64,000 bases of DNA from Haladaptatus sp. ZSTT2 (lineage in GTDB: Archaea > Halobacteriota > Halobacteria > Halobacteriales > Halococcaceae), in NCBI RefSeq assembly GCF_037081775.1, contig NZ_JBAMHQ010000001.1:620001-684000 (forward strand), read 5' to 3'. Below, one piece after another: positions 1 to 64,000 of this stretch. The translations under genes were made by a program, and so were the position numbers. The notes beneath the pieces are model-generated. The model worked only from the letters and a program-made list of their open reading frames with translations. It did not search any database and was not told where the DNA came from. Positions within the stretch are counted from its first letter, which is position 1. Each line of letters opens with the position of its first letter.

Positions 1-244
1 TCGGGCAGATGTACGCCCAGTCGAAATACGGTTGGTCGCGGGTGGCGAGGTCGCCGGCTTCGTTCACCGGAACGAGGTCGGGATTACCGTTTGCAGCCGC
101 GTTGTCGCCGAAACACGAGACCATGTTGATGGCGTTCGGGAGCGGGGCAGCGGCCCGTCCGGTCACGTCTTTCACCTCATAGAACCCGCGGTCGAACTCG
201 GTCAACTCGACCTCTGATGCGTTGCGTGTGACGACGCCGAACAT
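1..244 (-). CDS. Conserved haloarchaeal protein, N-terminal part (cut by window start)
   Basis: An open frame on the minus strand starts with ATG at 242-244 and runs off the left edge after 81 codons without a stop. The protein begins MFGVVTRNASEVELTEFDRG, and the readable part has the acidic, codon-biased look of a haloarchaeal protein. There are several Cys/Asn/Gly-rich turns (VSCFGDNAAANGNPD). I do not recognise the family and see no signal peptide or membrane segment in the visible part. The start is plausible because no other in-frame ATG lies close by. Function unknown. Confidence 0.6.
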   Translation of the reverse strand, partial: MFGVVTRNASEVELTEFDRGFYEVKDVTGRAAAPLPNAINMVSCFGDNAAANGNPDLVPVNEAGDLATRDQPYFDWAYICP

Positions 245-294
245 ACAAGCGGCTAGTCCGGTACAGGGGTAAGTGATTCGAAAACGGTGGGCGA

Positions 295-369
295 CTACTT
301 CTTTGCGACGAGTTTGACGAGCAGTGCAACGGCGATGAGGGCGAACAGGAATTTGAATTTTCGGGCCAT
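295..369 (-). CDS. Very small membrane protein (24 aa)
   Basis: A 24-residue frame reads MARKFKFLFALIAVALLVKL plus VAKK: one hydrophobic helix flanked by lysines at both ends, a typical single-span micro-protein. It lies just upstream of the partial gene at 1-244 on the same strand. An AT-rich patch (revcomp of gagtaaaatt, 390-399) sits about 25 bases before the ATG, as expected for a leaderless or short-leader haloarchaeal mRNA. The longer 63-codon frame through it has a Ser/Thr/Ala-rich, unprotein-like extension, so the inner ATG is preferred. No function can be assigned. Confidence 0.45.
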   Translation of the reverse strand: MARKFKFLFALIAVALLVKLVAKK

Positions 370-427
370 GACAGTACGTTCGTTCGCCCAGAGTAAAATT
401 GTTCGGGCGACGGCCGCACTCGCCGCG

Positions 428-889
428 TTAGTCGTCGCTGATGTGTTCTGCGATGTTGTCCCGGACGATGGTCTCACAGTAGTCACAGCGAACCGCGTCG
501 TCGAGGACGGTAAAGCGCGTTTTCACCGGTTCGCGCTCGTTGGTGATACACGACGGGTTCGGGCATTCGAGAACGCCCTGTACGGAGTTCGGACGTTCGA
601 CGCGGTGTTTGCGTTGCACCTCGTAGTCGCGGATGATGTTGATGCTCGCCATCGGCGCAATGAGCGAGATAACATCCACTTCGTCTTGACTCAGCTCGCG
701 ACTTTCGACTTTCACGATGTCCTTGCGGCCGAGACGGTCTGACGGGACGTTCATCCCGACGCTCACGGCTTCGCCCGTCGAACCGTCGATGCCGAGGATG
801 GCGAGCACGTTCAGCGCCTGCCCGCCGGGGATGTGGTCGATGACGGTGCCGCTTTTAATCTTGCTGACGCGAAGTTCGTGGTCACTCAT
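428..889 (-). CDS. pyrI: Aspartate carbamoyltransferase regulatory chain PyrI
   Basis: Regulatory subunit of aspartate transcarbamoylase, which binds nucleotide effectors and holds catalytic trimers together in the first committed step of pyrimidine synthesis. The 153-residue length is normal. The N-terminal allosteric domain ([20 protein letters not shown], residues 9-28) is followed by a C-terminal zinc domain with all four Cys ligands: C109 and C114 in CPNPSC, C135 and C138 in CDYC. It overlaps the end of pyrB by 8 nt, so the two are one translationally coupled operon read from pyrB to pyrI. Confidence 0.97.
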
Positions 890-1793
890 TGTCTAACATC
901 ATGTCGAGCAGCGCCATGCGGACGGGAATCCCGTTGTGGGCCTGCTCGAAATAGTTTGCAAAGTCTGTTCCATCAACGTCGGCCGCAATCTCGTCAACAC
1001 GGGGCAGCGGATGCATGACGATGAGGTCGTCGCTCGCCGCTTCGAGGAGTTCGGCGTCGATTTGGTACTGTCCGGCGACGGCGCGATACTCGCTCTCGTC
1101 GGGGAATCTTTCGCGCTGGATGCGCGTGACGTAGAGCACGTCCAAACTCGGGAGAATCTCGTCTAACTCGGTGTGCTCTTTGACGTTCGCTCCGGCTTCG
1201 TGGAGGTCGTAGCGCACCCGACGCGGGAGTTTCAGGCTGTCGGGGCTGATGAAGTGCTGGCTCGCATCGACCTGCGTGAGCGCGTTTGCGAGCGAGTGGA
1301 CGGTCCGCCCGTATTTGAGGTCGCCCATGATGCCCACGGTCAAATCGTCGAAGCCGACGTTCTTGCGGATGGTGTAGAGGTCGAGCAGCGTCTGGGTGGG
1401 GTGCTGGCCCGCGCCGTCTCCGGCGTTTACGAGCGGCACGTCCACGTACTCTGCGGCCATGGTCGCAGAGCCCTGACTCGGGTGGCGAAGCACGATGCCA
1501 TCTGCGTAGCCCTCGATGACGCGAACGGTGTCTGCGAGGGTTTCACCCTTCTTGACGCTTGAGGCTTCGACCGAGCCCATGTCGATAACGTCGCCTCCGA
1601 GGCGCTTCATCGCCGTCTCGAAACTGAGGCGCGTCCGGGTACTGGGTTCGTAAAAAAGCAGTGCGAGGAGTTTGTCGGTGTGTCGGTCGGCGAACGCCGC
1701 CGGATTTTCATCGATTTCGGCGGCATGGTCGAGGACGGCGTCGATGTCCGCCCGCGACAGTTGTTTCGCGCTGACGAGCTGGTCGGTCCACAT
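882..1793 (-). CDS. pyrB: Aspartate carbamoyltransferase catalytic chain PyrB
   Basis: Condenses carbamoyl phosphate and aspartate to carbamoyl aspartate in the cytoplasm. The 303-residue protein has the carbamoyl-phosphate loop STRTR (residues 51-55), the [10 protein letters not shown] segment (about 130) and the HPLPR motif (about 262) typical of ATCase. It is first in the pyrB-pyrI operon and diverges from the MinD-like gene, with 82 nt between the starts. Family membership and length leave little doubt. Confidence 0.97.
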
Positions 1794-1875
1794 CGTTTAG
1801 AGGGCAGACGCCAGCACTCTTGAAACTCCCGACACTTGCCGAAGGTTCATGTACCATGGCGGGACCACCGACGCC

Positions 1876-2505
1876 ATGCTCGCCGTCGCCGGAGGCAAAG
1901 GAGGCTGTGGAAAGACAACGACAACGCTCGGGCTCGCGGGTGCGCTCGCTCGCGCCGAGCGCGAGGTGGTCGCCGTGGACGCAGACCGCGCGATGCCAAA
2001 TCTCCACGAGCTGGCGGGCGTGCCCCGCGACCCCGGCCTTCCGGCGCTCGACACCGCGTCGCTCGAAGCGGTGGGTCACGTCTACCCCGATAATCCTCGT
2101 GTCAGAATCGTCCCCGCTGGCGAACCGACGGCTGACTGTTCGCTCACACAGGCACTCACGAACCTTCCCGACACGCACCAAACACTCATCGACTGCCCTG
2201 CAGGAGCCGGGACTGCCGCGGCCGCGCCGCTTCGCATCGCAGACCGAACGCTGCTCGTCTCAACGCCCAACCCGGCGAGCCTCTGCGATGCGGTGAAAAC
2301 GGCGGCGATGGCGCGGGCGCTTTCGGCCCCGCCGATTGGTGTCGTACTCACGCGCTGTGAGACACCCCCCGCAGGCATCGGCCGGCTCTTTGACTGTACG
2401 TTACTCGGCTGTATCAGTCTCCAATCTGACAAGATATTCGAGAACCGCCAGACTGTAGTGGAGTTCGATACACTTCTTGGGCGAGGAGTCCTGGGGAACA
2501 TTTAA
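1876..2505 (+). CDS. MinD/ParA-family P-loop ATPase
   Basis: A SIMIBI-class ATPase with the deviant Walker A motif GGKGGCGKTTT at residues 6-16, including the signature lysine, and a later DCPAG segment matching the switch region. At about 209 residues it is short, close to a bare MinD/ParA domain, and I see no membrane-targeting helix at its C-terminus. An upstream in-frame ATG at 1849 would add nine unconserved residues, so MLAVAGGKGG is taken as the start. It is followed after 25 nt by the KaiC-like gene, suggesting one operon. The cargo (division, chromosome, chemotaxis or archaellum positioning) cannot be read from sequence. Confidence 0.85.
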   Translation: MLAVAGGKGGCGKTTTTLGLAGALARAEREVVAVDADRAMPNLHELAGVPRDPGLPALDTASLEAVGHVYPDNPRVRIVPAGEPTADCSLTQALTNLPDTHQTLIDCPAGAGTAAAAPLRIADRTLLVSTPNPASLCDAVKTAAMARALSAPPIGVVLTRCETPPAGIGRLFDCTLLGCISLQSDKIFENRQTVVEFDTLLGRGVLGNI

Positions 2506-2530
2506 TTCGATAGGGTCGCTACACGAACGT

Positions 2531-3157
2531 ATGTCGAAGCGTCTGCCAACAGGAATCGACGTGCTCGACCGGAAGCTCGGCGGGGGCATTCCGGCAGGGA
2601 GCATCGTCGCGCTGACCGCGCCACCGGCGAGTCAGGCAGAGCTGTTCCTGTACGAGCTAACCGCCGGACGGCGGACGCTGTATCTCACCCTCGACCGAAC
2701 CGAGCAGTCGGTCGCAGACAGCATCGTGGCCAGTTCTGCGCGCACCGGCAAGCCCACCATTCGCTACGTCTCCGGCGACGCGCCGCTCGACCGCGCAGCC
2801 CAGATGGTGAAAAGCCTGCCAGAGGAATCGAACCTCATCATCGACCCCATCAACATCTTAGAAGAGCAGGAAGCCCCACGCTACCGAAACTTCCTGAACG
2901 AGTTGCAAAACCACATCTACAACACGGGTGGACTCGCCGTCGTCCACGGGCTTGAGGGGCGAAACGTGCCCGCGTTGCGAGACACGACCGAGCACATGGT
3001 GGACGTGATTTTCCAACTCGAAACGAAGGTTCAAGGCGACCAAATCGTGAACAAGCTCGCCGTACCGAAGTTTCGCGGTGGGGCCGCACTCCCCGAAACC
3101 ATCAAGCTCCAGCTTTCAGAGCGCGTCGCTATCGACACCAGCCGCGACATCGCATAA
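2531..3157 (+). CDS. RecA/KaiC-like protein with degenerate Walker A (RAD55/HTR-like family)
   Basis: A 208-residue KaiC/RadA-superfamily protein. The N-terminal hallmark LPTGIDVLDRKLGGGIPAGS (residues 5-24) normally leads into GxxGxGKT, but here the following segment is LTAPPASQAELFLYEL, with no GKT lysine, so ATP hydrolysis is doubtful. The rest keeps the RecA fold pattern (RTLYLTLDRTEQS, NLIIDPINILEE). An upstream in-frame ATG at 2477 lies inside the previous gene; ATG 2531 fits the conserved N-terminus. It converges on the FKBP gene. Haloarchaeal relatives are annotated as HTR-like or RAD55-family proteins; the role is unknown and could be regulatory. Confidence 0.75.
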   Translation: MSKRLPTGIDVLDRKLGGGIPAGSIVALTAPPASQAELFLYELTAGRRTLYLTLDRTEQSVADSIVASSARTGKPTIRYVSGDAPLDRAAQMVKSLPEESNLIIDPINILEEQEAPRYRNFLNELQNHIYNTGGLAVVHGLEGRNVPALRDTTEHMVDVIFQLETKVQGDQIVNKLAVPKFRGGAALPETIKLQLSERVAIDTSRDIA

Positions 3158-3186
3158 GGCCGGGTTCTCTGTTTGATGCAAGATGC

Positions 3187-3231
3187 CACAGCCGCGGCTC
3201 ACTGGCTGGAAAATGGAAAAACGCGAGTGAC
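3187..3231 (-). terminator. Shared post-stop element after the FKBP gene (putative terminator)
   Basis: Read on the minus strand, 5 nt after the FKBP stop codon comes a U-rich run (GTTTTTCCATTTTC), an 8-nt spacer, then GAGCCGCGGCTGTG containing the perfect palindrome AGCCGCGGCT. Nearly the same arrangement follows ndk at 54308-54354. The U-tract position suits an archaeal transcription terminator; the palindrome may add structure or act on the convergent KaiC-like gene. Two-copy conservation is seen directly; the function is inferred. Confidence 0.5.
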
Positions 3232-4197
3232 TTATTCTTCGTCTAAGTCTTCGACGAGCTCTTCTGCGTCGATGTCGGCGTCTTCGAGCGCAGCTTCTAA
3301 GTCAGCGTCGCCTGCGCCGCCCATACCGCCCATCATACCGCCCATGCCGCCCATCATGCCGCCGGAGCCGTCGATGGTCTCCTGGATGATGACGCGGTCT
3401 AAGTCGAGGCGGTCCATGATCTGCTGAGCAATCTGCTGTTTCTGGAACATCCACTGCTGGTTGAACGCGAGCTGTGGCGTGGACTCGATGTAGAGGGTTT
3501 CCTTTTCGACGGTTTCGAGTTCCGTCTCAGGCTCTGCGTCCTCGTCGTCCTCATCGGACTCAACGACGACTTCCTCTTCGACTTCGTCCGTCTGAATCCA
3601 GAGGTTCAGGTCGGCGTCGAGGTACATGCCGAGCAGCCCCTGTGCCTGCTCCTCGCGGTCTTCGACAACGTCGAGCACTTCGTACTCGTACTCGATGTCC
3701 TCGCCTGCGAGTGGGTGGTTGAAGTCGACGCGAGCGCGCCCGCCGATGATGGTCTCGACGTGACCGTGCTGGCCGTCGATGTCGACGTGCCCACCGGGGT
3801 AGCGGTCGTCTTCGGGGATTTTCGAGGCCGCGACGGTGCGGACTTCGGACTCGTCGTACTCGCCGAAGGCTTCTGCGGCGGGGACAGTCACTTTGCCGGA
3901 GTCACCGACTTCGCCACCGATGATTGCCTCTTCGACTGCGGCGAAGATGTGGCCCGCACCGAGGACGATGGTCCGTGGGGCGAACTCGCCCTGGTCTGCG
4001 ACGCCCTCTTCCTCTGCGATTTCCTCATCGGTTGTGTCGACGAGCTGGCCGTTTTCGACGGTTCGGGCGGTGTAGGCGAGTTTGATGAAATCTCCGTCTT
4101 GGAGTCCGCCTTCCTCAGCCTCAGCCTCCTCCGCTTCGACTTCTTCTTCGACGTCTTCCGGTTGCTCGGCCTCCTCGGCCTGAGGTTCTTCACTCAT
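3232..4197 (-). CDS. FKBP-type peptidyl-prolyl isomerase (SlyD-like) with long acidic and Met-Gly tail
   Basis: Cytoplasmic prolyl isomerase/chaperone of 321 residues, longer than bacterial SlyD (about 200). The first 30 residues are almost all Glu/Ala. The FKBP domain follows (FIKLAYTARTVENGQLVDTT, then TIVLGAGHIFAAVEEAIIGG) with an inserted IF-like chaperone segment around GGHVDIDGQHGHVETIIGGR and the FNHPLAGEDIEYEYEVLDV return strand. A C-terminal domain of about 120 residues ends in GGMMGGMGGMMGGMGG, then an Asp/Glu tail. The domain order matches haloarchaeal two-domain FKBPs. It diverges from the CYTH gene. Confidence 0.9.
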   Translation of the reverse strand: MSEEPQAEEAEQPEDVEEEVEAEEAEAEEGGLQDGDFIKLAYTARTVENGQLVDTTDEEIAEEEGVADQGEFAPRTIVLGAGHIFAAVEEAIIGGEVGDSGKVTVPAAEAFGEYDESEVRTVAASKIPEDDRYPGGHVDIDGQHGHVETIIGGRARVDFNHPLAGEDIEYEYEVLDVVEDREEQAQGLLGMYLDADLNLWIQTDEVEEEVVVESDEDDEDAEPETELETVEKETLYIESTPQLAFNQQWMFQKQQIAQQIMDRLDLDRVIIQETIDGSGGMMGGMGGMMGGMGGAGDADLEAALEDADIDAEELVEDLDEE

Positions 4198-4290
4198 ACG
4201 TCAACGGACAGTCGTTGCACCCTTAAGAATCACGTTTCTCGCGCCCGACGGATACCCACGCTTTTTGGCGGGGAACCCCTGTCTCAGCCC

Positions 4291-4836
4291 ATGTACGAGG
4301 TCGAAGTCAAAGTTCGGGCGGCCCACGACGCCGTCCGCGAGAAACTCGCCACACTCGACGCGACGCCACTCCGCACTGTCACCCAGACGGACACGTACTA
4401 CAACGCACCCGACCGAGATTTTGCTGAGACCGACGAGGCCCTTCGCATCCGCCGAGAGCAGACTGACGACACCACTGTGGTGAAAGTGACCTACAAAGGC
4501 CCGCTCGTCGAAGCAGAGTCGAAGACGCGGGAGGAGGCAGAAACGGTGGTCGAAGACGGCGAGACGATGCATCGCATCCTCACCGGCCTCGGCTACGACG
4601 CGACCGCGACCGTCGAAAAGCGCCGCAAATTTTTCGCAATCGATGGCTACACCGTCACTCTCGATGACGTCACCGGCCTCGGCGAGTACGTCGAAGTCGA
4701 GACGGAAGTCGAGGAGGGCATCGAACCGGCCCGCAAAGGAGCCTACGAACTCCTGGAGAAACTCGGCCTCGACCCAGAAGTGCAGATTCGCACGTCGTAT
4801 CTCGGTTTGTTGCTCGAAGACAATAACCCAGAGTAA
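4291..4836 (+). CDS. CYTH-domain protein (class IV adenylate cyclase/ThTPase family)
   Basis: A 181-residue triphosphate tunnel enzyme. The ExExK metal/triphosphate motif opens the protein (MYEVEVKVRA: E3, E5, K7), and the barrel strands LRIRREQ, VKVTYKGP, VEKRRKFF and LGEYVEVETEV follow in the usual order. ATG 4291 places the motif at the N-terminus; the longer open frame upstream is only the antisense of the FKBP gene. Archaeal members are commonly named CyaB, but cAMP synthesis is not shown; thiamine triphosphatase or inorganic tripolyphosphatase activity is as likely. It precedes metK by 59 nt. Confidence 0.88.
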   Translation: MYEVEVKVRAAHDAVREKLATLDATPLRTVTQTDTYYNAPDRDFAETDEALRIRREQTDDTTVVKVTYKGPLVEAESKTREEAETVVEDGETMHRILTGLGYDATATVEKRRKFFAIDGYTVTLDDVTGLGEYVEVETEVEEGIEPARKGAYELLEKLGLDPEVQIRTSYLGLLLEDNNPE

Positions 4837-4895
4837 TTATTCACCGCGCTGAGGTTTTCGGAAGTTATAGAAACGCCCGAACAGAATGAAGGCCA

Positions 4896-6128
4896 ATGAC
4901 AGTACGCAATATTCGCGTCGAGCCGATTGACCGACGCGCAGTCGAAGACCAGGAGGTCGAGATTGTCGAGCGAAAGGGCATCGGCCACCCCGATTCTATC
5001 TGCGACGGCGTCGCTGAGGCGGTTTGCCAGGCGCTCGCCAACGAGTACTTAGAGCGTGTCGGGAAGGTGCTTCACTACAACACCGACGAGACGCAACTCG
5101 TGGCTGGTAACTCAGAGCCAAAATACGGGGGCGGCGAGGTCATGAACCCCATCTATCTGCTGATCGTGGGCCGTGCGACCAAGGAGTACACGTACGAGGA
5201 TGAGGATGGCGAAGAACAGACAATCCACATCCCAACCGAGAAAATCGCCCTCGGTGCGGCCCGCGACTATCTGTCTGCGCACTTCCCGGAAATCGACGTT
5301 GGCACGGACATTATCGTGGACGTAAAACTCGGTGAAGGCTCCGGTGACCTCCAATCTGTGTTCGGTGAGGAGGATGCAACCATCCCGATGGCCAACGACA
5401 CCTCCTTCGGCGTCGGCCACGCCCCCCTCTCTGAGACCGAGACCATCGTCTTAGAGACCGAACGTCACTTAAACGGCGTCTACGGCGCAGACCACCCCGA
5501 ACTCGGCCAAGACATCAAGGTGATGGGAAAGCGCGAGGACGACCACATCGACATCACCGTCGCCGCCGCGATGGTGGACAAATATCTCTCCGGCTTAGAC
5601 GACTACATCGAAGCGGTCGATAACGTCCGTGCGTACGTCACCGAACTCGCAAGCGAGTACACGGACCGCTCTGTCGAGGTGTACGTGAACACGGCTGACA
5701 ACTACGAGAAGGAGTCAGTCTACCTCACCGTCACCGGCACGTCCGCCGAGATGGGCGACGACGGCTCTGTTGGCCGCGGCAATCGCGCCAACGGCCTCAT
5801 CACGCCAAATCGCTCGATGTCGATGGAGGCAACCTCCGGGAAGAATCCGGTGAACCACATCGGGAAAATCTACAACCTCCTCAGCACGCAGATTGCAGAG
5901 GCCGTCGTCGCAGAGGTGCCCGGCATCCGCGACATGCGCATCCGCCTGCTGTCTCAGATTGGCCAGCCAATCGACCAACCACACGTCGCAGACGCCCGTC
6001 TGGTCACCGAGGAAGGCGTCGAACTCGAAACCATCGAAGACGACGTGAGTGAAATCATCGACCACCACCTCGCCAACGTGACCGACATCACGCGGCAGGT
6101 TATCGACGGCGAGCTGTCGACGTTCTGA
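4896..6128 (+). CDS. mat: S-adenosylmethionine synthetase, archaeal type
   Basis: Makes S-adenosylmethionine from methionine and ATP. The 410-residue protein matches the archaeal MAT family (about 400 aa), which is very divergent from bacterial Met[19 protein letters not shown] near residue 26, [11 protein letters not shown] in the middle and [20 protein letters not shown] near residue 290 carry the nucleotide and metal residues. A TATA-like ttatagaaa at about 4865-4874 lies 22 nt upstream of the ATG, suggesting a leaderless mRNA. Two core methionine synthase-like genes occur far away at 50978-53034. Confidence 0.96.
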
Positions 6129-6175
6129 GTTCTGAAGGCGATAGGCGTTTATTCGCCCACCAATCAATTTCTGCT

Positions 6176-7369
6176 ATGAATCCACCGGGAGCGGACACGG
6201 TTCTCGTCAGGTACGGCGATATGGGGGTAAAAAGTCCGCAGGTGCTCGGTCGCATGGAGCAGATGCTCTGTGACAACATCCAAGCACTGCTCGATGACCG
6301 AGACATTGTGGGGACGGTACGAAAAGAGCACTCTCGGCTCTTCATCGACACCACCGAAGCCGCGGTGGACGACGCCACCGACGCCGCGTGCGATGCGTTC
6401 GGCGTCGTCTCCGCAAGCCCCGTCACCATCACCGAGCCAACGATGGACGCGATGGAAGCGGCCGTCGTGGAAGCCTCGCGTGAAGTCTACACCGGCGGTG
6501 CGTTCGCCGTGAGTGCCCGTCGCGCCGGTGAGAAACACGAACACCCCTTCTCCTCTGAAGATATCGAACGACAGATTGGGGCGGCGGTCTGGGAAGCCAC
6601 CGAAGCCCGCTTCGAGCCGGAAGTTGACTTAGAACAGCCCGACTGCGAACTGTTCGTCGAGTGTCGCACAGACCACGCCTACGCCTACGTCGAAAAGCGC
6701 GCCGGGCCGGGTGGCCTCCCGCTTGGCACCCAAGACCCCGTCGTTGCGCTCATTTCTGGCGGGATTGACTCACCCGTCGCGGCGTGGGAACTCATGAAAC
6801 GCGGCTGTCCCATCATCCCCGTCTACTTCGATTTCGAGGAGTTCGGCGGCGTTGACCACCAAGCGCGCGTCATCGAAGCCGTCGAAACGCTCGCGCGCTA
6901 CGCGCCGAATTTCGACATGCGCCTGCGGATGGTTCCCGCCGGGAAGGTCGCCCGCATGCTCGTAGACGAACTCGACAACACGCGGATGCTCTCGCTTCGC
7001 CGGTTCATGTTCATGGTCGCAGAACACGTCGCTCGCGAGGAACACGCCGTGGGCATCGTCACGGGCGAGGCAATCGGCCAGAAGTCGAGTCAGACCGGCG
7101 CGAACCTCATGACCACGACGGCGGCTACGAGCCTTCCCGTCTATCGCCCGCTCGTCACCATGGACAAGCCAGAAATCGTCGAACGCGCGAAAGCACTCGG
7201 CACGTTCCACACCGCGAACATCCAAGCTGGGTGCAATCGCGTCGCGCCAAACCGACCAGAGACTCGTGCGAGCCTCGCACAGGTTGAGTCTGCAGAGCCT
7301 GCAAACCTTCCGGAACTGGCCGTCGAAGCCGCGAAGTCGGCAAAACGCGTCTATCCGCAAACAGCGTAA
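6176..7369 (+). CDS. thiI: tRNA 4-thiouridine sulfurtransferase ThiI
   Basis: Adenylates U8 of tRNA for sulfur insertion and, in some organisms, supplies sulfur for thiamine. The 397-residue chain has an N-terminal ferredoxin-like segment (LVRYGDMGVKSPQVLGRMEQ), a THUMP RNA-binding domain up to about residue 170, and a PP-loop ATP pyrophosphatase domain with SGGIDSPVAAWELMKRG. A GxxxGQKSSQT segment lies at about residue 300. The C-terminal rhodanese domain of E. coli ThiI is absent, as in most archaea, so the sulfur donor must differ. It lies 48 nt after the SAM synthetase gene and before the DUF5804 gene. Confidence 0.94.
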   Translation: MNPPGADTVLVRYGDMGVKSPQVLGRMEQMLCDNIQALLDDRDIVGTVRKEHSRLFIDTTEAAVDDATDAACDAFGVVSASPVTITEPTMDAMEAAVVEASREVYTGGAFAVSARRAGEKHEHPFSSEDIERQIGAAVWEATEARFEPEVDLEQPDCELFVECRTDHAYAYVEKRAGPGGLPLGTQDPVVALISGGIDSPVAAWELMKRGCPIIPVYFDFEEFGGVDHQARVIEAVETLARYAPNFDMRLRMVPAGKVARMLVDELDNTRMLSLRRFMFMVAEHVAREEHAVGIVTGEAIGQKSSQTGANLMTTTAATSLPVYRPLVTMDKPEIVERAKALGTFHTANIQAGCNRVAPNRPETRASLAQVESAEPANLPELAVEAAKSAKRVYPQTA

Positions 7370-7401
7370 TCGCTTTACGCCGCCGTCAATTCGTGTTCGG
7401 T

Positions 7402-7845
7402 ATGACGCAGGTGTGTATCGTCGGGTCGCCGGAGGTCGAGCTTCGGTACGAACTGCTGTCGCGGGACACCGCCCGCGAGGCACTCTCGACGTACCGACTG
7501 CACAAACCCTACGCCAACTCGATTGCTATCGATACGATTTCTCTTGGCGCGGCCGTCTCGTTGATGAACGACTTGAACTGGTATCTCGTCCGCTTTGCCC
7601 AGTTGACGCTCGTAAACGAGCCGAGCGTCGCCGAGGACGAGTGGCTCTCGCGGAAACTCGCCCGCGCCATCCGCGACGGATCCGTCAGCCGCGAGCAGTC
7701 TGCCGCGTTCGTCCACATCTACGGCGTGAAAGACGGCCAACTCACCGAACCGCTCGCCGTCGAACGCGACGGCACGCTCCCGGACTACGACCTTGCTGAG
7801 GTAGAAGAAACCGTCATCGTGCGCGTCACCGAAGCCGAATTTTAA
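7402..7845 (+). CDS. DUF5804 family protein
   Basis: A 147-residue haloarchaeal protein of unknown function, recognised by its beginning MTQVCIVGSPEVELRYELLS and the segments SLGAAVSLMNDLNWYLVRFA and EDEWLSRKLARAIRDG. There is no membrane segment or known catalytic motif. The ATG at 7402 is preferred over 7393 because the family begins at MTQV. The last codons overlap the stop of the convergent esterase gene by 4 nt. The family name comes from memory of haloarchaeal annotations. Confidence 0.7.
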   Translation: MTQVCIVGSPEVELRYELLSRDTAREALSTYRLHKPYANSIAIDTISLGAAVSLMNDLNWYLVRFAQLTLVNEPSVAEDEWLSRKLARAIRDGSVSREQSAAFVHIYGVKDGQLTEPLAVERDGTLPDYDLAEVEETVIVRVTEAEF

Positions 7846-8786
7846 CGCAGCCTCTCTCGAATCGCCGCCGACACCGTCTCGAATGCGTCGGCCGCCCGGT
7901 CTACGTCGTCTGCGAGGCTCAAAAAGCCGTGACACAGCGACGGTTCGTGATGGTGAGCGACATCAATATCTGCCTTGGTCAATTGGGCTGCATACGCAAA
8001 GCCGTCGTCGCGAAGCGGGTCGTGGCCGCCCGTGACGATGACAGCGGGCGCGAGGTTGTCAACTTCTGAGGTTGCGAGCGGCGCGACAAATGGGTGAAAG
8101 GCGTCGACTGGAGTCCTGAGATAGTGGTCGAAGTAGTGGCGCACGTCGGCGGTTTTGAGCAGCGGCCCGTCCGCGTTCTCGACGTATGAGCCACGGTCGA
8201 ACTGGGCACTGAGAATCGGGTAGAGCAGGGCGTGGACGGCGATGTCGTGGCCGTCTTCTCGCGCCCAGCGCACGACGGCGGCAGCGAGGTTGCCGCCCGA
8301 ACTGGAGCCAACGACGCCGACGCGTGTCGGGTCGCCGCCGAGCGTGTGGCCGAACGCGTTTGCCCACTCGAAGGCAGCGTAGGCGTCTTCTAACCCCGCG
8401 GGAAACGAGTGTTCGGGCGCGAGGCGATAGTCCACAGAAACGACGAGTGCGCCGACGCGGGCGGCGAGATTCCGACACAGGTCGTCGGCCGAATCGAGCG
8501 TTCCCATCGCCCAGAGCCCACCGTGGTAGAAGACGAGAATCGGTGGGGCTTCTGCGGCTGTGGTGGGGTGGTAGGCGCGAATCGGAATCGAACCACTCCC
8601 GTCTCGTCGGTCGATACCGAACGCCTCGATGCGCGCGACTTTGGGGCCGCCACCCGCAGAGAACAGGTCGTCTTCGAGTTGGCGAGCGGCGTCGACGGAG
8701 AGCGCGTGCCACGGCGGGATGCCCATCGCGTCGATATCTGCGAGCACCTCGACCAGTTGTGAATCGAGGGCGGTTCGTCTGGACAT
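7842..8786 (-). CDS. Alpha/beta hydrolase, hormone-sensitive-lipase (HSL) type esterase
   Basis: A 314-residue carboxylesterase-like protein. The oxyanion motif reads FYHGGLWAMG (HGG type), the nucleophile elbow GSSSGG replaces the usual GDSAGG (Ser in the third position), and late segments HDPLRDDGFAYA and HHEPSLCHGFLSL supply the catalytic Asp and His. There is no signal peptide, so it is intracellular. The substrate is unknown; HSL family members usually cut short-chain esters or deacylate drugs. It lies tail to tail with the DUF5804 gene, with cysK 42 nt upstream on the same strand. Confidence 0.88.
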   Translation of the reverse strand: MSRRTALDSQLVEVLADIDAMGIPPWHALSVDAARQLEDDLFSAGGGPKVARIEAFGIDRRDGSGSIPIRAYHPTTAAEAPPILVFYHGGLWAMGTLDSADDLCRNLAARVGALVVSVDYRLAPEHSFPAGLEDAYAAFEWANAFGHTLGGDPTRVGVVGSSSGGNLAAAVVRWAREDGHDIAVHALLYPILSAQFDRGSYVENADGPLLKTADVRHYFDHYLRTPVDAFHPFVAPLATSEVDNLAPAVIVTGGHDPLRDDGFAYAAQLTKADIDVAHHHEPSLCHGFLSLADDVDRAADAFETVSAAIRERLR

Positions 8787-8828
8787 GCGCGAACCGACAA
8801 AGGGTGACAGTGTAAACGTGACGGCAGG

Positions 8829-9773
8829 TTAGTCAAACAGGCCCGTAGAGAGGTAGCGTTCGCCGCTGTCGGGGAACACGGTGATGACGAGCGGACAGTC
8901 TGCGTCCGGCGTTCCACCGTCGGTCGCGGCCTCGCAGTCCGTCTCAGGGGTTGCAAGGCGTGTTGCCACCTGCCGGGCGGCGATTGCTGCCGCGCCGGAC
9001 GATTGGCCGACGAGAATTCCCTCCTCGCGGGCGAGTCTGCGACACTCGACTTCTGCGTCTTCGAGCGGGACGGTCACGACGTCGTCTAAGAGGTCTACGT
9101 CGAGCAGGTCGCTCACGAAGCCCGGCCCCATGCCCTGATAGTCGTCGCGGCCCGGTTTGCCCGTCGAGAGGACGGCGTTTTTCTCGGGTTCGACGGCGAT
9201 GACTTCCATCTCCGGGAATTCCTCTCGGAGGCGAGATGCGGTGCCGGTGATGGTCCCGCCCGTGCCAACGGCGGCGACGAAGGCGTCTACGGTGCGGTCG
9301 CCAATGTCCTCCAAGATTTCTGCTGCGGTCGTCCGGTAGTGGGCGTCCGGGTTGGCTTCGTTCTCGAACTGGCCGAGTTGGACGTAGCCGTCCTGCTCGG
9401 TGAGTTGGTCTGCCCGGTCGCGGGCGTCGGTCATCTCGCCTTCGACGAGTTCGAGGCTCGCGCCGTAAGCTTTCATGAGTTGGCGGCGCTCTTTCGACTT
9501 CGAGGCGGGCATGACGATGGTGAGGTCGTAACCGAGCGCAGCACACGCGAGGGCGATACCGATGCCGGTGTTGCCGCTCGTCGGTTCGACGATGTGCGAG
9601 TCGGCGTCGAGCACACCGGCCGCTTCTGCGGCGCGTATCATCGAGATGGCCGGTCGGTCTTTCGCGGAGCCACCGGGATTGAACGACTCCAGCTTGGCCG
9701 CGATAATCGAGCCCGGGGGAGAGCGAATGCGAACGAGCGGCGTCCCGACAGTATCGAGAATACTGTCCTTCAT
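8829..9773 (-). CDS. cysK: Cysteine synthase (O-acetylserine sulfhydrylase-like, PLP-dependent)
   Basis: Beta-replacement enzyme of fold-type II PLP proteins. The PLP lysine sits in NPGGSAKDRPA (about residue 38), the substrate loop is EPTSGNTGIGIA and the PLP phosphate loop is VGTGGTITGTASRLRE; GQSSGAAAIAA lies near the C-terminus. The length of about 314 residues is right. An in-frame ATG 9 nt further upstream (9782) adds only MGA, so MKDSILDTVG is chosen. The family also contains cystathionine beta-synthases; without a CBS domain, cysteine synthase is the best call. Confidence 0.92.
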   Translation of the reverse strand: MKDSILDTVGTPLVRIRSPPGSIIAAKLESFNPGGSAKDRPAISMIRAAEAAGVLDADSHIVEPTSGNTGIGIALACAALGYDLTIVMPASKSKERRQLMKAYGASLELVEGEMTDARDRADQLTEQDGYVQLGQFENEANPDAHYRTTAAEILEDIGDRTVDAFVAAVGTGGTITGTASRLREEFPEMEVIAVEPEKNAVLSTGKPGRDDYQGMGPGFVSDLLDVDLLDDVVTVPLEDAEVECRRLAREEGILVGQSSGAAAIAARQVATRLATPETDCEAATDGGTPDADCPLVITVFPDSGERYLSTGLFD

Positions 9774-10201
9774 TGCTCCCACCTACGGAACGGGCGCTTA
9801 TACCGGTGATGGACTCGGCCAACATGACTGTCCGTTCGTGACGGCGTGTGACCGTTCATGCGCAGAAGCTCACCGTTTTTACCACCCTTAATGCATTTGT
9901 AATGAGATTTTACCGACGTATTATCCCCCAGATAATAATGCGGGGCTACCGAATAGGCATAGCTGTCCACGTTAGTTGACGGCATCCGCTCACCGGTCGA
10001 CTAACGGGACGTAGCAGACGGCACAGAGACAAATCGGCTTCGCCACAGGGAGTTCCCTGTCGCGTAGCAAGGGACGGTAGCACACCAACATCGTCATCAC
10101 ATCCGTGCCACCACCCTTCCTGCAGATGGTGTCGCTCCCGGAGAGCCGAGTCTCACCCGTCTCTTTTCGCGCCAGGTACGCTTGGGGCATCCACGCCGTG
10201 C
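9774..10201. other. Non-coding stretch with several inverted repeats
   Basis: No convincing gene in about 430 nt between cysK and the ATP-grasp gene, both read leftward. It is AT-richer than its neighbours around 9880-9970. It contains TATTATC/GATAATA arms (9919-9937, 5-nt loop), an 11-bp near-perfect stem CGTTAGTTGAC/GTCGACTAACG (9970-9980 with 9996-10006), and ACAGGGA/TCCCTGT (10045-10060). The cysK promoter must lie in its left end. The rest could hold a small RNA or a decayed element; neither can be decided here. Confidence 0.5.
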
Positions 10202-10984
10202 TCAATCGAGCGACACCGCCGCTGGCGCTTCCGACTGGGGCACCGCCCGGCGAAGCTGCGAGAGGAGGAACGCGAGATACACGCGCTCTGCATCTGCCAC
10301 GCCAGCGAGGCTGACGACGGGATTCACGTCAACGACCACCGGGAGTGGCCCGTCGAGTACGTCTACTTCGAACAGCGAAAGGCCGGTGAGCGCCGCGATG
10401 CGGTCAGTTAACGCGACGAGTTGCGGCGTTGGGTCGAGTTCGCGGTGAACCACGCCGCGTCCGGCTCCGAGTTCGACCACCCGTATCGCCGCACCGAGGC
10501 GATACACCTTCAGGTGGCGCGTCTCCGGAAGGTACTGTTGGACGAGCCGCGCGCCTGCGAACGCAGGTGCTTCCTCGAAGAACACGTCGTGGTCATGGGC
10601 GGCCACATCCGTCTCATGGCGGGTTTTGACGATGACCGGCGGCGTGAGCGACACGTCGCTTGCGCGACCGTACTCGTAGGCGGGAACCGGGATTCCGCCC
10701 TGACTGAGCACGTCGAGGGTCGCGACCCGGTCGCTCGTGAGTGCGACGCCGACCGGCGGGTTCAACGTTGGAATGCCCGCGAGTGCCGCGCGGTGTAAGT
10801 CACGCAGCGAGGCGGCTCGGCGCTTTGCGAGGTGATAGAGGTCGAAACCGCGTGCGTCGAGGTCAGTGTGCTCGGTCGTTGGGTCGAGAAGCGTGACCGT
10901 GACGTGATCTGCGAGCGCCCGGAACACCCGCTGTTTCATCTGGTTTCCACCTGCCTCCCAGTACGAAATCCCAACGTGCGTCAC
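10202..10984 (-). CDS. RimK-like ATP-grasp protein
   Basis: A 260-residue ATP-grasp ligase-like protein. An N-terminal pre-ATP-grasp domain (HVGISYWEAGGNQMKQRVFR) is followed by the nucleotide-binding lysine strand PPVIVKTRHETD, the hinge strand RLVQQYLPETRHLKVYRLG, and the metal-binding end VVVDVNPVVSLAGV, where the Asp and Asn match the DxN motif. This resembles RimK/lysine-biosynthesis and coenzyme F420 glutamate ligases, though no partner gene reveals the substrate. The gene stands alone, with non-coding DNA on both sides. Confidence 0.75.
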   Translation of the reverse strand: MTHVGISYWEAGGNQMKQRVFRALADHVTVTLLDPTTEHTDLDARGFDLYHLAKRRAASLRDLHRAALAGIPTLNPPVGVALTSDRVATLDVLSQGGIPVPAYEYGRASDVSLTPPVIVKTRHETDVAAHDHDVFFEEAPAFAGARLVQQYLPETRHLKVYRLGAAIRVVELGAGRGVVHRELDPTPQLVALTDRIAALTGLSLFEVDVLDGPLPVVVDVNPVVSLAGVADAERVYLAFLLSQLRRAVPQSEAPAAVSLD

Positions 10985-11242
10985 AACGCTCTCTGTAATA
11001 CGGTGAGCGGCTTAGCGTTTTTTGAGCGCGCACTGACTGTCCAAAATCGAGATACATACAGCTATTGTGTCAGCAATAGATTTTGGCGAGCTATCGGAGA
11101 ATATCGACCGGATCCGGCTTGTGAGCGGCGAAAAACCACGTGAAGGCTCCACGGGTCTCATCAGCTAGGGGAGAGGGTTGTGCTATCAAGTAACACGATA
11201 GGAACGCTTATTCTCCCCGCATCTAACTCACGGGCAAGCCGC
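10985..11242. other. AT-rich intergenic region with nested inverted repeat
   Basis: This region separates two divergent genes and should hold both promoters. Within it, CCAAAATC (11041-11048) pairs with GATTTTGG (11079-11086), enclosing CTATTG/CAATAG (11062-11067 and 11074-11079). The nested arrangement could be a cruciform operator or a small structured RNA. No open frame of note is seen. Confidence 0.4.
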
Positions 11243-12223
11243 ATGACCAGCCGGGAACTCCCCCAGCAATCCAGTCGGCAGCCGTCCGCCCACACCCACG
11301 ACGACGCAGGTCCGTTGTTCGCCCGCTTCGCCCGCCCACGTACCGACACCCAGACCACGCTCGCGATTATCTCTGACGTCCACCTCTCAACTCGTGAGTC
11401 CGGCAGTTGGAAGGTGTATCACCGCACCGAACAACGCCTGCAAACCGCCATTTCCGATATCAACGCCCGCGAGGTAGACGGCGTCGTGTTCACCGGCGAC
11501 CTGACCGAAAACGGTGAACAAGGGGATTTCGAGCGCGTCGCAGCGCTGTTCGCCGACATCGACGCGCCCGCCGTCGCCGTCCCCGGCAATCACGACGTGC
11601 CAAAGGACTTCGACCAGCACGACGTTGCCACCCTCGACTGGTTTGCAGAAACGTTCACGCCCGGTGGCCTGCCCTTCCGAACGCGCATCGGTGGTGTAGA
11701 CGTGATTGGCCTCGACTCTGCGACTGGCCCGAACGAGTCGCTTTCTGCTACCCACAAGGGCCAGATTTCGGCCGCGCAGATTGCGTGGCTCGACGAGGTG
11801 CTCGACGAAGCGATTTGCCCGCTCGTCGTCATGCATCACAATCTCCCAGGCATGCTCGAGTTGACCGGCGGCGTCTCGTGGCGGTCGTCGTTCCCGATGC
11901 TCGACTACGACCCGCTCGTCGAAGTGCTCGAAGCCCACGACGTGTCGCTCACGCTCTCTGGGCACCTGCACATCCCGGCAGTCGCCCAAACCGAGCGCAT
12001 CAACGAACTCATCTGCCCCGCACTTTCCTCGTATCCACAGGGCTACCTGTTGCTCACCGTCGATGAGCTGGGCACGACCGTCCGATACGTGCCCGTCGCG
12101 GACGGCGCTGGGGCGGCGGAGGCGTACATGCTCGCCCAGGACTACTCAGACCGGAGTAAGGCGGTCGCAGAGCTCACCCAGTTCCACTTAGAATCGCTGC
12201 CCCTACACGACGAGTTCGTTTGA
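11243..12223 (+). CDS. Calcineurin-like metallophosphoesterase
   Basis: A 326-residue dinuclear-metal phosphoesterase with the full motif set in order: IISDVHLS (DxH), FTGDLTE (GD), PGNHD (GNHD), VMHHNLPG and LSGHLH (GHxH). The architecture suggests a CpdA/Icc-like cyclic nucleotide or general phosphodiesterase; the substrate is not determinable. ATG 11243 is chosen over the frame-opening 11180 because the extra 21 residues are not protein-like and the AT-rich promoter patch lies just upstream. A 40-residue Ser/Gln/His-rich leader precedes the domain. Confidence 0.88.
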   Translation: MTSRELPQQSSRQPSAHTHDDAGPLFARFARPRTDTQTTLAIISDVHLSTRESGSWKVYHRTEQRLQTAISDINAREVDGVVFTGDLTENGEQGDFERVAALFADIDAPAVAVPGNHDVPKDFDQHDVATLDWFAETFTPGGLPFRTRIGGVDVIGLDSATGPNESLSATHKGQISAAQIAWLDEVLDEAICPLVVMHHNLPGMLELTGGVSWRSSFPMLDYDPLVEVLEAHDVSLTLSGHLHIPAVAQTERINELICPALSSYPQGYLLLTVDELGTTVRYVPVADGAGAAEAYMLAQDYSDRSKAVAELTQFHLESLPLHDEFV

Positions 12224-12272
12224 AGTTGCACTGAGCGCGTTTGTTAAGTGAATCCACTTCGTAGCCGGGGCC

Positions 12273-12635
12273 ATGGAAACGATGTCACCGAACCCCGTCT
12301 GGGACGCAGAATCCTATCCCTCGACCGTCGAGACGTTCGCTGCGCTCGGCGACGAACTCACGATTCGCGTCTGGGGCGGCGATTGGTGTGGCGACTGTCG
12401 CAACCAGCTCCCTGACTTCGCCGCCGCGATGGCCGCCGCAGGCGTCCCCGAGGAGAACATCCACGAGTACCCGGTGGACAACGACAAAAACGGCGAACTC
12501 ACCGAAGAGTACGGTATCGAGTACATCCCGACTATCGTCGTCGAGCGGGACGGCGAAGAAGTCGCCCGCTACGTCGAACAGGAACCACAGCCAGCCGCCG
12601 TCTACCTCGCAGACCGCTTGCAGGAGACGCTTTAG
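12273..12635 (+). CDS. Thioredoxin-family protein (CGDC active site)
   Basis: A 120-residue thioredoxin-fold protein with the redox motif WCGDC at residues 38-42 and the cis-proline segment YIPTIVVERDG. The CGDC dipeptide differs from canonical CGPC and should change the redox potential; WCGDCR proteins belong to a thioredoxin-like branch common in halophiles. There is no signal peptide, so it is cytosolic. The second ATG (12282) is an equally possible start. It converges with the Usp gene, overlapping by 4 nt at the stops. Confidence 0.85.
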   Translation: METMSPNPVWDAESYPSTVETFAALGDELTIRVWGGDWCGDCRNQLPDFAAAMAAAGVPEENIHEYPVDNDKNGELTEEYGIEYIPTIVVERDGEEVARYVEQEPQPAAVYLADRLQETL

Positions 12636-13120
12636 TCCACCTGATAAAAGTCCGATTTCTCGCGCAGCCGCTCGATTTTCGTCGGCCCGTGGGATCGTAC
12701 GATGACGACATCGTACAGTTGGTCTGCAGAGACCATGCTTCCGACGCTCGACAGACTTGAGACGAGCCGCCCGGCGTTCTCACTCCCGATGAACACCATC
12801 GACGCCTTCTCGTTTTTCGCGATACGGCGCAGGGCAAGCGAAATCGTTCCCGACGTGGCGAACCGCCCAACGGTCTCGTGTCGGAAATCCGCACTCGGCG
12901 CAATCTTGGTGACCTGTTTGTGAAGGTTAGAGACGATGGTCTCTACGTCGAACTCGTCGCCTGACTCGACCCACCCGTGGTCTTTGGCGTACGAGAAATC
13001 ATCCTGCGGAATGATGCTCACCGCGACCACGCGCTCGTTCAAATCGTTGCCAAACTCCGTTGCTCGAATCAGGGCGGCCGCTGCAAGCTTCGAGCCATCA
13101 AACGGGACGACAAACGTCAT
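12632..13120 (-). CDS. Universal stress protein (UspA family)
   Basis: A 162-residue Rossmann-like Usp domain beginning MTFVVPFDGSKLAAAAL, which is the nucleotide-binding first strand of the family. The C-terminal ATP-loop area reads MVFIGSENAGRLVSSLSSVG with only partial fit to G-2x-G-9x-G(S/T), so ATP binding is uncertain. ATG 13120 begins at the conserved first strand; the frame-opening ATG at 13147 adds nine residues of no family resemblance. The gene is monocistronic, between the thioredoxin and DUF255 genes. Confidence 0.85.
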   Translation of the reverse strand: MTFVVPFDGSKLAAAALIRATEFGNDLNERVVAVSIIPQDDFSYAKDHGWVESGDEFDVETIVSNLHKQVTKIAPSADFRHETVGRFATSGTISLALRRIAKNEKASMVFIGSENAGRLVSSLSSVGSMVSADQLYDVVIVRSHGPTKIERLREKSDFYQVD

Positions 13121-13162
13121 TACTGACACGTTTGGTCGAATCAACAAAACTCCATGGGAGAA

Positions 13163-15274
13163 TTAGGCGTTCGGTTGAAGCTGTTCGGCCCACGACAGCG
13201 CCTCGTCGATGTCCGTCTGCGGCGGCGAGCAGGTGAACGACCGACAGACGTAGACGGTCGGTTCGCCGTCCTGTTGGGTGCGCGCTGCCCAGATTGGTGG
13301 CACTTCTTCGACGCCCAATTCAGCCAGCCACGCCTCCAGTGCTGCGTCCGCGGCCGGCCGCCGAGAGAGCACGAGACTCGGAACGTACGTCCGAGCAAGG
13401 CGCTTGCGCCACGTTCCCGGGAGCGAATCGGCCACGACGGTCACTTCGAGGTCACCCGTGGCGAGGCGGTCTGCGGCGAGTGCGAGCGTGCCGTACTGGA
13501 GCGGATTCGCCTGAATCTTCGCCGCGTGGGTTTCGACGACGCGCTCTGCCTTCTCGGCGAACTCTTCGTCCGGTGCGAAGTGGGCGAGCGACTGGAACAA
13601 GTCGAGGGCGACGCCCACGCTTGACGGCGTGGACTGGTCACCGAGTTCCTGTGGGCGGGTGACGAGCGCTTCGCCCGATTCGGGGGTGAAATAGAGCGTC
13701 CCGCGCTCGTCGTCCCAGAACTCGCGGTCGATGGCGCGAGCCAGCTTGAGGGCGAAGGCGAGGTGTGCCACATCGCCCGTCGTCTGATAGAGGTCGAACG
13801 CGCCGCGTCCGAGGAAGGCGTAGTCCTCAAGGTAGCCATCACCTTTCACGTCGCCGTCTTTTAATCGGCGCGAGAGCGTCTGGGTTTCCTCATCCCAGAG
13901 ATGGCGGCGGACGAACGCGAGCGCGCGTTCTGCGGTGTCTGCGTACTCGTCTTCCAGAACGAGGCCTCCCTGCGCGAACGCGGAAATCATCATCCCGTTC
14001 CAACTGGCAAGCACCTTCTCATCGCGGGCGGGGCGAACACGCTCGGTGCGCGCTTCGAACACCTGCTCGCGGGCGAGGTCGATTTTCTCCACGACTTCCT
14101 CCTCGCTCAGGTCGTACTTTTCTGCGATGTCTTCGATGCTCTTTGCGAGGCCGAGGACGGTGGTTCCCTCAAAGTTGCCGCGTTTCGTAACCCCGAAGCG
14201 GTCGATGAAGATGTTCGCCACCTGCTCGTCTGCGACGGCCTCGCGGATCTGCGCGCGCGTCCAGACGTAGAACTTGCCTTCCTCACCCTCGCTTTGGGCG
14301 TCTAAGGTGCTGAAGAAGCCGCCTTCGTCGTGGGTGAGTTCGCGCGAAACGAACGCGAACGTCTCGCGCACCACGTCGGCGTAGCGTTCGTTCCCAGTCA
14401 CCTGATAGCCCGAGAGCAAGGCGCGAGAAATCTCTGCGTTGTCGTAGAGCATCTTTTCGAAGTGGGGAACCGTCCACGTTTGGTCGACGACGTACCGGTG
14501 GAAGCCGCCGCCTGCGTGGTCGTAGAGCCCACCCGAAATCATCGCGTCCAGATTCTCGAGGGCGACTTCGCGGTACGCGTCGCGGCCGGTTCGGTCGTAG
14601 GCGCGAAAGAGCAGGTCGAGGCGCGTGGTCTGGGGGAACTTCGGGCCACTGGACCCGAAGCCGCCGTATTCGCGGTCGGCGCTGCGGAGGGCGGCGTTCG
14701 CGGCTGAGTCCAGAAGCTCTGAGCCGGGGGCTTCGCTGGGCTGGTCTGGCACGTCTTCGAGTTCGTCGGTGAGCGCCGCCGTCCACTGCGTCGCCCGGTT
14801 CTCGATTTCCTCGCGGTCGTGTTCCCACGAGTGGGCGATGTTGTCGAGCAAGTCGAGAAAGCCCGGCATCTGGCCGCGCGGCTCTTTCGGGAAGTACGTC
14901 CCGACGTAGAACGGTTTGCCCTGCGGAGTGAGCCAGACGGAGAGCGGCCACCCGCCGTGGGCGGTCACGAGCTGGCCGATGGTCTGGTAGATGCGGTCTA
15001 AGTCCGGTCGCTCCTCGCGGTCAACTTTGATGGGCACGAACTTTTCGTTCATGAGTTCGGCCACGGCCTCGTCCTCGAAGCTCTCTTCTTCCATGACGTG
15101 ACACCAGTGACACGCCGAGTAGCCAATCGAGAGGAAGATGGGCACGTCTCGCTCGCGGGCGGCGTCTAAGGCGTCGTCGTCCCACGGCTGCCAGTTCACG
15201 GGGTTGTCCGCGTGCTGTCGAAGGTAAGGACTTTCCTCCGCAGAGAGGCGGTTGCGTCCGGTGGGGTCGTCCAT
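13163..15274 (-). CDS. DUF255 thioredoxin-domain protein (YyaL/SPATA20 family)
   Basis: A roughly 703-residue two-part protein. The N-terminal thioredoxin-like domain carries SIGYSACHWCHVMEEESF, the hallmark CHWCH motif of this family. The remainder is an (alpha/alpha)6 barrel similar to N-acylglucosamine epimerases, with QTWTVPHFEKMLYDNAE and ASWNGMMISAFAQGG. Homologues occur from bacteria to mammals; the catalytic role is unsettled. The start at MDDPTGRNRLSAEESPYLRQ (15274) matches the family better than the ATG 24 nt upstream. A C-terminal CRSFTCSPPQ segment adds two more Cys. Confidence 0.9.
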   Translation of the reverse strand: MDDPTGRNRLSAEESPYLRQHADNPVNWQPWDDDALDAARERDVPIFLSIGYSACHWCHVMEEESFEDEAVAELMNEKFVPIKVDREERPDLDRIYQTIGQLVTAHGGWPLSVWLTPQGKPFYVGTYFPKEPRGQMPGFLDLLDNIAHSWEHDREEIENRATQWTAALTDELEDVPDQPSEAPGSELLDSAANAALRSADREYGGFGSSGPKFPQTTRLDLLFRAYDRTGRDAYREVALENLDAMISGGLYDHAGGGFHRYVVDQTWTVPHFEKMLYDNAEISRALLSGYQVTGNERYADVVRETFAFVSRELTHDEGGFFSTLDAQSEGEEGKFYVWTRAQIREAVADEQVANIFIDRFGVTKRGNFEGTTVLGLAKSIEDIAEKYDLSEEEVVEKIDLAREQVFEARTERVRPARDEKVLASWNGMMISAFAQGGLVLEDEYADTAERALAFVRRHLWDEETQTLSRRLKDGDVKGDGYLEDYAFLGRGAFDLYQTTGDVAHLAFALKLARAIDREFWDDERGTLYFTPESGEALVTRPQELGDQSTPSSVGVALDLFQSLAHFAPDEEFAEKAERVVETHAAKIQANPLQYGTLALAADRLATGDLEVTVVADSLPGTWRKRLARTYVPSLVLSRRPAADAALEAWLAELGVEEVPPIWAARTQQDGEPTVYVCRSFTCSPPQTDIDEALSWAEQLQPNA

Positions 15275-15399
15275 AGTTGACGTACTGACTCCGGACACGT
15301 AAAAGGTCGAAGTTGGATGGGAATTATCGAGAGTACTCAGTCGGGGATGAGTGTCTCAGAAACTGATAGAATTATCGTGCTGACCCGTCACAATCACGT

Positions 15400-15624
15400 A
15401 TGCACAGAAACGCACAGCCAAACGTCAGTTGGCTTCTCGGACACGCCAAATACATCGCCGCCATCATCTTCGTGGGCTACTTCGCCGCGCTCCTCGTCGG
15501 GGAGGTTTTCTCATTCATCCCACTGCTTCGCGGCTTCGGTTCCACGATCGCGGGCACGCTCCAGTATACGGGTATCGTCACGGCCGTCCTGTACGTCCTC
15601 GGTGTGAATCGAACCGGAAGATGA
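15400..15624 (+). CDS. Small haloarchaeal membrane protein (74 aa)
   Basis: A 74-residue protein with two predicted membrane helices: about residues 17-39 (KYIAAIIFVGYFAALLVGEV and on) and about 48-68 (STIAGTLQYTGIVTAVLYVL). It starts with a short polar head MHRNAQPNVSW. The ATG follows an AT-rich patch (gatagaattatcg, 15365-15377) about 25 nt upstream. I do not recognise a family and the neighbours (DUF255 protein, purD) give no clue. Confidence 0.6.
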   Translation: MHRNAQPNVSWLLGHAKYIAAIIFVGYFAALLVGEVFSFIPLLRGFGSTIAGTLQYTGIVTAVLYVLGVNRTGR

Positions 15625-15664
15625 TACACGTTCGTGGATAGTTTTCGTGTCCTGAAGAGCAACC

Positions 15665-15670
15665 TTTACA
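15665..15670 (+). promoter_or_regulatory. Probable TATA box of purD
   Basis: TTTACA lies 25 nt before the purD ATG at 15695, the distance expected when transcription starts at or next to the start codon (leaderless mRNA). Position and composition only; no start-site data. Confidence 0.35.
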
Positions 15671-15694
15671 CTCCTATGCGCAGGGTATTCGGAT

Positions 15695-16984
15695 ATGACC
15701 GAGACCATCCTGCTGGTCGGTGGCGGCGGCCGCGAGCACGCCATCGCCCGCGCCCTTGCGCCCGACGTGAACCTGTACGCCTGTGCGAGCAACCGCAATC
15801 CCGGCATAGCGCGACTCGCAGACGGGTTCGAATCACTCTCCGAGACCGACCCGGAGGCAATCGTCGCCTACGCTGAGGAGGTTGGCGCGACCATCGCCGT
15901 TGTCGGCCCCGAGGCTCCCCTCGCGGCGGGTGTCGCAGACGCACTCGACGAGGGGGGCATCTACGCCTTTGGCCCGCACGCAGAAGAAGCACGCATCGAG
16001 ACGGACAAGGCGTTCCAGCGCCGGTTCATGCGCGATGCGGGGATTCCTGGCTGTCCCGACTTCGAGACGTTCGACGACGACGAGGAAGCCTGCGCGTACA
16101 TCGACGACTACGACGGCGACCTCGTGGTCAAGCCCGCGGGTCTCACCGGCGGCAAGGGCGTCGTCGTCATGGGCGACCAAGTCGACGCCGAGGGTGCAAA
16201 GCAGTACATCCGAGAAAACGACTACGACCGAATCGTCTTAGAGGAACGCCTCATCGGCGAGGAGTTCACGGTACAAGCGTTCGTCGCAAACGGCGAGTTC
16301 CGCGCCACGCCCGCCGTCCAAGACCACAAGCGCGCCTACGAGGGCGACGAGGGGCCGAATACCGGCGGCATGGGAAGCTACTCCGACGCGACGTGGGCGC
16401 TCCCGTTCATGACCGAAGCCGACTACGACGCGGCGCTCGACATTCTCGACGCGACGGTGTCTGCCTTAGACGGGTACAAGGGCATCCTCTACGGCCAGTT
16501 CATGCTCACGACCGAAGGGCCGAAGGTCATCGAGTTCAACGCGCGCTTTGGCGACCCCGAAGCGATGAACACCCTGCCTGTCCTCGAAACCCGATTCTCT
16601 GAAATTCTCACCGCCGCCCGCGAGGGCGATGAATTGCCGGAACTTGCGTTCGCCGCACAGGCGACGGTGTGCAAATACGCGGTTCCAGACGGCTACCCTG
16701 AGAACCCGACGGCGGGAGCCAAAGTCGAGGTTGACGAAGAGAGCGCCGGAGACGCGCTGCTCTACTACGCGAGCGTCGACGAGCGCGACGACGGCATCTA
16801 CACGACTACCTCGCGTTCGTTCGCCCTCGTCGGCGTCGCGGACACGATTGCCGAAGCCGAGAAAATCGCAGAGGACGCGCTTGCCGTCGCGGGTGAAGAC
16901 GGCCTGCACATCCGCCACGACATCGGGAAGGCAGACCTCGTCCAACGCCGCATCGACCACATGCAGGAACTGCGCGGCCAGTAG
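15695..16984 (+). CDS. purD: Phosphoribosylamine-glycine ligase PurD
   Basis: ATP-dependent glycine addition to phosphoribosylamine (GAR synthetase) in purine synthesis. The 429-residue protein shows the N-terminal GGGGREHAIA motif, the ATP-grasp core DLVVKPAGLTGGKGVVVMG, the substrate loop PNTGGMGSYSD and the metal site KVIEFNARFGDPE in order. The gene is followed by a convergent small ORF and is not clustered with other pur genes here. Confidence 0.97.
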   Translation: MTETILLVGGGGREHAIARALAPDVNLYACASNRNPGIARLADGFESLSETDPEAIVAYAEEVGATIAVVGPEAPLAAGVADALDEGGIYAFGPHAEEARIETDKAFQRRFMRDAGIPGCPDFETFDDDEEACAYIDDYDGDLVVKPAGLTGGKGVVVMGDQVDAEGAKQYIRENDYDRIVLEERLIGEEFTVQAFVANGEFRATPAVQDHKRAYEGDEGPNTGGMGSYSDATWALPFMTEADYDAALDILDATVSALDGYKGILYGQFMLTTEGPKVIEFNARFGDPEAMNTLPVLETRFSEILTAAREGDELPELAFAAQATVCKYAVPDGYPENPTAGAKVEVDEESAGDALLYYASVDERDDGIYTTTSRSFALVGVADTIAEAEKIAEDALAVAGEDGLHIRHDIGKADLVQRRIDHMQELRGQ

Positions 16985-17001
16985 GCCGGACACACCCCCA
17001 C

Positions 17002-17208
17002 TCACTCATTTCTGCGGATGAGCGCGTCTGTGGCGAGTATCGAGAGTTCTGAAAAGAGCACCAGCGCCACTGCGGCAATCCAGAGGTCGTCTACCGTCCC
17101 CACGTTGAGGACGACGATTTCCGGCCCCGAAAGGGTGACGCTGACGCCATCCAGCGCGACGGAGCCGTCGAATTTCCGGCGGAGGCCGTCGGCACGGAGT
17201 GACACCAC
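17002..17208 (-). CDS. Small hypothetical protein with one membrane helix (68 aa)
   Basis: A 68-residue frame starting MVSLRADGLRRKFDGSVALD with a beta-rich head and one hydrophobic helix near the C-terminus (LWIAAVALVLFSELSILATD), ending RRNE. It converges on purD and diverges from the helicase gene at 17319. The transmembrane design and acidic bias support coding. No family recognised. Confidence 0.5.
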   Translation of the reverse strand: MVSLRADGLRRKFDGSVALDGVSVTLSGPEIVVLNVGTVDDLWIAAVALVLFSELSILATDALIRRNE

Positions 17209-17318
17209 CCGAGAGTCCTTAGAGAAAATACGCGTGCGGCGGCGAAAAGCATTGAGGAGCTGAACAGTTCACCGCCGGAGAAAACGCACGGGGCTTTTGG
17301 TCGTCCCCGCCCTTCTGC

Positions 17319-19148
17319 GTGGTAGTGACCGATTCAGCGGACTCTCTCGACGCCCTCGATATAGACGAGTTCTATGACGTACTCGAAGACCGGGGCCGCC
17401 CGGTCGTCACCGCGAGCGAAGTCGCCAGATGGCTCGATATCACGCAAGCGCAGGCGAGCGACGCCCTCGCCACGCTCACTGGAGACGGGCGCGTCGAATC
17501 ACTCGACGTCGAAACCGACCCCATCGTCTGGTATCCCCGCGACTGGAAGGAGACGACCAACCGTGAGCGCGTCGTCCTGTTCCCGAAACGCCGCGAAGTC
17601 GTCGTTGACCACCCCTCGCAGTTCACCCGCGCTCAGCTCACGCAGTTCGCCCACCTCGTCGAAACCAATCGGACGGGCGGCTACGTCTACAAACTCCGCG
17701 AGGAGGACATCTGGCAGGCCCCCTACGACAGCTTAGACGACCTCTTGCGAACCATGCGCCAGGCGTTCGGCGAGCGCTCGCCGCACTTAGAGGAGTGGGT
17801 CGAAAGCCAGTGGGAGCGTGCCCGGAAGTTCCGCCTCTACACCCACGCAGACGGCTACGTCGTCCTCGAAGCAGGCAGTGCAGACTTACTCGGCAACGTC
17901 GCCCTCCCGAAGCTCACGAACGGCGAGATTCGCGCCCGCATCTCAGATGAGGAGGCGTGGGTCGCGAGCGATTCGACGGCTTCGGTCAAACGCACGCTCT
18001 ACGAGGCGGGTTATCCGGTGCAGGACGAACGCACCTTAGAGGAGGGAGACGCGCTGCCCCACGACCTCCACTTGCAGTTGCGCGACTACCAGAAAACGTG
18101 GGTCACGCGCTTTCTCGAAGCTAAATCCGGCGTGCTCGTCGGGCCGCCGGGAAGTGGGAAGACCATCGCCGCGCTCGGCGTGATGGCCGCCGTGGAAGGT
18201 GAGACGCTGATTCTCGTGCCGGGGCGCGAACTCGCCGCCCAGTGGCGCGACGAAATCCTGCTCCACACGACGCTCGAACCCGACCAAGTCGGCGAGTATC
18301 ACGGCGGGAAAAAGGAGATTCGCCCCGTCACCATCGCCACCTACCAGACGGCGGGGATGGACCGCCACCGGATGTTGTTCGACGAACGCCGCTGGGGGCT
18401 CATCGTCTACGACGAAGTCCACCACATCCCGAGTCCAATCCACCGCCGGAGTGCAGATTTGCAAACTCGCCACCGACTCGGTCTCTCTGCGACGCCCATC
18501 CGCGAAGACGACAAGCAACAGGAGATTTTCACGCTCATCGGACCGCCAATCGGCACCGACTGGGGGGCGCTGTTCGAGGCGGGCTACGTCGCAGAGCCGG
18601 AGGTGGAGATTCGCTACGTGCCGTTCGTGGACGAACTCGGCGTGAACGAGTATGGCAGCGCTGAGGGCCACGAAAAGCGCATGGTTGCCGCCTCGAATCC
18701 CGCGAAAGTCGCAGAGGTGCGGGCGATTCTTGGCGAGCATCCCGGCGAAAAGGCGCTCATCTTCGTCGAATACTTAGAACAGGGCCGCCAGTTGAGCGAG
18801 GAACTCAACATCCCGTTCGTGAGCGGCGAGACCCCGCACGCAGAGCGCAGGCGACTGTTTTCGCAGTTCAACACCGGCCCGCGCGATGCGCTCATCGTCT
18901 CGCGGATTGGCGACGAGGGCATCGACCTGCCGGAGGCGTCGGTGGCCATCGCCGCATCCGGCCTCGGTGGGTCTCGCAGGCAGGGTGCCCAGCGCGCCGG
19001 ACGCACCATGCGCCCGATGGGCAACTCCCGGATGTACGTGCTCGCGACGCGGGGCACGGCAGAGGAGGATTTCGCCCGCCAGCGCATGCGCCATCTCGCG
19101 GCGAAAGGCGTCCGCATCGTCGAAGCCGAGTCGAGCGCGTGGGGGTAA
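17319..19148 (+). CDS. XPB/Rad25-like SF2 DNA helicase
   Basis: A 609-residue superfamily 2 helicase. The N-terminal 200 residues carry a winged-helix-like segment (VTASEVARWLDITQAQASDA), then a damage-recognition-like region. The motor has GPPGSGKTIAALGV (motif I), VYDEVHHI (motif II, DEVH), LSATPI (motif III) and QRAGRTMRP (motif VI). Archaeal XPB homologues work in DNA repair rather than basal transcription in most models. No ATG is available near the conserved N-terminus; GTG at 17319 or 17325 is the likely start. The acyltransferase gene follows after 31 nt. Confidence 0.9.
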   Translation: MVVTDSADSLDALDIDEFYDVLEDRGRPVVTASEVARWLDITQAQASDALATLTGDGRVESLDVETDPIVWYPRDWKETTNRERVVLFPKRREVVVDHPSQFTRAQLTQFAHLVETNRTGGYVYKLREEDIWQAPYDSLDDLLRTMRQAFGERSPHLEEWVESQWERARKFRLYTHADGYVVLEAGSADLLGNVALPKLTNGEIRARISDEEAWVASDSTASVKRTLYEAGYPVQDERTLEEGDALPHDLHLQLRDYQKTWVTRFLEAKSGVLVGPPGSGKTIAALGVMAAVEGETLILVPGRELAAQWRDEILLHTTLEPDQVGEYHGGKKEIRPVTIATYQTAGMDRHRMLFDERRWGLIVYDEVHHIPSPIHRRSADLQTRHRLGLSATPIREDDKQQEIFTLIGPPIGTDWGALFEAGYVAEPEVEIRYVPFVDELGVNEYGSAEGHEKRMVAASNPAKVAEVRAILGEHPGEKALIFVEYLEQGRQLSEELNIPFVSGETPHAERRRLFSQFNTGPRDALIVSRIGDEGIDLPEASVAIAASGLGGSRRQGAQRAGRTMRPMGNSRMYVLATRGTAEEDFARQRMRHLAAKGVRIVEAESSAWG

Positions 19149-19179
19149 GTTCAAATTCACCACGGCCGAACTGTTCTGC

Positions 19180-19695
19180 GTGACTGACGACGCGCCACCT
19201 TCGCGCCACGACCGCATCACGCGCCACCCGACGCCGGGCACACAAAACTCGCTTCGCCACTGGACGAGCGCCCGCAACCCGCTTCGCGTGTCGCTCAACT
19301 ACGCCGTTATCGTCCTCGCGCGCATCTCGCCGAGCCTGCGGCTCAAAAACTGGCTCTTGGGCGCGATTGGTGTCACCATCGGGATTGGTGTTTCATGGGG
19401 CTTAGAATCGACGCCGGACGTGTTCTGGCCCGACCTGATTACGGTCGATGACCACGCCATCATCGGCTACAACGCCACGATTCTCTGCCACGAGTTTCTT
19501 CAACACGAGTACCGCACGGGCGAGGTACACATCGGCAAACGCGCGATGATTGGCGCGGGTGCAATCGTCCTCCCGGGCGTGACCATCGGCGATGGCGCGC
19601 AGGTGGCGGCGAACTCACTCGTGACGCGTGACGTGCCTGCCGGGGCGACGGTCGCAGGTGTCCCGGCAACAGAAATGTCCGCAGACGACAGTTAG
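19180..19695 (+). CDS. Hexapeptide-repeat acyltransferase
   Basis: A 171-residue left-handed beta-helix acyl/acetyltransferase. Hexapeptide repeats run through TVDDHAIIGYNATILCHEF, GEVHIGKRAMIGAGAIVLPG and VTIGDGAQVAANSLVTRDVP, ending at the typical VAGVPA. A hydrophobic segment (LGAIGVTIGIGVSWGL) precedes the repeats. No ATG precedes the domain in frame, so GTG 19180 is taken as the start. Maltose O-acetyltransferase-like enzymes are the nearest type; the acceptor is unknown. Its stop overlaps that of the convergent mscS gene by 4 nt. Confidence 0.82.
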   Translation: MTDDAPPSRHDRITRHPTPGTQNSLRHWTSARNPLRVSLNYAVIVLARISPSLRLKNWLLGAIGVTIGIGVSWGLESTPDVFWPDLITVDDHAIIGYNATILCHEFLQHEYRTGEVHIGKRAMIGAGAIVLPGVTIGDGAQVAANSLVTRDVPAGATVAGVPATEMSADDS

Positions 19696-20474
19696 GTTCG
19701 AATCCGAACGATGCCCGAGTCGAAGACGTGGGCGTTCGGGATGATGTACTCTTCTCCGTCGCTTTCGATGTGCGTGACGAACACGTCCACCTCTTGGACG
19801 ATGCCGCGTCGGTCGCCAATCGCAATCTCGTCGCCAATGCCGTAGGGCTGGTTGAGCAGGAGGTAGATGCCCGCCGCACTCGACGTGAGCAGGTCGCGGA
19901 AGGCAAGCCCGCCGAGGAACACGACGCCGAACACGTACACGCCGAGCAAGATGAGCAGCGCGCCCGTTGCTACCCCAATCTGGCCGAGCGCAATGAGCAC
20001 GGCGATGTAGATGATGCTGTAGCGGACGATTTTCGGGATGATGTTCACTTCGGGGAGTTTGATGCTCCGAAGGCGCTCGCTCACGATTAGTTCTGCCTTA
20101 TCAGAGATGATGAGTCCGAGAATGATGGCGAGCGCGGCGATGAACAGCCGCGGCATGAACGCCGTGAGCTGCCCGAAGAAGAACTCCGTGCTCAGCCCCG
20201 CGATGCGAAGGGCGAGCAACGCGGCAAGCAGAGCGATAAACAGCCCAGTGAGTTGGGCGAGGAGCGATACCGTTGAGGTTCCGATGCCACGCGCGGTTCG
20301 CTCAAAGGGCGTCCCCTCGACTGCTTGGGGCACACCAGAGGAGATAAGCAGTCGCCGCAAGGCGCGGCTCACCACGTAGCCGAGCAAGAGCCCGCCAATC
20401 AAGACAAACAGCGCGACGAAGAACCGAAACTCCTGGGTGAGCAACTGTTCGAGTTGGGAGATGATCTCCACCAT
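19692..20474 (-). CDS. Small-conductance mechanosensitive channel family protein (MscS-like), beside dacZ
   Basis: A 260-residue membrane protein with about five hydrophobic segments in residues 18-170, followed by the MscS beta domain: GLAFRDLLTSSAAGIYLLLN, IGDEIAIGDRRGIVQEVDVF and EEYIIPNAHV. The cytoplasmic cage beyond the beta domain is missing; the protein stops at VFDSGIVRIRT, so it is shorter than E. coli MscS (286 aa). It starts 4 nt after the stop of dacZ on the same strand, so the two form one operon. The pairing suggests a channel linked to c-di-AMP osmoregulation. Confidence 0.88.
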   Translation of the reverse strand: MVEIISQLEQLLTQEFRFFVALFVLIGGLLLGYVVSRALRRLLISSGVPQAVEGTPFERTARGIGTSTVSLLAQLTGLFIALLAALLALRIAGLSTEFFFGQLTAFMPRLFIAALAIILGLIISDKAELIVSERLRSIKLPEVNIIPKIVRYSIIYIAVLIALGQIGVATGALLILLGVYVFGVVFLGGLAFRDLLTSSAAGIYLLLNQPYGIGDEIAIGDRRGIVQEVDVFVTHIESDGEEYIIPNAHVFDSGIVRIRT

Positions 20475-20477
20475 GGC

Positions 20478-21290
20478 TCAGTACTCCTCGGGGTCGAGTT
20501 CCAGGATGAGTTCGCCGCCTTTGAATGCCCGAACCAGCCCGTCGCTCTCGCTCAACACGATACAGATGGCGTTCGTGTCGCGGGTGGTCGCCGCCGCCGC
20601 CATGTGACGCGCCCCAAGCCCTTTGGGGATGTCCACACCCTCAGCAGACGGTTCGAGATAGCGGTAGGCAGAGACGATTTTGCCCGCATCGGAGATGACG
20701 AACGCGCCGTCGAGACGGGAGAACTCCTTGAGCATGACGTTCACGATGGGGTCGCCGACGTGGACGTGCGATTTCTCGAACGGGTTGTACGAAAGCGGCC
20801 GGGACTTGTTCATCACCTTGCCCGCGTCGCCAACGACGAACAGCGCGCCCACTGGCTTGCCCTTCTGTCCTTTCTTCCCGAGTTCGATGGCGACTTCAAG
20901 CACGTCGCGGATGACCGCTGGCTCCGCCCGCGAGTTCATAAAGAGGTCGTAGATGCCCGTGTGGGTGAACTCGCTCGCGCGAACCCGCGTGAGCGAGTCG
21001 ATGTCCTCGTCGAACATCTTCGTCGCACAGAGCAGGTCGTCGCCGTCGTCGATGAGGTCGTTCTCGATGGCACCCTCGATGCCGTAGCGGATGCGCGCGG
21101 CAACGTCGTCAAACTCAAGCGGAAGTTCCACAAAATCGGCCGCAGAGACCGTGTTTTCGGGGGAGATAACCACGACTGAAACGTCATCAACATCTGCGAA
21201 ACGCCCGTAGTACGACGCGCTTGGGGAGAACAACAAGATTGCATCGACATCGGACACAATCGGCCCAAGGAGGTCGTGGATTTCACTCAT
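20478..21290 (-). CDS. dacZ: Diadenylate cyclase DacZ (DisA_N domain)
   Basis: Makes cyclic di-AMP from two ATP. The 270-residue protein has an N-terminal domain of about 115 residues, then a DisA_N/DAC catalytic domain: GALFVVGDAG, the DGA motif in SRLDGAFVISDAGKIVSA (about residue 195) and GLGARHMAAAATTRDT (about 227), which corresponds to the RHR ATP-binding motif with RHM in place of RHR. This is the archaeal DacZ layout, not DisA, because the DNA-scanning C-terminal HhH domain is absent. A TATA-like element lies at 21315-21323. Confidence 0.92.
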   Translation of the reverse strand: MSEIHDLLGPIVSDVDAILLFSPSASYYGRFADVDDVSVVVISPENTVSAADFVELPLEFDDVAARIRYGIEGAIENDLIDDGDDLLCATKMFDEDIDSLTRVRASEFTHTGIYDLFMNSRAEPAVIRDVLEVAIELGKKGQKGKPVGALFVVGDAGKVMNKSRPLSYNPFEKSHVHVGDPIVNVMLKEFSRLDGAFVISDAGKIVSAYRYLEPSAEGVDIPKGLGARHMAAAATTRDTNAICIVLSESDGLVRAFKGGELILELDPEEY

Positions 21291-21314
21291 TAGTTCTATC
21301 CACTCGTGAAGCCG

Positions 21315-21323
21315 ACAAAAAGG
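21315..21323 (-). promoter_or_regulatory. Probable TATA box of the dacZ-mscS operon
   Basis: The minus-strand sequence CCTTTTTGT ends 24 nt before the dacZ ATG (21290), placing the transcript start within a few bases of the start codon. This is a positional prediction only. Confidence 0.35.
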
Positions 21324-21511
21324 TTTGTGGCGCCCGGATGCGGTTTCGTGGCACGACCTGCATTACAGTTAGCACTCTCTCCCGTGAAACGAACGCACCA
21401 CCCACTCGAACCGGAGACGGCCACGCCCACTTCGTGTCAGCACTCACACCCAACGCCCGTGATTTTGCGCGTGACCGAACACTTAACCCCACCAAGACCC
21501 ATTACTGGGCA

Positions 21512-21817
21512 ATGCGAACACCCCGCACAGCAACGCCCTGGTGGGGACTGCGAGTCGCGCTCGTGGCCCTCATCCCAATCGCAGCCCTCGTCTGGTTTTT
21601 CGCCGGGCTGCAAACCCTGTTCTGGTGGGTTCTCGTCCCCTTCTTCCTCGGCGTCGCGGGCATCCGCATCGGGACTGCACTCCAACGTGACCGAGACGCT
21701 CGCGCCGTAGACGGCACCGGCAAAGAGCAACTCCGATTCTCGAAAACGAATCAGGCAGAACCTATTGCGCAGGTCGAGACGGAGCGGCTTGCGGACGGCG
21801 GGCGGCCGAAGGAGTAG
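21512..21817 (+). CDS. Small membrane protein (101 aa)
   Basis: A 101-residue protein with two adjacent hydrophobic helices (about residues 13-32 and 36-55: LRVALVALIPIAALVWFFAG, FWWVLVPFFLGVAGIRIGTA) followed by a charged tail of about 45 residues. ATG 21512 is used; the longer open frame upstream overlaps the dacZ promoter and is low in protein character. It is divergent from dacZ. No recognised family. Confidence 0.6.
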   Translation: MRTPRTATPWWGLRVALVALIPIAALVWFFAGLQTLFWWVLVPFFLGVAGIRIGTALQRDRDARAVDGTGKEQLRFSKTNQAEPIAQVETERLADGGRPKE

Positions 21818-21907
21818 GGTGGAAGTGGTTCTGTGAAACCAACATAGAATAGCGGTCGCTTCGTAGATTTATCGGAAAGCACGCCCTCTTGTATGTAGTG
21901 AGACAGC

Positions 21908-22306
21908 ATGACGACACTCACACAGTACCTCATCGGCTTCTTGCTCGCCGCCCATGGATGGGTGCATTTCGTTTACGTCGCGTCGAGTCTGGGGTGGTTC
22001 GCATCCGAGTCCGACTGGGCGTGGAACGGTCGGTCGTGGCTGCTCTCGGAGGTCCTTGAAGAAACACAAATCCGCACGTTCGCAAATGGTTTGTTTCTCC
22101 TCGTGGCCCTCGGGTTTGTCATCGGTGCGCTTGGCTACGTCTTCGCTCAGAATTGGTGGCGACCGCTGCTCATCGCAGCGTCAGTTCTCTCGACCGCTCT
22201 CTATCTCCTGTTGTGGGACGGTAAAGCGACGCAGCTTCCCGAAAAGGGCGGCCTCGGCATCCTCATTAACGTCGCCGTCATCGCGTGGATTGTCGTGTTG
22301 AACTGA
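21908..22306 (+). CDS. Four-helix membrane protein, unknown function
   Basis: A 132-residue protein with four hydrophobic helices: QYLIGFLLAAHGWVHFVYVA, LFLLVALGFVIGALGYVF, LLIAASVLSTALYLLLW and LGILINVAVIAWIVVL. His17 and Trp18 in the first helix and a conserved-looking WDGK loop stand out. The layout resembles small DoxX/ABC-type orphan membrane proteins, but I cannot place it. It lies just upstream of the convergent tRNA-Leu gene. Confidence 0.65.
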   Translation: MTTLTQYLIGFLLAAHGWVHFVYVASSLGWFASESDWAWNGRSWLLSEVLEETQIRTFANGLFLLVALGFVIGALGYVFAQNWWRPLLIAASVLSTALYLLLWDGKATQLPEKGGLGILINVAVIAWIVVLN

Positions 22307-22322
22307 GAGTGAATCAGAAAAA

Positions 22323-22406
22323 TGCGTGGGACCCGATTTGAACGGGCGGACCTCTACAGGACAGCGTCCTAAGCGCTGCGCCGTTTCCTGGCTTGGCTAC
22401 CCACGC
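22323..22406 (-). tRNA. tRNA-Leu (UAG anticodon)
   Basis: The minus strand folds as a class II tRNA. The acceptor stem is GCGTGGG/CCCACGC with discriminator A at 22323. The anticodon stem is CAGCG/CGCTG around the loop CTTAGGA, giving anticodon TAG. A long variable arm follows (TCCTGTAGAGG), then a T arm with GTTCAAATC. The 84-nt length and long variable arm fit tRNA-Leu, and the UAG anticodon reads CUA/CUN codons. CCA is not encoded and there is no intron. Confidence 0.95.
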
Positions 22407-22492
22407 GCGTCTCGTGATTCCGCGCATTCAACAAAATACCTGTCGCTCTCGGGTGGCGAGGGCTTATCACCGATGGCGGCCAAGCCTGCGTC

Positions 22493-22801
22493 GTGTATCG
22501 AGCCCGCGACCAAGTCGAAAACGAGGAGTGGCTCGCCCAACTCGAACAGGCCGCAGACCGGCTCTCGCTCGGGACGGAGGCGCGTTCGCGCGCCCAAGAC
22601 CTCTTTCTCTCGACGGTCCCCGAAAAGGACCGCTCGAAACCGGCGGTGATTGCGGCGAGTCTGTATGCGGGTGCGCTCATCGCGGGCGACGAACGCTCAC
22701 AGGGTGACGTTGCAGATGCCGTCGGGGTCGCACGGCTCACGATTCAACAGCGGTGGAAAGGCTTGTTAGAAGAAGCGGGCTTGCGGCCGCCGGGCTGGTA
22801 G
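22493..22801 (+). CDS. Mini TFB-like (TFIIB cyclin repeat) protein
   Basis: A 102-residue protein that looks like one TFIIB cyclin-like repeat on its own: QAADRLSLGTEARSRAQDLF, the central KPAVIAASLYAGALIAGDER and QGDVADAVGVARLTIQQRWK match the helices of a TFB C-terminal repeat including the helix-turn-helix that contacts BRE DNA. The zinc ribbon, B-reader and second repeat of a complete TFB (about 320 aa) are absent. It starts with GTG (VYRARDQVENEEW). It may be a stand-alone transcription regulator. The coaD gene converges on it, stop beside stop. Confidence 0.7.
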   Translation: MYRARDQVENEEWLAQLEQAADRLSLGTEARSRAQDLFLSTVPEKDRSKPAVIAASLYAGALIAGDERSQGDVADAVGVARLTIQQRWKGLLEEAGLRPPGW

Positions 22802-22802
22802 C

Positions 22803-23297
22803 TTACTGTTCGCGCTCTGCGGGTCGGCCATCGCGTTCTGGGGTCATGTTGCCGTGTTGGTCGATTTCGCCGCGGACGATGCGCGTACTCGAAATCACGT
22901 CCTCGTCTTTCGCGTAGACGCGGTCTACGACCTCGATTTGCAGGGGGTCGATGCCGCGCTCTTCGCGGATCTCGTTGACGAGTTCGCCCCCGCGTTGGGT
23001 CTCCGTCGAAACGATGAGGATGTCGAACTGGGGTTCGGTGGCGATGCCGGTTGGCTCTTCGAGCGTGCGAATCTCCCACTCGCGGCCGTACTCTTTGGCG
23101 AAGCGTCGGAGTTCGGTTTCGAGGTCGGCTTTTCGCTCCTCGTACGGCCGTACGTACCGGTCTTCCTTGCGAGTCTGTGGCGCAAGCTCGTCGCTCGTGA
23201 GACCAACAGTCACGTCACCCAGTTCGAAGGCTCGTTTGAGCAGCTCCCGGTGCCCGTCATGAACCGGATCGAACGTCCCGCCCAGCGCGACTTTCAT
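22803..23297 (-). CDS. coaD: Phosphopantetheine adenylyltransferase, archaeal type (PPAT)
   Basis: Transfers AMP from ATP to 4'-phosphopantetheine in coenzyme A synthesis. The 164-residue protein has the nucleotidyltransferase signature GGTFDPVHDGHRELL at the start (HxGH-type motif as HDGH) and ISSTRIVRGE near residue 136 (the ISSTxxR motif). Its C-terminal tail is polar. It belongs to the archaeal/eukaryotic CoaD branch, which is not orthologous to bacterial CoaD. It lies 49 nt downstream of the wHTH regulator gene, on the same strand. Confidence 0.92.
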   Translation of the reverse strand: MKVALGGTFDPVHDGHRELLKRAFELGDVTVGLTSDELAPQTRKEDRYVRPYEERKADLETELRRFAKEYGREWEIRTLEEPTGIATEPQFDILIVSTETQRGGELVNEIREERGIDPLQIEVVDRVYAKDEDVISSTRIVRGEIDQHGNMTPERDGRPAEREQ

Positions 23298-23346
23298 AGT
23301 CCACTCATCGACCGCCGCTGGCTTAGTGGCTTCGACTCAGTGTATG

Positions 23347-23883
23347 TCACTCGTCGTTCGCTTCCTCGACGGTGATGGTGACGGGTTCTGTCGCCGTGTT
23401 CAGGTCGCGCTTCCCGAGATAGCAATCGAGGTTGAAAACCGTGTTGAGCTCGTCTTGTACCTGCTCTGCGAGCGTTGTGACGAGTTCGCTCGGAGGCATG
23501 GCGGTGTACTCGTAAGGGTTGTTCCCGGCCCCGGAGTTCTTGCGTTTTCTGCGCTCTAAAATGCCCTCGCTGTGGAGTTCTGCGAGCGCTTCTCGAACCG
23601 TGCTCGGATAGAGCCCAGTTCCGGCGGCAATCTCGTCGCTCGTCCCCCACGGACGCTGGCGAAGATAGACGTAAATGCGCGCCCGGGTTTCCGTATCGAG
23701 CACCCACGATAGGAGTTCGACGATGCGTTCGTCGAACTGGTCTACCGCACGGTCTGCTTCGTCTTCCAGCCGTGCCCGATGCTGTTCGAGTTTCTCTCGT
23801 GGCCGCCCCCGACCACCGGCCGACGCAGAATCCTGGTCGGCCTCACCCTCCTTTGAACTATCTGGTGAGTTATCAGCAGCCAT
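23347..23883 (-). CDS. Winged helix-turn-helix transcriptional regulator
   Basis: A 178-residue DNA-binding protein. A charged, disordered N-terminal region of about 40 residues and a helix (EKLEQHRARLEDEADRAVDQ) lead into a wHTH domain: ETRARIYVYLRQRPWGTSDE, then the recognition part GLYPSTVREALAELHSEGIL and the wing ERRKRKNSGAGNNPYEYTAM. The C-terminal 50 residues may dimerise. ATG 23883 is chosen since the frame upstream adds MSRLRGR only. It is widely conserved among haloarchaea; the target genes are unknown. It lies close to gshA on the same strand. Confidence 0.82.
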   Translation of the reverse strand: MAADNSPDSSKEGEADQDSASAGGRGRPREKLEQHRARLEDEADRAVDQFDERIVELLSWVLDTETRARIYVYLRQRPWGTSDEIAAGTGLYPSTVREALAELHSEGILERRKRKNSGAGNNPYEYTAMPPSELVTTLAEQVQDELNTVFNLDCYLGKRDLNTATEPVTITVEEANDE

Positions 23884-23930
23884 ACGTCCTCTCAAGCGGG
23901 ACAAAGCGATTGCCGGGTAAAAACCCTTGG

Positions 23931-25004
23931 CTACAGTCTGAGAGCGTCACAGAGGGCGTCCATCCCTTCTTCTGCAAGCACTCTGCGCTGGAACGCTGCC
24001 CCGCTTTCGCTCTCGTACAGCTCTTTGATTCCCGCGATGTCGAGGCGTTCGCACTCTTCGTCAACAATCTCGCCGAGCGTGCTCGTTCCCTGTCGGTCTT
24101 TGTCGATAAACGACGCGTCGTGGCCGTAGCGAAGTGCCCGCCACTTGTTCTCATCGAGGAGTTCCCGGCGGTGTTTGAATCCGGTTTCGCCGTCATCGTA
24201 GCGCTCGCCCAACTCCTCGACCAGCGCCGCCGTGTACTCGACAAACGCGAGCACGCGGTCGGGGTCTCGCTGTCCGTCGGGCGTCCGGACTTCGAGCGTG
24301 CCGTAGGCCGTGTGTGGGCGTACGTCGTACCAGAGTTCGCCGCGGTCGTTTATCGACCCCTGGTTCACCATCATGTGCTCGAAGCGGAGGAAATCCTCGT
24401 AGTCCTCGAAATCGGTCGGCATCCCCGTGTTCGGCAGGTTCTCGAAAATCTTCGCCCGAGCAGACGACAGCCCCGTATCGAACCCGTTCCAGAACGGCGA
24501 GTTCGCAGAGAGTGCGAGCATCACCGGGAGATGCCAGCGAATCTCGTTCGCAATCCAGACGGCTTTATCCGCGTCGTCGACGCCGACGTGGACGTGCAGC
24601 CCCGCCGTCGTGTTACGGTGTTGTGGGTACTGGATGCGGTCGAGTTGCGCTTTGTAGCGCGACTTTTCTGCGTGTTCGAGTTCGCGCCACTTCGCCGCCG
24701 GGTGGAGGCCCGCCGCCGCAATGCCGAAACCATGCGTCTCGGCGTGGCTGACGAGCGCCTCGCGGATGGCAAGCAGATTCTCGCGGGCGCCAGCGAGGCG
24801 TTCGATTATCGGCGTCTGTGTCTCGATGGTGCACTTAAACAGTTCGTGGTCGATGCGGTTTTGGAGAAGCTCGGGTGGCGTAGACTCGTAGACGAGTTCG
24901 TCAGTGCCCGAGGTCGGACGGCCTGCGTCATCGATGACGAAAAACTCCTCTTCGATTCCGAGCGTCCCGGTCTGCGTGAAATTCTCGGCAGAGCCCGTAT
25001 CCAT
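23931..25004 (-). CDS. gshA: Glutamate-cysteine ligase (GCS2 family)
   Basis: Makes gamma-glutamylcysteine, the main low-molecular-weight thiol of haloarchaea. The 357-residue protein is of the GCS2/YbdK type: [16 protein letters not shown] near the N-terminus holds the metal-binding glutamates, followed by [38 protein letters not shown] and [13 protein letters not shown] 25004 ([10 protein letters not shown]) is preferred over one 24 nt upstream. The nearby cysK and downstream regulator fit a thiol-related region, but no joint operon is evident. Confidence 0.9.
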
Positions 25005-25091
25005 CGTATCCGGGTACGGCCGCGGCAACTTAAACAGTTCTGGCTTTGCCCACCGTGATTACCGGCCGGCTTCGAGAAGGTCAGAACCTAT

Positions 25092-25895
25092 TCAGTCGGC
25101 GGTTTCGTCGCGCTCGCGGCGGTCGTCTTGATACCGACGGAGCCACCGACGAGCCGGTCGACTGCGTGGGCGGCGAGCGTCGCGATCTACGGCGATCACG
25201 AGGTCGAATGGGTTGGCTGTGGGTTCGTCGTCGGGCGTCAGATACCCCAGTGCGAACACCGTGTACACATCGCCACCGTCGAGGGTTACGGGGAACGTGC
25301 CGACGACCGGGCCGTCGTCCCCGGGTGTATCGGCGCGAACCTGGACGTCATACCCGCCAGCGGGGGCTTCGATGTACTCGGTCACACCGCCGAACGCAGG
25401 CCCATCGAAGAGAGTCAAGGCACCATCTGCGACCGTCACGTCGACGGCGGGTGCGTCCGGCGACGCGTGCACCACTCGAACCCGGGCGTTCTTCCCGCGA
25501 ACACGGCGCAGCGTATCGGTGAGGATGAGCGGTCGGAACGTCCCTTCGGTGAGTTCACCGATTGCGGCGATAGTGTAGGCGTTGCGTTCGACCGTTACAG
25601 CGCCGCTGAAGGCGACGGTCGATTCGTCGCCTGCTGCGGTAATCGTCACGGTGTACGTCCCGACCGGGAGCGGGAGGTAGTCACTAACGGCTTTGAACGG
25701 CACATTGGCGAGGACGCGTTGGTCGTTTACGTACACGTCTACGTTTGGTGCGTCGGGCGACGCGTGGACGACACGGACGAGTGCCCACTGCTTGCGATCT
25801 GCGGCGGCGGTTCCGGCGAAGGCGGCGCTGCCGATCGAAGCGGTCGTCCCAACGAGGGCGAGCGATTTCAGGACTGCGCGGCGAGAGGTTTGCAT
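25092..25895 (-). CDS. Tat-exported DUF4397 protein with two repeats
   Basis: A 267-residue extracellular protein. The N-terminus has a twin-arginine signal (TSRRAVLKSLALVGTTASIG, cleavage near AAADRK). Two DUF4397 beta-sandwich repeats follow, each starting with the same pattern: RVVHASPDAPNVDVYVND and RVVHASPDAPAVDVTVAD. The C-terminus is an Arg-rich tail (RPRSRPARRWLRRYQ), odd for an exported halophile protein. ATG 25895 places the RR motif normally. The family is thought to sit at the cell surface; ligands are unknown. Confidence 0.85.
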   Translation of the reverse strand: MQTSRRAVLKSLALVGTTASIGSAAFAGTAAADRKQWALVRVVHASPDAPNVDVYVNDQRVLANVPFKAVSDYLPLPVGTYTVTITAAGDESTVAFSGAVTVERNAYTIAAIGELTEGTFRPLILTDTLRRVRGKNARVRVVHASPDAPAVDVTVADGALTLFDGPAFGGVTEYIEAPAGGYDVQVRADTPGDDGPVVGTFPVTLDGGDVYTVFALGYLTPDDEPTANPFDLVIAVDRDARRPRSRPARRWLRRYQDDRRERDETAD

Positions 25896-25988
25896 AATTC
25901 GACTCCTCGTCACAAGGAACGTCGTGTAAACAAATATCGGCGACCCCCAACTGGTTCGGAACGGTGGCTCAGTCGTCTGGTTATCTGG

Positions 25989-26615
25989 TCACTTCGGCGT
26001 CGCAACCACGCCGAGGTGGTCGTCGTGGAACGGCGTGAGTCGCGCGGTTTCGAGGATGTCGTAGCCGTCCGCCAACTCAGCGAGCACGTCATCGAACACG
26101 TCGCCGGGGTCGCGCGTCACGTCTTCACTGCGCGCCTTGATGGCGATGAGCGCCCCTCCGTCCTCTGCGAGGAACTGCTTGTTTCGGAGGGCAACCGTTG
26201 CCTGCCCGCGAGTCGCAACGTCTTGGATGAGCACGTCGAGATTCGACTCGACGATGTGGGCGTAAGTTTCCGGTTTGCGGGCGTCTTTGAGCAACGGAAA
26301 CAGGTTGCTGCGGTCGCGGGCGACGCCCACGAGGTCGCGGACGGGGCGCGGTGCGAACTCCACGGCGTAGGTCGGCCCTGAGAAATCTGCAACGTGGCTC
26401 ACGGTCGTCCCGCTCGCCGCGCCGAGATACAGCACTTTTTCGCCGCCAGCAAGGCCAACGTCCATCTCCGTTTCGAGCATCGCGCCGAGTTTCGAACGAT
26501 TCGCGTCCCACAGCCGCCAGCCTTCGCTCACTGGTTCGCCGTACACCGCCTGCCCCTGCGTCGCAAGCCGTTCTTGCCCGTCAAACGTGCGCCGGGAGAC
26601 GCCGTCTGGCAACAT
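25989..26615 (-). CDS. flpA: Fibrillarin-like rRNA/tRNA 2'-O-methyltransferase
   Basis: Catalytic subunit of the box C/D sRNP that methylates 2'-OH of rRNA and tRNA. The 208-residue Rossmann methyltransferase has VLYLGAASGTTVSHVAD (SAM site), YAVEFAPRPVRDLV, LDVLIQDVATRGQA and ALIAIKARSED. It begins at the base where the nop5 stop codon ends (1-nt overlap), so the two subunits are co-translated. The guide sRNAs are not apparent in the window. Confidence 0.97.
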   Translation of the reverse strand: MLPDGVSRRTFDGQERLATQGQAVYGEPVSEGWRLWDANRSKLGAMLETEMDVGLAGGEKVLYLGAASGTTVSHVADFSGPTYAVEFAPRPVRDLVGVARDRSNLFPLLKDARKPETYAHIVESNLDVLIQDVATRGQATVALRNKQFLAEDGGALIAIKARSEDVTRDPGDVFDDVLAELADGYDILETARLTPFHDDHLGVVATPK

Positions 26616-27448
26616 CAGTTCTCACCTCGCGCCTGAATGGTCGCAATGCGCTCATCGAGTTCTGCTTTTAACTCGGGACGCAGGTCGCCCGCGTAGTGGT
26701 CGATACGCGCCGCAATCGAGAGCTTCCCGGCGAGGGCGCGAGACGCAGACCCTCTATCCTCCCGGCGCGTGTGGCGAATCGCCGGGTGCATGAAGATGAT
26801 GCCGTGTTTCGGCGAGGAAGCTTGGCCCTTTAGGTGGGCGAACAGCGCGTCCTCTGCGCCGAGCACCTGCACCGTCCCGCTCGGCTTCTTTGCGAGCGTG
26901 TCGAGACCGCCGGCGAGCGCGATGAGTCGCGCCGCGAGCACCGGTTCTGCCAGATTCGAGAGGTTCGGCGCGATGAGCGGCGTCGTCTCCTCGACGAACT
27001 GCTTGAGTGCGTCGGCTTCGTCGTCGAGTTCGGCACACCGCGTCGCAAGCGAGATGAGTTGCTCGTCCGCAGCGTCTTCTGGCTCACGGACAGCGAGGTC
27101 GCGGGCGTACTCCACACCCGTCCCAGCGTCTGCAAAGCGGCTGCCAGCCCATTCTGCGACGCGTTCGGCCAGTTCGTTCGCCATCCGACGCGAGTCGTCC
27201 ATGGCGCGCACTGCGTGAATCAACTGCTTGTCGGTCGCCCGCTCTTTTTCCACGACTTCCCTGCGGGCTGCCTCGACGGTCGCCGCGTGGAGGCGCTCGT
27301 AGTAAGCGTCCTCATCAGAAGCAAACCCGGCGGCAACGGCCTCGGAAGGCCAATCGGCAGGCGCGTCGGCTGCCCCCTCGATAATCCGCGCGACGGCCGC
27401 GGCGGTGTCGTCGGAATCGACGCCGACGAACCATCCGTTTTCAGTCAT
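26615..27448 (-). CDS. nop5: Nop5/Nop56-like C/D sRNP scaffold protein
   Basis: Bridges L7Ae-bound box C/D sRNA and fibrillarin. The 277-residue protein has a coiled-coil middle (about residues 65-150) and the NOP RNA/L7Ae-binding domain with TPLIAPNLSNLAEPVLAARL, GGLDTLAKKPSGTVQVLGAE and KHGIIFMHPAIRHT. The highly charged KKE/D tail of crenarchaeal Nop5 is missing, as usual in haloarchaea. It is the first gene of the nop5-flpA operon. Confidence 0.95.
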   Translation of the reverse strand: MTENGWFVGVDSDDTAAAVARIIEGAADAPADWPSEAVAAGFASDEDAYYERLHAATVEAARREVVEKERATDKQLIHAVRAMDDSRRMANELAERVAEWAGSRFADAGTGVEYARDLAVREPEDAADEQLISLATRCAELDDEADALKQFVEETTPLIAPNLSNLAEPVLAARLIALAGGLDTLAKKPSGTVQVLGAEDALFAHLKGQASSPKHGIIFMHPAIRHTRREDRGSASRALAGKLSIAARIDHYAGDLRPELKAELDERIATIQARGEN

Positions 27449-27499
27449 ACCTGTCGGTAGCGAGTGGGATGTGGTTAAAAGGCGCGCTCTGCTGGCCGA

Positions 27500-27667
27500 C
27501 TACCCGAACTTCTCGAACGGCTGGTCACAGCCGTTGCAGTAGTGCATCGACCGGCAGAGTCCCGGCCCCTTCGGGTGGTCGCGCACCGTGTTCTCTGAGC
27601 CACAGTACGGGCAGACTGCGGGCGATTCGTCGGGACTCGTCGTGACGCTCGGGTCGTTGAATCGCAT
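27500..27667 (-). CDS. Stand-alone PaaD zinc-ribbon protein (55 aa)
   Basis: A 55-residue protein that matches the C-terminal zinc ribbon of bacterial PaaD: CPYCGSENTVRDHPKGPGLC gives two CxxC-type ligands and an extra Cys, and RSMHYCNGCDQPFEKFG gives the second CxxC and the family ending. Its ATG lies 2 nt after the stop codon of the PaaD DUF59 gene, so both come from one mRNA. It should bind zinc and assist Fe-S or diiron maturation of PaaABC. The longer open frame reaching 27736 is antisense-like and rejected. Confidence 0.8.
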   Translation of the reverse strand: MRFNDPSVTTSPDESPAVCPYCGSENTVRDHPKGPGLCRSMHYCNGCDQPFEKFG

Positions 27668-27669
27668 GA

Positions 27670-28083
27670 TTAGATGGACAGCCCGAACTCGCGCAGGGCC
27701 TCCTTCCCCGGTTCGGTGACCATCTCGACCGTCCACGGCGGACTCCAGACGAGGTCTAACTCCATGCTGTCGACGCCCTCCACGGCGGCGACGGCTTCCT
27801 CGATGTCCGTCGTGAGCATCTCGCGGGCCGGACAGCCGGTGTAGGTGAGCGTCATCTTCACGTCGGCGTGCCCGTCTTCGACGGTGACGCCGTAGATGAG
27901 CCCCAAATCAACGATGCTGACCGGCATCTCCGGGTCTTCGATGGCGTAGAGGGTGTCCCAGACGCGGCGTTCGACACCCGTTGTGCCCTCGCCGGTCGCA
28001 GGCAGGCCCTCGCGTTCGGGGCCGTGGACGTAGTCGGTGTGCGAACACGGCGTGGCGGTGTTTTCGGTTGGGTTACTTGACAT
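27670..28083 (-). CDS. paaD: PaaD-like DUF59/MIP18 assembly factor
   Basis: A 137-residue DUF59 protein needed for a working phenylacetyl-CoA epoxidase in bacteria. The hallmark VWDTLYAIEDPEMPVSIVDL (about residues 42-61), TLTYTGCPAREML with the conserved Cys, and VWSPPWTVEMVTE are all present. A 40-residue polar extension with CSHTDYVHGPERE precedes the domain. Bacterial PaaD carries its zinc ribbon in the same chain; here that part is the next gene. Overlaps paaC by 11 nt. Confidence 0.9.
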   Translation of the reverse strand: MSSNPTENTATPCSHTDYVHGPEREGLPATGEGTTGVERRVWDTLYAIEDPEMPVSIVDLGLIYGVTVEDGHADVKMTLTYTGCPAREMLTTDIEEAVAAVEGVDSMELDLVWSPPWTVEMVTEPGKEALREFGLSI

Positions 28084-28915
28084 CGTCAGGGTCCTTGAGC
28101 AGCTTCGTCGGGGTACTCAGCCCGAGCGTGCGGTAGGTGTGGGTGAACTCCTCGTAGAGTGGCTCCCAGTCTGCGGTGTGGTCGCCGTGGCGGCCGGTTT
28201 CCGCAGGCAGTTCCGGTAGCTCATCCTCGGCTTCCGGTACGGAGAGACCGAGCGACGAGAGGAACGGCAGGGTGATTTCGAGCCAGCGGGCGCGCAGGTC
28301 GGCGAGCGGTTCGGTGCGAACGCCAAGTTCCACGATGTCGGCTTCGTGTTCGCTTGGCTCGAACAGCGTGAGCGCGTACGGGAACAGGCGGTCGAACGCC
28401 TGCTGGACTTTCTCCCGGCCCGGCTCGTCGTCACAGAGGCGTTCGAGCCAGTTCTGGCCGTGCTCTAAGTGGTAGCGCTCTTCCATCTGAACCTTCTCGA
28501 CACGATCTCGCAGGCGCGGGTACGCAGAGCCGTGAATCGATTCGAGGTGGAGTTTCTCGTAGGTGTCGAACAGATACCCACGCAGAATGCTGTCCGCCCA
28601 GTCGCCCTCGATAATCGGGAGTTCGACCAGCGTCGAGTGGCGGAAGTCGCTCGGAGGTCGCTCCCAGATGAGTTCTGGCTCTTCTGCGCCGAAGTCTTCG
28701 AGCAGGTCGTACCAGAGACGGGCGTGGCCGTACTCGTCCTGTGCGATGTTCGCAATGGCGAGGTCGGATTCGAGCGTCGGCGCGCGAACCTGCCACTCGG
28801 TGTAGCGTTCTGCGAGAACGAACTCGTCGTCGGCCATCCGGAAGATGACCTCGGAGACGGCCTGTTGCTGTTCTGCGTCTAACTCCGCCGGGCCGGGGAG
28901 TTCGGAGAGCGCCAT
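28073..28915 (-). CDS. paaC: 1,2-phenylacetyl-CoA epoxidase, structural subunit PaaC
   Basis: Ferritin-like partner subunit of PaaA in the diiron epoxidase. The 280-residue protein shows LPGPAELDAEQQQAVSEVIF, then the family helices IANIAQDEYGHARLWYDLLE and MEERYHLEHGQNWLERL. PaaC keeps only some diiron ligands and acts as a scaffold and docking surface. It shares one base of its start with the stop of paaB and overlaps paaD by 11 nt, so paaABCD is one tight operon. Confidence 0.94.
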   Translation of the reverse strand: MALSELPGPAELDAEQQQAVSEVIFRMADDEFVLAERYTEWQVRAPTLESDLAIANIAQDEYGHARLWYDLLEDFGAEEPELIWERPPSDFRHSTLVELPIIEGDWADSILRGYLFDTYEKLHLESIHGSAYPRLRDRVEKVQMEERYHLEHGQNWLERLCDDEPGREKVQQAFDRLFPYALTLFEPSEHEADIVELGVRTEPLADLRARWLEITLPFLSSLGLSVPEAEDELPELPAETGRHGDHTADWEPLYEEFTHTYRTLGLSTPTKLLKDPDDVK

Positions 28916-29232
28916 TATTGTTCCCTCCGCTGGCGCTCGGCCTCGATTTGCTCTTTCTCCGAGTCTTCGATTTCCTTTGCGAAACTCGCGTCCGTGTTGA
29001 ACGTCATCGCCCAGCGGTACATCTTGTCGGTCGTACCGCCGAACGAGGCTTCCTCTGCGTCAACTTCACCGATTTCGTCTTTCGGGACGACCCACAGGCT
29101 GTGGGTCGGGCGGCGACGGGCGTGTTGCACCTGTGCGAACATGAGCGCCATCTCGCGGTCTGGTGCGTGGACGTTGCCACAGTGGGTGTGGTAGCCGCCC
29201 TGTTTTTCCTGTCTGAAAACTTCCCAAATCAT
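28915..29232 (-). CDS. paaB: 1,2-phenylacetyl-CoA epoxidase subunit PaaB
   Basis: A 105-residue bridging subunit of the PaaABC complex. The start MIWEVFRQEKQGGYHTHCGN, the mid segment DREMALMFAQVQHARR and SLWVVPKDEI are characteristic of PaaB. The C-terminal 25 residues are charged. It lies 1 nt after paaA and overlaps paaC by one base. Confidence 0.95.
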   Translation of the reverse strand: MIWEVFRQEKQGGYHTHCGNVHAPDREMALMFAQVQHARRRPTHSLWVVPKDEIGEVDAEEASFGGTTDKMYRWAMTFNTDASFAKEIEDSEKEQIEAERQRREQ

Positions 29233-29233
29233 A

Positions 29234-30163
29234 TCAGTCAGCCGCCTGTGGGGTTGGGCCAGTGTTTTCGAGCGATTCGGTCACCCACTCGACGGCGTCT
29301 TGGGCCGCCTTGCGGGTGTTGATTTGCCCGAGGCCGGGTTCGTACTCGTTTTTCGCAATCTGGAAGAACTCGTCCCAGTCTAGGTCCTCCTCGATGACTT
29401 CGTAGCTCCCCGTCTCCTCGTCGAAGTTGATGCGTGGGTACTCGGGGATTTCGAGGCCGTAGCGCTCTGCTTTCGGGATGTAGACGGTGAGGAACTCGTT
29501 TCTGAGTTCGTCGTTCGATTTGCGCTTTAAGCCCACCTTCGACGCGAAGTCGTGGTGGACGCTCTTGTCGTTGGTCGGGCCGAAGAACTGGATGATGCGC
29601 GGCCACCACTCCTCGAACGCTTCTTGCACTAACTCTTGGTGCTTTTTCGGCCCGGTGCCGAGTTCGCGGAGGATGTGCTCGCCGTGTTTGATGTGGAAGC
29701 CTTCCTCGAAGCAAATCTTGTCCATTGCGTGGGCGTACGGCTCCCAACTCGTGTCCTTGAGCGTCGCCTGGCGGCGCATCGCCGCGCCGTCAACGAAGAA
29801 GCCAATCATCGGCACTTCCCACCAGTGTTCCATCGGGTAGTGAAAGCAGTTCAGGAACTTGCCTTTCCCGTTGGCGAGTTCATCGAGCATCTGCTCGCGC
29901 GTCTTCACACCGAGGGACTCTGCGGCGCGATAGAGCAGTTGACCGTGGCCGATTTCGTCCTGCACCTTCGCGCTGAAGGCGAGTTTGCGGTCGAGGCTCG
30001 GCGCTTGGCGGATGAACGGGCGTTCTAAATACGCGCCCATTATCTCAGAGTTCGCGTGGAACTGAATCATCCGCGTCGCCGCCTCGCGGTATTCCTGGGG
30101 CAGGTCGTCTTTCGGGCTGAACGCCCGCGGACCTGCTCGCTCGAACACAGTATCGAGATCCAT
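29234..30163 (-). CDS. paaA: 1,2-phenylacetyl-CoA epoxidase catalytic subunit PaaA
   Basis: Diiron oxygenase subunit that epoxidises the aromatic ring of phenylacetyl-CoA using O2. The 309-residue ferritin-like protein has the iron-ligand helices RMIQFHANSEIMGAYLERP, KVQDEIGHGQLLYRAAES (ExxH) and KICFEEGFHIKHGEHIL (ExxH). ATG 30163 (MDLDTVFERA) is the start: 16 extra in-frame residues further upstream lie in the promoter. It is the first gene of the epoxidase operon and diverges from the regulator gene across the palindromic TATA/operator at 30220-30243. Confidence 0.96.
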   Translation of the reverse strand: MDLDTVFERAGPRAFSPKDDLPQEYREAATRMIQFHANSEIMGAYLERPFIRQAPSLDRKLAFSAKVQDEIGHGQLLYRAAESLGVKTREQMLDELANGKGKFLNCFHYPMEHWWEVPMIGFFVDGAAMRRQATLKDTSWEPYAHAMDKICFEEGFHIKHGEHILRELGTGPKKHQELVQEAFEEWWPRIIQFFGPTNDKSVHHDFASKVGLKRKSNDELRNEFLTVYIPKAERYGLEIPEYPRINFDEETGSYEVIEEDLDWDEFFQIAKNEYEPGLGQINTRKAAQDAVEWVTESLENTGPTPQAAD

Positions 30164-30219
30164 GATGGAAAATAATAACAGACGATACCGGATACTCGTT
30201 ACCCCGTTCATGACAGGGC

Positions 30220-30243
30220 TTTAAATATTGTGGCGGCCAATAT
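30220..30243. promoter_or_regulatory. Shared paaA/regulator promoter: palindromic TATA box plus 19-bp operator-like repeat
   Basis: TTTAAA (30220-30225) is self-complementary and can serve as TATA box in both directions: about 25 nt before the regulator ATG at 30250 and about 57 nt before the paaA ATG at 30163. It abuts a perfect inverted repeat ATATTG-7 nt-CAATAT at 30225-30243, which would cover the initiator of the regulator mRNA and the BRE side of the paaA promoter. The geometry suggests a site for autorepression or co-control by the adjacent regulator. The repeat is seen; the binding protein is inferred. Confidence 0.55.
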
Positions 30244-30249
30244 CTCCGC

Positions 30250-30906
30250 ATGATCGCCGAGTGCCTCGTCGTCGAGTTTCGCGTAACGGGGGACAATTGT
30301 CCGCTCGCAGACGCCTCGCGGGAGGCTGGGACGACGCTCGTCGCCCGCCCACCTCAACTCAGAGCGGACGGGAACGTCCTCCTCCGCTTCAGCGCCCCGA
30401 CCGACGACGTCGCCCCGATTCTTGACGCAGACGAACGGGTGCGTTATCTCCACATGTCCCACACGGAGGGTCGCTACAACTTTCGCTGCCTCGCAAAACA
30501 GCGCTGCGTCGTCCACGACCTGACAAACGCGGGCCTGCTGGTCGAATCGCTCCAATACCATCGTGGAACCGAGCGCCACACCGGCGCGGTTGTCGGCCGC
30601 GACGTGTTACAAGGGGTTCTCGACACGGTGGCTGCGCGAAACGCCGAGGCCGGGGCCGACGCCGTCGGCGTCACGCTCGAACGCATCTACCCGCTCGGCA
30701 CAGACGACGAGACGACCGTTGCCCAGCAGTGGGACATCACGCCAGCCCAAGAAGAAGCGCTCCGGACGGCCGTGGAAATGGGCTACTTCGAAGTGCCACG
30801 GAAAGTCGATGCCGCGGCGGTTGCGGCGGCGCTCGACATCAGTAAATCCTCGTTCTTAGAACGCTTGCATCGTGGCGAGCGCGGCCTGTTCTCGCAGGTG
30901 TTCTAG
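30250..30906 (+). CDS. Bacterio-opsin activator-type HTH regulator of the phenylacetate island
   Basis: A 218-residue haloarchaeal regulator. The N-terminal 150 residues form a sensor-like region (MIAECLVVEFRVTGDNCPLA, LLRFSAPTDDVAPILDADER), and the C-terminal HTH_10 domain is clear: WDITPAQEEALRTAVEMGYF, VPRKVDAAAVAAALDISKSS and FLERLHRGER. Such regulators often control the gene next door, here paaA transcribed divergently. The mRNA is probably leaderless. An aromatic-CoA ligand is a guess. Confidence 0.87.
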   Translation: MIAECLVVEFRVTGDNCPLADASREAGTTLVARPPQLRADGNVLLRFSAPTDDVAPILDADERVRYLHMSHTEGRYNFRCLAKQRCVVHDLTNAGLLVESLQYHRGTERHTGAVVGRDVLQGVLDTVAARNAEAGADAVGVTLERIYPLGTDDETTVAQQWDITPAQEEALRTAVEMGYFEVPRKVDAAAVAAALDISKSSFLERLHRGERGLFSQVF

Positions 30907-30922
30907 CCCGATTGGAGGAGCG

Positions 30923-31306
30923 CTACCCGGTTTTGTACACGCCGCGGACGCTTGCGACTTCGTTTCCGCCTTCGTCCGCGACCATCACGTCCACCACGCC
31001 AACGGAAGAGCCACAGCGAACCACGTCGGCTTCGGCGTAGAGGTCGCCCGTCCCGGCTTTCAGGTAGTCGATACGCATGTCGATTGTTGGGACTGGCTGG
31101 TCTACGAGCGAGACGAGTGCCGCACCACCGACGGTGTCCGCGAGCGTGAACGCCACGCCGCCGTGGGCCATCAGCTTCTCGGCGTTCCACGAGAGTTCTT
31201 TGCGCATCTCGATGTGGCCTTCGGCGTGGCCGTCTTCGGCTTCGGTGACTTCGACACCGAGGAAATCAGCAAACGGCATCCCTTCGAAGAAGGCTTCTAC
31301 GTCCAT
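30923..31306 (-). CDS. paaI: PaaI-like hotdog thioesterase
   Basis: A 127-residue hotdog-fold acyl-CoA thioesterase beginning MDVEAFFEGMPFADFLGVEV. The catalytic region WNAEKLMAHGGVAFTLADTV contains the HGG turn and Asp of the PaaI group. In phenylacetate pathways it frees CoA from dead-end hydroxylated or cyclised thioesters. The upstream open frame to 31504 is antisense of the hydrolase and is rejected; the ATG at 31306 fits the family. It converges with the regulator gene. Confidence 0.88.
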   Translation of the reverse strand: MDVEAFFEGMPFADFLGVEVTEAEDGHAEGHIEMRKELSWNAEKLMAHGGVAFTLADTVGGAALVSLVDQPVPTIDMRIDYLKAGTGDLYAEADVVRCGSSVGVVDVMVADEGGNEVASVRGVYKTG

Positions 31307-31331
31307 AGTCCGGCAGACGCCCGCGGGGTGG

Positions 31332-32129
31332 TTAAAACTGTGCCCCGTCGCTGAGAAAGCGGTTGATTGGCCGGTCAAAGGCGGCGGCGTGGTGGATGAC
31401 CGCCTCATGGCCAATTGCTGGTAATATCTGTAGCTCGCCGTGGAGTGCCGTGGCTGTCTCGCGGAAGTCTCGCTCTGCGAAGAAGGGGTCTCTCGTCCCG
31501 CCAATCGTCAGCGTCGGCACGTCGATTTCGGGAAGTATGTCTGTCGCGTCGTGGGCGAGACACGCCTCCGCCGCACCGATGAAGTCTTCGGGCGTACTCG
31601 GCCCGCGCGTCACGAGGTCGTAGCCGCGTGCTCCCAGTGAGAAGCCGCGCCTGAGCAGGCCAACTGCGACGGCATCGACGGCCTCGCGGTAGATGAGGTT
31701 CCACTGGCTGGCCCGCCCCCAGTCGCGCCACCGGACGATAGTGTCGTAGCCTGCGCCGCTGAGTTTTGCCGCAGACAGGCCGAGTATCGCACCGGTCACG
31801 AGGTCGGGGCGGACGGCGGCGAGATGCTGGACGATGAACCCACCCATCGAGAGTCCCATGACCGCCGCTGGACCGGTTTCTTTGAGCACATCGGCGTAGC
31901 CAACGGCCATCTCGGCGGTCGATTGGGTTTCGACGCCCATCGGCCGCGAGACCATAGAAACCGTATGGGTGTCGGCGTAGCGCTTGCAGTAGGTGGCGAC
32001 GATGCGGGCGAACCAGAACGTCTCGGTCACGCGCATGAGTGGGTCGTTCAGCCCCGGGATGATGAGGAGCCTATCTGACCCCGCTCCGACCGTGACCGCC
32101 GGGTGTCCGGCGAGCGTTTCTTTTCTCAC
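31332..32129 (-). CDS. Alpha/beta hydrolase of the phenylacetate island
   Basis: A 265-residue alpha/beta hydrolase with the nucleophile elbow MGLSMGGFIVQHLA (Ser in GLSMGG), the acid in GGTRDPFFAERDF and the His in LPAIGHEAVIHHAA. It has a large lid region rich in Arg/Trp (RWRDWGRASQWNLIYREAVD). The start codon overlaps the stop of the amidohydrolase gene by 4 nt, so the two are translationally coupled. A role in hydrolysing a ring-cleavage or lactone intermediate fits the context but is inference. Confidence 0.82.
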   Translation of the reverse strand: MRKETLAGHPAVTVGAGSDRLLIIPGLNDPLMRVTETFWFARIVATYCKRYADTHTVSMVSRPMGVETQSTAEMAVGYADVLKETGPAAVMGLSMGGFIVQHLAAVRPDLVTGAILGLSAAKLSGAGYDTIVRWRDWGRASQWNLIYREAVDAVAVGLLRRGFSLGARGYDLVTRGPSTPEDFIGAAEACLAHDATDILPEIDVPTLTIGGTRDPFFAERDFRETATALHGELQILPAIGHEAVIHHAAAFDRPINRFLSDGAQF

Positions 32130-33001
32130 AAGTTGAGGAACGCTTCAGCGTTCTCCCAGAGGAGTTTTCGCTGCACATCCTCGGGGTAGTCAGTGTATTC
32201 CCTGAAGTTGTCGAGCCACTGTTTCGGGCCAATCATCGGGTAGTCGGTGCCGAACATCGTCTTGTCCTTGAGCAGGGTTCCGGCGTAGTGAAGCCACTCA
32301 TCGTCGATGTACTTCGGCAGCCAGCCCGAGAAGTCCATGTAGACGTTCCCCTTCTGCTGGCAGATGGCGAGCTGTTCGCGCTCCCACGGGAACGCCGGGT
32401 GCGCGATGAGAATCTGCAGGTCTGGATGCGTCGCGGCCACGTCGTCTATGAGCATCGGGTTGCCGTACTTGATTCTGAGGCCGCGACCGCCGGGGCTGCC
32501 CGCGCCGAGCGTGGAGTTACCGCCGTGGAAGATGACGGGCACACCGAGGTCTTCGATGGTGTCCCAGAGCGGTTCGTGTTCGGGGTCGCTCGGTGAGAAC
32601 CCTTGAGCGATTTGCTGGAACTTGAAGCCTGAGAGGCCGAGGTCGTTCACGGCGCGCTCTGCTTCCTCGACGCAGTCGTCTTTGAGTGGGTCAACACTGC
32701 CAAACCCGATGATGAAGTCAGCAAATTCGTCGCGGACGCCTGCGACGTAATCGTTCGTGACGGGCGGGTTGCCCGTGTTCGTCTCCGCGTCCCACCCGAC
32801 GAGGACGACTTTCTTCACGCCGGCGGCGTAGTACTCTTCGCGCATCCCTTCGTAGGTGTCGAACTCCATCTCCGCGCCGAACTTTTTGGCGGCGTCGCGC
32901 ATCATCTCGCCGCCAGCGTCCTCTAAAAACTCCTTCGTCGGCTGGTGAGCGTGCATGTCGATGGCGCGCGGTTCGCCGTCTGCGAGAACATCTCCGGGCA
33001 T
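32126..33001 (-). CDS. Amidohydrolase-2 (ACMSD-like) metal-dependent decarboxylase/hydrolase
   Basis: A 291-residue TIM-barrel protein of the amidohydrolase-2 group. Metal ligands are visible: the HxH pair in AIDMHAHQPT near residue 17, HGGN in GVPVIFHGGNSTLG, the His in LIAHPAFPWERE and the Asp in MFGTDYPMIGPK. Relatives include ACMSD and gamma-resorcylate decarboxylase, which act on ring-derived acids. ATG 33001 begins the family-like sequence; the frame further upstream is not conserved. It is coupled to the alpha/beta hydrolase by a 4-nt overlap. The substrate is unknown. Confidence 0.83.
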   Translation of the reverse strand: MPGDVLADGEPRAIDMHAHQPTKEFLEDAGGEMMRDAAKKFGAEMEFDTYEGMREEYYAAGVKKVVLVGWDAETNTGNPPVTNDYVAGVRDEFADFIIGFGSVDPLKDDCVEEAERAVNDLGLSGFKFQQIAQGFSPSDPEHEPLWDTIEDLGVPVIFHGGNSTLGAGSPGGRGLRIKYGNPMLIDDVAATHPDLQILIAHPAFPWEREQLAICQQKGNVYMDFSGWLPKYIDDEWLHYAGTLLKDKTMFGTDYPMIGPKQWLDNFREYTDYPEDVQRKLLWENAEAFLNL

Positions 33002-33041
33002 ACCTCGTGAATTGTTCCCACACGGTGAAAAAGGGATACCG

Positions 33042-33485
33042 TCAGTCGGCGAGTTCGTCCGGAACGACACCGACCTGTCGCATCATGCCGAGCATGTCCC
33101 ATTGTGGGAAGCCCTCGACGATTTTGCCGTTCTTTACGCGGTGTTCGACAATACCGTCGATGCTTACGGACTTGCCCGTTGCGTCCATGTCACCGAACGG
33201 TCCCGTCTGCGTGCCGGTCATGGTGAGTCGCGTGACGACGTGGTCGTCGTCTGCGAGTTGGTCGTGTATGGTCATGTTCACGTCCGGGAACGCCGTCGTG
33301 AACTCGGTGAGCAGCTTTCTGAACTCTCTGCGGCCGTGGAGTTCGCGCCCGCTCTCTGCGTCGTGATGCGTGTACGTTTCCGCAAACAGATCGTCGATCA
33401 GGTCGAAGTTCTTTTCGCTCAGCACCTCTTCAAAAAATCGGCGTGCAAGCTGTTTGTTCTCTGTTGTTGGTGATTGGATTGCCAT
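33042..33485 (-). CDS. SnoaL-like ester-cyclase fold protein, copy 1
   Basis: A 147-residue NTF2-fold protein of the SnoaL polyketide cyclase group: QLARRFFEEVLSEKNFDLID, ETYTHHD, FTTAFPDVNMTIHDQLADDD, then VTRLTMTGTQTGPFGDMDAT and IDGIVEHRVKNGKIVEGFPQ. It is the most divergent of three tandem paralogues (33042-34524), each with its own intergenic gap of about 80-90 nt. ATG 33485 is the likely start. Such proteins catalyse aldol cyclisations, hydrolysis or hydroxylation; the substrate here is unknown. Confidence 0.83.
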   Translation of the reverse strand: MAIQSPTTENKQLARRFFEEVLSEKNFDLIDDLFAETYTHHDAESGRELHGRREFRKLLTEFTTAFPDVNMTIHDQLADDDHVVTRLTMTGTQTGPFGDMDATGKSVSIDGIVEHRVKNGKIVEGFPQWDMLGMMRQVGVVPDELAD

Positions 33486-33563
33486 GTGTGCCACCCACTA
33501 GAGGGAGGCTGTCTGTGAGCAAGTCCCTTGCTTGAATGTCAGAAAAATCAGCGTGATTTGGGC

Positions 33564-34001
33564 TTATTCGCCGGGTTTCGGTGCGGCACCGAGTTGTTGC
33601 ATCAGGCCAAGCAGGTCTGAGTGAACCCACGACTCTGCAATCTTGCCGTCCTCGAACCGGTACAGCGTCATCCCGTCGATTTGGGCCTTCTTGTTCGTCG
33701 GAGCGACGCCGAGGAACGCACCCTCGTGGGTGCCCTTGTACGTGTAGTTCACGGCGAGTTTGTCGCCTTCAGCGACGACACGGTTGAGGTCGGCGGTGAA
33801 GTTCGGGAAGCCCGCGAACACGTCCTCCCAGTTTTTCCGTAGTCCGTCGATACCGGTCTCGTCGGGGCGAGCGTCCGCGTAATGAACGACACAGTCGTCG
33901 GTATAGTACTTCGAAATGTCATCGAGCTTCTTGTCGTTCATCACGTCGACGGCCATGTTCAGAACGAGGTCTTTCATCTGTTTCACATCTTGGACGGCCA
34001 T
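33564..34001 (-). CDS. SnoaL-like ester-cyclase fold protein, copy 2
   Basis: A 145-residue NTF2-fold protein. It shares with its neighbours the pattern VFAGFPNFTADLNRVVAEGD, YTYKGTHEGAFLGVAPTNKK, IDGMTLYRFEDGKIAESWVH and the ending SDLLGLMQQLG. Start MAVQDVKQMKDLVL at 34001 or MKM at 34007. With copies 1 and 3 it forms a tandem paralogue array inside the aromatic-degradation island. Confidence 0.83.
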   Translation of the reverse strand: MAVQDVKQMKDLVLNMAVDVMNDKKLDDISKYYTDDCVVHYADARPDETGIDGLRKNWEDVFAGFPNFTADLNRVVAEGDKLAVNYTYKGTHEGAFLGVAPTNKKAQIDGMTLYRFEDGKIAESWVHSDLLGLMQQLGAAPKPGE

Positions 34002-34089
34002 TTTCAATCCCTCAGTACTGTATCAGCGGGCGAGGAGAAATCTGTATGTAGAACGGCTGAAAACGAGGAATTTCAAGGGATTGGGACGA

Positions 34090-34524
34090 CTATTCTTGGC
34101 GTGGGATGAGTTCGAGCTGTTGCATCAAGCCAAGGAAGTCGGCGTTCGTCCACGTTTCTGCGACTTTGTCACCCTCCATCCGATTGATGACGATGCCCGA
34201 AATTTTGGCCGACCGGTTGGTCGCGTCCATTCCCATGAATTCGCCGTCGTGCGTGCCTTCGTAGGTGTACCGCGTGACGACTTTGTCACCCTCGACAATT
34301 TGGTCTTCGATGATTGCTTTGAGGTCGGAGAATCCCGCGTGAAGCCCTTTGAGATATACCGTGAACGCCTCGCGACCTTTGATGTCTTCCGGCGACGATG
34401 TCTCGTGGAGGATGATGTCGTCGGTCATCAATTCGTCCAGCAGGTCGTAGTTTCGCCCGTTGAACACTTCATCGTTAAAGCGAACGACGCGCGACTTCGC
34501 ATCTCGTGGTGATAGTTTTGCCAT
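34090..34524 (-). CDS. SnoaL-like ester-cyclase fold protein, copy 3
   Basis: A 144-residue NTF2-fold protein. The central strand VTRYTYEGTHDGEFMGMDAT and the end ETWTNADFLGLMQQLELIP align closely with copy 2, and the DATN/DATG box with copy 1. The pocket residues typical of SnoaL (His/Asp pairs) appear as LHETSSPED. It lies between the MaoC hydratase gene and copy 2, all read leftward. Confidence 0.83.
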   Translation of the reverse strand: MAKLSPRDAKSRVVRFNDEVFNGRNYDLLDELMTDDIILHETSSPEDIKGREAFTVYLKGLHAGFSDLKAIIEDQIVEGDKVVTRYTYEGTHDGEFMGMDATNRSAKISGIVINRMEGDKVAETWTNADFLGLMQQLELIPRQE

Positions 34525-34613
34525 GGTTTTGCACCATATATCACTACGGTGACGAAGGAGAAAGCAGTATCCGAACGGGCTTTTTTGAAAGAGTGACAGA
34601 AAGATAGGAAAGT

Positions 34614-35075
34614 TCAGTCGCGGCGCTTGAACATGAACTTCATGTCGCCTTGGAAGACGACCGTCCCGTCCTGATTGGTGGTCGTCGCGTCGATGACCAC
34701 GAGGCCCGCATCGTCGCGGCTCTCGAACTCGCGTTTTTCCGTGACTTCGAACTCAGCAGAGAGCGTATCGCCGATGAACACGGGATTCGGGACGTCCATG
34801 TAATTCATGCCGAGGAAGGCGATGACGGTGCGCTCTACGAAGCCACATCGTTGAACGAGGCCGGTTGTCACGATGAACGTCATCGGACCGTGGCCGATGC
34901 GCTTGCCAAAGGGGCCGTCTTTCGAGTACTCTTTGTTCGTGTGGAGTTCCGTCCAGTCGCCCGCGAACGCAGAGTGATTGACGAAATCCGTTTCGGTGAT
35001 GGTCCGCCCGACGCTCTCGAAGGTTTTCCCCACTTCCATATCCTCGAAGAAGTGTGGTTCGTAACTGTATGGCAC
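34614..35075 (-). CDS. MaoC-like (R)-specific enoyl-CoA hydratase
   Basis: A 153-residue hotdog hydratase. The hydratase-2 catalytic pair is intact: D40 and H45 in AGDWTELHTN (D-x4-H), followed by GPFGKRIGHGPMTFIVTTGL. PaaZ of bacteria carries a related hotdog domain that hydrolyses oxepin-CoA, so this free-standing protein could supply ring opening, or hydrate a beta-oxidation intermediate. It lies 40 nt downstream of paaK on the same strand. Confidence 0.87.
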   Translation of the reverse strand: MPYSYEPHFFEDMEVGKTFESVGRTITETDFVNHSAFAGDWTELHTNKEYSKDGPFGKRIGHGPMTFIVTTGLVQRCGFVERTVIAFLGMNYMDVPNPVFIGDTLSAEFEVTEKREFESRDDAGLVVIDATTTNQDGTVVFQGDMKFMFKRRD

Positions 35076-35115
35076 ATGCTGCCTTCACCGAAAGATGAGA
35101 AAAAATTACCGGGAA

Positions 35116-36417
35116 TTACGTGCGGTGGTCGAACACGCGCTGTACCTTCCCCACCGTCGTCCGTTCGATTGTGCCCGGTTCGACGACGTGCAGCGCTGAG
35201 AGTTTCACGCCCAGCTTCGAGTTCAATTTCTTTCGAATCCGCTCTGTGAGGCCCGCGACGTCCACCACATCTGCGTGGTGTTCGACCGTCAGTTCCATCG
35301 TATCGAGGGCACCCTCGCGGCGCAAGTCAATGCGATAGTGGGGTGCGACTTCTGCAAACTCAAGCATCGCTTCCTCAATTTGGCTTGGATAGACGTTCAC
35401 CCCGCGGACGATGAGCAAGTCATCGGCGCGCCCAGTCACGTTGTCCATCCGGACGTGGGTGCGCCCACAGTCGCACGTGTCGTAGTTGAGCGAGGTGATG
35501 TCGCCGGTTCGATAGCGCAAGATAGGCATCGCGTCTTTCGCAAGTGTCGTGAGCACGAGTTCGCCTTCTTCGCCTTCTGGCAGTACCTCCCCGGTTTCGG
35601 GGTCGATAATTTCGGGATAGAAGAAATCCTCCCAGACGTGGAGGCCGTTTTGCACGTCTGCACACTCGATGGAGACGCCTGGACCGACGATTTCTGAGAG
35701 CCCGTACACGTCGATTGCGGTCACGTCGAGCGCCTCCTCAATCTCCTCGCGCATCGGGTCGGTGAAGGGTTCTGCGCCGATGATGACCGTCGAAAGCGGG
35801 AGGTCGTGGGGGTCTACGCCGCGCGCTTCGATGGCTTCTGCGAGGTAGAGACAGTAGGACGGAGTACACGAGAGGACGGTGCTCCCCAAATCTTCGAGGA
35901 AGTCGATTTGCCGGTCGGTGTTCCCGCCGCCGATGGGGATGACCGTCGCGCCGAGTTCCTCTGCGCCGTCGTGAAAGCCGAGGCCGCCAGTAAACAGGCC
36001 GTAGCCGTAGGCGTTCTGGACGGTATCCGTGGCGGAAACGCCCGCGGTGACGAGCGACCGGGCCATCGCCTCGCGCCAGACCTTGAGGTCGTCGCGCGTG
36101 TAGGCGACGATTTTCGGCTTCCCCGTGGTTCCAGACGAGGCGTGCAGCCGGACGATTTCCTCGCGCGGGACGGCGAACAGTTTGTCCGGGTAGTTGTCGC
36201 GCAGGTCTTCTTTCGTGGTGAACGGCAGTTTCTCGATGTCGTCGATGGACTCGATGTCGTCCGGGGAGACGCCCGCATCCTCGAACGCCTGTGCATAGTA
36301 CGGGACGGTGGCCGCCTGTGTGACCATCCGCTGTAGCCGTTCCGTTTGCACCGTTCGAAGCTCCTCACGGGTCGCCGTCTCCACATCGCCGTGCATACGT
36401 TCGAGGTTTGCCAGCAC
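35116..36417 (-). CDS. paaK: Phenylacetate-CoA ligase PaaK
   Basis: AMP-forming ligase that activates phenylacetate as its CoA thioester, the entry step of the pathway. The 433-residue protein has the ATP/AMP motif LHASSGTTGKPKIVAYT, the PaaK-specific AYGYGLFTGGLGFHDGAEEL, IDVYGLSEIVGPGV and TGRADDLLIVRGVNVYPSQI. The start may be at 36417 or at MHGDVETATREEL (36396). It diverges from the thiolase gene, so activation and beta-oxidation genes share one promoter region. Confidence 0.95.
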   Translation of the reverse strand: MLANLERMHGDVETATREELRTVQTERLQRMVTQAATVPYYAQAFEDAGVSPDDIESIDDIEKLPFTTKEDLRDNYPDKLFAVPREEIVRLHASSGTTGKPKIVAYTRDDLKVWREAMARSLVTAGVSATDTVQNAYGYGLFTGGLGFHDGAEELGATVIPIGGGNTDRQIDFLEDLGSTVLSCTPSYCLYLAEAIEARGVDPHDLPLSTVIIGAEPFTDPMREEIEEALDVTAIDVYGLSEIVGPGVSIECADVQNGLHVWEDFFYPEIIDPETGEVLPEGEEGELVLTTLAKDAMPILRYRTGDITSLNYDTCDCGRTHVRMDNVTGRADDLLIVRGVNVYPSQIEEAMLEFAEVAPHYRIDLRREGALDTMELTVEHHADVVDVAGLTERIRKKLNSKLGVKLSALHVVEPGTIERTTVGKVQRVFDHRT

Positions 36418-36505
36418 CCCACAAATCTATTCTGTCGGACAATCCTACACGTTTCTGCACGGCGAAGCCAACAGAGTATACCTTGCGTGCCACGAACGGG
36501 GCAGT

Positions 36506-37678
36506 ATGCGCGACGCGTATCTCGTGGGCGCGGCCCAGTCCGATTTCGGGTCGTTCCCCGACGAATCCTATCGCTCGTTGTTCGAGCAGGCGTACACTGC
36601 GACGCTTTCGAGCGTCCCTCACGGCATTGACCCCGACGACATCGACGAAGCCGTCATCGGCACGCTCGGTGTTGGTGGCCGCCAGATTGGGCTTCCCGGC
36701 CCGGCCGTCACCGAACACGTCGGGCTGTCGGGGATTCCCTGCACCCGCGTCGAAAACGCCTGTGCGGCCTCCGGCTACGCCGTCCGACAGGCCGTCCAAG
36801 CCGTCAAAAGCGGGATGGCAGACGTCGTCCTCGCCGGCGGCGTCGAGGTCATGACCGACCTCTCGGGCGACGCCACTCGCTGGTGGCTCGGCGTTTCTGG
36901 GGAAACCGAGTGGGAGCGTCTCTCCGGAACCACCTTTGCGGGCGTCTACGCTCAGATGGCGAGTTCACACATGAAAAAGTACGGTACGACCACAGAGCAC
37001 CTCTCGCATGTCGCCGTCAAAAACCACCGTAACGGGGCGAAAAACCCGCACGCACAGCTCAGATTCGAGTGCTCGCTCGAAGACGCGATGAACGCACCGA
37101 CCGTCGCAGATCCGCTCACGCTGTATCACTGCTGTCCGACGACCGACGGCGCGGCCTGCGCGCTCATCGTGAGCGAAGACGTGGTGGAGGAATACACGGA
37201 CGACCCCATCCGCGTCGCGGGCGTGGGCGCTGGCTCCGACAAAGTCGGGCTGTTCCAGCGCGACACCTATTCGGGCGTCCCGGCCTCACAGCGCGCTGCT
37301 GAACAGGCCTACGAGATGGCCGGCGTTGGCCCCGATGACATCGACTTCGCGGAGGTGCACGACTGCTTTTCGATTGCCGAACTCATGGCCTACGAAGACC
37401 TCGGCTTTTGCGAGCCGGGCGAGGCTGGCCCCTACGTCGCCTCGGGGGCGACCGACTACGGCGGCGACGTGGTCGTAAACGCTTCGGGCGGACTCAAGAG
37501 CAAGGGCCACCCAATCGGCGCGACCGGCGCGGGACAGGTCGCAGAGGCGTTCACCCAACTCTCGGGCAGGGCAGGGGAGCGACAGGTCGAGGACGCCCGC
37601 TACGGGCTGACGCACAACGTCGGCGGAAGCGGCGGCGCGGCCGTCGTTCACATCTTCGAAACGGAGGAGCAGCCATGA
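36506..37678 (+). CDS. SCP2/archaeal-type thiolase of the phenylacetate island
   Basis: A 390-residue thiolase-fold enzyme likely to cleave a 3-oxoacyl-CoA (PaaJ role) or do the reverse. The nucleophile Cys86 is in ENACAASGYAV, the second half has HDCF (residues 285-288) as in SCP2 thiolases, GHPIGATG at 334-341 gives the catalytic His335, and LTHNVGGSGG closes the site without the second Cys of classic thiolases. ATG 36506 is used; a TATA-like gagtatacctt lies about 25 nt before it. It overlaps the next gene by 4 nt. Confidence 0.9.
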   Translation: MRDAYLVGAAQSDFGSFPDESYRSLFEQAYTATLSSVPHGIDPDDIDEAVIGTLGVGGRQIGLPGPAVTEHVGLSGIPCTRVENACAASGYAVRQAVQAVKSGMADVVLAGGVEVMTDLSGDATRWWLGVSGETEWERLSGTTFAGVYAQMASSHMKKYGTTTEHLSHVAVKNHRNGAKNPHAQLRFECSLEDAMNAPTVADPLTLYHCCPTTDGAACALIVSEDVVEEYTDDPIRVAGVGAGSDKVGLFQRDTYSGVPASQRAAEQAYEMAGVGPDDIDFAEVHDCFSIAELMAYEDLGFCEPGEAGPYVASGATDYGGDVVVNASGGLKSKGHPIGATGAGQVAEAFTQLSGRAGERQVEDARYGLTHNVGGSGGAAVVHIFETEEQP

Positions 37679-39087
37679 GCGGCCCGCGCATCACCGCCGT
37701 CGGTGCGTACGCGCCGCGTTTCAGGATTGCTGGCAGCGAATTTGCACAGGAGTGGAGTCGCGGCCCCGCGGGAATCACCGAAAAGTCGGTGCCCGACGCA
37801 GACGAGGACGCGCTGACGATGGCCGTCGAAGCCGGGAAGCGCGCCCTCACCGCCGCAGACTGCGCGGGTGCGGACGTGGCCCATCTTGGGTTCGCCTCCT
37901 CGACGCCTCCTACCGAAGAGGAAGACCTGACCGCGCGACTCGGCTCGATGCTTGGCGTCGAAGAGTCCACCCCACGTCAGCAGTTCGGCGGGAGTACGAG
38001 GGCGGGAGTACAGGCGCTCCTTTCCGGTGTAGAGATAGGACCGTGGAACGACAGCGTCGGCCTCGTCATCGCAAGCGACTGCCCGCGCGGCCACCCATCA
38101 GACGCCCACGAACACGCCGCCGGCGCGGGTGCTGTGGCGTTCGTCCTTGGAGAGAAAGGTGCGGAGGTCGTGAGCCAAGCCGAGTTCACGACACCGTATC
38201 CCGGAACTCGTTTCCGCGAACGCGGGAGCGAGTACGTCGATGGCCTCGGCGTGACCGGCTACGACCGCGAGGCGTACACTGAGACAGTTCGCGGTGCAGT
38301 CGAGCAGGTGTACGTCGGTGACATCGCCGCGGCGTGTCTGCAGGCTCCAGACGGAAAGTTGCCGTATCGGGCGGCGAAGGCGCTCGATATCGACACCGAA
38401 CTCGTTCAGGCGGGAACCACCGTCCACGACCTCGGTGACACGGGCGGGGCGAGCGTCCCGCTCGGTCTCGCAAAAGCACTTGACGCTGGTTGCGAGCGCG
38501 TCCTCGGCGTGGGCTATGGAGCCGGCGGCGGTGCGTCCGCGTTCGTCGTGGACGGCGAGGGCGTAAAGACGAACCTCGCGCTCTCGGGCGACGCGGAACT
38601 CACGTACGCCGAGTATCTCCGCCGCCGGGGCGACCTGACGGGTGACTCGCCATCGGGTGGGGGCGCGTACGTCTCCATGCCCGCGTGGCACCAATCACTT
38701 CCACAGCGCCACCGACTGGTCGCGGGCGAGTGCGTCGAGTGTGGTGCGCTTGCCTTCCCGCCGGAAGGAGCCTGTGACGAGTGCGGGAACTTGGGCACGT
38801 TCGAGGATGTGCAGTTGTCGGGCACGGGCACCGTCGAGGCCGTGACGCGAATCGGGCAGGGCGGCGCGCCACCGGAGTTCGCCGTCCAGCAGGCCCAGAA
38901 CGGCGATTTCGGCATCACAATCGTCGCCTTCGAGTACGACGGCAAGACGGTGAGCGCCCCAGCGCAGGTGGCGTTTGGGAATCCGTCGGTGGGCGATGAA
39001 GTGACGGCAATAATTCGCCGCATCTACACCCAAGAGGGAGTCACCCGCTACGGATTTAAGGTCAGATCGACAGACGATAACCATTAA
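37675..39087 (+). CDS. HMG-CoA synthase-like protein fused to DUF35 (Zn ribbon/OB-fold), triad lost
   Basis: A 470-residue fusion. Residues 1-330 follow the HMG-CoA synthase/KAS-III pattern (ITAVGAYAPRFRIAGSEFAQ, ASDCPRGHPSDAHEHAAGAG, LGLAKALDAGCERVLGVGYG). The segment where the nucleophile Cys is expected reads TPRQQFGGSTRAGVQ, with Gln103 in its place; the later FHxP-type His position reads CLQAP (Gln223), and the catalytic Glu region reads ASSTPPT. The C-terminal DUF35 part has CVECGALAFPPEGACDECGN (four zinc Cys) and an OB strand. In archaea, thiolase, DUF35 and HMGCS form one complex. It overlaps the thiolase gene by 4 nt. Confidence 0.87.
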   Translation: MSGPRITAVGAYAPRFRIAGSEFAQEWSRGPAGITEKSVPDADEDALTMAVEAGKRALTAADCAGADVAHLGFASSTPPTEEEDLTARLGSMLGVEESTPRQQFGGSTRAGVQALLSGVEIGPWNDSVGLVIASDCPRGHPSDAHEHAAGAGAVAFVLGEKGAEVVSQAEFTTPYPGTRFRERGSEYVDGLGVTGYDREAYTETVRGAVEQVYVGDIAAACLQAPDGKLPYRAAKALDIDTELVQAGTTVHDLGDTGGASVPLGLAKALDAGCERVLGVGYGAGGGASAFVVDGEGVKTNLALSGDAELTYAEYLRRRGDLTGDSPSGGGAYVSMPAWHQSLPQRHRLVAGECVECGALAFPPEGACDECGNLGTFEDVQLSGTGTVEAVTRIGQGGAPPEFAVQQAQNGDFGITIVAFEYDGKTVSAPAQVAFGNPSVGDEVTAIIRRIYTQEGVTRYGFKVRSTDDNH

Positions 39088-39111
39088 CTCGGTTCGCGTT
39101 CGCGTGTCGAT

Positions 39112-39984
39112 ATGCACGTCACCGTACTCGGTGCTGGAACCATGGGTCACGGCATCGCGCAAGTGAGCGCGATGGCCGGCCACGATGTATTTCTTCGAGA
39201 TATTGACGAGAGCGTTTTGAGCGAGGCGCGCAACGCTGTAGAGCGCAACCTGCAAGGTGGTGTCGACCGCGAGAAACTCACCGAAGCCGAAATGGATGCC
39301 GCCCTCTCTCGGCTCACGACGACGACCGACCTCCGAGAAGCCGCAGGCGAGGCTGACCTCATCGTGGAGGCCGTCCCCGAACGCCTCGACCTCAAACAGC
39401 AGGTGTTCGCGGATGCCGAAGCGGTCGCGCCCGAAGACGCGATTCTCGCCACCAACACCTCCTCGCTTTCGGTGACGGAGATTGCGAGCGAACTCAGTTC
39501 GCCCCACCGGGCGATTGGCCTCCACTTTTTCAACCCAGTCCACATCATGGCGCTCGTCGAAGTCGTCCTCGCAGAGCAGACCGACGACGCCACTGAAGCG
39601 GCCGCCGTCGAGTTCGTCGAGGCTATCGAAAAGACGCCAATCGTCGTCACGGACTCGCCCGGCTTTGCCTCCTCACGGCTCGGCGTCACCATCGGCGTCG
39701 AAGCCATGCGGATGTACGAAGAGGGCGTCGCGAGCGCCGCCGATATTGACGAGGCGATGACGCTAGGCTACAACCACCCGATGGGGCCGCTCGAACTCAC
39801 CGACTTGGTGGGCTTAGACGTACGCCTCGACATTCTCGAATACCTACGCGAAGAGTTGGGCGAGCGATTCCGCCCGCCACAGGTGCTGAAACGAAAGGTT
39901 CGCGCTGGGCACCTCGGGCGGAAATCCGGGCAGGGCTTCTACGAGTGGGACGAGGGCGAAAACGTCGGGGAGGTCGAGCGATGA
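39112..39984 (+). CDS. 3-hydroxyacyl-CoA dehydrogenase (PaaH/Hbd-like)
   Basis: NAD-dependent oxidation of 3-hydroxyacyl-CoA. The 290-residue protein has the dinucleotide fold start VTVLGAGTMGHGIAQVSAMA, the catalytic His region HRAIGLHFFNPVHIMALVEV and the C-terminal domain with GYNHPMGPLELTDLVGLDV. The length is that of a single-function enzyme. It lies 24 nt after the HMGCS-like/DUF35 gene and overlaps the enoyl-CoA hydratase by 4 nt. In phenylacetate breakdown it would do the PaaH step. Confidence 0.94.
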   Translation: MHVTVLGAGTMGHGIAQVSAMAGHDVFLRDIDESVLSEARNAVERNLQGGVDREKLTEAEMDAALSRLTTTTDLREAAGEADLIVEAVPERLDLKQQVFADAEAVAPEDAILATNTSSLSVTEIASELSSPHRAIGLHFFNPVHIMALVEVVLAEQTDDATEAAAVEFVEAIEKTPIVVTDSPGFASSRLGVTIGVEAMRMYEEGVASAADIDEAMTLGYNHPMGPLELTDLVGLDVRLDILEYLREELGERFRPPQVLKRKVRAGHLGRKSGQGFYEWDEGENVGEVER

Positions 39985-40796
39985 GCGACCTTGAATCAGT
40001 CGCCGCAGACTGCTCGCTCGTCCACCTCGACGTGGGAAGCGACCGCGAGTACGTCGCCACCGTCACCATCGACCGTCCGGACGCGCGAAACGCGCTAAAT
40101 TCGCAGGTTCGCGTGGAGCTGAAACGCATCTTCACCGCGCTCGAAGACGCAGACGAGGTGCGCGTCATCGTCCTCACGGGGGCAGACGAGGCGAAGGCGT
40201 TCGTCGCGGGCGCAGACGTGGGCGAACTGCGCGAGCGGACGACGCTCGAACAGCGCAAAGTCAGCCGACGCCCGCGCATCTACGAAGTGGTCGATGACCT
40301 CCCGATGCCGGTCATCGCGCGTATCAACGGCCACGCCCTCGGCGGCGGGTGTGAACTCGCACAGGCCTGTGACGTGCGCATCGCCTACGAGAAGGCGAAG
40401 TTGGGACAACCCGAGATCAATCTCGGCATCATCCCCGGCGGCGGCGGCACCCAACGCCTGACGCGACTCGTGGGTGAGGGTCACGCAATGCGCCTGATTC
40501 TCTCCGGCGAACTGATTTCGGCCGAGGAAGCAGCAGACATCGGCCTCGTAGACGAGGTGTACGGCGACGACGGCTTCGACGAGCGCGTCTACGACCTCGC
40601 GGCGAAGATGGCCGACAAAAGTCCCGTCGCACTCGAATTCGCCAAGGACGCAGTCAAGGCGGCCTCGCGCATGGAGTTAGAACAGGGCATTGCCTACGAA
40701 TCTGAGCTGTTCACCCAGCTGTTTGCGACCGAGGACAAACAGGAAGGCATGGACGCCTTCTTCGAGAAGCGCGACGCCGAGTGGACGGGCAAATAA
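39981..40796 (+). CDS. Enoyl-CoA hydratase (crotonase family)
   Basis: A 271-residue crotonase. Both catalytic glutamates of a true hydratase are in place: INGHALGGGCELAQACDVRI and LGQPEINLGIIPGGGGTQRL; the oxyanion-hole loop is AFVAGADVGEL. An N-terminal extension of about 20 residues precedes the core. ATG 39981 overlaps the dehydrogenase stop (ATGA). It could act as PaaF hydratase or, less likely, PaaG isomerase. It is the last gene of the plus-strand operon and converges with the DUF2270 gene. Confidence 0.92.
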   Translation: MSDLESVAADCSLVHLDVGSDREYVATVTIDRPDARNALNSQVRVELKRIFTALEDADEVRVIVLTGADEAKAFVAGADVGELRERTTLEQRKVSRRPRIYEVVDDLPMPVIARINGHALGGGCELAQACDVRIAYEKAKLGQPEINLGIIPGGGGTQRLTRLVGEGHAMRLILSGELISAEEAADIGLVDEVYGDDGFDERVYDLAAKMADKSPVALEFAKDAVKAASRMELEQGIAYESELFTQLFATEDKQEGMDAFFEKRDAEWTGK

Positions 40797-41510
40797 TCAG
40801 GCTTTCCAGTCGTCTTGGGCCTGCTCGTCCGACTGGAGTTCACCTTTTGCGTGACGTTCGCGCGGCCAGAACGTGATGCCAGTGATTGTCGCATAAAACA
40901 GGCTGACAGCTCCTGCGACGACGGTTCCGGGGAGGCGACCGATACTCGCCCGCTGGATCAAGCCCATGTCGGTCGCGTCGAAGACGGCGAGATGGATAAC
41001 CCACGCGAGCAAGAGAACGATGAACAGCGGAAAGTAGATGCGGCGGCTTCTGCGGGCGACCGCCTCTGCGAGCGGCGTTTTGACGGTCGGCGTCCGCAGG
41101 TCGCGGCTCAGAAGTTTGCGCCAGCCACGCTGTTCTGCACCCTCCGGGTCGAGGGCGTTTGCGAACACGTTCTCCTCTAACAGCCGAACCCGCGAGCGCC
41201 ACACGTCATAGATGCGATAGCGTCTCGCCTCGAAAACGAGAAACAGCGCCACCATCGCCATCCCGACGAGGATGACGTAGTGTGGGCGGGTTTCGGCCGA
41301 AAAGGCCCACGTGAGCAACGTCGCGGTGAGCACGACCGCCCAGTTCGTGGTGCGGTCGAGGCGGGTGCGCCACGCGTTTGCCCGCCCAACCTCGCCCCGG
41401 TAGACGTGCCCCATCAGCGAGAGGAAGTCGCTGCGGTCGGTCGCCGCCTCGCCAGCGACCTCCCGTCCTTCGCGCGCCTCGGGGTCGAAGTCGTCGTCCG
41501 AACTGGTCAT
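40797..41510 (-). CDS. DUF2270 membrane protein
   Basis: A 237-residue protein with four likely membrane helices (around residues 56-70, 78-93, 157-175 and 192-210). The hallmark segments DFLSLMGHVYRGEVGRANAW, RTTNWAVVLTATLLTWAFS, VFEARRYRIYDVWRSRVRLL and VENVFANAL-type region mark DUF2270. Function unknown. The C-terminus is acidic and cytoplasmic. It stands between the phenylacetate island and the VIT gene. Confidence 0.87.
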   Translation of the reverse strand: MTSSDDDFDPEAREGREVAGEAATDRSDFLSLMGHVYRGEVGRANAWRTRLDRTTNWAVVLTATLLTWAFSAETRPHYVILVGMAMVALFLVFEARRYRIYDVWRSRVRLLEENVFANALDPEGAEQRGWRKLLSRDLRTPTVKTPLAEAVARRSRRIYFPLFIVLLLAWVIHLAVFDATDMGLIQRASIGRLPGTVVAGAVSLFYATITGITFWPRERHAKGELQSDEQAQDDWKA

Positions 41511-41544
41511 TCAGAGACGATGTTCGTATTTCTTGATAAAACCA

Positions 41545-42669
41545 CTAGCCCACGAGCGTCACACCGATGAGCGACCCGACGCCGTAGGTGAGTGCCGCCG
41601 CAGCAAGCCCAATCAACACCTGTCGGCCACCAGAGTAGAGCAGACTGCGGCCGGTGAGGAGCGTGATGGCCGCGCCAATGCCGAACAGCGCAACGGCGCT
41701 GAGTGCGAGACTCGTGATGACGGCCGTCATGCCAGTCAGAACTGCAAACGGCGCGACGGGGACGATTGCGCCGAGCGCGAAGAGGACGAACGACGTACCC
41801 GCTGCTTCCCACGCCGACCCGCCGAGTTCCTCCGGGTTGATGCCGAGTTCTTCGCGCGTAAGGGTGTCGAGGGCCGTCTGTTCGTCTGCGAGGAGGCGTG
41901 CAGCCAGCTCTCGGGACTGCGGTTCTGTCAGCCCTTTCGCTTGGTAAATGAGTGCGAGTTCTTCTGCTTCCTCTGCTGGCGTCTCGCTGAGTTCTTCGGC
42001 TTCGATGGCTATCTGCCGTTGGTAGAGTTCTCTCGAACTCTGGACCGAGAGCCATTCGCCCATCGCCATCGACCCGGCTCCAGCGAGCAGCCCGGCGAGG
42101 CCGGTGATGAGGATGGCAGACCCAGAGAGCGCAGCCCCCGCGACGCCCATCACGAGACTCAGATTCGAGACGAGCCCGTCGTTCGCGCCGAGGACCGCCG
42201 CGCGGAGCGCGTTCCCGCTCGCAGAGCGATGACGGCCTTCGAGGCGAGCGAGGACGCTTCCCTCGACGCCCGCCGTCGAGTCGATTGTGCGGAGCAACGT
42301 GGCGTGCGACCGCTCGTCGGCTGGCAGCGACGTACCGGTCACCTCCGGTTGGCTGAGATAGCCCGCGTGACCGGCGCGTTCTGTCGCGGTGAGCGTGGGG
42401 AGAATCGTCTGTGCGCCGAATCGCCGGGCCAGCCACGAAAGCGTGCGAGCACGCCACGACGGCCGCGCGTCGGGGAGCGTTCCACCAGCTTCGCGGAGCC
42501 GGTCGGCCCAAAACTCGGCGTGTTTCGTTTCCGTCTCTGCGAGTTTTAGATAGACTTCAGCGAGTTGGGGTTGCGATTCGGTTTCAGCGAGCGTCCGGTA
42601 GAGCGACGCGCTGTCGATTTCGTCCTGCCAGTTCGCCTGATACCGGGCGGTGTCCCCCATCTCCACCAT
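41545..42669 (-). CDS. Ferritin-like/VIT1 fusion transporter (iron/manganese, MbfA-type)
   Basis: A 374-residue fusion. Residues 10-100 form a ferritin-like helix bundle (EIDSASLYRTLAETESQPQL, LAETETKHAEFWADR with ExxH) that may bind iron. The VIT1/CCC1 domain follows: VLGANDGLVSNLSLVMGVAG, GLLAGAGSMAMGEWLSVQSS and five hydrophobic helices to the C-terminus. Homologous fusions export iron in bacteria (MbfA). ATG 42669 or 42660 (MGDTARYQANW) is the start; the open frame beyond is antisense of the DUF2391 gene. Confidence 0.9.
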   Translation of the reverse strand: MVEMGDTARYQANWQDEIDSASLYRTLAETESQPQLAEVYLKLAETETKHAEFWADRLREAGGTLPDARPSWRARTLSWLARRFGAQTILPTLTATERAGHAGYLSQPEVTGTSLPADERSHATLLRTIDSTAGVEGSVLARLEGRHRSASGNALRAAVLGANDGLVSNLSLVMGVAGAALSGSAILITGLAGLLAGAGSMAMGEWLSVQSSRELYQRQIAIEAEELSETPAEEAEELALIYQAKGLTEPQSRELAARLLADEQTALDTLTREELGINPEELGGSAWEAAGTSFVLFALGAIVPVAPFAVLTGMTAVITSLALSAVALFGIGAAITLLTGRSLLYSGGRQVLIGLAAAALTYGVGSLIGVTLVG

Positions 42670-42747
42670 ACAGACTCGTACGAGTGCTGGCGGCTTAGCC
42701 CACACCCTCACGGGCAGAGTTTTACGCGCGGCGCGGGACGACAGCCT

Positions 42748-43323
42748 ATGGACAGCCGCGCAAACGGGTCGCGTGACGACCGCTCTACGCTTGCAGACCT
42801 GGCCCAGCAGTTCGACCGCCTCGAATCGACGGTCGATGATGAGGCCCGCGAGCAGGTGCGAGAAGCGCGGGCGATTGCGATGGAGGCGAGTCAAACCACC
42901 GCGTCTGTGTTCGGGAACACCATCAAGGGATTCGACCGCGCCGACGCCGCAGAAGCCTTTGTCGGGGCGATTATTTTCGGGATTCCGATGTTCGTAGAGA
43001 GCGGCACGCTCGAAGCGGGCGCGTTCATTGCGACGCATCCGAGCTACCTGCTTGCGACGATTGGGATTGCCATCAGTATCGTGATTGGCCTGCTCTACGT
43101 CGCAGACATCCAAGACGTCCGGATTACGAACCCGATTTTGGGCGTGTTCCCGCGGCGGCTCGTCGGCGTCGTCGCCATCTCGTTCGGGGCGGCCGTGTTG
43201 ATGATGAGCGCGTGGGGGCGCGTCTCGTGGGACGACTCGTGGCTCGCGCTCTGTCAGGTGAGCGTGGCGTTCGTCCCGATGGCCATCGGTGCGGCGCTTG
43301 GTGACATTCTCCCGGGGAGTTGA
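42748..43323 (+). CDS. DUF2391 family membrane protein
   Basis: A 191-residue integral membrane protein. A soluble coiled head of about 50 residues (STLADLAQQFDRLESTVDDE) precedes about five hydrophobic helices that include GAIIFGIPMFVESGTLEAGA, LLATIGIAISIVIGLLYVAD and VSVAFVPMAIGAALGDILPG. This matches the DUF2391 layout by my recollection. ATG 42748 sits after a TATA-like tttac. It is divergent from the VIT gene. Function unknown. Confidence 0.72.
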   Translation: MDSRANGSRDDRSTLADLAQQFDRLESTVDDEAREQVREARAIAMEASQTTASVFGNTIKGFDRADAAEAFVGAIIFGIPMFVESGTLEAGAFIATHPSYLLATIGIAISIVIGLLYVADIQDVRITNPILGVFPRRLVGVVAISFGAAVLMMSAWGRVSWDDSWLALCQVSVAFVPMAIGAALGDILPGS

Positions 43324-43373
43324 GTCCAACTCCGTTTGATAACGGTTAAAAGCCGCGAGACGGAAGAGGGGGT

Positions 43374-43553
43374 ATGAGCGGGAGTCAACAAGTTTCTGCA
43401 CGGAAGTGCGTTTCGTGTGGAATCAACATTTCCGGTACCAACGCCGCCGCATTCGACTGTCCAGACTGCGGCCAGCAGATTTACCGCTGTGCGAAGTGCC
43501 GAAAGCAGAGCAACCTCTATGAGTGTCCTGACTGCGGATTCACCGGTCCATAA
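43374..43553 (+). CDS. Zinc-finger micro-protein (59 aa, HVO_2753-type)
   Basis: A 59-residue protein with four CPxCG-like pairs: CVSCG, CPDCG, CAKC and CPDCG, spaced so that two zinc sites can form. Sequence and size resemble HVO_2753 of Haloferax volcanii, a zinc micro-protein whose deletion affects swarming and biofilm; this comparison is from memory. It ends 2 nt before the EF-1beta ATG, so both are on one mRNA. Its place beside a translation factor suggests a ribosome- or RNA-linked role. Confidence 0.85.
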
Positions 43554-43555
43554 TC

Positions 43556-43822
43556 ATGGGAAAAGTAGCCGCCAAGATGAAAGTCATGCCGAACAGCCCT
43601 GAAATCGACCTGGACGACCTCCAGGACCGCCTTGAGCAGTCCCTGCCTGAAGGCGCAAAAATCAACGGCTTCGAACGCGACAACGTCGCATTCGGCCTCA
43701 TCGCCCTCCTGCCAACCGTCATCGTCCCGGACGGTGCTGGTGGCACGGAAGCAGTCGAGGAAGCCTTCATCGAAGTCGACGGCGTCGAATCTGTCTCCGT
43801 CGAAAACGTCGGCCGCATTTAA
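43556..43822 (+). CDS. ef1b: Translation elongation factor aEF-1beta
   Basis: Guanine nucleotide exchange factor for elongation factor 1-alpha. The 88-residue protein matches the archaeal EF-1beta core: [40 protein letters not shown] and the end [13 protein letters not shown]. No N-terminal GST-like domain, as usual in archaea. It is directly preceded by the zinc micro-protein gene. Confidence 0.96.
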
Positions 43823-43870
43823 GCCGACACCCGTTTTTCACGCCCACTACCCGGTGAGCGACGCCGCTGC

Positions 43871-44536
43871 TCAGCGGAGCGAGGCGAGAATTTCTTTGAT
43901 GCGTGGCGTGCCTTGAGGCACCGTCCCGCCGTGATAGCAGTGGGTGGTCGTCACGTCGAACGAGGCGAGTTTTTCGACCGACTCGGTGGCCGTCTGCATG
44001 TCCGGGGTGAACTCGGGTCTCGGCCCGACGAGTCCGTCTACGACGTTGAGCGCATCGCCCGAGATGAGCGTGTACGTCGTGGGGAAATACAGCGAGCAGT
44101 GGCCCGGTGAGTGGCCGGGCGTCGAGACAACCTGCATCGGTCCAACTGCAGTTCTGAAACTCACCCCATCGACGAGTTCGACGTCCACGGGAACCGGGTC
44201 AGGCACCCAGTTTCCCTTCTCCGGCGGCATTTTGCCTTCGAGGTAGGGGGCTTCCCGGCCGTGCGTGCAGACGAGGGCGTCGGTTCGACTGACGAGGCGT
44301 GCCAATCCGGCGGCGTGGTCTGCGTCATGGTGGGTGATGATGATGACGGAGATGTCGTCGATGCCGTAGCCAAGGCTGTTGAGATTGGCGTCGATATCAC
44401 CGTGAGCATCAGGAACCGCCGTATCGACGAGAATGAGGCCGTGGTCGGTTTCGACGGCGACGGGGTGAATCTCGATATCGTGGTCGCCAAACGGCACCGA
44501 AAGGGGGATGGGGTGTATCGCGTCGGGAAGCACCAT
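43871..44536 (-). CDS. Metallo-beta-lactamase fold hydrolase
   Basis: A 221-residue MBL-fold enzyme with the binuclear metal motif HHDADHAAGL (HxHxDH type: here IITHHDADHA), the later His in VVSTPGHSPGHCSLYF, the Asp in LISGDALNVVDG and the final His in TTTHCYHGGTV. It resembles glyoxalase II/lactonase-like cytosolic hydrolases; the substrate is unknown. It converges with ef1b and lies downstream of the cystathionine enzyme gene on the same strand. Confidence 0.87.
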   Translation of the reverse strand: MVLPDAIHPIPLSVPFGDHDIEIHPVAVETDHGLILVDTAVPDAHGDIDANLNSLGYGIDDISVIIITHHDADHAAGLARLVSRTDALVCTHGREAPYLEGKMPPEKGNWVPDPVPVDVELVDGVSFRTAVGPMQVVSTPGHSPGHCSLYFPTTYTLISGDALNVVDGLVGPRPEFTPDMQTATESVEKLASFDVTTTHCYHGGTVPQGTPRIKEILASLR

Positions 44537-44566
44537 ACCCCCCGTACGTCGGCAGATGAGGTAAAG

Positions 44567-45718
44567 TTACAGCGCGGCGTCGAACGCCTGCTGGAGGTCT
44601 GCTTTCAGGTCGTCTATGTGCTCGATGCCGACGCTCACGCGGATGAGGCCGTCAGTGAGGCCCGCCGCGAGGCGCTCTTCTTTCGGAATGGCTGCGTGGG
44701 TCATCGCTGCTGGCTGTTCGATGAGGCTCTCGACGCCGCCGAGGCTCTCTGCGAGCGTGAACACGTCCGTCTCGCTCACGACCGTACTCGCCTGTTCTAA
44801 CGTGCCGTCGAACTCGAACGAAAGCATCCCACCGAAGTCGTCCATCTGCGCTGCGGCGAGGTCGTGTTGTGGGTGGGATTCGAGGCCGGGGTAGTAGACT
44901 TTGGAGACGGCGTCATGGTCTGCGAGCCATTCGGCGAGGTCGCGGGCGTTGTCGCAGTGGCGGTCCATGCGAACGGGGAGCGTCTTGGTGCCCCGGAGCA
45001 CGAGGAAACAGCCGAACGGACCGGGCGTCGCGCCTACCGAATTCTGGTAGAAGCCAATCTCCTCGTCCAACTCCTCGTCGTCGGTGATGAGCGCGCCGCC
45101 GATGACGTCTGAGTGGCCGCCGAGGTACTTGGTGAGCGAGTGGGCGACGATGTCAGCGCCGTGGTCGAGCGGGCGCTGGAGGTACGGCGTGGCGAAGGTG
45201 TTGTCCACCGTACAGAGCGCGTCGTGGTCGTGGGCGATGTCTGCGAGCGCGCCAATGTCGTTTACGTTCATCAGCGGGTTGGTCGGCGTTTCGACCCAGA
45301 CGAGGGCCGTCTCGTCGCGCATGGCGTCGCGGACGGCGTCGTGATCGGTCGTGTCCACGAAGTCGAAGTCGAGGCCGTACTTCTCGTACACCTGCGTGAA
45401 GATGCGGTGCGTACCCCCATACACGTCGTTGCCGGCGACGACGTGGTCGCCCGAATCAAGCAGGTTGAGGACGGTGTTTATCGCGCCCATCCCCGAGGAG
45501 AAACAGCGGCCGTACGCGCCGTTTTCGAGCGCGGCGAGGTTTGCTTCTAAGTCCGTGCGGGTGGGGTTGCCCGTGCGCGAATACTCGTAGCCGCGGTGGT
45601 CGCCGGGGCCGTCTTGGACGTAGGTCGAATTGGCGTGAATTGGCGTCATCAGCGCGCCGGTCTCCTCGTCGGGTTCCTGCCCGGCGTGGATGGCGCGGGT
45701 TTCTATGTGTTCGTCCAT
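44567..45718 (-). CDS. Cystathionine gamma-synthase/gamma-lyase (PLP, Cys/Met metabolism family)
   Basis: A 383-residue fold-type I PLP enzyme. [20 protein letters not shown] starts the family, [19 protein letters not shown] binds the cofactor phosphate, and [18 protein letters not shown] holds the PLP lysine. CGS and CGL cannot be told apart from sequence alone. ATG 45718 is the family-like start; ATG 45727 is 9 nt upstream. With cysK (8829) this would give a transsulfuration branch. Confidence 0.92.
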
Positions 45719-45836
45719 GCGCGCCACGTGGGGAGCCTGCGGGTTACGTCTACCGTTCTCGTGTGCGACCTTTTTTAGGGGATGAGATTCACCACGCTTA
45801 AGTTCAGGAACAGGCTGGTCTCGAAGGGTTCAACCA

Positions 45837-46907
45837 ATGGAAATCAGAACGGGAATCTCTTATGGCGACGTGCTCCTCGTGCCACAGCGGTCTCCAGTGG
45901 ACAGCCGGAGCGACGTCGATCTCTCGACGCACCTCACGCCGAATCTGGAACTCGACACGCCTCTCGTCAGCGCGGCGATGGACACCGTGACGGAAGCCGA
46001 ACTGGCAATCGCTCTCTCCGAACTCGGCGGTCTCGGCACCATCCACCGCTTCCTGAGCATCGAAGAACAGGCTGCACAGGTGCGCGCCGTCAAAGACGCA
46101 GGCGAGCGCGTGGCCGCCGCCGTCGGCATCAACGAAGACTACCTCGAACGCACGGAAGCGTGTCTGATGGCGGGTACAGACTGCATCATGATGGACGTCG
46201 CCCACGGCCACATGGAGGCGTGTCTCGACGCCGCCGCGCGCATCGACTGGGAGTACGACGCCGAACTCGTCGTCGGCAACGTCGTGACCGCAGCGGCAGT
46301 GCGCGACCTCTACGAGGCGGGTGCAGACGGCGTGAAAGTCGGCGTCGGGCCGGGCTCACACTGCACGACGCGAAAAGTTGCGGGCGCGGGCAAACCACAG
46401 CTCACGGCCATCGACGACTGCGCCGAAGTCGCCGCAGAACTCGGCGTTCCCATCTGCGCAGACGGCGGCGTGCGCACCTCCGGCGACGCCACGAAGGCGC
46501 TCATGGCCGGGGCTGACACCGTCATGATGGGCAGTTTCTTCGCCGGAACCGACGAAGCGCCGGGCGACATCGTAACCCACGGAAACGAGCAGTTCAAGCG
46601 CACCCGTGGGATGGCGAGTTCGGCCGCCGCAGAGGCGCGGACGGACAAAGAGAGCAACCCGTCGGCGGACGAAGGCGTCGATGGGCTGACGCCGTACAAA
46701 GGCGCGCTCGCGCCACTCGTCAGCGAGTTCCTCGCGGGCGTTCGCTCTGGCGTGAGCTACTGTGGCGGCCACACACTCACAGAGGCGCGCGAGAAGGCCG
46801 AGTTCATCCGCGTCGCACAGAGCGCCCATGAGCGCGAGGGAGCCCACGGGGTAGCTCTCGACGTGGAACCGGCAGACGAACCGGCCCCCGTCCCCCCGAT
46901 GCAGTAG
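45837..46907 (+). CDS. GMP reductase/IMP dehydrogenase-family protein without CBS domains
   Basis: A 356-residue IMPDH/GMPR TIM barrel: [40 protein letters not shown] with the catalytic Cys loop, [20 protein letters not shown] and [19 protein letters not shown]. There is no CBS pair, and the loop has [10 protein letters not shown] as in GMP reductases (GPGS-CTTRK), so GMP reductase is the better call than IMPDH. It would recycle GMP to IMP. The gene is monocistronic and diverges from the cystathionine enzyme. Confidence 0.75.
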
Positions 46908-46934
46908 TGCCGTCGGACGGAACGGGAACGCACG

Positions 46935-46942
46935 TTTTATTA
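46935..46942 (+). promoter_or_regulatory. Probable TATA box of the rpl21e operon
   Basis: TTTTATTA lies 29 nt before the rpl21e ATG (46972), giving a predicted leader of only a few bases. Positional evidence only. Confidence 0.4.
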
Positions 46943-46971
46943 GTCCGACCGATTAAGATTTGCCCACGACT

Positions 46972-47262
46972 ATGCCGAACTCCCACGGGCCCCTAAGCCA
47001 CACCCGGAACAAGCTTTCGAACAAACCACGAGAGCGCGGCACCTCGCCGCCACAGCGCTCGGTCCAGCAGTTCGAGGCTGGCGAGAAGGTGCACATGCAC
47101 ATCGACCCATCCGTCCCGAAGGGTCGCTTCCACCCACGCTTCAACGGCCAGACTGGCGAAATCATCGAACAGCAGGGCCGCGCGTACAAAATCGCAATCA
47201 ATGACGGTGGAAAGCGGAAGACCATCATCGCGAAGCCCGCTCACCTCCGCCGTCAGAAATGA
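46972..47262 (+). CDS. rpl21e: 50S ribosomal protein L21e
   Basis: A 96-residue ribosomal protein: MPNSHGPLSHTRNKLSNKPR, then the SH3-like core VHMHIDPSVPKGRFHPRFNG and GEIIEQQGRAYKIAINDGGK. The length and both halves match archaeal L21e. It starts the rpl21e-rpoF-DUF655-ksgA operon and overlaps rpoF by 4 nt. The in-frame ATG at 46960 is rejected because MPNSHGP is the family start. Confidence 0.97.
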   Translation: MPNSHGPLSHTRNKLSNKPRERGTSPPQRSVQQFEAGEKVHMHIDPSVPKGRFHPRFNGQTGEIIEQQGRAYKIAINDGGKRKTIIAKPAHLRRQK

Positions 47263-47615
47263 CCATCTTCAAAGAAAAGCTCGACGAGGAGTATCTCACC
47301 ATCTCCGAGGCGAAAGAACTCCTCGCCGACATCGAGATGGAGCGCGCCGCGGACGAAGAGCGTGAGATGCGCTACGAACTCGCGCGTGCAATCGAGCACG
47401 TAAACCGCTTTGCCGTGCTTTCGGCAGACGACGCGAACGAACTCGTCGCAGAGCTCTCCGAACTCGAAAAGGTCGCAGAGCCAACGGCGTACAAAATCGC
47501 AGACCTCCTGCCACGCGACCGCGACGAACTGCGCGCCATCTACGCCCAAGAGCGGTTCGCGCTCTCGGGTGACGAACTCGACGAAATCCTCAACATCGTC
47601 TCGAAATACGTCTAA
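47259..47615 (+). CDS. rpoF: RNA polymerase subunit Rpo4 (RpoF/Rpb4)
   Basis: A 118-residue stalk subunit of archaeal RNA polymerase. It has the Rpb4 helical pattern EYLTISEAKELLADIEMER, LARAIEHVNRFAVLSADDAN, KIADLLPRDRDELRAIYAQE and ILNIVSKYV. It pairs with Rpo7 (not in the window). Overlap of 4 nt with rpl21e shows coupled translation. Confidence 0.95.
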   Translation: MTIFKEKLDEEYLTISEAKELLADIEMERAADEEREMRYELARAIEHVNRFAVLSADDANELVAELSELEKVAEPTAYKIADLLPRDRDELRAIYAQERFALSGDELDEILNIVSKYV

Positions 47616-47657
47616 GTGGCGACTATTTAAGTTCGCCACCGTCGTACGGTTTTTCAT

Positions 47658-48227
47658 ATGAGCGATACCGAGAGCGGTGATGTCACGACAGCCGTTATCC
47701 TCGACTACCTTCCACACGGGAAGAGTGGCGACGACCGCCCGAGCTATCAGAAGCCGGCAATCGCGTACGCGCTCACCGAGGCGACGTTTGCCCTCGTTGA
47801 ATGCACCCTCGCGGAGGGTGCAGACCTAAACATCGGTGACCGCGTCACCACCAAACCAAAAGACGAGCAAGTGGAGACGGTCGAGCACGTCGAGTACGAC
47901 GACCTCTCGGGGGCTGCCCGCGCGGAACTCGAATATGTGGTTCGCGATATCGTCGAGAACAACGAACAGCGCTTCGTGGACTTCTACAACGATGCGCAAC
48001 CTATCTCGCTGCGCCTCCACCAACTCAACTTGCTGCCCGGCATCGGGAAGAAACTGCGCAACAACATTCTCGAACAACGCAAGCGCGGCCCCTTCGAGAG
48101 CTTCGAAGAACTCGAAGAGCGCGTGAAGGGCCTGCACAAGCCAAAAGAGGTGCTCGTCGAACGCATCTTAGAGGAACTCCACGACGACGACCTGAAGTAC
48201 AAGGCGTTCGTCCGCCGAGAGAACTGA
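47658..48227 (+). CDS. DUF655 nucleic-acid-binding protein
   Basis: A 189-residue archaeal DUF655 protein. The N-terminal half is an OB-like strand set (TTAVILDYLPHGKSGDDRPS, LNIGDRVTTKPKDEQVETVE) and the C-terminal half is a helix-hairpin-helix (LNLLPGIGKKLRNNILEQRK, RGPFESFEELEERVKGL). The position between rpoF and ksgA is conserved in archaea and suggests a ribosome or RNA role. Function not established. Confidence 0.9.
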   Translation: MSDTESGDVTTAVILDYLPHGKSGDDRPSYQKPAIAYALTEATFALVECTLAEGADLNIGDRVTTKPKDEQVETVEHVEYDDLSGAARAELEYVVRDIVENNEQRFVDFYNDAQPISLRLHQLNLLPGIGKKLRNNILEQRKRGPFESFEELEERVKGLHKPKEVLVERILEELHDDDLKYKAFVRREN

Positions 48228-48267
48228 AGGCTTTAGATACGGGCGGCCGCCTACTCGCCAACAACCA

Positions 48268-49155
48268 ATGACGAACTCAGATGGGAGCGAACCGACGCGC
48301 GCCGAACAGACCGGTCATCGACAGGCGCGTGCACTCATCAAGCGAGCGGGCGTCCGCGCGGATACGAACCAAGACCAGCACTTTCTCGTAGACGACAGAG
48401 TTCTCGACAGACTACCGAGCCACGCGACCGATGCAGGTATCGACTGCTCGCACATCCTCGAAATCGGCCCCGGTGCGGGCGTGCTCACCGACCGCTTGCT
48501 CTCGGTAGCAGACAAGGTGACGGCCGTCGAACGCGACAAACGCTTTGCTGAGTTCCTGCGCCGTGAGTTCGCAGCCGAAATCGAGTCGGGCAAACTCACC
48601 CTCATCGAAGGCGACGCCCTCGACGTGGAACTCCCCGCTGACGTGACGGCGTCTATCTCGAATCTCCCCTACAGCGTCTCCAGTGAGCTGTCCTTTCGCT
48701 TGCTCCCGCGGGACATCCCTCTCATCTTGATGTTCCAAAAGGAGTTCGCAGCGCGGATGGCCGCAGACCCAGCGACCGACGAGTACGGGCGACTGTCGGT
48801 GACCGCGGGCCACTACGCCGACATCGAAGTCGTCGAATCGGTGCCCAAATCCGCCTTCTCGCCGCCGCCACAGGTCGAGAGCGCCATCGTTCGAGCGATG
48901 CCGCGAACCCCTGAGTACGAGGTGCCAGACGACGAGTTCTTCTTGAACTTCGTGACCGCGGTGTTCACCCAGCGACGCAAGACGATGCGCAATGCGGTGC
49001 GAAACACCGCCCACATCTCGCACCTCGGTGACCCGAAAGCCGTCGTCGCGGCGGCCGACGAGGAACTGATGAGCATGCGCGCGGGCAAGGTCACCCCGGC
49101 ACAGTTCGCGGAACTTGCGACGCTCGCCTACGAGGTGGGTAACCCCGACGTATGA
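48268..49155 (+). CDS. ksgA: 16S rRNA dimethyladenosine transferase KsgA
   Basis: Dimethylates two adjacent adenosines of helix 45 in 16S rRNA during small-subunit maturation. The 295-residue Rossmann protein has the SAM motif ILEIGPGAGVLTDRLLS, the catalytic SNLPYSVSSELSFRLL (NLPY) and a C-terminal domain with FTQRRKTMRNAVRNT. A 30-residue basic N-terminal extension is present. It overlaps the mscS gene by 4 nt. Confidence 0.96.
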   Translation: MTNSDGSEPTRAEQTGHRQARALIKRAGVRADTNQDQHFLVDDRVLDRLPSHATDAGIDCSHILEIGPGAGVLTDRLLSVADKVTAVERDKRFAEFLRREFAAEIESGKLTLIEGDALDVELPADVTASISNLPYSVSSELSFRLLPRDIPLILMFQKEFAARMAADPATDEYGRLSVTAGHYADIEVVESVPKSAFSPPPQVESAIVRAMPRTPEYEVPDDEFFLNFVTAVFTQRRKTMRNAVRNTAHISHLGDPKAVVAAADEELMSMRAGKVTPAQFAELATLAYEVGNPDV

Positions 49156-50339
49156 GCTTTCACACCCCGTTTCTCGCCTGGCTCGAATCGCTGTTTTTGA
49201 CTCCCGAGTCGAAAGTCGCCGGGACAGTTGCCGTCGTCGTTGGGCTAGTCGTCGGTGGAATGGTGTTGCGAAAAGCCGGGAACCTGCTCAAAGACCGCTT
49301 TGGGTCGTGGCAGGTCGAAGTCGCCCAGATTACCGTCGGTGGCGCGCTCATGACCGGGTCGGTGCTCATCTTGGTCATCATCTGGGGGGCTACCAGTCAG
49401 GTCATCTCCGCGCTCGCCGTGCTCAAACTCTCCGGCGAGGATAGCGTGTTGGTGCTGTTTACGGTCATCTTGTTCATCACGGCGATTGCGCTGATGCGGG
49501 CGCTCAAGCATCTGGTGGACAGGTTCGTCGACGAACACGACGCCGTCACCGACCACCAGCGCCAGATGGCCAACCGCACGATGCAGGTCATCATCTTCTG
49601 TCTCACGTCGCTCGTGGCGCTCTCGCTGTGGGGCATCAACATCCAAAACCTCCTGCTCGGCGCTGGCTTCCTCGGCCTCGTGCTCGGGCTTGCCGCCCGC
49701 CAGACGCTCGGCTCTGCGCTCGCGGGCTTCGTCCTGCTGTTCAGCCGCCCCTTCGAAGTGCGCGACTGGGTCGAGATTGGCGACCACGAGGGTATCGTCA
49801 CCGACATCACCATCGTCAATACGCGCATCCGGACGTTCGACGACGAGTACCTCATCATCCCGAACGACCAGGTGACGGGCAACGAAGTCGTGAACAAATC
49901 GCGTCGCGGCCGCCTGCGGGTCACCCTGGATGTGGGCGTCGATTACGAAGTGGACGTAGACCGCGCCGTCGAAATCGCCACCGACGCGATGAGCGGCCTC
50001 GACGAGATTCGCTCGGTGCCAAGCGCCCACGCCGTGCTCAAGGCGTTCGGTGACTCTGCGATTATCCTCGAATTACGGTTTTGGATAGACAACCCCACCG
50101 CGCGCAAGAAGTGGGACGCCCAGACCGCGGTCATCAGCGCCGTAAAGCGCGCCTTCGACGACGCGGGCGTCAAAATTCCGTTCCCACAGCGCGAACTCAT
50201 GGGTCGCTCTGAGGCGGGCGGGCTGCGCGTCAGCGACGAAGCGCCACCGACGACGGGCGTTGCAGAATCGACGGCCGAAGCGGAGGCCGACGGTGGCGCG
50301 GATGACGGGAACGAAGATGACGCGGAGGAAACGCAATGA
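49152..50339 (+). CDS. Mechanosensitive ion channel family protein (MscS-like), beside ksgA
   Basis: A 395-residue MscS-type channel with four or five membrane helices up to residue 180, the pore helix GLAARQTLGSALAGFVLLFS, and the beta domain VRDWVEIGDHEGIVTDITIV / YLIIPNDQVTGNEVVNKS. A cytoplasmic alpha/beta domain follows, then an acidic tail of about 50 residues. It differs from the mscS at 19692 in length and in having a full cytoplasmic domain. It overlaps ksgA and the methyltransferase gene by 4 nt each. Confidence 0.92.
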   Translation: MSFHTPFLAWLESLFLTPESKVAGTVAVVVGLVVGGMVLRKAGNLLKDRFGSWQVEVAQITVGGALMTGSVLILVIIWGATSQVISALAVLKLSGEDSVLVLFTVILFITAIALMRALKHLVDRFVDEHDAVTDHQRQMANRTMQVIIFCLTSLVALSLWGINIQNLLLGAGFLGLVLGLAARQTLGSALAGFVLLFSRPFEVRDWVEIGDHEGIVTDITIVNTRIRTFDDEYLIIPNDQVTGNEVVNKSRRGRLRVTLDVGVDYEVDVDRAVEIATDAMSGLDEIRSVPSAHAVLKAFGDSAIILELRFWIDNPTARKKWDAQTAVISAVKRAFDDAGVKIPFPQRELMGRSEAGGLRVSDEAPPTTGVAESTAEAEADGGADDGNEDDAEETQ

Positions 50340-50914
50340 CAGATCTCGCAGAACGCCGTGGCGTCGAGACGGAGGTGTACCAGCCAGCCGAAGACTCACG
50401 CCTTCTCGCTGAGGCAGCGGTGGCACAGGTCACGCCCGACGACCGAGTACTCGAAGTCGGCACCGGTTCTGGCTACGTCGCCGCCACCATCGAACAGGAA
50501 GTCGGCGCGCACGTCATTGCCTGTGACCTGAACCCGCATGCGTGCGAGCAGGCGCGCGAGCGCGGCGTCGAGGCGGCGCGGATGAACCTGACCGACGGCT
50601 TCCGCGATGGCGCGTTCGACGTGGTGGTGTTCAACCCGCCGTATCTGCCGACCGCCCCCGACGAGGCGGGCGACGACTGGATGGAAGTCGCGCTGTCTGG
50701 CGGAGAGAACGGCCGCGCGGTCATCGACCCGTTTCTCGAATCGGTGGGTCGTGTGCTCGCGCCGGACGGCTACGTCCTGTTGCTCGTGAGCACGCTCACG
50801 AACCTCGAAGCGGTGCGCGACACGGCCGCAAGTGCCGGCTTTTCAGCGAAAACCGTGCGCGAAGAATCCTATCCGTTCGAGCGGCTGACCGTCGAACGTC
50901 TCGACCGCCAGTAA
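50336..50914 (+). CDS. HemK2/MTQ2-type protein (release factor) methyltransferase
   Basis: A 192-residue SAM methyltransferase for the Gln of a release-factor GGQ or a related target. The sequence has VYQPAEDSRLLAEAA, the SAM loop VLEVGTGSGYVAATIEQ and the catalytic VVFNPPYLPT (NPPY). The small size and PAED motif fit the archaeal/eukaryotic HemK2 group rather than PrmC. It is co-transcribed with the mscS gene (4-nt overlap). Confidence 0.9.
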   Translation: MTDLAERRGVETEVYQPAEDSRLLAEAAVAQVTPDDRVLEVGTGSGYVAATIEQEVGAHVIACDLNPHACEQARERGVEAARMNLTDGFRDGAFDVVVFNPPYLPTAPDEAGDDWMEVALSGGENGRAVIDPFLESVGRVLAPDGYVLLLVSTLTNLEAVRDTAASAGFSAKTVREESYPFERLTVERLDRQ

Positions 50915-50929
50915 TTACTCAAAGTAATT
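50913..50929. promoter_or_regulatory. Inverted repeat before the methionine synthase pair
   Basis: AATTAC-5 nt-GTAATT, a perfect 6-bp inverted repeat, overlaps the stop codon of the upstream gene and lies 12 nt before the TATA-like AAATATTA (50942-50949). The ATG of the first MetE-like gene is at 50978, so the mRNA has a very short leader. Location just upstream of the core promoter suits an activator or repressor site, perhaps for methionine supply. No known consensus is matched. Confidence 0.4.
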
Positions 50930-50977
50930 TGTCGAAGTAGTAAATATTAAACAGCAGCATATCTTTTAGCCGAGTGA

Positions 50978-51979
50978 ATGACAGAGTTCGTCGCTACAAC
51001 ACCGGGGCTCTTCCCGCTGCCCGACTGGGCGAAAGATGAGCTATCAGACCTGAAAGGTCACCAGAAAGAAGACCTCGTCTCGGGGAACGAAGGCCCTGAA
51101 ATCACGGCCGTTATCGACCGTGCCCGCACCGCCGTCGTCGAAGACCAGCAGAACGCCGGACTTGACCGCACCGTCGAAGGCCAGCTTCGGTGGGACGACA
51201 TGCTCGCCCACCCACTCGCCGTTCACGAAAACGTCGAAACCCAGGGCATCGTCCGCTATTACGACAACAACAACTTCTACCGCGACCCCGTCGTGACCGG
51301 CGACCTCACCTTCAACGGTGACGTTGCGAAGGAACTCGACGCGACCGCAGAGCAAGCAGACAACCTGCAAGCGGTGCTTCCCGGCCCGTACTCACTCTGT
51401 GACCTCGCAACGAACGAGTACTACGCAGACGACGCGGCGTTCTTAGACGCCGTCGCAGACTTCCTCGCGGGCGAAGTCGAGGCGTTCCCGGAGACGGAGA
51501 CGCTCTACCTGCTCGAACCGTCGCTCGTCACGAACGCGCCGGGAGACGGCGTCGATGAGCACGCGAGCGAAGCGATTGACGCCGTGGCAAGCGCGACTGA
51601 CGCAGAGGTCGTCGTTCACACCCACTACGGCGCGCTCACCGAGAAAGTCCACGCCCACTTACTCGACGCCGACATCGACGCGGTTGGCTACGACTTCATC
51701 GCGAATCACGAGGAGAACCTCTACAACATCAACGAGTACGGCACGAAATCGGCAATTTCGCTTGGGCTCCTCAACGGGCAGAACACCCTCGTCGAAACGC
51801 CGGAGAAAATCAACGAGCGCGTTGACTGGGTGCTCGACAACACCCCTGCCGCCTCGTTCGACACCGTGTACATGACACCAAACACAGAGCTGTTCTACCT
51901 GCCGGTGAACAAATACCAAGAAAAGCTCGCCGCCCTCGGCGAGGCGACTGCCCTGCGCGCGGAGGTGACCACGGCATGA
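50978..51979 (+). CDS. MetE-like core methionine synthase paralogue lacking zinc Cys ligands
   Basis: A 333-residue UROD/MetE-like TIM barrel paired with the next gene by a 4-nt overlap. The barrel segments VLPGPYSLCDLATNEYYADD and TLYLLEPSLV match MetE, but the zinc site is altered: the HxC position reads VVHTHYGAL, with His in place of the Cys, and the late Cys is absent (VYMTPNTELFYLP). It may be a partner subunit or a methyl-donor binding protein. It has a near-leaderless promoter at 50942-50949. Confidence 0.82.
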   Translation: MTEFVATTPGLFPLPDWAKDELSDLKGHQKEDLVSGNEGPEITAVIDRARTAVVEDQQNAGLDRTVEGQLRWDDMLAHPLAVHENVETQGIVRYYDNNNFYRDPVVTGDLTFNGDVAKELDATAEQADNLQAVLPGPYSLCDLATNEYYADDAAFLDAVADFLAGEVEAFPETETLYLLEPSLVTNAPGDGVDEHASEAIDAVASATDAEVVVHTHYGALTEKVHAHLLDADIDAVGYDFIANHEENLYNINEYGTKSAISLGLLNGQNTLVETPEKINERVDWVLDNTPAASFDTVYMTPNTELFYLPVNKYQEKLAALGEATALRAEVTTA

Positions 51980-53034
51980 CTCGTGAACAGTTCCGTCCCG
52001 CAGACCACCCGAACGAACACTTCATCCTGACGACGGTCGTCGGGAGTTACCCGAAGCCAAAGTGGTTAGACCGCGTTCGCACACTCTACCACGACGAGAA
52101 CGCAGACTTCCAAGACGATGACTGGGAGGAGGCGACCAACGACGCCTCTCGCCTCATCACCCAAGAGCACGAACGCGCCGGTATCGACGTGGTCGTAGAC
52201 GGCGAGATGCGCCGCACCGAGATGGTCGAGTACTTCGCCCACCGCATCGAGGGCTACGAGTTCAACGGCCCCGTCAAGGTGTGGGGACACAACTACTTCG
52301 ACAAGCCAAGCGTCGTCTCCGAAGTCGAATACGACGAGACGTGGCTGGTCGAGGAGTACAAATACACCGCGAGCGTCGCAGACCACCCGGTCAAGGTGCC
52401 AATCACGGGGCCGTACACGCTCGCAAACTGGTCGTTCAACGAAGCCTACGAGGACGAAGAAGCGCTCTCTTACGACCTCGCAGACCTCGTGAACGAGGAA
52501 ATCGAGAAGCTGGTCGAAGCAGGCGCACGCTACATCCAAATCGACGAGCCCGCACTCGCAACGACGCCGGACGACCACGCCATCGTCGGAGAATGTCTCG
52601 AACGCATCGTCGCCGACATCCCCGAAGACGTGCGCATCGGCCTCCACGTCTGTTACGGCGACTACTCGCGCATCTACCCCGAGATTCTCGACTATCCCGT
52701 CGACGAGTTCGACTTAGAACTCGCAAACGGCGACTACGAGCAGCTTGACGTGTTCAAGTCCGCAGAGTTCACGAAAGACCTCGCCCTCGGCGTGACCGAC
52801 GCCCACGTCGCGGAAGTCGAGAGCGTCGAACAGATTAAAGCAAACATCAAGAAGGGGCTCGAAGTCGTGCCACCGGAACAGCTCGTCGTCAGCCCCGACT
52901 GCGGGTTGAAGCTGCTGCCTCGCGAGGTTGCCTACGGCAAGATGGCGAACATGGTGACCGCGGCCCGCGAAATTGAAGCCGAACTGGACTCGGGCGAACT
53001 CGAACTCGACTGGGAACCGGTCAAAGCCGACTAA
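51976..53034 (+). CDS. Cobalamin-independent-type (core) methionine synthase
   Basis: A 352-residue single-barrel methionine synthase of the archaeal core MetE type: VVGSYPKPKWLDRVRTLYHD, QIDEPALATTPDDHAIV, and an intact zinc site with H-x-C in IGLHVCYGDYS and the late Cys in VVSPDCGLKLLPREV. It lacks the N-terminal folate-binding half of full MetE, so its methyl donor is probably not polyglutamyl folate. It is coupled to the preceding paralogue and converges with the methyltransferase gene. Confidence 0.9.
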   Translation: MTREQFRPADHPNEHFILTTVVGSYPKPKWLDRVRTLYHDENADFQDDDWEEATNDASRLITQEHERAGIDVVVDGEMRRTEMVEYFAHRIEGYEFNGPVKVWGHNYFDKPSVVSEVEYDETWLVEEYKYTASVADHPVKVPITGPYTLANWSFNEAYEDEEALSYDLADLVNEEIEKLVEAGARYIQIDEPALATTPDDHAIVGECLERIVADIPEDVRIGLHVCYGDYSRIYPEILDYPVDEFDLELANGDYEQLDVFKSAEFTKDLALGVTDAHVAEVESVEQIKANIKKGLEVVPPEQLVVSPDCGLKLLPREVAYGKMANMVTAAREIEAELDSGELELDWEPVKAD

Positions 53035-53040
53035 CGCCCG

Positions 53041-53859
53041 CTAATTTTTCTCCGATTTGGTTGCTAAAAGTGAGAACGTGAACGGCAGGTCTATCTCCAG
53101 TCCGGGAACGTACCACCAGCCGTCGTCTGCCTGCTCCATCGATTCGAACATTTTGAACGTGCCGAAGGGGTGTTCGTGGACGAACTCGATAGCGAGTCCG
53201 GCCGAGAGTAGCGCGTTGAGGATGTCGCTCATGCTGTGATACCACTGGTAGGTCGTCGGGTGGTCGAACGACGCATCTGGGGCGGCATAGGACCCGTCCG
53301 CGTCGTAGCGCTCTGGCTGGTCGTCGTGGAAATACGGAAATTCGAACTGTGCCGTGCCGTCTGCGGAGAGCGCGGAGAGTGTGCCCATGTACGGGTGAGC
53401 CTCCGCGATGTAGAACGTGCCGCAGGGTTCGAGAAACTGCTCGATGAGTTCGGCCCACGCGCCGAGGTCAGAGAGCCAACAGAGCACCCCGTAGGAGGTG
53501 AACACGATGTCGAATCGTTCGTCGAGATGGTTCTCAAGGTCGTAGATGTCTGCGGCGATGAACTCGGCGTCGAGGCCCGTTTCGTCGCGCAGTTCGCGAG
53601 CTTTTTCGATGGCTTGGGTCGAATAATCGACGCCCGTCACAGACGCACCTTCGCGCGCCCACGAGAGCGAATCGAGGCCGAAGTGACACTGGAGATGGAG
53701 CATCGTTTTCCCCGAAACGTCTCCGAGCTCCTCGCGTTCGAGCGACTGGAGCGACGACCCACCGGCACGAAACCCCTCGACGTCATAAAAGTCCGTAGCA
53801 GGGTGCAACGCGGCGCGTTCCTCCCAATTTTTCCGATTTTCGGTGTGGAACTCGTCCAT
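53041..53859 (-). CDS. Class I SAM-dependent methyltransferase
   Basis: A 272-residue Rossmann methyltransferase: TMLHLQCHFGLDSLSWAREG (motif I), VTGVDYSTQAIEKAREL (motif II), DIVFTSYGVLCWLSDLGAW (motif IV). A Trp/Tyr-rich C-terminal half (HHEPFGTF-like region, ADDGWWYVPGLEIDLPF) suggests a small-molecule substrate. There is no operon partner; it lies before an AT-rich non-coding stretch. Confidence 0.87.
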   Translation of the reverse strand: MDEFHTENRKNWEERAALHPATDFYDVEGFRAGGSSLQSLEREELGDVSGKTMLHLQCHFGLDSLSWAREGASVTGVDYSTQAIEKARELRDETGLDAEFIAADIYDLENHLDERFDIVFTSYGVLCWLSDLGAWAELIEQFLEPCGTFYIAEAHPYMGTLSALSADGTAQFEFPYFHDDQPERYDADGSYAAPDASFDHPTTYQWYHSMSDILNALLSAGLAIEFVHEHPFGTFKMFESMEQADDGWWYVPGLEIDLPFTFSLLATKSEKN

Positions 53860-54354
53860 ACTAAAGCAGTCAGCTGGAACGCTGTTATCGGTTCTGTCTC
53901 GAACGAGTTCCCGACAGACACAAAATACCGTGATTCACCCGGACGGTGCCTCTGTGGCAATTTCCGTCTCTTTCCCTACCCCGTCCCCTCGTTTCAGAGC
54001 GTCCGCCCGTCCCCCCGAACGGCGGAGCGCCATTGTGTCGCCGTCGCGTGTTGTATCACGATGGCGAGGCAGATTTGTCGCTGCCTAGCCCCCAACAGGA
54101 CACAACTACAAATTGGATTGGAGTCGGCATAAAGATGCCTTTTTTAGTAAGTCTTTTTAAAATTGGTAAATTATTACAATAGTCTTGAAAACATGCCTCC
54201 AGAGGCTTCTGCACGGACGTTAGGCAGCTGATTGAGAAAATATGCATGTGTCTAGAGGGGTCTTGTGCGCGCTCAGGAGTTTCCAGAGAATGCAGTGGTA
54301 GGGAAAGCACAGCCGCGGCTCGGCGGCGGTGAAAATGGAAAAACCCGAACTGGC
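53860..54354. other. AT-rich non-coding stretch
   Basis: Nearly 500 nt without a convincing gene. The right two thirds (54110-54260) are much richer in A+T than the surrounding DNA. Seen here: a TATA-like TTTTTAAAA (54153-54161), an imperfect palindrome ATTGGTAAATTATTACAAT (54162-54180), and GCCTC/GAGGC arms (54195-54206). The methyltransferase promoter (gataac, about 53883-53890 on the minus strand) is at the left end. The right end is the ndk terminator element. A small RNA is possible but unproven. Confidence 0.5.
54308..54354 (-). terminator. Shared post-stop element after ndk (putative terminator)
   Basis: Minus-strand reading 6 nt past the ndk stop codon: GGGTTTTTCCATTTTC, a 9-nt spacer, then GAGCCGCGGCTGTG. 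The last 14 nt (54308-54321) are identical to 3187-3200 downstream of the FKBP gene, and the U-rich run differs by one base. Being located right after a stop codon in both places supports a terminator role. Confidence 0.5.
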
Positions 54355-54813
54355 TTACTCGTACAGCCAGCCTTCGTTGATGCGCTCGTAGTCGACGAGT
54401 TCGTCCTCGTCGAAGAACAGCGCGATTTCGCGTTCGTTTGCGCCCTCGTCCTCGTGGTCCGAGCCGTGGATGACGTTGCGGCCAAGGTCGAGGCCGAAGT
54501 CACCGCGGATGGTGCCCGGAGCAGAGTCAGCGGGGTCAGTTTCTCCCATCATGCCGCGAACCTGCCGCGTCGCGTCCTGTCCTTCCCAGACCATTGCGAA
54601 GACTGGGCCGGAGGTGATGAACTCGACAAGCCCGGAGAAGAAGGGCTTGCCCTCGTGCTCGCCGTAGTGCTCGTGGGCGAGCTCCTCGTCGATCTGCATG
54701 AACTTGCCCGCGACGAGCTTCAGTCCGCGGTCTTCGAAGCGAGAGACGATCTCGCCGATGAGGCCGCGCTGGACGCCGTCAGGCTTGACCATCACGAAGG
54801 TGCGTTCGCTCAT
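54355..54813 (-). CDS. ndk: Nucleoside diphosphate kinase
   Basis: Transfers phosphate from NTPs to NDPs. The 152-residue protein begins [20 protein letters not shown] and has the active-site His region in RDFGLDL-type strand [20 protein letters not shown] (catalytic His in NVIHGSD). It overlaps rpl24e by 4 nt and is the last gene of the rpl7ae operon, followed by the terminator element. Confidence 0.97.
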
Positions 54814-55115
54814 TCTTCAGTTTCCTCGTCTTCTGCCTCTGCGGCTTCGAGGTCGGGTGCAGCGTCCTCGGCTGCTTCCGCTTTTTTGGCGTCTGAAGCG
54901 GCTGCTGCTTTCTCGCTGGCGCGCTTGTTGACGCCGCTCTGGCGGCGCCCTTCTTCGGTCCAGCGAACGTCGCGAGCTTCACGGCCGAGTTCGGCGTTCT
55001 TCTCGCACTTCGATGAGCAGTAGTTTACGGTACGTCCGTCGGTGAAGACGAACATCGTCCCCGTGCCGGGTTCGATGTCGTCGCCACAGTAATCACAGTC
55101 TCGCGTGCGAACCAT
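54810..55115 (-). CDS. rpl24e: 50S ribosomal protein L24e with acidic tail
   Basis: A ribosomal protein of 101 residues. The zinc-bearing core is [20 protein letters not shown] and [20 protein letters not shown] with four Cys ligands, about 60 residues in all. A 40-residue Ala/Glu/Lys tail ([20 protein letters not shown]) follows, as in many haloarchaea. It shares one base with the end of rps28e and overlaps ndk by 4 nt. Confidence 0.96.
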
Positions 55116-55339
55116 TATTGGCCTCCAATGGAGTCAGCTTCACGAGCCGTTTCGCGCAGTTGCAGGATGTCGCCCTCGCGGACGGGACCAAGGACGTTTC
55201 GGGTAATGATACGGCCCTTGTTCGAGCCCTGCTGGATGCGGCACTTGACCTGCATCGCCTCGCCGTGCATCCCGGTCTTGCCGACGACCTCGATGACTTC
55301 GGCGGGGGTGGCTCCGTCAGTATTCTCTTCAGCACTCAT
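55115..55339 (-). CDS. rps28e: 30S ribosomal protein S28e
   Basis: A 74-residue small-subunit protein: [20 protein letters not shown] and the end [20 protein letters not shown] are the S28e hallmarks. A 13-residue acidic N-terminus precedes the core. ATG 55339 (MSAEEN) or 55342 are both possible. It lies 11 nt after the rpl7ae stop. Confidence 0.96.
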
Positions 55340-55350
55340 CAACGGTCACC

Positions 55351-55713
55351 TCAGCGGAGGTCCTCAAGCTTTCCGGCGATGTCCTCGACCTGGTCGGCAG
55401 CCTCACCGGCGTCGGTGATGGCCGCGGCCGCACTGCCGACTTCGAGACCGGCCGCGTGGCCGACATCGTCCTGCGTCTCGACGAAAAGGAATGGAATCCC
55501 CTTCTCGTCCGAAAGCTCTGGGAGGTGCATAACAATCTCCTCAGGCTGAACGTCTTCTGCGATGAAGACGAGTTGCGCGTTGCCGCGCTCGACAGCTTTC
55601 GTGGTCTCGTTCGTTCCTTTCTTTACAGCTCCCGTATCCCGCGCGACTTCGAGCGCCTCAAGGGCAGACTCTTGGAGGTCGGCGGGTACATCGAAATCGA
55701 CGTACACTGGCAT
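55351..55713 (-). CDS. rpl7ae: 50S ribosomal protein L7Ae
   Basis: A 120-residue k-turn-binding protein of the ribosome, box C/D and H/ACA RNPs and RNase P. It has [20 protein letters not shown] (RNA-contact helix), [20 protein letters not shown] and [20 protein letters not shown]. The ATG at 55713 is confirmed by a perfect Shine-Dalgarno sequence just upstream; the open frame to 55827 is leader. It heads the rpl7ae-rps28e-rpl24e-ndk operon. Nop5 and fibrillarin, its RNP partners, are at 25989-27448. Confidence 0.97.
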
Positions 55714-55831
55714 AGTATGTTCACCTCCTGTACGTGGGCTCGCGCTCCCCTGCCGTAAGGGTCCTGAATGGCTAGGAGCATCATCAACCCCGTACAGGCT
55801 GTAACGCTCAGTAGAGAGCCCCACCATAAAA
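55714..55831 (-). promoter_or_regulatory. rpl7ae leader: TATA box, UGAUGA element and perfect Shine-Dalgarno
   Basis: On the minus strand, a TATA-like TTTTATGG (55824-55831) predicts a leader of about 90 nt, unusually long for this genome. The leader contains UGAUGA (55781-55786), a box C/k-turn-type sequence, and ends in AGGAGGTGA (55721-55729), fully complementary to the archaeal 16S 3' end, 7 nt before the ATG. A CUGA that could pair with UGAUGA lies at 55808-55811, at or before the predicted start, so a k-turn is possible but unproven. Confidence 0.5.
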
Positions 55832-55911
55832 GCGCTTTCAAAGCAAACACGCCATGCGACGGTAAGACACGCACAGAAACGCCCTTTTTCTCAGGGACAT
55901 TTTGACACAAT

Positions 55912-58152
55912 ATGGAACAGCTCGTGACCGCCCTCCGCGCCGAAGCCAGCCGTGCAAACGAGCGCCGGCTGCTCGTCCTCACTGGCGAGCGCGACGCCAC
56001 GGTCACCGCCGCCGACCGCGCACTCAGCGAAGCTAATATCTCCCGCGACGAGACGACGTTTCTCAGCCACCACGACGATCTCGCCTGCGAGCGCGTCGCC
56101 CCCAAACGCGCTGGCTCCCTTCTCGGAACCACGCGAACCGCCGTCGTCGTAGACGCCCACGACGCCTTCCGCCCGAACGCCCTCGGACGCTCCGTGGGCG
56201 CGGTCTCCGGCGGCGGCCTCGTGCTCTTGCTCACCCCGCCGCTCGATGAATGGCCGGACCGACGAGACAGCTTCGACGATGGACTCGCCGTCCCGCCGTT
56301 CAGCCGCGATGAGGTCACGGGGAACTTCAGAACCCGGACGGTCGAGTTACTCCGGACACATCCCGGCGTCGCCATCTACGACGCGGCCACGGACACCGTC
56401 GAAAAAGACGGCTTGACCGACCCGCTTCCTGCCCGACACCGCAACGCACCAGCACCGCCGAACGTTCACGCCTTCCCCACGGAAGCCTACACCCGCTGTC
56501 TGACCGACGACCAAGCGACGGCTCTTCGCGCCTTCGAACGCCTCACCGAACCCGACACCGCACTCGTGGTCGAAGCCGACCGCGGCCGGGGGAAGTCGAG
56601 TGCCGCCGGACTCGCCGCCGGGTCGCTCGCCCACGCGGGCGAAGACGTGCTCGTGACCGCCCGTGGGTACGAAAGCGCAGCCGAGGTGTTCACCCGAGCG
56701 CACGAACTGCTCGACACACTTGGCTCCCTTGAGACGGTGAACCATCCGGACAACCCGTCGCTACTCACGACGACCACGGGCGGTCGTGTGCGATTTGCAA
56801 AACCGGCAGACGCGACCGACCTGCCAGGAGCCTCGGACGTGGTCATCGTAGACGAAGCCGCCGCGCTCCCCGTGCGCGTCCTCGAACGGTTCCTTGCCGC
56901 CTCTCGCGTGGCATTCACCACGACCGTCCACGGCTACGAAGGCGCAGGTCGCGGGTTCTCGGTCAGGTTCCGTGACCGACTCGACGACTCTGCCCACGAC
57001 GTGACCGACGTGCGCCTTGACGAACCCATCCGGTACGCGCCGGGCGACCCGGTCGAAATCTGGGCATTTCGCACCCTGTTGCTCGACGCACGCCCGGCGG
57101 TCGAACCGCTCGTCGAACACGCGACCCCAGAGACGGTCGCCTATGAAGCCTACACAGGCGACGAACTAGGAAAAAACGAACACCTTCTGCGTGAAGTGTT
57201 CGGCCTGCTCGTCTTCGCCCACTACCGAACCGAACCCGACGACCTCGCGCGCCTCCTCGACGCGCCAAACCTCACCCTCCGGGTGTTGACCCACGAGGGG
57301 CACGTCGCCTGCGTCGCCCTGCTTGCCCGCGAGGGGAAGCTACCCAAAACCCTCCGCGCCGAGATGTACGACGGCGGCAGAGTGCGTGGAAACATGCTTC
57401 CCGACGTGCTCACAAGTCAGGTGCGTGACGAAGACGCAGGAATCACTGCTGGCCTGCGTGTGATGCGGATTGCGACCCACCCAGCCGTTCGCTCGCGGGG
57501 GCTTGGCTCACACTTGCTCACGGCGATTCAAACCGAGTTCGAAGCCGACTTCGACTGGCTCGGCGTCGGCTACGGCGCGACGCCCGACCTCATCGACTTC
57601 TGGCACGAAAACGGCTATCACACCGTGTACCTCTCGACCGGGCGCAACGACGCGAGCGGCGAGCACTCTGCGGTAATGGTCTGTCCCCTTTCTGCGGCCG
57701 GCCACGACCTCCACGACCGACACGTCCGATGGTTCGTAGAGCGCACCAGAGACATGCTGTCTGATGTACTCTCAGAACTCGACCCGAACGTGGTTCGGGC
57801 GGCGATTCGTGCGACGGAGGCGGACATCGACCTCACCCTCTCAGACCGCGAGTGGCGACTGCTCGCGGGCGCGGCCTTCGGCCCCGGTATATCGGAAGTC
57901 GCACCCGCCGCAGTGCGGAAACTGGCGATGAAACACCTCACAGACCCGGCTGATGTCTCGCTGCTCACCGCCCGCCAAGAACGGCTACTCGTTCGCAAGG
58001 TGTTGCAAGCGACCCACTGGCGAACCGTGACCGAGGAGTTCGGCTTTCACTCTCCCGCCCACGCGATGCGTGAGTTGAGCGCGACGCTCCGCCCGCTCGT
58101 CTCCGTCTACGGGTCACCAGCCGCGCAACTCGAACGGCGGCGATTCGAATGA
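55912..58152 (+). CDS. tmcA: tRNA(Met) cytidine acetyltransferase TmcA
   Basis: Makes N4-acetylcytidine with acetyl-CoA and ATP. The 746-residue protein has an N-terminal DUF1726 domain, a RecA-like ATPase with VEADRGRGKSSAAGLAAG (Walker A) and VIVDEAAALPVRVLE (motif II), then a GNAT acetyltransferase with LRVMRIATHPAVRSRGLGSH and a C-terminal tRNA-binding tail. Archaeal members modify tRNA and sometimes rRNA widely. It overlaps the DUF456 gene by 4 nt and diverges from rpl7ae. Confidence 0.95.
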   Translation: MEQLVTALRAEASRANERRLLVLTGERDATVTAADRALSEANISRDETTFLSHHDDLACERVAPKRAGSLLGTTRTAVVVDAHDAFRPNALGRSVGAVSGGGLVLLLTPPLDEWPDRRDSFDDGLAVPPFSRDEVTGNFRTRTVELLRTHPGVAIYDAATDTVEKDGLTDPLPARHRNAPAPPNVHAFPTEAYTRCLTDDQATALRAFERLTEPDTALVVEADRGRGKSSAAGLAAGSLAHAGEDVLVTARGYESAAEVFTRAHELLDTLGSLETVNHPDNPSLLTTTTGGRVRFAKPADATDLPGASDVVIVDEAAALPVRVLERFLAASRVAFTTTVHGYEGAGRGFSVRFRDRLDDSAHDVTDVRLDEPIRYAPGDPVEIWAFRTLLLDARPAVEPLVEHATPETVAYEAYTGDELGKNEHLLREVFGLLVFAHYRTEPDDLARLLDAPNLTLRVLTHEGHVACVALLAREGKLPKTLRAEMYDGGRVRGNMLPDVLTSQVRDEDAGITAGLRVMRIATHPAVRSRGLGSHLLTAIQTEFEADFDWLGVGYGATPDLIDFWHENGYHTVYLSTGRNDASGEHSAVMVCPLSAAGHDLHDRHVRWFVERTRDMLSDVLSELDPNVVRAAIRATEADIDLTLSDREWRLLAGAAFGPGISEVAPAAVRKLAMKHLTDPADVSLLTARQERLLVRKVLQATHWRTVTEEFGFHSPAHAMRELSATLRPLVSVYGSPAAQLERRRFE

Positions 58153-58625
58153 TTGACACCGTCATCCTCCTCGCCTTTGGGTTGCTCATCCTCGGCGTCG
58201 TCGGGAGCGCCGTCCCCCTCCTTCCCGGCGCGCCAACCTCGCTTGCAGGCGTCTATCTCTACTGGTGGCACTCGGGCTACGCAGAACCCGGCGTGCTCGC
58301 GCTCATCGGGTTGACCGTCCTTGGCCTCACCGCGATGACCTTCGACTACCTCGGTGGAGCGGTGGCCGCCAAAGCGAGTGGTGCGTCGTGGGAAGTCTCC
58401 GCGCTCGCCGGTCTCGTTGGCTTCGCGCTCCTGTTCGTCCTCGGCCCGCTCGGGATTTTTCTGGGGGTCGCGGGAACGGTGTTCGCCTTCGAGTACCGCA
58501 AACACGAAGACGTAGACCAGAGCGTGCGGGCGGCGGTGTACACGACCATCGGCATCCTCGCCTCTGCGGTGATGCAGGTGCTGCTCACCGCGTCGATGCT
58601 CGTCGCGTTCATTCTCGTTATCTGA
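58149..58625 (+). CDS. DUF456 membrane protein
   Basis: A 158-residue membrane protein with about five helices. The signature GSAVPLLPGAPTSLAGVYLY follows the first helix (LAFGLLILGVVGSAVPLLPG), and DYLGGAVAAKASGASWEVSA with GPLGIFLGVAGTVFAFEY follows, which identifies DUF456. Function unknown. Coupled to tmcA by a 4-nt overlap. Confidence 0.9.
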   Translation: MIDTVILLAFGLLILGVVGSAVPLLPGAPTSLAGVYLYWWHSGYAEPGVLALIGLTVLGLTAMTFDYLGGAVAAKASGASWEVSALAGLVGFALLFVLGPLGIFLGVAGTVFAFEYRKHEDVDQSVRAAVYTTIGILASAVMQVLLTASMLVAFILVI

Positions 58626-58656
58626 CGCGCGGAAGGATTGTTACCATGGCCCACTA

Positions 58657-58830
58657 ATGCCCGGCATGCGACACTGTGACGAGTCCGGCTGCCACGAGCG
58701 CGCGGCCGTCCGCCTCCACATCCCGTGGGCCGATAGAAAAGACGTCTGTACGGCACACGCCCGAGCGATGGTGCAACACGACGGCATCGTCGCAGAACCG
58801 CTTCCGGGCGCGGAGAAACACTGGGTGTAG
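58657..58830 (+). CDS. Small Cys/His-rich protein (57 aa)
   Basis: A 57-residue protein MPGMRHCDESGCHERAAVRL, then HIPWADRKDVCTAHARAMVQ, ending HWV. Cys at 7, 12 and about 31 with neighbouring His residues suggest a zinc site (CDESGCH and CTAHA). It starts 31 nt after the DUF456 gene and converges with gltX (6-nt gap), so it is probably the last gene of the tmcA transcript. Not assigned to a family with confidence. Confidence 0.7.
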   Translation: MPGMRHCDESGCHERAAVRLHIPWADRKDVCTAHARAMVQHDGIVAEPLPGAEKHWV

Positions 58831-58836
58831 CTCAGT

Positions 58837-60552
58837 TCAGGGGTGCGTGTAGTAGACGACCGAGTCGTCGTCACCGTGGGAATCGACGCGGACGAAGCCA
58901 ATGCGCTCGAACTGAATCACGTCGTCTACGTCCGTTGCTGTGAAGTCGGGTTCTGCGTGGCCGGACACGTCGCCGTCCATCGTCCGCATCGTGACGGGCA
59001 CGTTCGTATCAGCAGAGACCCAGTGGATGACGTCAACGCCCTCTTCGCGCACCGCAGAGAGGTCGTTGCCGAGATATTCGAGCGCGTCGCGAGTGTGCTG
59101 GAACAGGCCAAGACCCTTGAGCCAGACGCGCTCGCCGTTCGCGGGCACGTCGTCGGCTTCGATGAGAACTGCGCCGTTGACCGGGATGTCGCGTTTCCCA
59201 CGGTCTTCGTGGTCGGGGTGGAGCGGCGGATGGCCGACTTCGGGCGCGCCGACGACAGGGAGCTCCTGTCCGTCGCGGACGAGGAAGTAGCGGTTCGCCG
59301 CGTCGTCTACGAGCGCGCGGTTGTTCGCGTAAATCGAACTCATGGCGAGGTCGACGTTGCTCGTAGAGGTGCCGAGTTGAATCATCGCGTCGGTGATTGC
59401 TTCCCCACGAATACCACGACGGCGGACGCTTTTCAGGGTCGGCGCGCGCGGGTCATCCCAGCCGTCGAGTTCGCCATCCGCGATGAGTTGCTTGATAGTT
59501 GAGGTGGACATCTTCACGTCGTATTCGTCAATCTGGACGTGCCCCCAGTGGATGACCTCGGGGTACTCCCAGCCGAAGTAGTCGTAGACGAACTGCTGGC
59601 GCTTTGCGGAGTCCTGTAAGTCGATGCCACGGATGATGTGCGTGACGCCCGTGAGGTGGTCGTCGATGCCGGATTGGAAGTCGAGCATCGGCCAGCAGCG
59701 ATAGTCTGCGGCTTCCTCGCGTGGGTGAGGTGTGTCAACCATGCGGAACGCAACGAAGTCGCGCAGCGCGGGGTTCTTGTGTTCGATGTCCGTCTTCACG
59801 CGGAGCACCATCTCGCCGGCGCTGAACTCGCCTTCGACCATCTGCTCGAACTCTTCTTCGGTGGTCGCTACGTCCTTGTCGCGATGTGGACACGGCTTGC
59901 CCGCGTTCTTGAGCTCGGAGAACGCCTCGCCCGAACACGAGCAGGTGTAGGCCCCGCCCATCTCGATGAGGTCGCGAGCGTGGTCGTAGTAGATAGGCAC
60001 CCGGTCTGAGGCGCGCATCACGTCGTCCGGCTCGAAGCCGAGGTATTCAATGTCCTCCAAAATTGCGTCGTAGGCGTCCATGTCCGGGCGCTTCGTCTCG
60101 GGGTCGGTGTCGTCGAATCGGCAGACAAACCAGCCGTCGTACAGCTCTTTGTACGTCCCGATGACCGCGGGCATGCGAGCGTGGCCGAGGTGCCACGGCC
60201 CGTTCGGATTCGGCGCGGTGCGCATTCGAATCTCGTCGTAGTCCTCGGCGTTCGGCAGGTCGGGAAGCACCCGGTCGTCGGCTTCCTCTTCTGCATCAAG
60301 GTCTTCGAGCCACTCGGGGGCGAGGACGGCGAGGCGCTCGCGTTTCTCTTCCGTCGAGGCGCTGTTCACTTTCGCTACGATTGGGCCGATGATGCCCGGT
60401 ATGTCGCCACCGTGCGGGCGAAACTCGGGGTTCTCACCCATGAGCGGCCCCATGATGGCACCCACGTCGGCGTCGCTCTCGTGTTTGACGGCGTTGATGA
60501 GCGCGTGTTTCTCGGCCTCCTCTTCGATTTGCTCGCGGAGATCCTTGTCCAT
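58837..60552 (-). CDS. gltX: Glutamyl-tRNA synthetase, archaeal type
   Basis: Charges tRNA-Glu (and tRNA-Gln when a Gatamido pathway is used). The 571-residue class I enzyme has the HIGH-like motif PNPNGPWHLGHARMPAV, the zinc-like cluster CSCSGEAFSELKNAGKPCPH and the KMSKS-like DVKMSTSTIKQLIADG. The N-terminal 100-residue helical extension and the beta-barrel anticodon domain of the archaeal/eukaryotic GluRS/GlnRS line are present. It lies 66 nt downstream of idsA on the same strand. Confidence 0.96.
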   Translation of the reverse strand: MDKDLREQIEEEAEKHALINAVKHESDADVGAIMGPLMGENPEFRPHGGDIPGIIGPIVAKVNSASTEEKRERLAVLAPEWLEDLDAEEEADDRVLPDLPNAEDYDEIRMRTAPNPNGPWHLGHARMPAVIGTYKELYDGWFVCRFDDTDPETKRPDMDAYDAILEDIEYLGFEPDDVMRASDRVPIYYDHARDLIEMGGAYTCSCSGEAFSELKNAGKPCPHRDKDVATTEEEFEQMVEGEFSAGEMVLRVKTDIEHKNPALRDFVAFRMVDTPHPREEAADYRCWPMLDFQSGIDDHLTGVTHIIRGIDLQDSAKRQQFVYDYFGWEYPEVIHWGHVQIDEYDVKMSTSTIKQLIADGELDGWDDPRAPTLKSVRRRGIRGEAITDAMIQLGTSTSNVDLAMSSIYANNRALVDDAANRYFLVRDGQELPVVGAPEVGHPPLHPDHEDRGKRDIPVNGAVLIEADDVPANGERVWLKGLGLFQHTRDALEYLGNDLSAVREEGVDVIHWVSADTNVPVTMRTMDGDVSGHAEPDFTATDVDDVIQFERIGFVRVDSHGDDDSVVYYTHP

Positions 60553-60618
60553 TGGGTGAGCGTTCGCTGTGGCGCGTCAAAACTACGTTGAAACCGCGCC
60601 GAAAAATCGGGGCGCGAT

Positions 60619-61659
60619 TCAGTAGCCGCGGTCGATGAGGTAGTCCGCGATGTCGAGCAACAGGTCGTGGGCTTCGTTGTCCGGAAGCACGTCGAGGCGG
60701 GCTTTCCCGTCTGCGACGAGTCGCTCTGCCGTTTCGCGGGCGTAGTCGATAGAGCCGGACGCTTCGAGTTTCTCGACGGCGTCGTCGATTTCCGCCTCTG
60801 AGACGCCCTCGACCGAGTCCGTGGTGACGAGCGAATCGACGTCCACGCCCTGTTGACGGGCGTGGAGCGTGATGATCGTCTGCTTGTTCTCAACGAGGTC
60901 GCTGCCGCGTTGCTTGCCGAGTTTCTCACTTGGAACGGTGAGGTCGAGCAAGTCGTCTTGAATCTGGAAGGCGCGGCCAACGTCGAGTCCGTAGCCGTAG
61001 AGCGCTTCGACGGTCTCGTCGTCTGCGCCGAGCAGGATAGCCGGGATGGCCGTTGCGGCGGCGTATAGCACTGCCGTCTTCTGCTCTGCCATCTCCAGAT
61101 ACTCCTCGGGGAGCACGTCCGTCCGCGTCTCGAAGGCCACGTCGAGCGCTTGGCCCTCGCAGATTTTCGTACAGGTCGTCGCGAGCATCGAGAGCGCGCG
61201 CACAGACCGGTCTGCGGGCGCGCCGGTCTCGAGCATGAACTCGAACGCCTTCGAGTAGAGCGTGTCGCCCGCGAGAATTGCGGTCTCTAAGTCGTAGGCG
61301 CGGTGGACCGCGGGGGCACCCCGGCGCAGGTCGTCGTCGTCCATGATGTCGTCGTGAATCAGCGTGAACGACTGGATGACTTCGATGCTGACGGCCGCCG
61401 CCATCAGGTCGATGGTGACGCCGTTTAACGTCGGGAACTCGCGGTAATCCGTCTGCTCCGGACTCACGTCTACGAGTGCCTCACCGACCAGCAACAGCAT
61501 GGCCGGGCGCAGTCGCTTGCCACCGGCATCGAGCAGATGGCGCGACGCCTTATACAGGCGTTCGGGGCTGGTGACCGGCAGGTCCTCGCCGATGGCGTCG
61601 TTGACCAGGTCGCGGCGGGCGGCGAGTGCGTCTGTAACTGCCATGTTCCGCATGTCCAT
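60619..61659 (-). CDS. idsA: Polyprenyl (geranylgeranyl/farnesyl) diphosphate synthase
   Basis: Extends isoprenoid chains for archaeal membrane lipids and quinones. The 346-residue trans-prenyltransferase has both aspartate-rich motifs: IHDDIMDDDDLRRGAPAVHR (first, DDxxD-type) and FQIQDDLLDLT (second). GGKRLRPAML binds the diphosphate. Its ATG immediately follows the rnj stop (no gap), so it belongs to the rnj transcript. The chain length (C15 or C20) cannot be set from the sequence alone. Confidence 0.95.
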   Translation of the reverse strand: MDMRNMAVTDALAARRDLVNDAIGEDLPVTSPERLYKASRHLLDAGGKRLRPAMLLLVGEALVDVSPEQTDYREFPTLNGVTIDLMAAAVSIEVIQSFTLIHDDIMDDDDLRRGAPAVHRAYDLETAILAGDTLYSKAFEFMLETGAPADRSVRALSMLATTCTKICEGQALDVAFETRTDVLPEEYLEMAEQKTAVLYAAATAIPAILLGADDETVEALYGYGLDVGRAFQIQDDLLDLTVPSEKLGKQRGSDLVENKQTIITLHARQQGVDVDSLVTTDSVEGVSEAEIDDAVEKLEASGSIDYARETAERLVADGKARLDVLPDNEAHDLLLDIADYLIDRGY

Positions 61660-63006
61660 TTACTCGACCAGCTGGATGATGTTCCCGTTGCGCGTGACGT
61701 GCAGGTCACGGCCCATCGTGTAGCCCTCGTTTTCGGCGAGGTCGACGTACGGCGCGAAGCCTTTCATGTCCTGGTGGGCAGGGATGACGTGCTGTGGCTG
61801 GAGCGTGCGGAGCATCTCGTACAGTCCTTCCTGGGACATGTGCCCGGAAACGTGGACGTCGTCGTAGATGCGTGCGCCCTGCATGCGCAGGAGCTTCTCA
61901 GACTGGTAGCGCTGGCCTTCGTTGGTCGGCTCCGGGATGACGCGCGCGGAGAAGACGACCTTGTCGCCTTCTTCCAACTCGTACGGCGTCTCGCCGCGGC
62001 CCATGCGCGTGAGCATGGCGCGTGGCTCGCCCTGGTGGCCGGTCACGATAGGCAGGAAGTTCTCCTTGCCCTCTTTCATGATGCGTTTGAACGTGCGGTC
62101 GACCGACTTGCGGTGACCGTACATCCCGAGGTCGTCCGGGAAGTCGACGAAGTTGAGGCGCTCTGCGGTACCCGAGTACTTCTCCATCGAGCGACCGAGG
62201 AGGACTGGCTGGCGGCCGATGTCCTCTGCGAACTCGACGAGCGACTTCACACGCGCGACGTGCGAGGAGAACGTGGTTGCGACGATGCCGCCGTCGTAGT
62301 CCTCCATGCTGTGGATGACGTCTTTGAGGTGTTTGCGTGCGACGGACTCGCTCGGCGTGCGGCCCTTGCGTCCGGCGTTCGTACAGTCTTCGATGTACGC
62401 GAGGACGCCGTTTTCGGAGTTGGCAATCTCGCGGAACCGCTTCATGTCGATTGGGTCGCCAAGCACCGGCGTGTGGTCCATCCGCTTGTCGAGGCCGTAG
62501 ACAACCGCGCCCTCCGGGGTGTGGAGCACGGGGTTGATGGCGTCGATGATGGAGTGGGTGACGTTGACGAATTCGAGTTCGACTTCCTCGGAGATGGACA
62601 TCGTCTCACCGGGGTCCATCTTGATGAGGTCGTTTTGGACACCGAACTTCTCTTCGCCCTCGATCTGCTGTTTGACGAGTTCGATGGTGAACGGCGTCGC
62701 AACGATTGGGGCGTTGTAGCGGTGGGCGAGCTTGCTGATTGCGCCGATGTGGTCAAGGTGACCGTGGGTCGGGACAATCGCTTTGACGTCGCCCTCAAGG
62801 TCGCTCATGACACGGTCGTCCGGGATGGCACCCATGTCGATGAGGTCTAAGCTGTGCATTCGTTCGGTCTCGACGTTGTCGTGAATCAGGACCTGTGAAA
62901 GGTTGAGGCCCATGTCGAAGATTACAACGTCGTCACCTGCGCGGACGGCAGTCATCTGCCGACCGACTTCTTCATAGCCGCCTATCGTAGCAATTTCAAT
63001 TTCCAT
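61660..63006 (-). CDS. rnj: RNase J family ribonuclease (beta-CASP MBL)
   Basis: A 448-residue 5'-3' exonuclease-type beta-CASP protein. The metal site is [20 protein letters not shown] (HxHxDH), with [10 protein letters not shown] near the N-terminus and the later HDMKGFAP-like and [17 protein letters not shown] blocks, where His394-type ligands sit. ATG 63006 is the family start; the frame to 63090 reads through the leader. It heads the rnj-idsA pair. The leader contains two hairpins (63014-63073). Confidence 0.94.
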
Positions 63007-63174
63007 GGTTATAGCTCCGAGCGGAGCCCTCCAACCAGACGGTTCTGCATGAGCCTCCGGCGGGTCCCCGCCGAACGCCCACAACCGCACGAGGTGGACG
63101 GCTTGCTGTCTCGGTTACGGAACGGTACGAACTCGGGTCTTAAAAAGGACGTGGAATGGTGGGCGACTCCGCAC
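63007..63174 (-). promoter_or_regulatory. rnj leader with TATA box and two hairpins
   Basis: On the minus strand a TATA-like CCTTTTTA (63141-63148) predicts a leader of about 110 nt before rnj. It holds CGGCGG-GTCC-CCGCCG (63058-63073) and GCTCC-GAGC-GGAGC (63014-63027); the latter ends 8 nt before the ATG. Long structured leaders are rare in this genome, so control of rnj at the RNA level is plausible. The upstream ipk gene ends at 63175. Confidence 0.45.
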
Positions 63175-63921
63175 TCAGTTGCCCCGGCCGTCGATTCGGG
63201 TGCCCGGTGACTTGCCTGCGAGAAACGCCGCGAGGTCATCGAGACCGAAGATGTCTGCGGGTGCGCCGAGGGTGAGCAGTTCGCGAACCTTCCCGGCCAT
63301 CCCACCTGAGACGTCCGTCGCATCACTCTCACCGAGTGCTTGCGCGACCGACTCGAATGACGTGATTTCGGGGATGACATTGTTCTCCGCATCGAGCACG
63401 CCCGGAACCGCAGAACAGAGCCCAACCCGGTCTGCATCGAGCGACTGGGCGAGTGCCGTCACGATTTCGTCGCCGCTCACGACGGTCACACCCTTGCCTT
63501 CGTGGGCGATGACGTCGCCGTGGAGTACGGGGACAAACCCCTCTGCGAGCAGCGTTTCGACGGCCGTCGTCCCGAGCGTGAGTGCCCCGGCAGCGTCCCG
63601 CGATGCCGTCGACAGCGTGTGGACCGGCACGGCGGGCACGCCCGCTTCGTTCAGCCGGTGGACGACGACTTCGTTCAGGCGCTTCATCGCCTCGTGGATG
63701 TCGAGGACGGCGTCCGGGTCGTGGGTGCCGTCGGTGGTCGAAACGTCGTACTTGTTCGCGTGATGGTGGCCAAAGCTCCCGCCGCCGTGGACGAGGACGA
63801 GCCGCGAGATGTCGGCGTTGGCGAGCATCCCGACTGCCTTTCCGAGGCGCGGTTCGTGGATTTTCTCGACGCCTTCTTTCTCGGTGATGATACTGCCGCC
63901 GAGTTTGAGCACCGTCGTCAT
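63175..63921 (-). CDS. ipk: Isopentenyl phosphate kinase
   Basis: Phosphorylates isopentenyl phosphate to isopentenyl diphosphate in the archaeal alternative mevalonate pathway. The 248-residue amino-acid-kinase fold has KLGGSIITEKEGVEKIHEPR at the N-terminus, LVLVHGGGSFGHHHANKYDV with the key His, and VVSGDEIVTALAQSLDADRV. It overlaps the end of the preceding (mvk-like) gene by 4 nt. Together with idsA this is the isoprenoid block of the window. Confidence 0.95.
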   Translation of the reverse strand: MTTVLKLGGSIITEKEGVEKIHEPRLGKAVGMLANADISRLVLVHGGGSFGHHHANKYDVSTTDGTHDPDAVLDIHEAMKRLNEVVVHRLNEAGVPAVPVHTLSTASRDAAGALTLGTTAVETLLAEGFVPVLHGDVIAHEGKGVTVVSGDEIVTALAQSLDADRVGLCSAVPGVLDAENNVIPEITSFESVAQALGESDATDVSGGMAGKVRELLTLGAPADIFGLDDLAAFLAGKSPGTRIDGRGN

Positions 63922-64000
63922 GGTTCCTCCACGCGCACGCCTTCGGTGTCGAGTTCGGCGCGGAAGGCATCTTCACAGCCCATGGTAAAGCGAAGCGCCG
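63918..64000 (-). CDS. mvk: Mevalonate kinase C-terminus (cut by window end)
   Basis: Only the last 27 codons are visible, ending ALRFTMGCEDAFRAELDTEG then VRVEEP and a TGA that overlaps the ipk start (ATGA). Assignment to mevalonate kinase rests mainly on the conserved mvk-ipk gene order in haloarchaea and on the end matching such proteins by recollection. The sequence beyond the window would settle it. Confidence 0.6.
   Translation of the reverse strand, partial: ALRFTMGCEDAFRAELDTEGVRVEEP

Follow-up and report, generated by a model that had tools for sequence, protein, structure and literature searches.

The divergent gvpA and gvpD promoters of haloarchaea are controlled through a GvpE upstream activating sequence (UAS) that adjoins the BRE, and the close spacing between the two is essential (PMC4390858). 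The region between paaA and its divergent regulator gene that we analyzed resembles this arrangement, with a BRE-adjacent site lying between two promoters that face away from each other, one of them driving the regulator gene. The two systems also differ. The GvpE site is 20 nt long and two-part, and GvpE is described as leucine-zipper-like (PMC4390858), unlike the HTH_10 regulator found here. Additionally, the gvp region has two overlapping UAS whereas the paaA locus has a single repeat, which touches the BRE of one promoter on its outer side and occupies the BRE position of the other.

Two relatives of the regulator within the HTH_10 group, DmsR (PMC11218638) and NarO (PMC1447603), are activators. 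Like Bat, DmsR and NarO (PMC1447603, PMC11218638), the regulator here carries a C-terminal HTH_10 domain together with weak N-terminal matches to DmsR_N and BAT, and its gene adjoins the presumed target operon as dmsR and narO are reported to do. Unlike them, it is found in a context of aromatic catabolism rather than anaerobic respiration or bacteriorhodopsin, and its N-terminal matches fall below the Pfam cut-offs. A short palindromic element has been described in Haloferax mediterranei, where denitrification promoters contain the semi-palindrome CGAACATGTTCG, the importance of which was demonstrated by mutation (PMC10062603). The paaA repeat is likewise short and palindromic, has an AT/CATG centre and lies upstream of haloarchaeal promoters, but the arms are CGAA/TTCG there and CCCG/CGGG here, and the gene set is a different one.

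In bacteria, PaaX (GntR type) and PaaR (TetR type) are local paa regulators with palindromic operators, that of PaaR being the 15-bp ACCGACCGGTCGGTT (PMC9493321). The haloarchaeal locus is similar in this respect, yet PaaX and PaaR are repressors of unrelated protein families with a different operator sequence. A 2026 survey of the phenylacetate pathway, which counted only PaaX and PaaR as regulators, reported that most Halobacteria are without a local regulator (PMC13186573). The HTH_10 protein, which occurs one-to-one with PaaA, is a candidate for the regulator reported missing. While local regulators whose palindromic operators lie between divergent promoters are known already, the regulator and operator described here are probably new; no description of either was found in the open-access papers searched. 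Operator and ligand are both known for only a few archaeal regulators. The present module occurs in dozens of haloarchaeal genera, and its 16-bp site between two short, probably leaderless promoters would make it a clean test case for how activation versus self-repression is set by position relative to BRE and TATA.

The paaA locus and its homologues

The sequence analyzed is a 64-kb window of haloarchaeal DNA (64,000 nucleotides; 57–66% G+C in 2-kb blocks), and the relatives found were all haloarchaea. Genome-wide searches were performed on the 3.23-Mb haloarchaeal genome. Two divergent genes define the locus:

29234 to 30163, minus strand: paaA, encoding a 1,2-phenylacetyl-CoA epoxidase subunit (Pfam PF05138, 1.7e-70; NCBIfam TIGR02156, 287.8 bits, cut-off 280)
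30250 to 30906, plus strand: HTH_10 (Bat/DmsR-type) regulator of 218 amino acids (PF04967, 2.1e-16)

We placed the paaA start codon at 30163 and not at the in-frame ATG upstream at 30211, because homologues begin at the 30163 codon. paaA is followed by paaB, paaC and a PF01883 (PaaD-like) gene. A gene for a PaaI-like hotdog thioesterase (30926–31504, minus strand) lies just 3' of the regulator gene and is convergent with it.

Upstream regions were gathered for 129 regulator orthologues, including a few redundant ones, with a scan of genome contigs contributing only four further loci. paaA is the divergent neighbour of the regulator in about 125 of the 129 inspected loci. We then aligned 121 homologous paaA/regulator intergenic regions from dozens of genera, using as anchor the best match to a 16-bp inverted repeat plus the regulator TATA box. 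In the resulting logo the flanks are near 0 bits, indicating that unconstrained positions have diverged, and the peaks fall on the repeat, the TATA and -10 elements of both genes and the BRE of paaA. Anchoring somewhat inflates the conservation of the repeat and the regulator TATA box. The anchoring consensus did not, however, include the paaA elements or either -10 element, and thus their appearance in the logo is independent.

The 19-bp palindrome

The original prediction took as the operator a perfect palindrome beside a TTTAAA sequence:

30225 to 30243, no strand: ATATTG-N7-CAATAT, read here as a chance pairing of the 3' end of the TATA box with the -10 region

The window reads TTTAAATATTGTGGCGGCCAATAT at 30220–30243. 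The letters of TTTAAA (30220–30225) and of the 19-bp repeat were reported exactly, although the two have one A (30225) in common and do not merely abut. Given that its symmetry is perfect, that its sole exact copy in 3.23 Mb is the one at this locus and that its position would let a repressor block initiation, the palindrome might be a real operator of this species or genus only, overlapping the regulator initiation region. We consider this highly improbable. In a genome of the same genus whose regulator is 98% identical (L006), the paaA/regulator spacer differs from the window by a sole change, G30230A, which converts the left arm to ATATTA and leaves ATATTATGGCGGCCAATAT with 5/6 pairs. In the third genome of the genus (L007, regulator 93%) fewer than 4 pairs are left and the palindrome is gone. 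Each of the six pairs is matched in 22–32% of the 121 homologous spacers, which equals column shuffles, and the window alone has 6/6 pairs. Additionally, the arms are AT-rich for another reason, the left one being the 3' end of the regulator TATA box and the right one containing the -10 element.

Since the original prediction was free to pick any repeat, the proper null comprises all inverted repeats with AT-rich arms of 6 bp. Of these, the window contains 6 (4 independent places) versus 1.8 in shuffles, and about two of such size are expected per window, so that one at an AT-rich promoter is unremarkable. We found no second copy of the palindrome within 2 mismatches in the window (shuffles average 0.10), including before the paaK, thiolase or SnoaL genes, where a search for it had been suggested. 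Genome-wide, matches within 2 mismatches number 34 places versus 20 for a reversed control pattern. Judged by these comparisons, the palindrome is two AT-rich promoter elements that are complementary by chance in this species. It was rejected as the operator on the grounds of symmetry broken within the genus and pairing at shuffle level in homologues, whereas the adjoining CCCGTTCATGACAGGG (30203–30218) is conserved. Other perfect AT-rich inverted repeats in the window are located at 9919–9937 (TATTATCCCCCAGATAATA), 33545–33559 (AAATCAGCGTGATTT) and 50913–50929 (AATTACTCAAAGTAATT).

Promoter elements of the two genes

Haloarchaeal promoters are characterized by a TATA element TTWT, a BRE CGAAA and a -10 WW element, and 72% of coding transcripts in Haloferax volcanii are leaderless (PMC4983044). 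The corresponding elements on the two sides of the paaA/regulator region are as follows (values from the 121 regions):

30220 to 30227, plus strand: regulator TATA box TTTAAATA (TTTAWAT 1.36–2.25 bits per column, A 0.75)
30239 to 30240, plus strand: regulator -10 (WW) element, inside the right arm of the palindrome (A/T 0.89, A 0.67)
30176 to 30177, minus strand: paaA -10 (WW) element, plus-strand TT in homologues (1.09/0.98 bits; 17 bp from the TATA-like TA)
30191 to 30195, minus strand: weak paaA TATA-like box, minus-strand GTAT, consensus GTATG (T 0.85, A 0.97 at 30193–30194)
30199 to 30200, minus strand: paaA BRE core, AA on the minus strand (plus-strand TT 0.95/0.98)

On the regulator side, the alignment consensus is TTTAWATA followed by a -10 WA. 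As originally proposed, the TATA box TTTAAATA is well placed for the regulator, with the start codon 30 nt downstream in the window and 29–36 nt downstream in 84 of the 121 homologues, and the regulator transcript is probably leaderless. On the other side, the TATA-like box lies ~26–30 nt upstream of the paaA start, and the paaA promoter is weak and probably leaderless. The spacing from the TATA TA to the -10 element is 17 bp for both genes. With both transcripts predicted to be leaderless or nearly so, the operator would act as DNA and not as RNA.

TTTAAA had been noted to read alike on both strands. However, TTTATA is found in 56 of the 121 homologues versus TTTAAA in 41, indicating that self-complementarity is not the conserved property. 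A TATA box common to both genes is ruled out by paaA's own promoter elements. These separate BRE, TATA-like and -10 elements are conserved beyond the other side of the 16-bp inverted repeat, and a role of TTTAAA or the palindrome on the BRE side of the paaA promoter, as had been supposed, is not supported. TTTAAA beside the repeat also persists where no regulator gene follows, and thus a role solely as the regulator TATA box is not fully proven. Lastly, one set of loci has a longer intergenic region (L010–L027 and L060; family f17, genus g20), with about 150–530 bp between paaA and the regulator; here a GCGACCGCGAGCG...CGGGGGCTTTC element recurs ahead of the regulator, and 29–30 nt past the old TATA box a short leaderless reading frame begins.

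A conserved 16-bp inverted repeat between the promoters

The conserved element between the two promoters was identified through the logo, symmetry, compensated pairs and matrix searches:

30203 to 30218, no strand: imperfect 16-bp inverted repeat CCCGTTCATGACAGGG, consensus CCCGYYYATRNRCGGG

One side of the repeat is flush with the paaA BRE, while the other adjoins the regulator TATA box and ends one base before it. Like a UAS, it is conserved, shows two-fold symmetry and is placed immediately upstream of a BRE. With the centre set between 30210 and 30211, 66% of cells are paired over 8 pairs, compared to 45% or less at any other centre. Compensated pair changes occur in some homologues, four having CCAG/CTGG and three CCGC/GCGG. 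Covariation of the repeat columns beyond the fixed symmetry is weak, with a small excess over shuffles, because most repeat positions hardly vary; the case for symmetry therefore rests on the fixed symmetry and the few compensated changes. All three genomes of the genus share the window copy, whose right half is weak (CAGGG in place of ACGGG) and which retains 6/8 pairs. The distance from the repeat centre to the paaA start is 43–57 bp in 121 of 121 regions and 44 bp in 53 of them.

We searched for the repeat using matrices trained without the window's genus, representing the repeat alone, the repeat with the paaA BRE and TATA-like columns, or the repeat with the regulator TATA box. Within the 64-kb window, the matrix with the paaA columns scored 30191–30218 at 19.5 bits (runner-up 8.1), and the matrix with the regulator TATA box scored 30202–30227 at 24.6 bits (runner-up 10.1). 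The repeat-only matrix ranked the site sixth in the window, and thus it is the promoter context that makes the repeat recognisable here. Using the genus-free matrix, the composite element was not found at other promoters of the 64-kb window, including those of paaK, the thiolase and SnoaL. No further regulon sites were found in the organism's own genome, where the three extra matches examined all fall within long open reading frames, and when 33 genomes were searched for a regulon using the conserved repeat, most of them gave the paaA site plus scattered single matches.

The conservation, symmetry and placement of 30203–30218 suggest that it is probably the operator. The proposal that one protein could act in both directions from this region is retained insofar as a single conserved operator-like element lies between the divergent promoters, but not with the operator originally named. 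A recurring CCCGCGCATGTACGGG-like palindrome was observed separately at G000:C1:2583388-2583411 and also in G189, G073, G133 and G031; in the organism's own genome it is located within long open reading frames and thus is probably coding.

The regulator and its probable link to the repeat

The assignment of the regulator to HTH_10 was confirmed by a PF04967 match of 59.9 bits, against a gathering score of 23.1, at residues 163–214. The N-terminus gave partial matches below cut-off to PF24277 DmsR_N (24.7 bits, cut-off 27) and PF15915 BAT (24.5 bits, cut-off 25.8). The structure model (pLDDT 81.6) has a C-terminal helical HTH; no PDB sequence match was found for the regulator, and the best fold match, 5m86 (Ta1207), has a TM-score of only 0.43 and is not informative. 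A regulator of the PaaX or PaaR kind (GntR or TetR type) was rejected, as Pfam returned HTH_10-related families only and NCBIfam gave no match.

Of 392 genomes in the order, 199 contain the regulator (E up to 1e-30), and exactly these 199 also contain PaaA (E up to 1e-100). This co-occurrence partly reflects shared ancestry, but both proteins are patchy (60 of 95 genera). The recognition helix, KSAFLERL, is nearly invariant among homologues, and we detected no signal of co-variation between the helix and operator type (CCCG vs CCGC). Since the helix is constant across operator types, co-change of protein and DNA could not be shown.

In three genomes (G006, G035 and G046; L170–L172) the regulator is ~3 kb from paaA, and the divergent gene is instead one for a PaaI-like hotdog thioesterase, while the element is still upstream of paaA. 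Similarly, second paaA copies in G225, G293 and G385 (L167–L169) keep the operator and a TTTAAA-like box, and no regulator start was found beside them. Thus, the element serves paaA and not the regulator promoter alone. Such persistence would also be consistent with the repeat being read by a different factor, either a global regulator or a TFB/TBP variant, with the divergent HTH_10 gene as a passenger, and the link between regulator and repeat is drawn from sequence. We regard this as improbable, because the regulator and PaaA strictly co-occur, their divergent linkage is kept in about 125 of 129 loci, and the element was not seen at any other promoter of the genome.

Proposed mechanism

We favor the interpretation, with reasonable though not high confidence, that 30203–30218 is an operator that would be bound by a dimer of the HTH_10 protein (30250–30906), activating paaA and probably repressing the regulator's own gene. 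The presence, conservation, symmetry and promoter spacing of the repeat, its persistence at paaA away from a neighbouring regulator, and the co-inheritance of regulator and PaaA are computed; we infer which protein binds, paaA activation, self-repression and the ligand. In this mechanism, the regulator dimer would occupy the 16-bp inverted repeat directly upstream of the BRE of the poor-TATA paaA promoter, the position of a haloarchaeal UAS. The bound regulator would recruit TFB/TBP and turn on paaABCD when CoA intermediates of the pathway are present. At the same time, the repeat would fill the place of the BRE beside the good TATA box of the regulator gene and limit its transcription.

The main rival to activation retains the same operator and regulator, but as a repressor of both promoters that is released by a phenylacetyl-CoA-type ligand, like PaaX/PaaR. 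Indeed, the PAA regulators of bacteria are repressors that the CoA ester releases (PMC9493321), and the repeat both covers the regulator BRE position and touches the paaA BRE. We judge this alternative unlikely, if the most serious one, since the poor paaA TATA and a site upstream of the BRE resemble activated haloarchaeal promoters (PMC4390858), and most HTH_10 relatives described to date are activators. Activation of paaA is thus favored by its poor TATA, the GvpE-like BRE-adjacent site and the activator relatives DmsR and NarO, while self-repression appears likely because the repeat occupies the BRE position one base before a canonical TATA box.

More tentatively, and with somewhat less than even confidence, we propose that this is an order-wide regulator-operator module, in which the HTH_10 dimer on the 16-bp repeat would activate paaA, shut its own promoter and sense a phenylacetyl-CoA-type compound via its N-terminal domain. 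Such a module would be the archaeal counterpart of PaaX/PaaR, unrelated by descent. Lastly, the repeat lies ~5 bp nearer the regulator TATA box than the paaA TATA-like box, a difference of half a helical turn, which may, speculatively, separate the two effects.
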